IMG/VR virus record: IMGVR_UViG_3300011997_000017
Coordinates: 1-23,157 of that record
Strand: one strand, 5' to 3'
DNA length: 23,157 bases
DNA from: a virus
In this document: piece by piece, positions 1 to 23,157 of the stretch
Layout: each line of letters starts with the position of its first letter
Position numbering within the stretch: position 1 is the first letter of the stretch
Notes under the pieces: generated by a model
Seen by the model: only the letters and a program-made list of their open reading frames with translations
Databases searched by the model: none
Told to the model about the DNA's origin: nothing
Translations under genes and position numbers: made by a program

Positions 1-300
1 GCCGCGCCGCTGCTCGAGCGATGCCCACACCTCGAGGGACTCGGGCCAGTCGTATCGGTTGATGTAGTCGAGGAGGCTGGCCGCGTCGACGACGGTGACC
101 TTACGGGCGACCCGGGCGGGGACGAGCGCGGCCTGTGCCCGGTCGTACGCGGGCGTCGTGAGGAGATGGACGCTGCCGTCGCCGTCGGGGACGGCGTACA
201 GATAGCCGTCGGTGATGACAGTCGGCTCGTTCGCTGCCATCGCGAGGCAGGTGATGGAGTCGACGGCGGCGTCGTTCAGATTCGTGAGGTTGGTGGTCAC
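1..300 (-). CDS. DUF2303 (YfdQ-like) family protein, partial
   Basis: The first 100 codons of a gene that runs off the left edge. It starts at a GTG (300-298) whose first bases overlap the TGA of the preceding gene (GTGA), so the two are translationally coupled. The visible N-terminus is acidic and carries the pattern of the phage DUF2303/YfdQ family: a short leader, a conserved GYLYAVPDGDGSVH-like strand pair, then a VVDAASLLDYINRYD segment followed by an E-x-W stretch. The biochemical role of this family is not established; members sit in early or recombination regions of temperate phages, which fits its place at the end of the visible early operon. The family call comes from remembered pattern; the C-terminal two thirds are not visible. 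Confidence 0.7.
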   Translation of the reverse strand, partial: MTTNLTNLNDAAVDSITCLAMAANEPTVITDGYLYAVPDGDGSVHLLTTPAYDRAQAALVPARVARKVTVVDAASLLDYINRYDWPESLEVWASLEQRRG

Positions 301-671
301 TGTGCGAGTCCGTTCTGGTGGTTGCGGCGGGCCTCGAGGCTGGGGAGCTCGGGCTGGTTGGGGTCGCGGCGCGTCGGGTTGCCCTTCTTGTCGATGAAGA
401 ACGACGTCGGGACACGGGAGAACTCGGGCAGGTTCGTCTTGACCATGTCCTTGACCTGGATCCGGCCCTGGCCGTCGAACGCGACCCCGATCGTGAGGGT
501 CAGGGTTCCGCCCTTGCCCGTGTCCTGGACGCGGTCGAGGAGGTCCCACAACGCGTCAGAGAGCTCGCTGTTCGTCGCCCCCTCGGCCAACTCGCGGATG
601 AACTCGTCGAACTTGCGCGGCTCGATGTTGTCGTCGATGTCGCCAGTCCGAGGATCTGTACGGACTCTCAT
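297..671 (-). CDS. Hypothetical early phage protein
   Basis: A 124-residue cytoplasmic protein with no signal peptide or membrane segment. Residues 20-52 look helical; residues 54-75 read as two beta strands around a GxxxLTLTIGVAFDGQGR stretch; the C-terminal third is polar and basic with RRDPNQPELP. I do not recognise a domain of known function. The ATG at 671 follows an SD-like AGAAGGG at good distance, and the gene is coupled by GTGA overlap to the DUF2303 gene downstream. These two genes commonly travel together in actinophage early regions, suggesting a shared job, but that is inference. Confidence 0.75.
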   Translation of the reverse strand: MRVRTDPRTGDIDDNIEPRKFDEFIRELAEGATNSELSDALWDLLDRVQDTGKGGTLTLTIGVAFDGQGRIQVKDMVKTNLPEFSRVPTSFFIDKKGNPTRRDPNQPELPSLEARRNHQNGLAQ

Positions 672-719
672 GTGGATCCCTTCTGGTGGTGGTTGCTGCT
701 ACTTCGGTTCGTGGTGGCA

Positions 720-787
720 GTCCGGGCGGGGACTCGGGGTTCACCCGCCCGGACCACTGGCCCCTCCCGCCCAATGCCTCGGGAGGG
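720..787. terminator. Two tandem GC-rich hairpins in the early operon
   Basis: Two perfect inverted repeats stand back to back in the 121-bp gap between the excisionase-like gene and the next early gene. The first has 11-bp arms GTCCGGGCGGG / CCCGCCCGGAC (720-730 and 744-754) with a 13-nt loop. The second has 8-bp arms CCCTCCCG / CGGGAGGG (762-769 and 780-787) with a 10-nt loop. Neither has a T-run on either strand, so this may be a U-less actinobacterial terminator, an attenuator splitting the early operon, or an RNA-processing site. Confidence 0.45.
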
Positions 788-792
788 ACGAA

Positions 793-987
793 CTAGGCGG
801 CTCGGCGTCGGCGCTTGGGCATCAAGGCATCGACCTCGGCGCACGGGATGCGGACAGAACCGCCGATCTTCACGCGGGTGAACCCACCATGCGCGGGACC
901 GTCAGCGAGCCTGCGCTTCACGGTGGAGCGACTGATCTGGAGCAGGTCACACACCTGGTTCACCGTGTAGAACATCGGCTCCGTCAT
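793..987 (-). CDS. Excisionase-like helix-turn-helix protein
   Basis: A 64-residue protein with a winged HTH of the excisionase/MerR-like (HTH_17) type. Residues 7-26 (YTVNQVCDLLQISRSTVKR) form the helix-turn-helix, and GGSVRIPCAEVDALM (42-56) is the usual wing plus last helix. It ends in a basic tail (KRRRRAA). Such proteins bind DNA and either direct the integrase toward excision or regulate transcription. It overlaps the preceding XRE gene by ATGA (984-987), so it is co-expressed with it in the early operon, as expected of an Xis. The alternative is a plain transcriptional regulator; sequence alone cannot separate these. Confidence 0.75.
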   Translation of the reverse strand: MTEPMFYTVNQVCDLLQISRSTVKRRLADGPAHGGFTRVKIGGSVRIPCAEVDALMPKRRRRAA

Positions 988-1232
988 GCGGCCGCGCTCC
1001 GCATCCGCTCAGCTTTGAGGAACCAGTCGGTGACCGACACGTCGCCGAGCGCCTCAGCGATCGCGGCGAGTTCGGTCACGGTGAAGGATGTGCGCGCGGT
1101 GAGGCGGCGGTTCAGCGTCACGAGCGGAATCCCCGTACGTTCGGCAAGGTCACGCTGTGACATGTGAGCGGCCCGAACGGCTGCGTTCACCACGTCTGCG
1201 AGGTCTCGCGAGAGGGTCTGTGCTGTCGTCAT
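984..1232 (-). CDS. XRE-family HTH regulator (Cro-like)
   Basis: An 82-residue DNA-binding protein. The HTH occupies about residues 24-46 (MSQRDLAERTGIPLVTLNRR), followed by the helical TVTELAAIAEALG segment typical of XRE domains. The start chosen is ATG 1232; an in-frame TTG at 1268 and an ATG at 1262 lie inside the predicted promoter and lack an SD. ATG 1232 also lacks an SD but lies exactly 7 nt after a -10 hexamer, predicting a leaderless mRNA. It is the first gene of the divergent early operon opposite the repressor, which is the Cro position in actinophage immunity regions. It has no catalytic or protease domain. Its opposing role to the plus-strand XRE gene is inferred from position. 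Confidence 0.78.
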   Translation of the reverse strand: MTTAQTLSRDLADVVNAAVRAAHMSQRDLAERTGIPLVTLNRRLTARTSFTVTELAAIAEALGDVSVTDWFLKAERMRSAAA

Positions 1233-1239
1233 ACGGAGC

Positions 1240-1268
1240 AGAGTAGTAGTCAAACGGAACATGTGCAA
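1240..1268 (-). promoter_or_regulatory. Early (leftward) leaderless promoter
   Basis: On the minus strand a -35 TTGCAC (1268-1263) and a -10 TACTCT (1245-1240) are separated by 17 bp. Seven bases (GCTCCGT) then lead to the ATG at 1232, so transcription should begin at or next to the start codon. No SD is present. Confidence 0.6.
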
Positions 1269-1293
1269 GCCGACTTTCGTATCTGTTTAGATA

Positions 1294-1321
1294 TTGACTG
1301 TCTTCGAAGAGGTGCTAGTCT
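1294..1321 (+). promoter_or_regulatory. Repressor leaderless promoter
   Basis: On the plus strand a -35 TTGACT (1294-1299) and a -10 TAGTCT (1316-1321) are separated by 16 bp. Seven bases (GCTCCGC) then lead to ATG 1329, the same spacing and nearly the same bases as the opposing early promoter. No SD is present, so a leaderless repressor mRNA is predicted. Confidence 0.62.
1301..1310. promoter_or_regulatory. Candidate operator palindrome
   Basis: TCTTCGAAGA is a perfect 10-bp palindrome lying in the spacer between the -35 and -10 of the repressor promoter. A dimeric XRE protein bound here would block that promoter. No second exact copy is seen in the intergenic region, so operator status is a hypothesis. 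Confidence 0.35.
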
Positions 1322-1328
1322 GCTCCGC

Positions 1329-1577
1329 ATGGAACGCGAAGAGGAACAGCGGTGGATCGACGCCATGTCAGCCACGCTTCGGGCTGAGCGCGGGATCGCT
1401 GGCTACGGCCAAGCGGAACTGGCGAGGCGGACCGGGATTGCCCGCACATCACTACGGCTGTACGAGGAGGGGCGGCGACAGCCCGACGTGATCCAACTCG
1501 CGATGATCGCGGACGCGCTCCACGTCACTGTGGGGCATCTGGTAGGAGAGGCTGAGCGGCGCGCTCGCGGGGTGTAG
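1329..1577 (+). CDS. XRE-family immunity repressor
   Basis: An 82-residue HTH protein transcribed opposite to the early operon. The XRE domain covers about residues 10-73: YGQAELARRTGIARTSLRLY (26-45) is the HTH, followed by EEGRRQPDVIQLAMIADALHV, a textbook XRE continuation. It lacks the C-terminal self-cleavage domain of lambda CI-type repressors, so induction would not be by RecA-stimulated self-cleavage. The frame is open upstream to 1164, but that extension crosses the opposing promoter; ATG 1329 sits 7 nt after a -10 hexamer, which decides the start. It is convergent with the integrase gene. The repressor role is inferred from orientation and position. Confidence 0.78.
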   Translation: MEREEEQRWIDAMSATLRAERGIAGYGQAELARRTGIARTSLRLYEEGRRQPDVIQLAMIADALHVTVGHLVGEAERRARGV

Positions 1578-1615
1578 CAGCACGCGCTAGACGATCCGCG
1601 CGACCTCAGACAGAA

Positions 1616-2767
1616 CTAGTCCTCCGGTGAGGACTCCCTCATCTGGGGAAGCATGGCGCTCATCCGCCGCGCGACCTGGTCATCGCGCTCTTGGTCTGCG
1701 ACCTGGTAAATCATCGCCACGGCGGGCTGCGTGTGCCCCAGCCGTGCCATCAACTCTTTGGTGGTCGCCCCAGACTGCCCTGCGAGCGTGGCACCGGTCC
1801 GGCGTAGATCATGCAGGGTGAGCGCCGGCCGCTCGATGGCCCTGGCAGCCTCTTTGTGTGCCCTTCTGAGCACGCCTTCGTCCACCGGGGATGATCCGTC
1901 GACGGCGGGGAACAGTAGCCCAGCAGGCTGCCCTGTGTACGCGTCGAGCCATGCCCTGAGCAGCGGCTGGAGGTGCGGTGGAACAGCAGCGCGTCTCTTG
2001 CCCGCGGCTGTCTTGGGCGGACCCACGAGCCACGTCCGCGTGCCACCGCGCCCGACCTTGGTCACGATCTGCTCGACCCGGATCGCGGTCGCGTCGTCGG
2101 CCACGTCGCAGCGTCGTAGCCCGCGGACCTCACCGGAGCGCAGCGAGCACCAGGCGCACAACAACAGCGGGAGTGCGTGGTGGCGTGCAGCAGCCGTGTA
2201 CGCGCCGAGCTCGCCCACGTTGAGCGCCATCCCGGTCCGTTTCGGTGCTGGCTTCCCGGCGCCCTTGATCCGGACGGGGTTCCGCTCGATCATCTCGTCT
2301 TCGAGCGCGTCAGCCATGAGGGAACGCAGCAGCTGGTACGCGGCCCCGTTCTGTGTGGGCGTGGCGGGGAGGCTGTCGTGCCAGCGCTGGACGTCGGCGG
2401 GGCTGATGTCCACGAGCGGCTTACCGCCGAGCGTGGGCAGGATCGCGAGGTCCAAAAGCTTCCAGTACAGGTCCGTCGTCGTCGGCCGGATCGGCTTGCG
2501 TGCGCGGGTGGCGCGTCGCCGCAGGTTCGCGGTCGCGTACTCCCTGAGCGTCATGCCGTCGACCTGCTCGACGGGCAAGCGGCGACTGGGCGGCGTCCAC
2601 TGGGCGCGGTCGATCAGGATCTCCTCATCGCGGAGCCACACCTCGGCGTCAGCCTTGACGAGGTAGGTGGACCAACCGACGTGGCGGCGGTTGTCTGGGC
2701 CGATGTAGGACGCTTGGTAGCGGGCGGACGGGAGTTTGCGGATGGTGCCGAACGCGCGGCGGTTCAT
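1616..2767 (-). CDS. int: Tyrosine recombinase (phage integrase)
   Basis: A 383-residue site-specific recombinase of the lambda Int type that joins attP to a host attB. Residues 1-60 form an arm-binding-like N-terminus (GTIRKLPSARYQASYIGPD). Residues 70-170 form the SAM-like core-binding domain, and 185-375 the catalytic domain. The catalytic set is complete: Arg210 in SLRSGEVRGL, a Lys at 252 or 257, His319 and Arg322 in LTLHDLRRT, His345 in ARLGHTQ, and the nucleophile Tyr354 in AMIYQ. Length is normal and the gene looks intact. It overlaps the 89-residue upstream gene by ATGA, and its attP lies about 400 bp behind its start, as usual for this class. Confidence 0.95.
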   Translation of the reverse strand: MNRRAFGTIRKLPSARYQASYIGPDNRRHVGWSTYLVKADAEVWLRDEEILIDRAQWTPPSRRLPVEQVDGMTLREYATANLRRRATRARKPIRPTTTDLYWKLLDLAILPTLGGKPLVDISPADVQRWHDSLPATPTQNGAAYQLLRSLMADALEDEMIERNPVRIKGAGKPAPKRTGMALNVGELGAYTAAARHHALPLLLCAWCSLRSGEVRGLRRCDVADDATAIRVEQIVTKVGRGGTRTWLVGPPKTAAGKRRAAVPPHLQPLLRAWLDAYTGQPAGLLFPAVDGSSPVDEGVLRRAHKEAARAIERPALTLHDLRRTGATLAGQSGATTKELMARLGHTQPAVAMIYQVADQERDDQVARRMSAMLPQMRESSPED

Positions 2768-3033
2768 CGGAGTCCCTTCGCGACCCGTAACGCCCGGTCG
2801 TAGTCACGACTCGTCGCGAAGTCGTCTGCGATACGTTCGATGAGTTGGGCGGCTGTCCAGCGCGGGCTCGACTTCGCAGTCTGTTTCGCTTCGGCGATCA
2901 GCGTGGCGACATGCTCCCGGTCACCCATGATGACTCGGAGGCGGCTGGTCGCAGTCTCGATTGCCACGTATCCCTTGAGGGCGTCTGAGAAGTATCCATG
3001 CTGGCCGTACAAGGCCAACCGCGAAAGGTTCAT
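2764..3033 (-). CDS. Hypothetical protein coupled to the integrase
   Basis: An 89-residue, mostly helical, basic cytoplasmic protein that I do not recognise. It has an N-terminal MNLSRLALYGQHGYFSDALK stretch and a C-terminal WTAAQLIERIADDFATSRDYDRALRVA helix pair. The ATG at 3033 is followed by an ORF ending in the ATGA shared with the integrase start, so the two are translationally coupled and share a promoter beside attP. A TACGCT sequence ends 6 nt before the ATG and no well-spaced SD is visible, so the mRNA may be leaderless. A recombination accessory or directionality role is possible by position only. Confidence 0.72.
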   Translation of the reverse strand: MNLSRLALYGQHGYFSDALKGYVAIETATSRLRVIMGDREHVATLIAEAKQTAKSSPRWTAAQLIERIADDFATSRDYDRALRVAKGLR

Positions 3034-3121
3034 GGCCTCAGCGTAAACCGTGCGTTCCCCGTGCGCTATCTATGGCCCGGTATGCACCCCCGTGACCCAT
3101 CGTGCACCCTGGCAACATGGC

Positions 3122-3157
3122 AACACCCCTAGTCAAGTGGTCCTGACTAGGGGTGTT
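3122..3157. terminator. Strong hairpin directly after the tRNA-like 3' end
   Basis: Perfect 14-bp arms AACACCCCTAGTCA (3122-3135) and TGACTAGGGGTGTT (3144-3157) enclose an 8-nt loop. On the minus strand the hairpin begins two bases past the CCA of the tRNA-like segment, where a host tRNA terminator would stand. It could also stop transcription between the integrase and lipoprotein units. It lacks a long T-run. Confidence 0.6.
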
Positions 3158-3159
3158 AG

Positions 3160-3187
3160 TGGTGCGCGAGAGAGGAGTTGAACCTCT
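3160..3187 (-). other. attP: attP core: tRNA 3'-end identity segment
   Basis: Read on the minus strand, the segment is a perfect T-arm (AGAGG, TTCAACT loop, CCTCT), then the 3' acceptor strand CTCGCGC, discriminator A and CCA. The upstream sequence (3188 onward) does not supply a D-arm, anticodon arm or matching 5' acceptor strand, so this is only the 3' end of a tRNA. That is the normal identity core for a tRNA-targeting integrase: insertion would regenerate the host tRNA. A GCGCGAG 5' strand in the host gene is predicted; the isotype cannot be read here. Phage genes on both sides point to attP, not attL or attR. Confidence 0.75.
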
Positions 3188-3290
3188 AGACAATCGTGCC
3201 CTCGCTAGGTGAGAGACGCTATCCGTGCACCCGCGTGCGTTCTACGTGCGTCAGTCTCGCGATAAGCCCACGCGTGACCTCACCGAGTCC

Positions 3291-3296
3291 TACCCT
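3291..3296 (+). promoter_or_regulatory. Possible -10 of a leaderless lipoprotein promoter
   Basis: TACCCT lies exactly 7 nt before ATG 3304, the same geometry as the two immunity-region promoters, and no SD precedes the ATG. No convincing -35 is visible at 16-18 bp, so this is weaker evidence than for the repressor promoter. Confidence 0.35.
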
Positions 3297-3303
3297 TGAG
3301 ACC

Positions 3304-3684
3304 ATGAAGCGCGCCATCCTCGCCCTCGCCGTCATCTTCGTCCTGACCGCGTGCGCTGGCCCGTCAGGCTATGTCGATCATCGATTTGAGTCGACCAACG
3401 AGCTGCGCGAGGTGCTTGCGAAAGCGGGCTACCAGTGCACGTCGGATGACGACAAGGCCAAGACAGAGGCATCGTTGAACCAGTACGGCTTCGACCCGAT
3501 GCCCTGCGACGATGGTGCCGCCACCATCTGGCGATCGGACGTCGTTCGCCGTGAGATCCAAGCCAAGCCGTTCAACGCGCTGAAGGCTGGCCAGGTCATG
3601 ATCGAGGGCATCAACTGGTCGGTGATGGTTCCGACCGATCGGCTCGAGCAGGTCAATAAGGTCCTCAAGGGAACGGTGAAGTGA
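3304..3684 (+). CDS. Small secreted lipoprotein
   Basis: A 126-residue predicted lipoprotein. It has basic residues (KR), a hydrophobic stretch ILALAVIFVL, then the lipobox L-T-A-C with the lipidated Cys at residue 17. The mature part of about 110 residues is polar, with two further cysteines (YQCTS and MPCDD) that could form a disulphide, and it ends in a KGTVK tail. No domain is recognised. It would be anchored on the outer face of the host membrane. The start is ATG 3304, because the longer open frame from 3196 reads through the att region. It is one of only three plus-strand genes, next to attP, and shares an operon with the following membrane protein. Expression in the lysogen is a reasonable inference. 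Confidence 0.8.
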   Translation: MKRAILALAVIFVLTACAGPSGYVDHRFESTNELREVLAKAGYQCTSDDDKAKTEASLNQYGFDPMPCDDGAATIWRSDVVRREIQAKPFNALKAGQVMIEGINWSVMVPTDRLEQVNKVLKGTVK

Positions 3685-3902
3685 TGACGAATCAGCATGA
3701 GTACGCAGACGCGATCAACACGATCAACCGCAGGGTCGCGGCGGGCGAGATGACCGACGGTGAGGCTGACGTCTGGCGCCAGAAGCTCCTCGCCGAGTCC
3801 ACGGAGCGGCCCCGACCGATGTGGGTGAAGGTCCTCATCGTCATAGTGGTCGTGGTCGTGGGGATCATCCTGTTGCGGATGGGCTTCGCAACGATCCGTT
3901 GA
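3684..3902 (+). CDS. SHOCT-like single-span membrane protein
   Basis: A 72-residue protein starting at ATG 3684, which overlaps the lipoprotein stop by one base (TGATG); a GTG at 3681 would add one residue. Residues 8-40 match a SHOCT-like pattern: a helix, then R-x-x-A-G-E-M-T-D-G-E-A and a second helix ending QKLLAE. Residues 46-69 (WVKVLIVIVVVVVGIILL) are one strong membrane helix, with little following it. This SHOCT plus helix layout occurs in small membrane proteins of unsettled function. It is probably partnered with the lipoprotein across the membrane. It ends just before a bidirectional terminator. Confidence 0.75.
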   Translation: MTNQHEYADAINTINRRVAAGEMTDGEADVWRQKLLAESTERPRPMWVKVLIVIVVVVVGIILLRMGFATIR

Positions 3903-3915
3903 TCCCAGACACGCC

Positions 3916-3961
3916 AAAAACGCCCCCTCTCCCGGGGAATCCGGAGAGGGGGCGGCTTTTT
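3916..3961. terminator. Bidirectional intrinsic terminator
   Basis: A perfect 12-bp stem CGCCCCCTCTCC / GGAGAGGGGGCG (3921-3932 and 3943-3954) is preceded by AAAAA (3916-3920) and followed by GC and TTTTT (3957-3961). It therefore has a U-run in both directions. It stops the plus-strand lipoprotein unit and the minus-strand late operon, whose ends converge here. Confidence 0.9.
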
Positions 3962-3999
3962 CGCTCGGCTTGGGGTCCGAGATCAGGGGTGGCTGGCGA

Positions 4000-4299
4000 T
4001 CATGAACCGACCTTCTCGTCGGTCCCGTCCCATGTGAACTCGGAGACGGGCGCGTGCCGTTGGCATCCGACGCAGTACGTCGCGCCGTAGAACTTCGGGT
4101 CGCGGGCGTACGTCTCGGCGAGCGCGGTGCCCATTGTCGTAGCGACGCCGCACGTGTGGACGTAGGTGCGCCGTACGGGCCGGACGAACCCCTTCGCGCG
4201 CTCCTCGTCAGACAGCACTAAGTAGACGTCAGCCTGCGGGGTCGGCTCGGCGTCGGCGCCGTGAGTGAGGCGTGGGTCCTTCGGGTCGGTAGTGAGCAT
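4000..4299 (-). CDS. Conserved small phage protein with Cys/His residues
   Basis: A 99-residue protein, last gene of the late operon. The frame is open to 4326, but ATG 4299 has an SD (CTAGGAGAGAC) and is preferred. A conserved core reads VYLVLSDEERAKGFVRPVRR, then YVHTCG, TTMGTALAETYARDP and FYGATYCVGCQRHAPVSEF. The HTC and CxxC residues could bind a metal. I recall close relatives as unnamed proteins in many phages; no function is established. It has no signal or membrane segment. It lies downstream of the lysis genes and ends before the terminator. Confidence 0.75.
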   Translation of the reverse strand: MLTTDPKDPRLTHGADAEPTPQADVYLVLSDEERAKGFVRPVRRTYVHTCGVATTMGTALAETYARDPKFYGATYCVGCQRHAPVSEFTWDGTDEKVGS

Positions 4300-4386
4300 G
4301 TCTCTCCTAGGGTCGGTTCGGTCCATCCGCGGCCGTCACGGTTGTCGACGCCTGGCCCATCCGTCATGGTCGGCGTCGGCGTCGGG

Positions 4387-4551
4387 TCAGGTCTGGTCGT
4401 TGATGATCTGCATGGTTCGGTCGTACGCCCGTCGCCATGTGTCCACGCGGCCGTGAATCGTCCCCCGAGTGGCCGGGACGAGGTAGTCCCACGGGGCTGG
4501 GACGTTTTCGCGTGTCCAGCGACGAACCCTGGCCCGCTTCATCCCCGGCAT
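4387..4551 (-). CDS. Small basic hypothetical protein (54 aa)
   Basis: An ORF of 54 codons that fills most of the space between the second membrane protein of the lysis cassette and the last late gene. It starts 5 bases after the previous TGA (ATG 4551; ATG 4542 is the in-frame alternative). The protein is strongly basic at the N-terminus (MKRARVRRWTRENVP), then has WDYLVPATRGTIHGR and a helix DTWRRAYDRTMQIIND. I recognise no domain. No clear SD is present, so coupling to the upstream stop is assumed. Codon use has the usual G/C-rich third positions and spacing is tight, which supports a real gene. Confidence 0.55.
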   Translation of the reverse strand: MPGMKRARVRRWTRENVPAPWDYLVPATRGTIHGRVDTWRRAYDRTMQIINDQT

Positions 4552-4556
4552 TGGGG

Positions 4557-4913
4557 TCAGACGCCGAACAGCGCCCAGAGGCCCACTATGATGCCGAAGA
4601 CCACGCCGATCGCTCCGACGACCGCTATCAGCTTCGCCATGGGGCTCCAGCTCTGACTGGCCTGGGCCTCCTGCGCGACCTTCGCTTCCTTGACGGCCTC
4701 GGCGGTCGCGACACGGGTGGCAGCGTCGGTGACACGCGCTTCGGTGAGGGTCTGCACGGTCGAGGCCATGGTCTGCGAGATCTCCACGGTCCGGTCGAGC
4801 AGGACGTTCGTCGCGGCGATCTGTTCGGCGTGATGGTCGAGCCGTGTAGTGATCCGGCCGTCTAGGAATCCCCGGTTGTAGGAGGCGAGATCCGGTGGTG
4901 TCTCGGGGGTCAC
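4557..4913 (-). CDS. C-terminally anchored membrane protein of the lysis cassette
   Basis: A 118-residue protein starting at GTG 4913, overlapping the holin stop (GTGA). Residues 1-22 are soluble and resemble a short N-terminal motif (SYNRGFLDGRI). Residues 24-88 are a long polar helical region rich in Ala, Thr and Glu, probably coiled coil. Residues 92-116 form one membrane helix (LIAVVGAIGVVFGIIVGLWALF). Position right after the holin suggests a lysis partner (second holin, antiholin or membrane regulator), similar in layout to the second membrane protein found beside holins in many actinophages. The exact role is inference. Confidence 0.72.
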   Translation of the reverse strand: MTPETPPDLASYNRGFLDGRITTRLDHHAEQIAATNVLLDRTVEISQTMASTVQTLTEARVTDAATRVATAEAVKEAKVAQEAQASQSWSPMAKLIAVVGAIGVVFGIIVGLWALFGV

Positions 4914-5218
4914 GTCACAGCGCCGGGATCCGCGATGACCGGCGACGGGTTCAGTCCGGGGATCTTGGCAATGATGGCCGCGACTGCCGGGATGAGCACG
5001 ACCCGCTGAACGATGCCAACGACAGTGACGATCACGGCGACTCCGATCCCGACCGATGCGGCGAACGCCGGCGGGAGCGTGAGCCCGGCCTTGGTCACCT
5101 CATCCTGGACGATGGCCCACAAGGTAGGGACGGTCGGCAGGAGCGCGATGACGAGCCAGACGATGGTGCGGAGCGTGGTACGCCACGGATGAAGTACCTG
5201 GGTGGGTGTGGTGAGCAT
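4910..5218 (-). CDS. Holin
   Basis: A 102-residue membrane protein with a short polar N-terminus, a first membrane helix at about residues 17-36 (LRTIVWLVIALLPTVPTLWA), and a second hydrophobic block at about 50-86 that could hold one or two helices. It has a short polar C-terminus. Holins form holes in the host membrane at a set time so the endolysin can reach peptidoglycan. ATG 5218 has a strong SD (AGGAGG), placed just after the endolysin stop. Size, topology and place directly after the amidase support the call. Confidence 0.82.
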   Translation of the reverse strand: MLTTPTQVLHPWRTTLRTIVWLVIALLPTVPTLWAIVQDEVTKAGLTLPPAFAASVGIGVAVIVTVVGIVQRVVLIPAVAAIIAKIPGLNPSPVIADPGAVT

Positions 5219-5230
5219 GGTGGGGCCTCC

Positions 5231-6256
5231 TTAGTTGATGACGGTGAACTGGCCGGTCTCGCGGCCGAGCCGGGAAAGGGACGCGACGCCGGGGTAGCCG
5301 TCAGCTGCGGCCCCCGAGTAGCCGCAATGGCGCTGCCACGCGGCGTATGCGGCGACGGTGCTCGTACCGGCCGAGCCGTCGACGCGGTTCGCGGCGAGCA
5401 ACCCCTTGCCGTTGAGGGCTCGTTCGACGTAGATCGCCGGCGGGTACGACACGGACCCGGTCGGCACGGACGGCTGCGAGTCGTGATGGAAGGCCGCGAT
5501 CAGTGCCGACAGGCTCACGGCCGGGACAGCTGGGGCCGCGGGCGGCGGGGGCGGCGGGGTGACGGTGCCTGAGGGAACCCCACCTCCAGCGCCGGTGCCA
5601 GGAGCCGATCCCGAGACGATGCCCATGACCGTGCGACGGAACAGACCCATGTCGAGACCGGGATCGGACTGCGCCTTGGAAGACGCGATCTCGCCGTGAG
5701 CGCAGGTCTCCTGGCCGGTCCAGCCGTACGCCTTGCAGATCGCAGCAGAGAGCCGCTCAGCGGCATCTACCTGGATGGCGTTGGGAACATCCGGCGCCTG
5801 GATCTCGATGCCGAAGGTGTGGGTGTTCCCATCGGCGTCAGAGCCGCGCACGTCCTGGTACGGGGACGTCAGAGAGAAGTCGGCAGCGATCATGTGATTG
5901 ATCGCAACAGAGCTGACGGCGCCTGCCTGATTGGAGCGACCAGCGGCGCAGATGATGACTCGACCGTCGGCGTCGATCGAGAACTGGACCAGGGGTCCTG
6001 GGGTGTCCGTGCGACCACGGTTCAGGATGTTGACGGTGTAGTCGATGGCAGCCTGTCCCGAGTTCATCGGGCCAGCGGTGTGATGGACGACGACGCCGTT
6101 GATGCCACCCCAGCCGCGACCGTTCGGGCCGATTCCCTGCTCGTGGTTGCCGTCATGGCAGCGGCATCGCCCACGCCACCCTGGCATCTCGTAGATGGGG
6201 AGACCGGAGCTCTGAACTGCGGCGAGGATCTGGGTTGGTGTGAGCGGTGTTGCCAT
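5231..6256 (-). CDS. lysA: Endolysin: N-acetylmuramoyl-L-alanine amidase
   Basis: A 341-residue lysin that cuts the bond between muramic acid and the stem peptide. The amidase_2 domain covers about residues 40-215: VVVHHTAG holds the first zinc histidine (58 or 59), FGIEIQ holds Glu151, CAHGEI holds His187, and KAQSDPG holds Lys194 and Asp198. A flexible Gly/Pro linker (216-245, with a run of prolines) leads to a C-terminal domain (265-341) with the VDGSAGTSTVAAYAAWQRH pattern of a peptidoglycan-binding fold. There is no signal peptide, so export depends on the adjacent holin. The ATG follows a strong AGGAGG. Confidence 0.92.
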   Translation of the reverse strand: MATPLTPTQILAAVQSSGLPIYEMPGWRGRCRCHDGNHEQGIGPNGRGWGGINGVVVHHTAGPMNSGQAAIDYTVNILNRGRTDTPGPLVQFSIDADGRVIICAAGRSNQAGAVSSVAINHMIAADFSLTSPYQDVRGSDADGNTHTFGIEIQAPDVPNAIQVDAAERLSAAICKAYGWTGQETCAHGEIASSKAQSDPGLDMGLFRRTVMGIVSGSAPGTGAGGGVPSGTVTPPPPPPAAPAVPAVSLSALIAAFHHDSQPSVPTGSVSYPPAIYVERALNGKGLLAANRVDGSAGTSTVAAYAAWQRHCGYSGAAADGYPGVASLSRLGRETGQFTVIN

Positions 6257-6310
6257 GGTGTCCTCCTAGGACTTGATGATCGGGAGCATCGCGACGTGCG
6301 ACGTCGAGGG

Positions 6311-7291
6311 TCAGGCTGCGGTGACGACGAGAGCGCCGGCGTTGGTGACGGTGATCCGGAACCTGGCGCCGCCTGGGGACTTCAGGACGATGCCCTTGGT
6401 GGCGTCGGTGATTTCCACGTCGCGCGGTCCGACCATGACCTGGTTGGGCTGGGTGGTGGTGGCCTGGTAGCCGAGTGCGATCGATCCGGCGTGGTCGGCA
6501 CGGGCCTCGCGCCCGACGCTGGTGGCATTGGCTGCACCTGCCCTGGCGGAGTAGCCGATAGTGGTGATTCCGTCGACCTGTGTCGCGGACGACTGACCGG
6601 AGTCTTGGCCGATGGATGTCTGCATAGAGGCGGTGATGGTTGATTTGCCTGGATTGGCGTAGAGGTCGTTTTGGGCTCCCATACCAATCGCTGTGTTAGA
6701 ACTCCCGGTGGTTAGACGAGACTGCGAGAAGGCGCCTACTGCTGTGTTGTTCTCACCCGTCGTCAGCGCTGCCTGGGATGAGGGACCGACCGCAGCGTTG
6801 TTGAACGCGGTCGTCACATGCTGCTGAGCCGATGGCCCTACTGCTGTGTTGCTGCCCCCGGTGGTTAGGCTGAACTGAGCGCTGTCCCCTACCGCCGTGT
6901 TAGACGCCCCGGTGGTTAGAAGACACTGTGCAGCGCGGCCTACTGCTGTGTTGGAGAGGCCGGTGGTCAGTGTTTCCTGGGCTGCAGCCCCAATCGCTGT
7001 GTTGAAGAGCCCGGACGTCAGAACCGCCTGCGCGTTGGACCCGACCGCCGTGTCACCCGTACCCGTCGTCAGTGATGACTGCGAGTTGGCCCCAAACGCC
7101 GTGTTGTCGCCCTGCGCGAGAACTCCCGCATTGCCCACGGTCAACGAACCGCCCACCACCGCGACGTCCTGAGCATCAATCGCAATGCCAGACCGGACGA
7201 ACGCGGACGACTGGGCCTGACGAAGCGCCTGACGCTTCTGGGTGCGTAGATACCGAGTCAGGGAGGATCCTAGTTCAGGCAGCTTCGACAC
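6311..7291 (-). CDS. YadA-head-like repeat fibre protein
   Basis: A 326-residue tail-fibre-type protein. After an N-terminal helical segment (about 1-60) come nine tandem 17-residue units with consensus SNTAVGxxAQxxLTTGx (residues 62-214). These are followed by classic YadA-head / Hep_Hag motifs (TIGYSARAG, SVGREARAD, SIALGYQATT) and a short beta C-terminus. Such repeats build trimeric left-handed beta-rolls. GTG 7291 is chosen because an AGAGGAG lies 8 nt before it; the open frame to 7363 has no SD and lies inside the HNH gene. The gene overlaps the end of the HNH gene by 17 bp. A receptor-binding or adhesive role is inferred. Confidence 0.78.
   Translation of the reverse strand: MSKLPELGSSLTRYLRTQKRQALRQAQSSAFVRSGIAIDAQDVAVVGGSLTVGNAGVLAQGDNTAFGANSQSSLTTGTGDTAVGSNAQAVLTSGLFNTAIGAAAQETLTTGLSNTAVGRAAQCLLTTGASNTAVGDSAQFSLTTGGSNTAVGPSAQQHVTTAFNNAAVGPSSQAALTTGENNTAVGAFSQSRLTTGSSNTAIGMGAQNDLYANPGKSTITASMQTSIGQDSGQSSATQVDGITTIGYSARAGAANATSVGREARADHAGSIALGYQATTTQPNQVMVGPRDVEITDATKGIVLKSPGGARFRITVTNAGALVVTAA
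6650..7108 (-). repeat. Nine tandem 51-bp (17-codon) repeats
   Basis: The repeats encode units such as SNTAVGRAAQCLLTTGA, SNTAVGDSAQFSLTTGG and NNTAVGAFSQSRLTTGS. All units but the last are exactly 17 codons, and they are diverged at the DNA level. They make the beta-roll of the fibre gene and are protein repeats, not a CRISPR array. Confidence 0.85.
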
Positions 7292-7865
7292 GGGGCGCGC
7301 TCCTCTGCTTCTGGTTGTACTTGGCTCTGGCGACCACCTTGCATGTTCGACAGTTTCGAGCACCCTCCGGCGTTATGTAGGTGTTGGCCTCGTCGAAAGG
7401 GTGGCCCTGTTTGCAGTGAGTCTTCTTGCTTTGCCCATGGCGACCTTTGGCGTCACGGTCGGCCATGTTGTCGGCGGCCGTTCCGAGGAACAGGTGACCG
7501 TCTGGGTAGCCCGCGGTCGGGTCCGTCTGGCAGCAAGGCGGATTGTCACAATGATGTAGGACGTCCATGTCCTCCGGGATCGGGCCGTGCGCCAGTTCCC
7601 ACGAGAAGCGGTGAGTCTTGAGTGACTTGCCATTGACTTTGATCTGTCCGTATCCGCCGATGACGACGCTCTTGGTCCATTCGAGGCACCCGCTAGGCAT
7701 CTCAACGAGGCCAGCGGAAAGACGTTGCTCCGGAGACAGATGTGGGGATATATCGATCTCTCCCCGACTTGCCATCCCCTGGTAGTGATGGGGGCACATG
7801 CCGCGGGCGCCGTGACTTCCAACGAGGGTGTTGCACCCTTCGACGGTGCATCGGGTAGTCTTCAT
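7275..7865 (-). CDS. Free-standing HNH endonuclease
   Basis: A 196-residue homing-type nuclease lying between two tail genes. N-terminal Cys6, Cys11, Cys24 and His26/27 form a zinc knuckle. The central HNH_3-type domain (about 60-145) has GYGQIKVNGKSLKTHRFSWE, then VLHHCDNPPCC with the His-His pair at 104-105 and Asn108, then GHLFLGTAADNMADRDAKGR with His124. A second finger near the C-terminus has Cys151, His155, Cys172 and Cys175. ATG 7865 follows a GAGGAG. Such genes are mobile, copied into sites their enzyme cuts in related phages. It is not inside a visible intron. Surrounding gene coupling is broken here, which fits insertion. Confidence 0.88.
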   Translation of the reverse strand: MKTTRCTVEGCNTLVGSHGARGMCPHHYQGMASRGEIDISPHLSPEQRLSAGLVEMPSGCLEWTKSVVIGGYGQIKVNGKSLKTHRFSWELAHGPIPEDMDVLHHCDNPPCCQTDPTAGYPDGHLFLGTAADNMADRDAKGRHGQSKKTHCKQGHPFDEANTYITPEGARNCRTCKVVARAKYNQKQRSAPRVEAA

Positions 7866-7903
7866 CTCAGCCTGCTCCTCGGTCTAGTCGAGTGTGTGGG
7901 TCA

Positions 7904-7936
7904 GCGGCTTCGAGTGTTAGACGCACTCGGAGCCGC
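7904..7936. terminator. Hairpin upstream of the HNH gene
   Basis: Arms CGGCTTCGAGTG (7905-7916) and CACTCGGAGCCG (7924-7935) pair over 12 positions with one mismatch around a 7-nt loop, extended by one G-C pair. The hairpin lies in the 103-bp gap after the minor tail gene. There is no T-run. It may reduce read-through into the inserted nuclease gene or hide its start. Confidence 0.4.
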
Positions 7937-7968
7937 GTTCTATTGTCCCACACTTCAATGGGTTTCGG

Positions 7969-9144
7969 TCAGTACGTGCGAGTGTCGGCCAGGAGGTAAT
8001 TAACCTCTACTGGTCCGTCGTCATTGACCTTGACTGCGATATCGAGGACACGAGACTCGAAGACCAACGGTCGATCTGAGGTGGCGTAAACGTCGGTATC
8101 AGCCTCTACTCTGACCGTGTCACCTCGGGCTACGGACGTCCAGTCGGGGTTGGAACCGAAGGTGCTGATGGTCCAACTCGTCGTCATGCCGGAGCCCGCC
8201 GCGAGGTCACCATCCGCGTGCCGCTGGAGTGTGGCCCCAATCGACACGTCCGTATATTGGCTGACCTTTGTTTTCCTCGGATACCCGGCCGCCAACAGCA
8301 CCGACGCCGTAGACGACGCCCGCAGCTGCGCGGCCTGGTCGCCGGCGCCCACCGCGGTCGCCACCGTGATCCCTGGAACCTGCTGACGAGCCATTTGAGC
8401 GATGACGTTGCCACCGCGCCGGTGCGACCCACCAAGGACCGCATACGGTTGCGCACCGGGGAAGGTCAAACCCAGTGGGGTCAGAGTGGTGGGCGGCGCC
8501 GACGGCGGGATGTAGTCCTCCGTGTCCTCCACGTACTCGAGCACGGCCACCGGGTCAACCGCTCCGAGCCGGTCGCCCAGGACGAGGGTCCGGGTCGGGT
8601 TGTCGAGGGTGCCCGTCGCCGCGAAGTACCATTCCGGTCCACCCGCGTGCTCGCCGATGCGCCGGAACTCCTCCTCGACGGTCGTCGAGTCCCATGTGTT
8701 GATTGTCAGGTCGGACACGGATGCCCCGGTCGTGGTGCCCATGAGAATCTGCGCGTTCTGCCCGGAGATGGCCTGAGCGTCGCTGACGAGGCGCCTGAAC
8801 AGCGCGTGATCGTTCCAGCCGGTCAGGGCGAGGGGCACGCTTGGGCAGGTCTCGAAGAATGAGCCCCATTCAGCGGCCGTGAAATCAAAGGTCCGGGCGC
8901 CGCTTTGCCGCTCACCGAGGATCTGCCCCGACCACACGGGCCACCCGTCAGAGCAGACGAGAATTCCGGACATGGCGCACGAGATGGCAGACCGCCAGAA
9001 CGACTTTCGCGGTTCGACCGTCGCGGAGAACGCGCACTCGCCATGATCGGATATGGGAAAGGTCATCTCAAGTCCGCGGGCGGGAATGAGCTCCTCGATG
9101 ATGCTGGGATCGTCGAATCTTGTGGCATAAACTTCGAAGGCCAT
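7969..9144 (-). CDS. Minor tail protein
   Basis: A 391-residue protein of the tail-tip region. The start ATG 9144 overlaps the preceding stop by one base (TAATG); the frame is open further upstream, but that stretch runs antisense to codon use and is rejected. It begins MAFEVYATRFDDPSIIEELIPARGLEMTFP and shows an all-beta, hub-like composition, with WSGQILGERQ near residue 70, a WDSTTVEEEFRRIGEHAGGPEWYF segment mid-protein and a VARGDTVRVEADTDVYAT stretch near the end. This is the layout of actinophage baseplate or tail-tip (Gp37-like) proteins. It has no catalytic motif. The specific position in the tail tip is inferred from gene order. Confidence 0.72.
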   Translation of the reverse strand: MAFEVYATRFDDPSIIEELIPARGLEMTFPISDHGECAFSATVEPRKSFWRSAISCAMSGILVCSDGWPVWSGQILGERQSGARTFDFTAAEWGSFFETCPSVPLALTGWNDHALFRRLVSDAQAISGQNAQILMGTTTGASVSDLTINTWDSTTVEEEFRRIGEHAGGPEWYFAATGTLDNPTRTLVLGDRLGAVDPVAVLEYVEDTEDYIPPSAPPTTLTPLGLTFPGAQPYAVLGGSHRRGGNVIAQMARQQVPGITVATAVGAGDQAAQLRASSTASVLLAAGYPRKTKVSQYTDVSIGATLQRHADGDLAAGSGMTTSWTISTFGSNPDWTSVARGDTVRVEADTDVYATSDRPLVFESRVLDIAVKVNDDGPVEVNYLLADTRTY

Positions 9145-10142
9145 TAGCTGCTGATCTTCGTGATCCGTACCCGCGTCGTCATGTTCACGCTGCTGCCCAA
9201 CGACTGGAAGCACGCAAACCCGATGACTGTCCCGGCTGCGCAGGCAAGGTTCGGGATGGACACGTTGATGCCGTTCTCCCCCGGCGCGAGACTCGACTGC
9301 GCGACGTTTAGCGTTCCGACGTAGATATTCAGGAACGACCGGCCAGCGAGCGCGACGTTGAAAGTGCCATAGAAGCTCACCGCGTAGACGCCCGCGCTGG
9401 CCACGGTGACGTTGTCTGATGCGCCCGTGGCGATGGCAGGTGTGGACGAGGCTGCGGCGTCGATCGTGAGCAAAGTCGTCCCCCAGAGGGTCCCGCTTGG
9501 CACTCCCGCGACCGAGGCCGTGAACTCGGCGTGTTGTCGTACCCTTGCCGCGTCCCACGATGCCCCGGTGTAGATCTCAACCACATGCGTGTCGAGGCGG
9601 TACACCTGCAACCCGTCATAGGCGGCCAGGGCGTTCCGCTCGGTCGCGTTGCGCACCATGATGGGCGTACCGACCGGGGCCGTGAGCGGCCGGATGTCGT
9701 CAATCTTGGCGATCGGGATCGTCGTCGTCGACGCGGCATGACGCAACCGGGCCAGCGGCAGCTTCGTGTTCGCCACGGTCGGGTCGGAAGGGGTCGCATT
9801 CGGGGTGCCTACGACAACAGCGAGCAACCGGGTCGCCGAGTCCCACACGATGATGTCGTTCCGCGGCAGCCCACCAACCGGGTTCAGCGTGAACACATCG
9901 AGCGTGACGGCACCCGGATTGATCGCCTCCGACACTCCTGCACCAACCGTCGACCCGATAACACCCGCGCCCGCGGCGATGACTACAGAACCCGACGCCG
10001 TCGCCGTCTGCCCCACCGTCAGCCCGGTCAGGACACCCGTGGCCACGAGACCCACAGTGGCGGTCTGCGCGAAGCCGAACGCGATCCCCTGCTTCTCCTG
10101 CACTTCGGAATTACCCGCGTGCAACCTCTCAAATTCGGCCAT
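9144..10142 (-). CDS. Tail fibre with C-terminal jelly-roll-like domain
   Basis: A 332-residue protein starting at ATG 10142, one base inside the preceding stop (TGATG). The N-terminal 90 residues are rich in Ala, Gly, Thr and Val, as in a tail-attachment or trimerising stalk. Residues 150-200 carry a motif common in phage tail proteins (VRNATERNALAAYDGLQVYR then VEIYTGASW). The last 130 residues (HAEFTASVAG to VRITKIS) have the strand pattern of a C1q/TNF-like jelly roll, including ASAGVYAVSFYGTFNV and SFLNIYVGTLNV, a fold often used for receptor binding. The fold call is from pattern; sugar or protein target is unknown. Confidence 0.7.
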   Translation of the reverse strand: MAEFERLHAGNSEVQEKQGIAFGFAQTATVGLVATGVLTGLTVGQTATASGSVVIAAGAGVIGSTVGAGVSEAINPGAVTLDVFTLNPVGGLPRNDIIVWDSATRLLAVVVGTPNATPSDPTVANTKLPLARLRHAASTTTIPIAKIDDIRPLTAPVGTPIMVRNATERNALAAYDGLQVYRLDTHVVEIYTGASWDAARVRQHAEFTASVAGVPSGTLWGTTLLTIDAAASSTPAIATGASDNVTVASAGVYAVSFYGTFNVALAGRSFLNIYVGTLNVAQSSLAPGENGINVSIPNLACAAGTVIGFACFQSLGSSVNMTTRVRITKISS

Positions 10143-10990
10143 CAGAAATACACCCCTAACGATCCCCACACGGAAAGCAACGCGATAGCGCTGCCACTGT
10201 CATCGGTCCAGGTGATCGACCCGCCGCCAGCCGGCACCGCCAGCCAGTCACCCGAGAACGAGATGCTCTGACGCACCGACACGCGCCCGTTGAGCAGCAC
10301 CAGCCGCGCCGCCAGGTCGATGTCCAGCCACTGGCCGGCGAGCAGCGTGCCGTTGAACCTCACCCACGCGCCCGACTCGACCATGACCACAGTCGGGTTG
10401 ACGCTCGGGCCGTCGATTCGCAACCTCGGCCAGTACGCGGCCAGCCCACCATTGGGCACGGTCACCGCGCCCAGGGTCGTGCCGGGGGCGACGCCGTAGT
10501 CGATCGGGTACGCGAGTGGGTAGACCTTCCCGGCGCCCGGTGTCGCCGCCGACAAGGTAGCCGACCCGTACGTCGCGGGCCCGTACTTCAACTGGTCCGG
10601 GGCTGTCACGGTCAGGGTGTAGGTGAACGCACAGTCGCCATCCCAGACCGGCGCCACGCCCACGGTGACCCGCACCAGCGCGGACAGGGGGCCGATCGCC
10701 GTGTTGGTGACGATCAGCTCCTGAACCGACTGGGGACGCAACGCAGCAAGCGACTGGAACACCGCGTAGGCGGCCTGCGGGGTCGCCTCCCGCACGGAAC
10801 CGGACACGGTGACCACACGGGCGTCAGAGAACCCTGTGCTGTCCCACGCGCCATCCTGCTGCGACTTGGCCGGTAGCGGGTTGCGGATGTCGGCCGCATC
10901 ATCCCAGCCGGGCAGACCACCAAGGACGACCCGAGACGACTGCGCCGCGCCGGCGTCGAGTACGACCCCGCCCAACGTGACCACATTCAT
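10142..10990 (-). CDS. Distal tail (Dit-like) protein
   Basis: A 282-residue all-beta protein directly after the tape measure gene, the usual Dit position. The N-terminus (VVTLGGVVLDAGAAQSSRVVLGGLPGWDDAADIRN) and the following VVTVSGSVREATPQAAYAVF segment match the ring-forming domain of siphophage distal tail proteins. The C-terminal half (PRLRIDGPSVNPTVVM, GQWLDIDLAARLVLLNG) is a galectin- or carbohydrate-module-like beta domain seen in such proteins. It overlaps the tape measure stop by ATGA. It would form the hub joining tail tube and tip. Confidence 0.78.
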   Translation of the reverse strand: MNVVTLGGVVLDAGAAQSSRVVLGGLPGWDDAADIRNPLPAKSQQDGAWDSTGFSDARVVTVSGSVREATPQAAYAVFQSLAALRPQSVQELIVTNTAIGPLSALVRVTVGVAPVWDGDCAFTYTLTVTAPDQLKYGPATYGSATLSAATPGAGKVYPLAYPIDYGVAPGTTLGAVTVPNGGLAAYWPRLRIDGPSVNPTVVMVESGAWVRFNGTLLAGQWLDIDLAARLVLLNGRVSVRQSISFSGDWLAVPAGGGSITWTDDSGSAIALLSVWGSLGVYF

Positions 10991-13920
10991 CGCAGCAGAC
11001 CGCCCATCCGTTGATCAACCGCGGCGGACACAACCTGACCATCGAGGGCAATCTGGACACGAGACATCTCAGCGGCGAGCCGGTGGATCGTCGACGCGGA
11101 CAGGTCCACGGATCCCGGTGTCATCGCGACCGGTACGGACCTCGTGCTGTACGACGCGGGAGCGATCGAGACCTGGCCGCCGGCAGCGAAGCCGGGGACC
11201 TTGAGGTGCCCATAGTTGATGGCGTTGAGGAGCCCAAGGTTCCGCTCCGTGTCTGCGGCGTTGACGACGTATTCCTTGTTGGACAGGCGAGCGTCGATCG
11301 AGTCCGAGGTTCCCGTCCCTGCACCGAAGACCTGACCGCCGCCCGCGACCATGACCTTGTTCTTGTAGGAGATGATGATCGGCTTGAGTGCCAGCGCCGC
11401 ACGGTAGGCGGCCATGGCAGCGTCATAGCCCTGGTGGTCGTACACGGATTGGATGACTTCCTGCACGGGGGTGCTCAGGACGGCCATCTTCTGCTGGAGG
11501 GCTTCGAGCTGTGACCATGCCTGGGTCGTGTTCGCCGTGACGTTCGTCAGGACCGTTCCGGGGATCAGTCCGTACTTGTCGGCGAGCGCGTTCGCCTGGG
11601 ACGCGTTCATGCCCATCTGCGTGGCGGTGGTGATGAACGCCGCCCGTGCCGTGGCCATCTGTGCCGTCAGCGCGTCATTACCAGCCCCAGCCTTCGCGTT
11701 GGCCTCGGTCGACGCGAGAGCCGCCGAAGCGACACCGTCGAGCGCAGACTGATTCGCACGGCCCGCCTCGGTAGTGATGTCGAGCGTCCTGCCGTGTTCC
11801 TTGACCGAGGCCGTCGCATCGGCGAGTGACTGCCGGTACCCGATGGCCGAGCCGGAAGCGGCAAGGGCAGCGTTCGCCGAGTCGCGGAGCTGGGTCGCAA
11901 GATCCGCCTGAGCCTGGGCGGCGTTCTGGACGGCGAGCTCCTGGGCGGTCAGCGCCGAGTTGAGGCCATCGGTCGCGACCGTCCCGGCCTTGGCGGCTGC
12001 GCTGGCCGCCTGTATCGCGGGCGGGATCTTGCCGCCCATCCAGTCGACGTACTCCTGGTTGGTCAGGTTCGTGACCTTGAGCGCGATGGCCGTCCCCTCA
12101 AGGTCAGCCTTGTACTTCGGGAACAGTGCGAGCAGCTTCTCGACGCCCATACGCTGGCCCTCGGCCGAGTCCGCGATCTGGGCGAACGCCTGCCGGGCCT
12201 GCGCCACGTCCATCTGGGTCAGGGCGGTGTCGAGCTTGACGAACTGGTCGGTGACGAGTTCGATCGGGCCTTTGACGCCGACCAGGCCAGACCATGTGGT
12301 GGCGAAGTCGTCGAACATGTTCTTGTTGGCGATCTTCTTGAGCGCGGAGTCGAGTGAGTTCACGCCGGCGGTCAGGTCGGTGGTCCGGCTCACGCCGTCG
12401 TTGAAACGAGGATCAACGACCCGCGCAGCCAAGTCCTGGAACATCTTGTCTACAGACCTGCCGCCCACGCTCAGGTCGAGCAGTGCCGCCTTGCTTTCGG
12501 CGGCACCAGGCAGCTTGATAGTGCTGTTCAGGAGCTGTGCGGCGACGCGCGCGGCGGTGAACGCGGCGACGAGGGCCCAGACCGCCGGGTTCGCCATGAC
12601 GCCCTTGACGGCGACCCCGAAGCCAGTGACGGCGGCGGTTGCGGCGGGCGCGGCAAGCGCCAAGACAGCCAGCCCTGCGCGGAACTCGGCCACGGCCGTG
12701 ACGGTCTTCATCACGCCAGCGGTGACGAGCGCGAACCCGCCAAGGGCGACCGCCATGGCCAGGATGCCCTGTGACGCATCCTGGTTCCGGATGCCGATCT
12801 GCACCAGGGCGTTGAGCTGGTCGACGAGGGAGCGCAGCACGCCGCCAGCCGCCTCACCCGCCTTGATGCCCAGCGTCTCGACCGAGCTGGACAGCAGCTT
12901 GAGGGAGCCCTGGAGGTTGTCCATCTTGGTCCTGGCGACGTCGTCCGCGTAGCCCTGGACGTTGACCGCGGACGTCCAGTCGGCGATGCCCTGGGCGCCC
13001 AGCTTGTAGAGCACGTTCGCGCCGCGGATCGCGTCCTGGCCGAAGATCAAACCCAGGGCGTTGTTGCGCTGCGCCTCGGACAGTCCGCCGAGTTTCGTCT
13101 GGAGCTGCCCGGCGAGGTCCGTCATCGTGACGAACTTGCCGTTCGTGTCGTAGGTGTTAATGCCGTACTGGGCCATGAGCCCGGCGGCTTCCTTCGTCGG
13201 GGTCATGAGCCGCATCAACATCGACCGGAACGACGTGCCCGCGTCGGAGCCGATCAGGCCGGCAGACGCGAACGCTGTCAGCGTCCCGACGGTCTCATCC
13301 AGTGAGAGGCCAGCCTGTGAGGCGACGAGGCCGCCCTGCTTGAGTGCCCCAGCCAGGTCGGAGACCTCGCCCTGTGCCTTACCGGCGCCGGCGGCGAGAA
13401 GGTCGGCGATGTGACCCACGTCGGTGCCCTTGAGCCCGAACTGGGTCATGGCCGTCGCGGCCACTTCGGCACTGTCGGCGACGTTGAGGTTGCCGGATGC
13501 TGCCAGCGACAGGGCGCCGTTCAGCCCGCCGCCGAGGATGTCGGTGGCCGACACGCCCGCCTTGAGTAGCGCCTCGATGCCCGCGGCGGCCTCGGTCGCG
13601 GAGTACTTGGTGTCAATTCCCGCCTGGATCGCGACCTGCCGCAGGCCGTCGATGTTGTCTTTCGCGTCCTGGCCTGTCGCGGCGACCTTTGACATCTGCT
13701 GGTCGAAGTCGGCCCACGCCTTGACGGCCAACCCGGCGACGGCGGTGAGCGCCAGTCCAACCACACCGATCGCGGTGCCGGCAGTCTTCCACTGCTGGGT
13801 CTGGCTCGCCTTGCCCAGATCGGCGCCCAGATCATTCGCCGCGGCCTGCGCCTTGCGGACCTCGGCGATGAACCCGGCGGCGGTGGCGGTGAGAATGACC
13901 CGTACGGACTTGTCAGCCAT
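10987..13920 (-). CDS. Tape measure protein
   Basis: A 977-residue protein, the longest gene in the window, that sets tail length and is ejected with the DNA. Residues 60-330 form the PhageMin_Tail core (VAATGQDAKDNIDGLRQVAI, then YSATEAAAGIEALLKAG, LSLDETVGTLTAFASAG and SFRSMLMRLMTPTKEA). Hydrophobic membrane-type segments occur at about 48-68 and 385-470. The rest is Ala-rich helix and coiled coil. ATG 13920 has GGAGG 8 nt upstream; a GTG at 13929 is less well placed. It follows the tail chaperone genes, as expected, and overlaps the Dit-like gene by ATGA. Confidence 0.93.
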   Translation of the reverse strand: MADKSVRVILTATAAGFIAEVRKAQAAANDLGADLGKASQTQQWKTAGTAIGVVGLALTAVAGLAVKAWADFDQQMSKVAATGQDAKDNIDGLRQVAIQAGIDTKYSATEAAAGIEALLKAGVSATDILGGGLNGALSLAASGNLNVADSAEVAATAMTQFGLKGTDVGHIADLLAAGAGKAQGEVSDLAGALKQGGLVASQAGLSLDETVGTLTAFASAGLIGSDAGTSFRSMLMRLMTPTKEAAGLMAQYGINTYDTNGKFVTMTDLAGQLQTKLGGLSEAQRNNALGLIFGQDAIRGANVLYKLGAQGIADWTSAVNVQGYADDVARTKMDNLQGSLKLLSSSVETLGIKAGEAAGGVLRSLVDQLNALVQIGIRNQDASQGILAMAVALGGFALVTAGVMKTVTAVAEFRAGLAVLALAAPAATAAVTGFGVAVKGVMANPAVWALVAAFTAARVAAQLLNSTIKLPGAAESKAALLDLSVGGRSVDKMFQDLAARVVDPRFNDGVSRTTDLTAGVNSLDSALKKIANKNMFDDFATTWSGLVGVKGPIELVTDQFVKLDTALTQMDVAQARQAFAQIADSAEGQRMGVEKLLALFPKYKADLEGTAIALKVTNLTNQEYVDWMGGKIPPAIQAASAAAKAGTVATDGLNSALTAQELAVQNAAQAQADLATQLRDSANAALAASGSAIGYRQSLADATASVKEHGRTLDITTEAGRANQSALDGVASAALASTEANAKAGAGNDALTAQMATARAAFITTATQMGMNASQANALADKYGLIPGTVLTNVTANTTQAWSQLEALQQKMAVLSTPVQEVIQSVYDHQGYDAAMAAYRAALALKPIIISYKNKVMVAGGGQVFGAGTGTSDSIDARLSNKEYVVNAADTERNLGLLNAINYGHLKVPGFAAGGQVSIAPASYSTRSVPVAMTPGSVDLSASTIHRLAAEMSRVQIALDGQVVSAAVDQRMGGLLR

Positions 13921-13936
13921 CGCCACCACCTCCAGG

Positions 13937-14368
13937 TCAGTCGGTCTTGGTTGTCGTGGCTTCGGCCATGGCGCGGAGCTGGTCGAGGGTTTGGACCAGC
14001 CAGGCGCGGGCCCGTGACGGATCCGGCTTGGCGTCCTTGTTGCCGTCCTGCTTCGCGCGGGACGCCTGCTCCGCGTCGAGCGCTTCGATCGCAGGACAGG
14101 TCAGGAACGCGCCGCCGTAGTCGGCGGCCGTCTTGCCCTCGTGTGAGGCGACCGGATGGCCGCAGATGCACATGCCCTGCTCCCACTCATCGAGCAGGAC
14201 GATCAGGGCGTAGTCGATTTGGAGCCAGTCAGGGTCGTGGGTGGTGATACCGCCACGGCGGATCGTCTGGCGTTGCCGCCCCCACATGACTGTCGGGGCG
14301 ACGCCCATCGTCCGGGCGAGGCGTAGGTCCCGTCTTACCGTCGCGTCGTCAGCGACTGCGGCACGGAG
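13937..14368 (-). CDS. Tail assembly chaperone, frameshift extension
   Basis: This is the downstream part of a -1 frameshift product; the full protein is joined from 14808-14368 and 14368-13937 (290 residues). The extension of 143 residues begins LRAAVADDATVRRDLRLART and is open without a start codon need. It contains the DLRLARTMGV motif typical of T-type tail chaperones and a CxCxHPVASH...C cluster that could bind zinc. An independent start at ATG 14308 has no SD. G and GT chaperones help tape measure and tail tube proteins assemble and are absent from the mature tail. Its place just before the tape measure gene is diagnostic. Confidence 0.85.
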   Translation of the reverse strand, partial: LRAAVADDATVRRDLRLARTMGVAPTVMWGRQRQTIRRGGITTHDPDWLQIDYALIVLLDEWEQGMCICGHPVASHEGKTAADYGGAFLTCPAIEALDAEQASRAKQDGNKDAKPDPSRARAWLVQTLDQLRAMAEATTTKTD

Positions 14369-14808
14369 AAAGGGACACTCGGCACGAACGTCTTGAGCTC
14401 GAGCGAGAGGGCGAGTAGCGGGATCCGCTCACCAGGGCTGGCGTTGTCCCAGTAGGCGCCGAAGTCCTTCTTGCCGAGGTCGGGGATCTCGTCGCCGTCC
14501 ATCGTCTCGAACCGGACGAACGACTTGAGCAGCACGGACTTGTCCAGGTTGCGGGCCTCAGGCGTGCCCTGCTTCGCGGCGATGTAGCGCTGATCCAACG
14601 CCCACGACTCGTCCTCGGTGAGCGCCCGCAGCACGACGACGACCGTCGCCGCGCGGATCTGCGTCTCGAGTTCGGCAAGGGCCTCCGCGTCGGGCTGTTC
14701 GGCCTTGGCGATGAGGTTGTAGTTCCAGGCGAGGGACGGCTGTAGGCACAGCCCGAACGTGGTTTCGATGCTTCGGTTGCGCAGCATCGCGCCGTAGTCG
14801 ATGGTCAT
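14335..14808 (-). CDS. Tail assembly chaperone (G-type)
   Basis: A 157-residue protein read in the zero frame from ATG 14808 to a TAA at 14335. It is mostly helical and acidic, with the segments AEQPDAEALAELETQIRAAT, VVVVLRALTEDESWALDQR and LLKSFVRFETMDGDEIPDLG. Ten codons before its end it contains the slippery CCCTTTC, where part of the ribosomes move to the -1 frame and add the downstream part. It lies between the major tail protein and the tape measure gene, separated from the former by a strong hairpin. An AGGAG stands rather far (about 12 nt) from the ATG. Confidence 0.85.
   Translation of the reverse strand: MTIDYGAMLRNRSIETTFGLCLQPSLAWNYNLIAKAEQPDAEALAELETQIRAATVVVVLRALTEDESWALDQRYIAAKQGTPEARNLDKSVLLKSFVRFETMDGDEIPDLGKKDFGAYWDNASPGERIPLLALSLELKTFVPSVPFSVPQSLTTRR
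14368..14374 (-). promoter_or_regulatory. Programmed -1 frameshift slippery heptamer
   Basis: The minus strand reads C CCT TTC in the zero frame, a perfect X XXY YYZ heptamer. After a one-base slip, tRNA-Pro moves from CCT to CCC and tRNA-Phe from TTC to TTT, both cognate. The -1 frame is then open to 13937, and the zero frame stops 10 codons later. Confidence 0.88.
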
Positions 14809-14841
14809 GGTTCAGCAGCTCCTGTCAGCTCCGGGGGACGG

Positions 14842-14878
14842 CTCACCCCCGGCCGGGAGCTGTTCGGCCGGGGGTGAG
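14842..14878. terminator. Hairpin after the major tail protein gene
   Basis: Perfect 14-bp arms CTCACCCCCGGCCG (14842-14855) and CGGCCGGGGGTGAG (14865-14878) enclose a 9-nt loop, starting 9 bases after the major tail protein stop. No T-run follows. It probably lowers expression of the chaperone and tape measure genes relative to the abundant tail tube protein, or stabilises its mRNA. Confidence 0.65.
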
Positions 14879-14886
14879 AGTCGAGG

Positions 14887-15408
14887 TCAGACCGCGATCG
14901 TCACATCGGTGATCGGGTCACCGGTCGTGAGGATCTGGAACAGGCGCCGGTACGCGTCGTTCGGCTTCGACGGGTCCGGTGCGACCGGGAGCAGGTCGAC
15001 GATCGAGACGGGCACGATGACGGACAGGACCTGCGCTGCAGCGAACGCAGCATCATGGGCCACGCCGAGACGGGCCACCATGTAGCCGTCGGGCTCGGCA
15101 ATCCATGCCGTGGCCAGCTCGTAGTCGACGCTGTCGGGCGTCTGCGGATCGAAGATGACCTCGACGTCAGCGAACTCGAACTTCTTCCGGCCGCGACCCT
15201 GGGACTCGAACTCCTGCATGTAGCGCTGCTCGGCCTGCGTGTCGGATGAACCCGACGGGCGCATCTGATCGGCGTCGTAGGACGCCTGGGTCATGATGCC
15301 CGCGTTGAGCTCGACGATCGTCGGAGCGGACGGGATCAGGATCACGGGCACGTACGTCCAGTTGTTCTTTCCAGCAGCGCGAACCTTGCTCGGGAAATTG
15401 ATGGTCAT
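14887..15408 (-). CDS. Major tail (tube) protein
   Basis: A 173-residue protein with the features of siphophage tube subunits: an N-terminal strand pair (WTYVPVILIPSAPTIVELNAG), a central loop (RKKFEFADVEVIFDPQTPDS) and a C-terminal half with MVARLGVAHDAAF and VLSVIVPVSIVDLLPVAPDP. The last is similar to a common motif of actinophage major tail proteins. It lies between the tail terminator genes and the chaperones. It overlaps the preceding small gene by ATGA and is followed by a strong hairpin, fitting high, separately controlled expression. The family is inferred mainly from gene order and length. Confidence 0.82.
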   Translation of the reverse strand: MTINFPSKVRAAGKNNWTYVPVILIPSAPTIVELNAGIMTQASYDADQMRPSGSSDTQAEQRYMQEFESQGRGRKKFEFADVEVIFDPQTPDSVDYELATAWIAEPDGYMVARLGVAHDAAFAAAQVLSVIVPVSIVDLLPVAPDPSKPNDAYRRLFQILTTGDPITDVTIAV

Positions 15409-15635
15409 GATTCAGCGGCCTCCTTCTCGGCCTCGGTAACTTCGGCGGCCGGTGTGGCCGTAACCCCGCTGACGCGGGGGGTCTTTGTACGCCGCTTCCG
15501 CGGCTTGCGTGCCGGCCTCGCGGCTGGCTGAGGCGGCCCCGTGACGACCTCCAGGTCGGGATCCGCGGCGGCGAGCGTCGCAGGCCACGGATACTCGTGC
15601 CCCGTGAGCCGATGCTTGACGATGACTGTGTGCAT
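15405..15635 (-). CDS. Small basic protein in the head-tail region
   Basis: A 76-residue protein starting at ATG 15635, one base inside the previous stop (TGATG). The first 40 residues contain MHTVIVKHRLTGHEYPWPAT and could form a small fold; then comes a Pro/Arg/Lys-rich stretch (PARKPRKRRTKTPR) and an acidic helical tail. I recognise no family. Charged linkers of this kind occur in small structural or DNA-contacting phage proteins, but nothing here proves it. It is coupled to the major tail protein gene by ATGA overlap. Confidence 0.68.
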   Translation of the reverse strand: MHTVIVKHRLTGHEYPWPATLAAADPDLEVVTGPPQPAARPARKPRKRRTKTPRVSGVTATPAAEVTEAEKEAAES

Positions 15636-16027
15636 CACGCCTCCCTGGCGTCGAAGTAGCAGGTGATCGAGTAGCACCAGGCGCCCTCAACCTCGTCGTC
15701 GTCGATCAGGTCAGACGATGACGTGGGGTTGCAGCGCAGACCGTCGGTCGGCTGTCTGCCGAAGTCGTCGAGCAGGTCCACAACCTTGTTGGCGAGGAAC
15801 CGGGTCCCGGCTGTGGAGTTGTTCACGATCATGACCGTGACCGGCAAGCGCTCCCGTGGGCGTGCATCGCAGAACCGCTGCTCCTCGGAGACTGCGACAC
15901 CGGCGTAGAACGCGACGTACGGGCGGATCGGAGTCTTGAGGATGCCGCCGTCGACGATGTCGATCCCCACGACCGTGCCCAACCGATCGAGGACCTTCCC
16001 CGCGAGCAGGGCCGTGGTGTCACTCAT
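15635..16027 (-). CDS. Tail terminator protein
   Basis: A 130-residue protein placed between the gp10-like gene and the major tail protein, the standard tail terminator position. It begins with a helix (TTALLAGKVLDRLGTVVGID) and continues with strand-rich YVAFYAGVAV, RLPVTVMIVNNSTAGTRFLA and a WCYSITCYFDAREA end. This resembles the alpha/beta tail-completion fold (lambda gpU / gp17-like). These proteins cap the tail tube and join it to the head. It overlaps both neighbours (ATGA and TGATG). The call rests on order plus secondary-structure pattern. Confidence 0.72.
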   Translation of the reverse strand: MSDTTALLAGKVLDRLGTVVGIDIVDGGILKTPIRPYVAFYAGVAVSEEQRFCDARPRERLPVTVMIVNNSTAGTRFLANKVVDLLDDFGRQPTDGLRCNPTSSSDLIDDDEVEGAWCYSITCYFDAREA

Positions 16028-16395
16028 CCGAGCACCGCCTCCGTGGCGGCCTTCGCGAGCGCCTCAGTGATCCCCTCGGCTTCCGCATCGGCAGCCGGAG
16101 CAAGGTACGGGTGGGGGCTCATTCGCGCCGTGCCATGCTCGACGAAACGGCCATAGAACACCTTGGGGCCGATCTCGGCAGTCGCCTCGCTACCGCCACC
16201 ACCTTGGGTAAAGGTCGAGTTGATCGAGCGCTGGAGCTTGCCGCTCCGATGCGGGGCGAGCCCCTTGGCGCGCTTCGCGATCGCCTCGCCGCCGTCCTTG
16301 ATGACCTGGGCGACGGCTGGGGTGACACGGCCGCTGACACCGGCGAGAGTCTGTTCGAGCGCTACGAGCTGAGAGCCGTCCCAGTGCACTGTCAT
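16024..16395 (-). CDS. HK97 gp10-like head-tail protein
   Basis: A 123-residue protein of the HK97-gp10_like family. Its markers are the helical AVAQVIKDGGEAIAKRAKGLAP, the conserved HRSGKLQRSI turn, and VFYGRFVEHGTARMSPHPYL, where the E-H-G-T and P-H-P-(Y/F)-(L/M) signatures are diagnostic. These proteins act at the head-tail joint or as tail components. It sits between the head-closure-like gene and the tail terminator, overlapping both by ATGA. Length is normal. Confidence 0.9.
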   Translation of the reverse strand: MTVHWDGSQLVALEQTLAGVSGRVTPAVAQVIKDGGEAIAKRAKGLAPHRSGKLQRSINSTFTQGGGGSEATAEIGPKVFYGRFVEHGTARMSPHPYLAPAADAEAEGITEALAKAATEAVLG

Positions 16396-16805
16396 CGGTC
16401 CGCCTCCTGCGACTTCTCGGCGGCGACCCGGCGAAGGATCATCTGCGACCCGACTGGGACGCCGGTGACGAACACCTCCGCGCCAGCCAGGGACGGATCG
16501 AACTGGGCATCCGTGATCGTGATGCGGTGGCCGATATGCGGGGCTGGGGCCGCGACGGCGATGGACACTTCGAGGTGCAGCACGTTCGCGAGTTCCGCGC
16601 CCACTACGACCGGCTGGGTATCGCTACGGACGAGTGCCCGGCAGGGGCCGGTCCAGTACGTCGCGTACGTCGGCGTGGACATGCCCGTGCCCGGGTCGAT
16701 GGAGGTCTGGCCGGTACGACGCTCGACCAGGCACGTGTCGATCAGCAGCGACTCGGCCTCACGACGCAGATCCGGAAGCCTCGACGAGATCACGTCACCG
16801 ATCAT
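16392..16805 (-). CDS. Head closure / DUF6093-like protein
   Basis: A 137-residue protein with an N-terminal helix (ISSRLPDLRREAESLLIDTC) and a beta-rich body with TYATYWTGPCRALV, LHLEVSIAVAAPAPHIGHRITIT and AEVFVTGVPVGSQMILRR. It matches the layout of actinophage DUF6093 proteins at the head-closure (stopper) position. It overlaps the preceding adaptor gene and the following gp10-like gene by ATGA. Stopper proteins seal the portal-adaptor channel and form the tail docking site; that role is inferred from order. Confidence 0.7.
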   Translation of the reverse strand: MIGDVISSRLPDLRREAESLLIDTCLVERRTGQTSIDPGTGMSTPTYATYWTGPCRALVRSDTQPVVVGAELANVLHLEVSIAVAAPAPHIGHRITITDAQFDPSLAGAEVFVTGVPVGSQMILRRVAAEKSQEADR

Positions 16806-17221
16806 TCGAATTCACGGCCCCACGGAGACCTGTGCCGGTAGGGACGGTGGTAGTGCGGGAGGATCGAGAAGGACTCTGCTTCTGCGGCCGGTGAGGAGAG
16901 GCCGAGTTCGGTCCACCACTCGTCGAGGATCTCCACATCGCCCGGCGTGATGGTCGTCGAATACTGACGGGTCATCTGACCGTCGTCGACGCGCACCGTC
17001 TCCGATGCCACGCCCATCGGGCCTGACGACATGTAGCGAGCGACAGCCTTAACGACGACCCGGTCAACCAGATCAGGTGCGATCACGACAGCCTCAAGGG
17101 CCGCGCGTTGCGTGATCGTATCAACGGTCCACCCAGCGAGCAGATCGGCGAGGGCGAGATCGGCGTCGGGCAGGGGCGAGCGGCGAAGCAAGGTCCCGAT
17201 CTGGTCAGTGACAGTGCTCAC
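16802..17221 (-). CDS. Head-tail adaptor (Gp19/Gp15-like) protein
   Basis: A 139-residue protein starting at GTG 17221 after GAGAGGGG. The N-terminal 75 residues are helical, with DADLALADLLAGWTVDTITQ and VVIAPDLVDRVVVKAVARYM. This is the pattern of adaptor proteins that ring the portal. The segment that follows (MGVASETVRVDDGQMTRQYS) and the late helix DVEILDEWWTELGL fit the Gp19/Gp15/Gp42-like family. It has a basic C-terminus. It is the first of the connector series after the capsid genes. Confidence 0.78.
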   Translation of the reverse strand: MSTVTDQIGTLLRRSPLPDADLALADLLAGWTVDTITQRAALEAVVIAPDLVDRVVVKAVARYMSSGPMGVASETVRVDDGQMTRQYSTTITPGDVEILDEWWTELGLSSPAAEAESFSILPHYHRPYRHRSPWGREFE

Positions 17222-17236
17222 CGCTCGCCCCTCTCG

Positions 17237-17479
17237 TCAGCGGCGGCGAGGCTTCGCAGGCGTTGCGGCCTGCTCGGTCTCGTCGTCGGTCTCGTTGCCG
17301 TCGTTGCCGGCGGTCTCAACATCGGAGCCGTCAGGCGTTGCGGCCTGCTCGGTCTCGTCGTCGAGGACATGCGCGCCGAGGAACGGAAGCGCCCACTTAG
17401 GCGCCTCCGTCCCCGACAGCAGCGTGACGACCTCACCGTTCTCGCCCGGAAGGACGACGTTGGCAGTGAGGCGCGCCAT
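17237..17479 (-). CDS. Small acidic protein with internal repeat
   Basis: An 80-residue protein coupled to the major capsid gene (TGATG at 17479-17481; a GTG at 17482 is also possible). Residues 1-40 hold a short folded-looking part (ARLTANVVLPGENGEVVTLL, then WALPFLGAHVLDD). The rest is low-complexity and acidic, with two copies of DDETEQAATP 25 residues apart and a basic end (KPRRR). I recognise no domain. A small post-capsid protein of this type is common, sometimes a structural or connector accessory. Confidence 0.7.
   Translation of the reverse strand: MARLTANVVLPGENGEVVTLLSGTEAPKWALPFLGAHVLDDETEQAATPDGSDVETAGNDGNETDDETEQAATPAKPRRR
17257..17363. repeat. In-frame 32-bp direct repeat, 75 bp apart
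   Basis: Identical 32-bp copies at 17257-17288 and 17332-17363 both begin CAGGCGTTGCGGCCTG and end TCTCGTCGTCG. The period of 75 bp is 25 codons, so the repeat keeps frame and encodes the two DDETEQAATP segments. The identity at the DNA level indicates a recent duplication or slippage event. Confidence 0.9.
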
Positions 17480-18504
17480 CACAGAACCTTCGCGCTCAGG
17501 CTCAGGTTCGCGTTGGCGAGGACCGGCAGGTTGATCGAGTCACCGACCACCGTCGCGATCATCGGCGGCTTCGGATTCCGCCATACACCAGCGACGATGC
17601 CCGGGAGCTCGTCGAGGCCCGCATCCTGGAACTCAGGCGAGTCCGCGGTCAGGGTCTGACCCCAGAACGTCGCGCCCAGCTCGGAACCCTCACCGTCGGA
17701 CGGATCGACCGGCGCAGGCAGCATGAGGAGCTGCGTGTCCGGGATGATCCGACCCGACTTGGTACGTCGGTCGTAGATGTAGACCTCCGGCAGTCCGACA
17801 CCGGCGATCGCGGCGCGAACGTCGGTGATCGTGGCAGGGCGAGACGACCCGCCGACGAGCAAGGTCGCCATGTTCGTCAGGCCGGCGAGAGCCCGCAGGA
17901 CTCGCGTCGACGTGACGATGGCGCCAGGCGCCTCGCCGTTCGTGTCGGCGTACAGATCCGCCAGGGTCTGCAGGTAGCCAAGGCCATCCGCAGACACGGT
18001 GGACCAGAGCGTGCCAGCCGTCACCGTCAGTCCGGCGTCGCGGCCGAAGTCGTCGTCGGAGATGAAGTTCACCTGACTGATCGTCGCCTTGCCCGTGTTG
18101 AGCACGACGCCACGGGTCCGCTCCACTCGGTCCGCGATCGACCGGACGATCTGGTCCGAGGTACGCAGGATCGCGTCCCTGATCGTCTCGTCGGTCGAGT
18201 TCCGCGCCCGCAGCTGCTGGTACTCCGAGACCGGGATCTCCTGCGAGACCGCGGGCAGCTCGAGCGTGATCCGCTGACCGGTCGGGGCCTCGCCCATCTC
18301 CGGCTCAGCGTCGTACGCACGGTACGAAGCCTCAGCGACGAAGCCGTTCTGGCCCTTGCGGAACCTGACGGTCGTGTCGGCCACCTCACGGTTCGGGAGC
18401 CAACGGGCAAGAGTGCCCTTGCTGGCCTCGTAGTCCGCGAGACCTGCCCGGACGTATCCGGTCAGCTCGGCCGGGTCGATGACATCACTCCACAGAACAG
18501 CCAT
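17479..18504 (-). CDS. Major capsid protein (gpE family)
   Basis: A 341-residue protein of normal length for HK97-fold major capsid proteins of the lambda gpE class. Typical features are the N-terminal VIDPAELTGYVRAGLADYEA helix, the RWLPNREVADTTVRF strand, the ITLELPAVSQEIPVSEYQQLRAR extended loop, paired helices (RDAILRTSDQIVRSIADRVE) and the C-terminal LDELPGIVAGVWRNPKPPM region. It starts one base after the decoration protein stop. Scaffold and decoration genes lie just upstream. No N-terminal pro-domain is evident beyond a separate scaffold. Confidence 0.9.
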   Translation of the reverse strand: MAVLWSDVIDPAELTGYVRAGLADYEASKGTLARWLPNREVADTTVRFRKGQNGFVAEASYRAYDAEPEMGEAPTGQRITLELPAVSQEIPVSEYQQLRARNSTDETIRDAILRTSDQIVRSIADRVERTRGVVLNTGKATISQVNFISDDDFGRDAGLTVTAGTLWSTVSADGLGYLQTLADLYADTNGEAPGAIVTSTRVLRALAGLTNMATLLVGGSSRPATITDVRAAIAGVGLPEVYIYDRRTKSGRIIPDTQLLMLPAPVDPSDGEGSELGATFWGQTLTADSPEFQDAGLDELPGIVAGVWRNPKPPMIATVVGDSINLPVLANANLSLSAKVL

Positions 18505-18505
18505 G

Positions 18506-18874
18506 TCAGGCTCCCGTCGCGAGGGTGAAGCCGGCGGCAGTGCCAGTGCCGACAGTCAGGGCCACCGGGAGCTTGCCGGTGATGATGATCCCGTGCCGCA
18601 GGATCGGGGCGGGGACGTCCGCGACACCATCGGTGGGGGTGTCGAAGAGGACGAAGCCGAGGTTCTCGCCGGTCGCGCCGGTCCAGGGCTTGATCGAGCC
18701 CTCGATGGTGGCGTCGACGATGAGGCCGGACGGGAAGAACCCGTCCGGGTAGTGCGTGGCCTTGGTGAACGTCGACACGTCCATGGTCGCGGTCCGGGCA
18801 TTCTCGATGCCGTGTGAGGACCCGAGCCATGTCGTGTTCCCGACGCCCCAAGACTCAGTGGTGAGTCGAGGCAT
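18506..18874 (-). CDS. Head decoration protein
   Basis: A 122-residue protein between the scaffold and major capsid genes, the position of lambda gpD-type decoration proteins. It is beta-rich, with FPSGLIVDATIEGSIKPW, NLGFVLFDTPTDG and a RHGIIITGKLPV segment near the C-terminus. These match the conserved pattern (loading value, small beta barrel) of phage head decoration proteins. Trimers of such proteins stabilise the expanded shell. ATG 18874 has AAAGG 8 nt upstream. Confidence 0.82.
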   Translation of the reverse strand: MPRLTTESWGVGNTTWLGSSHGIENARTATMDVSTFTKATHYPDGFFPSGLIVDATIEGSIKPWTGATGENLGFVLFDTPTDGVADVPAPILRHGIIITGKLPVALTVGTGTAAGFTLATGA

Positions 18875-18898
18875 GATGGAAACCTTTCTTGGTCGGAG

Positions 18899-19567
18899 TT
18901 ACGTGGTCTTCTTCCCGTGACGCTCTGCGTAGAGGTCACGACCCGTGGCGACCGAAGTCGCCTTCCCTTCGCCTGACGCGCCGCGTGCAGCGGACCCGTC
19001 GGGTTTCGGGTTCGGGGGATTGGTGCTCGGCTTGAGCCGGGCGGCCAGATCGGACCTCGCGTCCGCACTGGTGGATCTGAGGAGGACGATGTCCTTCTCG
19101 TCGGTGATGCCGTGCGTCCGTGCCAGCCGTTCGACCTCCAGGTCTTCCTGGAGCTTGTCGAAGCGGGCTGTCACGTCGGCGATGGCATCCTCGGGCGTCG
19201 CGCCCTTCTTCTCGCCCCCCAGAGCAGCAGTGAGCCGCGCCAGGGTGTCCTTCATCGGAGTGAGCTCCTTGACCTGGGCCTCGAGCGCCTGACGCGCCTT
19301 CCGCTCGGACTCCAAAGCCTTCTTACCGCCCTCGCCGAGCGGCTCATCCTCGGTTCCCTTGGACTCGGCCCCCTTGGACTCGGCGCCGGCATCCGGCGCC
19401 TTGTCGTCCTTGGTGGCCCCGTCCTCTTCGGCCGTCATCGTGAAGCCGCCGAAGGTCTTCCGGTGGAAGCTGATGAGCGCCTGGATCGAAGCGGGGTCGT
19501 ACGGGTTGAGGGTCGAGTAGTCGAACCTGGTCGTGCTCTTCGTCGTGGGCATCGCGCCGTCGGACAT
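18899..19567 (-). CDS. Capsid scaffold protein
   Basis: A 222-residue, strongly charged protein. After an N-terminal segment (DYSTLNPYDPASIQALISFH) it has a low-complexity acidic part with tandem AESKG copies (62-71). A long coiled coil follows (about 80-160), then a Pro/Gly-rich linker and a basic C-terminal tail (LYAERHGKKTT). The basic tail is typical of scaffolds, which contact the capsid protein through it. ATG 19567 has a good SD (AAGGAG, 5 nt spacing), so the upstream in-frame start at 19594 is rejected. No protease motif is visible. Order before decoration and capsid genes supports the call. Confidence 0.85.
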   Translation of the reverse strand: MSDGAMPTTKSTTRFDYSTLNPYDPASIQALISFHRKTFGGFTMTAEEDGATKDDKAPDAGAESKGAESKGTEDEPLGEGGKKALESERKARQALEAQVKELTPMKDTLARLTAALGGEKKGATPEDAIADVTARFDKLQEDLEVERLARTHGITDEKDIVLLRSTSADARSDLAARLKPSTNPPNPKPDGSAARGASGEGKATSVATGRDLYAERHGKKTT

Positions 19568-19587
19568 CGGATCTCCTTGTGGATCTG

Positions 19588-19606
19588 CCCGCACCTCGCG
19601 TGCGGG
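19588..19606. terminator. Short hairpin between MuF-like and scaffold genes
   Basis: CCCGCAC (19588-19594) and GTGCGGG (19600-19606) form a perfect 7-bp stem with a 5-nt loop. It lies in the 53-bp gap just before the scaffold SD. It could be a weak terminator, a processing site or chance. Confidence 0.3.
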
Positions 19607-19620
19607 AAGTGTGTGGGCGG

Positions 19621-20583
19621 CTAGATGATGTAGCCGTAGATACGGAGCAGCCGGACCATGTCTGCTTGGTCCTTCGCGACCTTGTAAATCGTCTCTGGGG
19701 ACAGTCGGCCGACCGTCGTAGACGCGTACCGCTTGCCGGGCAACTTCCGATCCATCGACTTGCTGTAGGCTCCGTGGCGAGTTTTGATGGCGAAGTAGCC
19801 GAAGCCTCGGCGGGTCGTTCCCTCGGTCGTGTAGATGCCCGACACAGCCCCGCCGCGCTTGGCGTTGAGGACTTGATTCAGGTCGGCGCCCTCGTCGATC
19901 GCGGCGCGCTGACCGGCGGTCAGATCCTTGATCCGGTCGACCTTCGCAGGCTCTGGCGTGTACGGCGAGCGTTCCGAGTGGGCTTCCATGACCCCGTCAC
20001 AGCGAGGATGCCTTTGCAGGTGCGTGCCCGGCTTGTACCGCCTGCCGACCAGGGCCGCGCACCGCTGACACATCGACCCCGGCTCAGCGAACACCGCGTA
20101 CGCGCTCCGTGTCGCCACGATCTGCGCGTCATGCGCATGGGCTAAGGCGTCTGTGACCGCGAACTGGACCAGGCCCTCGAGCATCTTGCCGCCGGCCGCC
20201 AGCATGTCTACGGGTGAGCCCGTCGCGTTACGGGCAGTGTTGACCGGCGTCAGCAGGTAGTCGAGGAGCGGAACGTCCTCCTCGGGCAACCACGATGGGC
20301 TGACCCATCCCGCGAACGCCTTCGGCTGCACCTTGGTCGGTTGCCGCTCCGGGTGGCCAGCTTCCGTGAGTGCGTAAGCGACCGCCGCGCTACCGTCCGT
20401 TGCTGCGGCGATCTGGGCCGCGTAGACGACCGGGCCGAAACGCGTGAGGAGTTCCTGCCACTGGGTGAACCAGTCGCCGGTCGGGTCGATCTTGGCCCAC
20501 TCGCGACGGGCCAGGAGCATCGCCTTGAACGCCCGGCGGCGATTGCTCTGGTACAGGGCTTCAGTTGCCCGGAGCGGGGGCAC
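19621..20583 (-). CDS. MuF-like minor head protein
   Basis: A 320-residue protein after the portal gene, the usual place of SPP1 gp7 / Mu gpF-like proteins that help capsid assembly and DNA delivery. The N-terminal 160 residues are helical. A Cys/His cluster follows (Cys172, Cys175, His192, Cys195 in SMCQRCAALVG and RHPRCDG), a hallmark of the MuF-type minor head domain, where the pattern CxxC...HPxC is shared. The C-terminus is basic. It starts at GTG 20583, inside the portal gene's last 23 bp; no toxin domain is fused, unlike in some MuF proteins. Confidence 0.82.
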   Translation of the reverse strand: MPPLRATEALYQSNRRRAFKAMLLARREWAKIDPTGDWFTQWQELLTRFGPVVYAAQIAAATDGSAAVAYALTEAGHPERQPTKVQPKAFAGWVSPSWLPEEDVPLLDYLLTPVNTARNATGSPVDMLAAGGKMLEGLVQFAVTDALAHAHDAQIVATRSAYAVFAEPGSMCQRCAALVGRRYKPGTHLQRHPRCDGVMEAHSERSPYTPEPAKVDRIKDLTAGQRAAIDEGADLNQVLNAKRGGAVSGIYTTEGTTRRGFGYFAIKTRHGAYSKSMDRKLPGKRYASTTVGRLSPETIYKVAKDQADMVRLLRIYGYII

Positions 20584-21913
20584 CTGAGCCGCCGATCATG
20601 TCCGCGTACGCCTGCATCAGCGGATCGTTCGTCGCAGCCGCGAAGTAGGCGCGCTCGCGGTCCTTGCGGGCCTCATCCCAACCCATCTCATCCCACGTAC
20701 CTTCACGGGACAGGATGCCGGCCTGGAACAGTTTCAGCATCGCGTCCGCGCGCTGCGAGATCGTCGGAGTGGCCGGGTCGAACCAAAGGGCCCGGATCCG
20801 CGCGGACGACTTGCCGAACTTGCCGAGCCGGAACCGCTCATACAGGCCCATGGTCCATGCCCACGAATCGCCGTCGAACGCGTTCTTGAGCTCGACGTTC
20901 TTGTTGAGCCTCGCCTCGTCGGCGCGGATCGCGCCCTCAGCCGTCGGGTTCACCGACTCTTGACCGAGGAACCGCAGCGGCAGCCCGAGCTCGAGCGCAC
21001 ACCACGACAGCAGCGCGTCGACGGCCTTATGGAAGTTCGCCAGGTCGGCGGCGGCGTACTCCCCAAACTTCGCGTCCTTGTTGCCGGTCGAGAAGATGGC
21101 CGTCATGTAGGCGTCCCACGTGTCGAGCGGGCTGCCCGTCTTCGCGTCGACGAAGTCCTTCTTATCGACACCGGCGGCCCAACGCTTCGGCCAGGCCAAC
21201 GCCTCCGCGCCAACCTGCATGTTGCTGATGATGCGCGCAATCGCCTCGGTCTTCTCGAGGACATCAGCCATCTCGCTGACGCCCGTGAACCGGCCGGTGC
21301 GTGCCCGGTTGAGCAGCATCACGAGCGGTACCCGTCCAAGCTTGTGCTCGTCAGGGTCTGCGACGTCCACCCATCGGCCACCGTCACGCGCTAGCCAGCG
21401 CGTGATATCCGGCATGTACAGCGTGGCCATCTGCGTCACGCCGTCGGTGTACCGACGAAGGGCGGCACGAATCTGGCGCTTCAGCGGGTCGACGTCGACC
21501 GCGAACCCCTCCGGGGACTCAACTGTGATGCGAGGCATGGACGGCTCGTCAGGGTTCGTGCTGACGCCGATGAAGCCGCGCCCGTACAGACGCGTGTCGA
21601 GATGGCACAGGATCGACTGGGAGGTCAGATTGTTCGCGTCCCAAGCCTCCTGCAGGCCCTTGTCGATGCCGACCTTGCCGGACCGCTGGAAGCCGCGCAA
21701 CGCCTGACGCCGGACAACCTCATCGACGGCGACGCGCGGAACGTTGATCGCGGCCTTGAACATCGACAGCTCTTCAGGGACCGCGATACCGATCCGGTCG
21801 AGACGCTGCTCACCCTCGTAGTGCGCGTCGAGGCGGTTGTATAGGCGACGGTTCTTGCGCCACTGCGACTCCAGCTTCGTGAGAGCCGCGCGATCGTCAT
21901 CGGTCATCGCCAC
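20561..21913 (-). CDS. Portal protein
   Basis: A 450-residue SPP1 gp6-type portal, the dodecameric ring at the head vertex through which DNA enters and leaves. Supporting segments are RLYNRLDAHYEGEQRL near the N-terminus, AINVPRVAVDEVVRRQALRGF, VESPEGFAVDVDPLKRQ, LGRVPLVMLLNRARTGR and the late LPLRFLGQESVNPTAEGAIR, all usual in actinophage portals. GTG 21913 is 8 nt from AGGAGG and preferred over ATG 21907. It directly follows the terminase region. Confidence 0.93.
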   Translation of the reverse strand: MAMTDDDRAALTKLESQWRKNRRLYNRLDAHYEGEQRLDRIGIAVPEELSMFKAAINVPRVAVDEVVRRQALRGFQRSGKVGIDKGLQEAWDANNLTSQSILCHLDTRLYGRGFIGVSTNPDEPSMPRITVESPEGFAVDVDPLKRQIRAALRRYTDGVTQMATLYMPDITRWLARDGGRWVDVADPDEHKLGRVPLVMLLNRARTGRFTGVSEMADVLEKTEAIARIISNMQVGAEALAWPKRWAAGVDKKDFVDAKTGSPLDTWDAYMTAIFSTGNKDAKFGEYAAADLANFHKAVDALLSWCALELGLPLRFLGQESVNPTAEGAIRADEARLNKNVELKNAFDGDSWAWTMGLYERFRLGKFGKSSARIRALWFDPATPTISQRADAMLKLFQAGILSREGTWDEMGWDEARKDRERAYFAAATNDPLMQAYADMIGGSGAPAPGN

Positions 21914-21925
21914 GGTCGGCGCCTC

Positions 21926-22570
21926 CTATCTCCAGCAGAACACGCGGGTATCGGTCGAATCTGCGGTCCATCCGTCCGCACGGGCATCAGCTGCGGCTTC
22001 ATGCGCGAGGACCGACGTCACGCCGGCGTCAATCTTCTGGTCATCGCTCGGCTTGGCGAGGATGTAGATGTCGCCAGGCTTCGCGATCTTGCGAGCGTTG
22101 CCCATGTGGGTAGTCGTGATCGGGCACCCGTCTTGCCGGATCCGACCCGCTACCAGGTCGGACTCGAATCGGCGGAGCGCCTGGTATACGACGAACGTGC
22201 GGCGGGAGCCGGCCATCACCCACGGGACGAAGTCCGTGTCGACGAACTCTTTGTCCCACTCTTCGATCTCGGTGGCCCAGCTCGTCTCGTCACGGAAGCC
22301 GGGATCGCAGTACACCCGCTTGAGGCGGAACCGGCGGGATATCTCCTGCCATGCGACGTGGACCTGGTCGCGCGGGATACGGCCGTTCCACTCGCTCGGG
22401 TTCCAGATCGTCGGACGACTGTCGGGCCCGTAGGTCGGCGTGAAGATCAGTCCGCTGTGCGTCTCCAACTTGATCGCGGTCCAGTCGTTGTTCTCCGAGC
22501 CGTCGAAGCCGCCACAGGCGGCCGTACTGTCTGGTGGGTTCGGTAGCCACAGCGTGTCACTTGCCGGCAT
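21926..22570 (-). CDS. terL: Terminase large subunit, nuclease half (separate frame)
   Basis: A 214-residue stretch with the C-terminal nuclease region of a large terminase. GGFDGSENNDWTAIK has the first acidic catalytic motif, and VYCDPGFRDETSWATEIEEW has the second. DQKIDAGVTSVLAHEAAADA is the usual terminal helix with its Asp. It lies in the +1 frame relative to the ATPase-side ORF and overlaps its end by 14 bp. The first usable ATG is at 22570 (GTG at 22576), with a weak CAGG upstream. Normally both halves are one polypeptide. Either the gene is frameshifted (mutation or sequence error), expression uses a +1 shift, or the halves are separate proteins. Confidence 0.82.
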   Translation of the reverse strand: MPASDTLWLPNPPDSTAACGGFDGSENNDWTAIKLETHSGLIFTPTYGPDSRPTIWNPSEWNGRIPRDQVHVAWQEISRRFRLKRVYCDPGFRDETSWATEIEEWDKEFVDTDFVPWVMAGSRRTFVVYQALRRFESDLVAGRIRQDGCPITTTHMGNARKIAKPGDIYILAKPSDDQKIDAGVTSVLAHEAAADARADGWTADSTDTRVFCWR

Positions 22571-23157
22571 ACGCACCTGCCCATGCCAGATCGGGGAGCC
22601 ATGCCCCGAGGCCTTGCACCAACCGGTTCCCGAAGAACCGTTCGGCCTGTTTCGGGTCCTTCTTGATCAGCTTCACCGCGAGCGACTCGATCGAATCGAG
22701 TGACACCCACCAGGAGCCCTCGTACACGTACTCGTGGATCCGGCGCCGATCATCCTTGTGCAAGTAGTTCAGCGGCTTCCCGTCATCGCCACGAAGGACA
22801 AGGTCAGGGTTCCGGTAGAACACGAACGTGTCGGCGGAAGCGGACTCGTAGATCTGCTGCGCGTACGAGTTCTCCGTGGGATCCCACGTGTTGGTCGTCA
22901 AGTGCGTGCGGCCACCCATACCTGCGGCGCCGCGGTTCTGGGCGTCGGCGACGGCGATCATCTTGTTCGACTTCGTCCACGTGCCGGCCTCGTCCTGCTC
23001 GGAGTCCGAGATTGGGTTACCGAGGCGGGACTGAGCCGCTGCGGTGACGACGTCGATCCGGTCAAGATCGTCGGGATCGTCGGGGTCGTCCGACTCGCCC
23101 GTGTTACCGGTGCCGAGGACTCGCATGAATCCCTCGCGTACGGCCAGCATGTTCTTG
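22557..23157 (-). CDS. terL: Terminase large subunit, ATPase-side part, partial
   Basis: Two hundred codons that enter from the right edge in an open frame (the visible start-like ATG 23150 is internal) and end at TGA 22557. It carries the later ATPase and linker portion: WTKSNKMIAVADAQNRGAAG then THLTTNTWDPTENSYAQQIY is the conserved region after Walker B in actinophage terminases. RFFGNRLVQGLGAWLP is the usual lead-in to the nuclease domain. An unusual acidic stretch (DDPDDPDDLD) lies near residue 22 of the visible part. The stop falls just where the nuclease domain should begin. Walker A lies outside the window. Confidence 0.82.
   Translation of the reverse strand, partial: KNMLAVREGFMRVLGTGNTGESDDPDDPDDLDRIDVVTAAAQSRLGNPISDSEQDEAGTWTKSNKMIAVADAQNRGAAGMGGRTHLTTNTWDPTENSYAQQIYESASADTFVFYRNPDLVLRGDDGKPLNYLHKDDRRRIHEYVYEGSWWVSLDSIESLAVKLIKKDPKQAERFFGNRLVQGLGAWLPDLAWAGAYAGK

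What the first reader, a model, noticed from the sequence alone, without database searches (positions are those of the whole stretch)
3304..3902. Lysogen-type two-gene unit: lipoprotein plus SHOCT-like membrane protein beside attP
Only three genes run on the plus strand: the repressor and this coupled pair. The pair sits between attP and the late operon, is closed by a bidirectional terminator and has a possible leaderless promoter. The products are a lipobox lipoprotein (Cys17) and a 72-aa protein with a SHOCT-like segment and one membrane helix. Known phage lipoproteins such as TP-J34 Ltp and T5 Llp block superinfection, so a prophage-expressed exclusion or conversion system is a plausible and apparently unrecorded function. 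Structure and position are seen; function is inferred.
Basis: partly seen in the sequence, partly recalled or inferred. Interest (0 to 1): 0.75.

Follow-up and report, generated by a model that had tools for sequence, protein, structure and literature searches.

The report
Prophage lipoprotein cassette beside probable attP
A virus of an actinobacterium carries a small self-contained two-gene unit, next to the site where it probably inserts into its host, that encodes a surface lipoprotein and a small membrane protein; the lipoprotein belongs to an uncatalogued protein family whose member in the isolated temperate phage StAB lies directly downstream of the repressor gene, so it is probably made in dormantly infected cells and may protect them from other phages, which is untested.

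Summary
At 3304-3902 on the plus strand lie two overlapping genes: a 126-aa lipobox (LTAC, Cys17) lipoprotein and a 72-aa single-helix membrane protein. They are oriented against the late operon, closed by a strong two-way hairpin terminator, and have a -10-like box at leaderless spacing. The nearest relative of the integrase/attP region (L005) keeps the putative attP stretch (87% identity) but lacks the pair, and similarity stops at 3254, so promoter, pair and terminator form a cassette (moron). The lipoprotein has no Pfam, PHROG, NCBIfam, PADLOC or PDB match, but belongs to a real uncatalogued actinobacterial lipoprotein family (two invariant Cys, G-x-N-W). Its three nearest relatives lie beside an integrase, past the endolysin of a prophage, and beside Gabija plus type III R-M. 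Corynebacterium phage StAB gp27 is a member by sequence and predicted fold, and sits in the repressor-peptidase-integrase run; sister phages hold unrelated genes, several lipoproteins, in that slot. This favours lysogenic expression. Superinfection exclusion is the best single guess (about 0.4), not shown. It is not of the Ltp fold; the SHOCT match fails; attP is inferred only; the 72-aa partner is an orphan.

The parts
3255..3303 (+). probable leaderless promoter region: TACCCT (3291-3296) 7 nt before the ATG, no -35 box; left edge of the cassette
   Evidence: blastn similarity to L005 ends exactly at 3254; spacing equals that of the repressor's TAGTCT; chance of a TANNNT at this spacing 0.4% per position; consensus scan negative
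3304..3684 (+). 126-aa lipoprotein, Cys17 lipobox, member of an uncatalogued actinobacterial lipoprotein family (Cys45, Cys68, G102-x-N104-W105)
   Evidence: single-sequence search finds full-length relatives L016 (E 1.2e-4) and L017; profile built from these finds independent members to E 3e-18; invariant columns
3684..3902 (+). 72-aa small membrane protein, cytoplasmic N-terminal part and one C-terminal membrane helix; orphan
   Evidence: ATGA overlap with the lipoprotein gene; hydropathy; no homologue in phages, genomes (membrane-helix matches only) or PDB; SHOCT not met
3903..3964 (.). bidirectional hairpin terminator closing both the pair and the late operon
   Evidence: RNA folding of both strands -34 and -38 kcal/mol with T-runs on each side; terminator scan
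3030..3254 (.). conserved putative attP region: tRNA-3'-end-like sequence and 14-bp perfect inverted repeat; not part of the cassette but its boundary
   Evidence: 87% identity to L005/L006, next to an integrase 79% identical in protein; attB not found
1329..1577 (+). immunity repressor-like HTH gene with a leaderless-type promoter (TTGACT-16-TAGTCT, 7 nt to ATG), used as comparison

Best explanation
A self-contained lysogenic-conversion cassette (moron): own promoter, two coupled genes and a two-way terminator, carried next to the putative attP and transcribed against the silent late operon. In the lysogen it would make (1) a lipoprotein anchored on the outer face of the cytoplasmic membrane, with a small, probably disulphide-bonded alpha/beta domain, and (2) a small membrane protein with a cytoplasmic head. 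Most likely use: protecting the lysogen against superinfecting phages by acting at the membrane where their DNA enters, with the 72-aa protein assisting or modulating from inside. Shown: gene anatomy, family membership of the lipoprotein, cassette boundaries, placement of a homologue in the repressor gene run of phage StAB. Inferred: expression in the lysogen (about 0.75), exclusion of other phages (about 0.4), block at DNA entry and role of the 72-aa protein (weak).
For: Cassette absent from the nearest relative while the flanking putative attP is conserved. Opposite orientation to the late genes and own terminator. Homologue StAB gp27 in one strand run repressor gp29 - peptidase gp28 - lipoprotein gp27 - integrase gp26; sister phages with about 96% or more identical structural genes carry unrelated genes in that slot, lipoproteins in StAB, Stiles and Troy/Lederberg, as expected of a diversifying accessory function expressed with the repressor. 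Nearest relatives of the window protein: L016 beside an integrase, L017 past the endolysin of a prophage and opposite to its late genes, L018 next to a Gabija pair (GajA 725 bits, GajB 698 bits) and a type III R-M system. Two of 17 genome members within 2 kb of an integrase against 0.10 expected (cut-off chosen afterwards). Precedents in actinobacterial phages: CarolAnn 43/44 co-expressed with the repressor (PMC6426606), Sbash 30/31 (PMC6426596) and Butters 30/31 (PMC7542560) defend the lysogen; Ltp is a prophage lipoprotein that blocks DNA injection (PMC3952083).
Against: No member has a tested function. Most family members found (corynebacterial-type, streptomycete-type) are single chromosomal genes with no phage or defence context, so the domain is not specific for defence. 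No PADLOC match for the pair or relatives. Not Ltp-like in sequence or predicted fold. The 72-aa partner is not conserved beside any relative. Promoter weak by consensus. L018's nearness to Gabija is one case.
Confidence: 0.42

Rival explanations
1. A lysogenic-conversion cassette whose lipoprotein changes the host envelope for the host's benefit (adhesion, binding of a ligand, stress or cell-wall maintenance) and has nothing to do with other phages. It would be a captured host lipoprotein gene.
For: Same family is encoded as stand-alone chromosomal lipoproteins in many actinobacteria: 20 of 396 genomes of the order and 38 of 395 of the class, mostly without phage context. Same position as conversion genes in general.
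Against: Nearest relatives of the phage protein are on mobile or defence-linked loci; one slot in sister phages exchanges unrelated lipoproteins, which fits an arms race better than one host function.
Confidence: 0.33
2. A late or lysis-accessory pair (for example a spanin-like lipoprotein plus membrane protein, or an antiholin/lysis regulator).
For: Lies beside the lysis end of the late operon; lipoprotein plus single-helix protein resembles the parts list of two-component spanins (established knowledge).
Against: Opposite strand to the lysis genes and separated from them by a terminator; helix is C-terminal with almost nothing outside, the reverse of an inner spanin; no outer membrane expected in a monoderm host; homologue StAB gp27 is in the repressor gene run, not the lysis operon; no PHROG lysis match.
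Confidence: 0.06
3. An abortive-infection or RexAB-like pair in which the 72-aa protein is the membrane effector and the lipoprotein an outside sensor.
For: Two-gene, lysogen-type, membrane-linked arrangement as in Sbash, CarolAnn and Butters (PMC6426596, PMC6426606, PMC7542560).
Against: Those systems pair a cytoplasmic DUF4747-type protein with a membrane protein of several helices; here neither protein resembles either and one helix is a poor ion channel unless oligomeric.
Confidence: 0.1
4. Spurious or decaying genes with no function.
For: The 72-aa protein has no homologue anywhere searched.
Against: Strong codon-position signal in both genes, intact lipobox, conserved cysteines and GxNW motif in a protein only about 25% identical to its relatives, dedicated terminator.
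Confidence: 0.04

Closest known systems
Corynebacterium phage StAB gp27 (Samwavirus, MK937613; BFVD A0A514DJF9 'Lipoprotein')
   Same: Same lipoprotein family: lipobox, two Cys in register, LVGPxW motif; 47.7-bit profile match; best viral fold match of a family member, TM 0.75, E 6.6e-7; encoded in the lysogeny region of a temperate actinobacterial phage
   Different: Lies in the repressor gene run upstream of the integrase instead of in its own cassette beyond the putative attP; no 72-aa partner; function also unknown
Ltp of Streptococcus thermophilus phage TP-J34 and Ltp-type proteins
   Same: Prophage-encoded lipoprotein gene expressed in the lysogen, outside face of the membrane (PMC3952083)
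   Different: Ltp domain is two helical repeats; here a mixed alpha/beta domain with two conserved Cys; no sequence match to solved structures
Cutibacterium acnes phage gp41 (Lauchelly/Aquarius; PMC11480721)
   Same: Actinobacterial phage surface protein suggested to act in superinfection resistance
   Different: No match to the family profile; predicted cystatin/VirB8-like fold according to the paper; pseudolysogenic phage
Butters gp30/gp31, Sbash gp30/gp31, CarolAnn gp43/gp44
   Same: Two-gene, lysogenically expressed, membrane-linked defence units of actinobacterial phages
   Different: Cytoplasmic DUF4747-like protein plus a membrane protein (four helices in Butters and Sbash); no lipoprotein (PMC7542560, PMC6426596, PMC6426606)
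Lambdoid Cor and T5 Llp exclusion lipoproteins
   Same: Small phage lipoproteins that block infection (established knowledge)
   Different: Only the signal peptide resembles Cor (PHROG 1119, E 0.15, residues 1-19); those act on outer-membrane receptors of Gram-negative hosts

Membership tests
Uncatalogued actinobacterial lipoprotein family (C45, C68, GxNW) | Lipobox at the end of an N-terminal signal peptide | tested here: met
   VLTAC, Cys17; aligned with the lipobox of relatives; Pfam LPAM_1 itself is below cut-off (11.4 of 20 bits)
Uncatalogued actinobacterial lipoprotein family (C45, C68, GxNW) | Two invariant cysteines and G-x-N-W near the C-terminus, full-length alignment | tested here: met
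   Invariant in 13 of 13 aligned members; full-length matches L016, L017 from the window protein alone
Uncatalogued actinobacterial lipoprotein family (C45, C68, GxNW) | Common fold | tested here: inconclusive
   Model of window protein low confidence (pLDDT 64); model of relative L101 pLDDT 71 matches StAB gp27
Ltp-type superinfection exclusion lipoproteins | Lipid anchor plus two helical repeat domains | tested here: not met
   Predicted mixed alpha/beta; no PDB sequence or fold match
Ltp-type superinfection exclusion lipoproteins | Blocks DNA injection of other phages, targets tape measure protein | not testable with these tools
   Needs infection assays
SHOCT domain (72-aa protein) | Match to PF09851 | tested here: not met
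   No match at E<=10 while controls ring; also none
RexAB/Sbash/CarolAnn-type defence pair | Cytoplasmic DUF4747-like protein with multi-helix membrane protein | tested here: not met
   Neither protein fits
Phage moron / lysogenic conversion cassette | Own promoter and terminator, opposite or independent transcription, patchy presence among relatives | tested here: met
   Boundaries 3255-3964, absent from L005/L006, terminator present; promoter weak
Phage moron / lysogenic conversion cassette | Expressed from the prophage | not testable with these tools
   No expression data; inferred from StAB gene order
Two-component spanin | Encoded with lysis genes; inner spanin with N-terminal helix and periplasmic coil | tested here: not met
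   Opposite strand, C-terminal helix

The most novel reading that the evidence does not exclude
The GxNW lipoprotein family is a previously unrecognised group of actinobacterial superinfection-exclusion lipoproteins, taken from or exchanged with a chromosomal envelope lipoprotein family, and prophages swap unrelated lipoproteins through a dedicated slot beside the repressor or attP; here a small membrane partner extends it to a two-component gate.
Probability: 0.25. Interest if true: 0.72.

Novelty: new variant of a known kind. Interest (0 to 1): 0.48.

Why it matters
Prophage surface lipoproteins that block superinfection are well studied in streptococci and enterobacteria, whereas in actinobacterial phages the studied lysogen-encoded defences are cytoplasmic/membrane pairs. 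A defined lipoprotein family with members in phage lysogeny modules, beside integrases and near a defence island, and a slot in isolated Corynebacterium xerosis phages in which near-identical phages carry different lipoproteins, gives a direct, cheap test: swap or delete one gene and measure plating of the sister phages.

Tried and rejected
Direct searches with the window lipoprotein failed in phages (DNA and protein), IMG/VR, GTDB contigs, plasmids, Pfam, PHROGs, NCBIfam, PADLOC, PDB; only the six-frame search of 396 genomes of the order worked. tblastn of relatives and of a family consensus against the phage collection also failed, although StAB gp27 is there; it was found through fold search. 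Fold searches of PDB gave no significant match. Alignment A2 contained a mistaken fourth sequence and was discarded. Alignment A5 was too diverged for a collection scan. attB search by the tRNA-like 28-mer found nothing. ARAGORN and Rfam find no tRNA in the window. The 72-aa protein gives only membrane-helix matches. The idea that the lipoprotein is acidic like Ltp is not supported: 16 acidic against 14 basic residues.

Full report
Observation. The window is an IMG/VR virus record of 23,157 bases. At 3304-3684 and 3684-3902 on the plus strand lie two ORFs overlapping as ATGA. The first encodes MKRAILALAVIFVLTAC..., a lipobox ending at Cys17; the second a 72-aa protein with one clear membrane helix near its C-terminus. 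Both show the strong third-position GC typical of this phage's genes. The only other convincing plus-strand gene is the HTH repressor at 1329-1577. A G+C-rich hairpin with T-runs on both sides follows. Upstream, TACCCT ends 7 nt before the ATG; the repressor has TAGTCT at the same distance. That is the arrangement of leaderless actinobacterial genes (established knowledge), but there is no -35 box and the consensus scan is negative, so the promoter is a weak inference.

Cassette. An integrase search found one close relative, L005 (IMG/VR 3300012008), with the same phage also in a MAG contig, L006 (UBA4719). blastn aligns window 3030-3254 with L005 at 87% identity and stops at 3254. L005 passes from the last late gene through its own terminator-like hairpin straight into this stretch; it has no lipoprotein pair. 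Thus 3255 to about 3964 is a unit of promoter region, two genes and terminator that one phage has and the other lacks. The conserved stretch looks like attP: it adjoins the integrase side, carries what reads as a T-arm and acceptor strand of a tRNA 3' end, and a 14-bp perfect inverted repeat. I could not find an attB, so attP stays inferred.

Family. No library knows the lipoprotein. A six-frame search of 396 genomes of the order of L006's MAG returned, as its three best hits, L016 (E 1.2e-4, full length, 126-aa frame), L017 (E 0.002, full length) and L018 (E 0.003). Their alignment with the window shows the lipobox Cys, two further Cys, and G-x-N-W. A profile from these four finds independent proteins down to E 3e-18 in the order (20 of 396 genomes) and, rebuilt with 13 rows, in 38 of 395 genomes of the class. 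Tested members have no Pfam, NCBIfam or PHROG family either. So the family is real and uncatalogued in the libraries used, and mostly chromosomal in actinobacteria.

Context of the nearest relatives. L016 lies about 180 bp upstream of a 397-aa tyrosine integrase (PHROG integrase E 4e-57). L017 lies on a prophage contig: tail genes, endolysin, then a metalloprotease of the ImmA kind, then the lipoprotein on the opposite strand to the late genes, much the layout of the window. L018 lies next to a Gabija pair (GajA 725 bits, GajB 698 bits) and a type III R-M system. A codon-degenerate motif scan of IMG/VR gave two more members: L101, six bases from and convergent with an integrase on an integrative element, and L102 without clear context. 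L060 (L095) lies near a tRNA-Gly and a broken integrase. Among 17 genome members examined, two lie within 2 kb of an integrase against 0.10 expected from 91 integrase domains in 59 Mb (my arithmetic, P about 0.005, with the distance chosen afterwards). Other members, such as L039-L041, L072 and streptomycete ones, sit among housekeeping genes.

Isolated-phage homologue. An AlphaFold2 model of L101 (pLDDT 71, alpha-beta-beta-alpha-beta-beta-alpha-beta order) has one significant match among viral structures: the lipoprotein of Corynebacterium phage StAB (E 6.6e-7, TM 0.75). I retrieved StAB: gp27 (137 aa, lipobox Cys19) matches the family profile with 47.7 bits. It lies on one strand in the run repressor gp29, peptidase gp28, gp27, integrase gp26, with start/stop overlap, so it should be expressed with the repressor in lysogens (inference from gene order). 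Sister phages with about 96-99% identical structural genes have, in that single-gene slot, a different lipoprotein in Stiles (140 aa; its profile score of 17 bits comes from the signal peptide and N-terminal part), another in Troy and Lederberg (198 aa), a membrane protein in Adelaide, and a 304-aa protein in Bran, none similar to each other by blastp. The slot thus exchanges mainly envelope proteins in the lysogeny module. This is the best evidence that such lipoproteins are prophage functions under diversifying pressure.

Function. In actinobacterial phages, gene pairs expressed with or beside the repressor defend lysogens: CarolAnn 43/44, Sbash 30/31, Butters 30/31 (PMC6426606, PMC6426596, PMC7542560). 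In streptococci the prophage lipoprotein Ltp blocks DNA injection (PMC3952083), and an Ltp-like role was proposed for a C. acnes phage protein (PMC11480721), which does not match this family. By analogy of expression and location, superinfection exclusion at the membrane is my leading explanation, at about 0.4. The main rival is lysogenic conversion of the host surface without antiphage role, since most of the family is chromosomal and stand-alone. A lysis role is unlikely from strand, terminator, topology and the StAB context. The 72-aa protein is an orphan; the SHOCT reading fails a direct test, and its role as partner rests on gene overlap alone.

Verdict. Observation confirmed; interpretation partly supported. 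It is a moron cassette with a lipoprotein of an uncatalogued family, a new variant of the known kind 'prophage surface lipoprotein', with function untested.

Noticed in passing
L088 9297-9830 and 5220-8516: A family member (L018) lies beside a complete Gabija pair and a type III restriction-modification system, a defence island.
   Followed up: partly
L111 (StAB), L113 (Stiles), L108 (Troy), L112 (Lederberg), L114 (Adelaide), L115 (Bran): In Samwavirus and related Corynebacterium xerosis phages the single-gene slot between repressor-peptidase and integrase holds mutually unrelated genes, several of them lipoproteins, although structural genes are about 96% or more identical.
   Followed up: partly
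window 1616-2767 vs L005 3614-4759: The integrases are nearly identical over the first about 200 residues and much more diverged in the catalytic half, as if domains had been exchanged or the core site had changed.
   Followed up: no
window 6311-7363 (-): 350-aa protein made of many repeats of the type NTAVGxxAQxxLTTGxS, likely a beta-structured tail or fibre protein.
   Followed up: no
window 3122-3157: 14-bp perfect inverted repeat (ACACCCCTAGTCA...TGACTAGGGGTGT) next to the tRNA-like sequence, conserved in L005; could be a copied host terminator or an integrase arm/accessory site.
   Followed up: partly
L101 2060-3813: Family lipoprotein six bases from and convergent with an integrase on an integrative-element-like contig classed as virus in IMG/VR.
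   Followed up: partly
L095 999-3051: Family lipoprotein close to tRNA-Gly and a frame-broken integrase.
   Followed up: no
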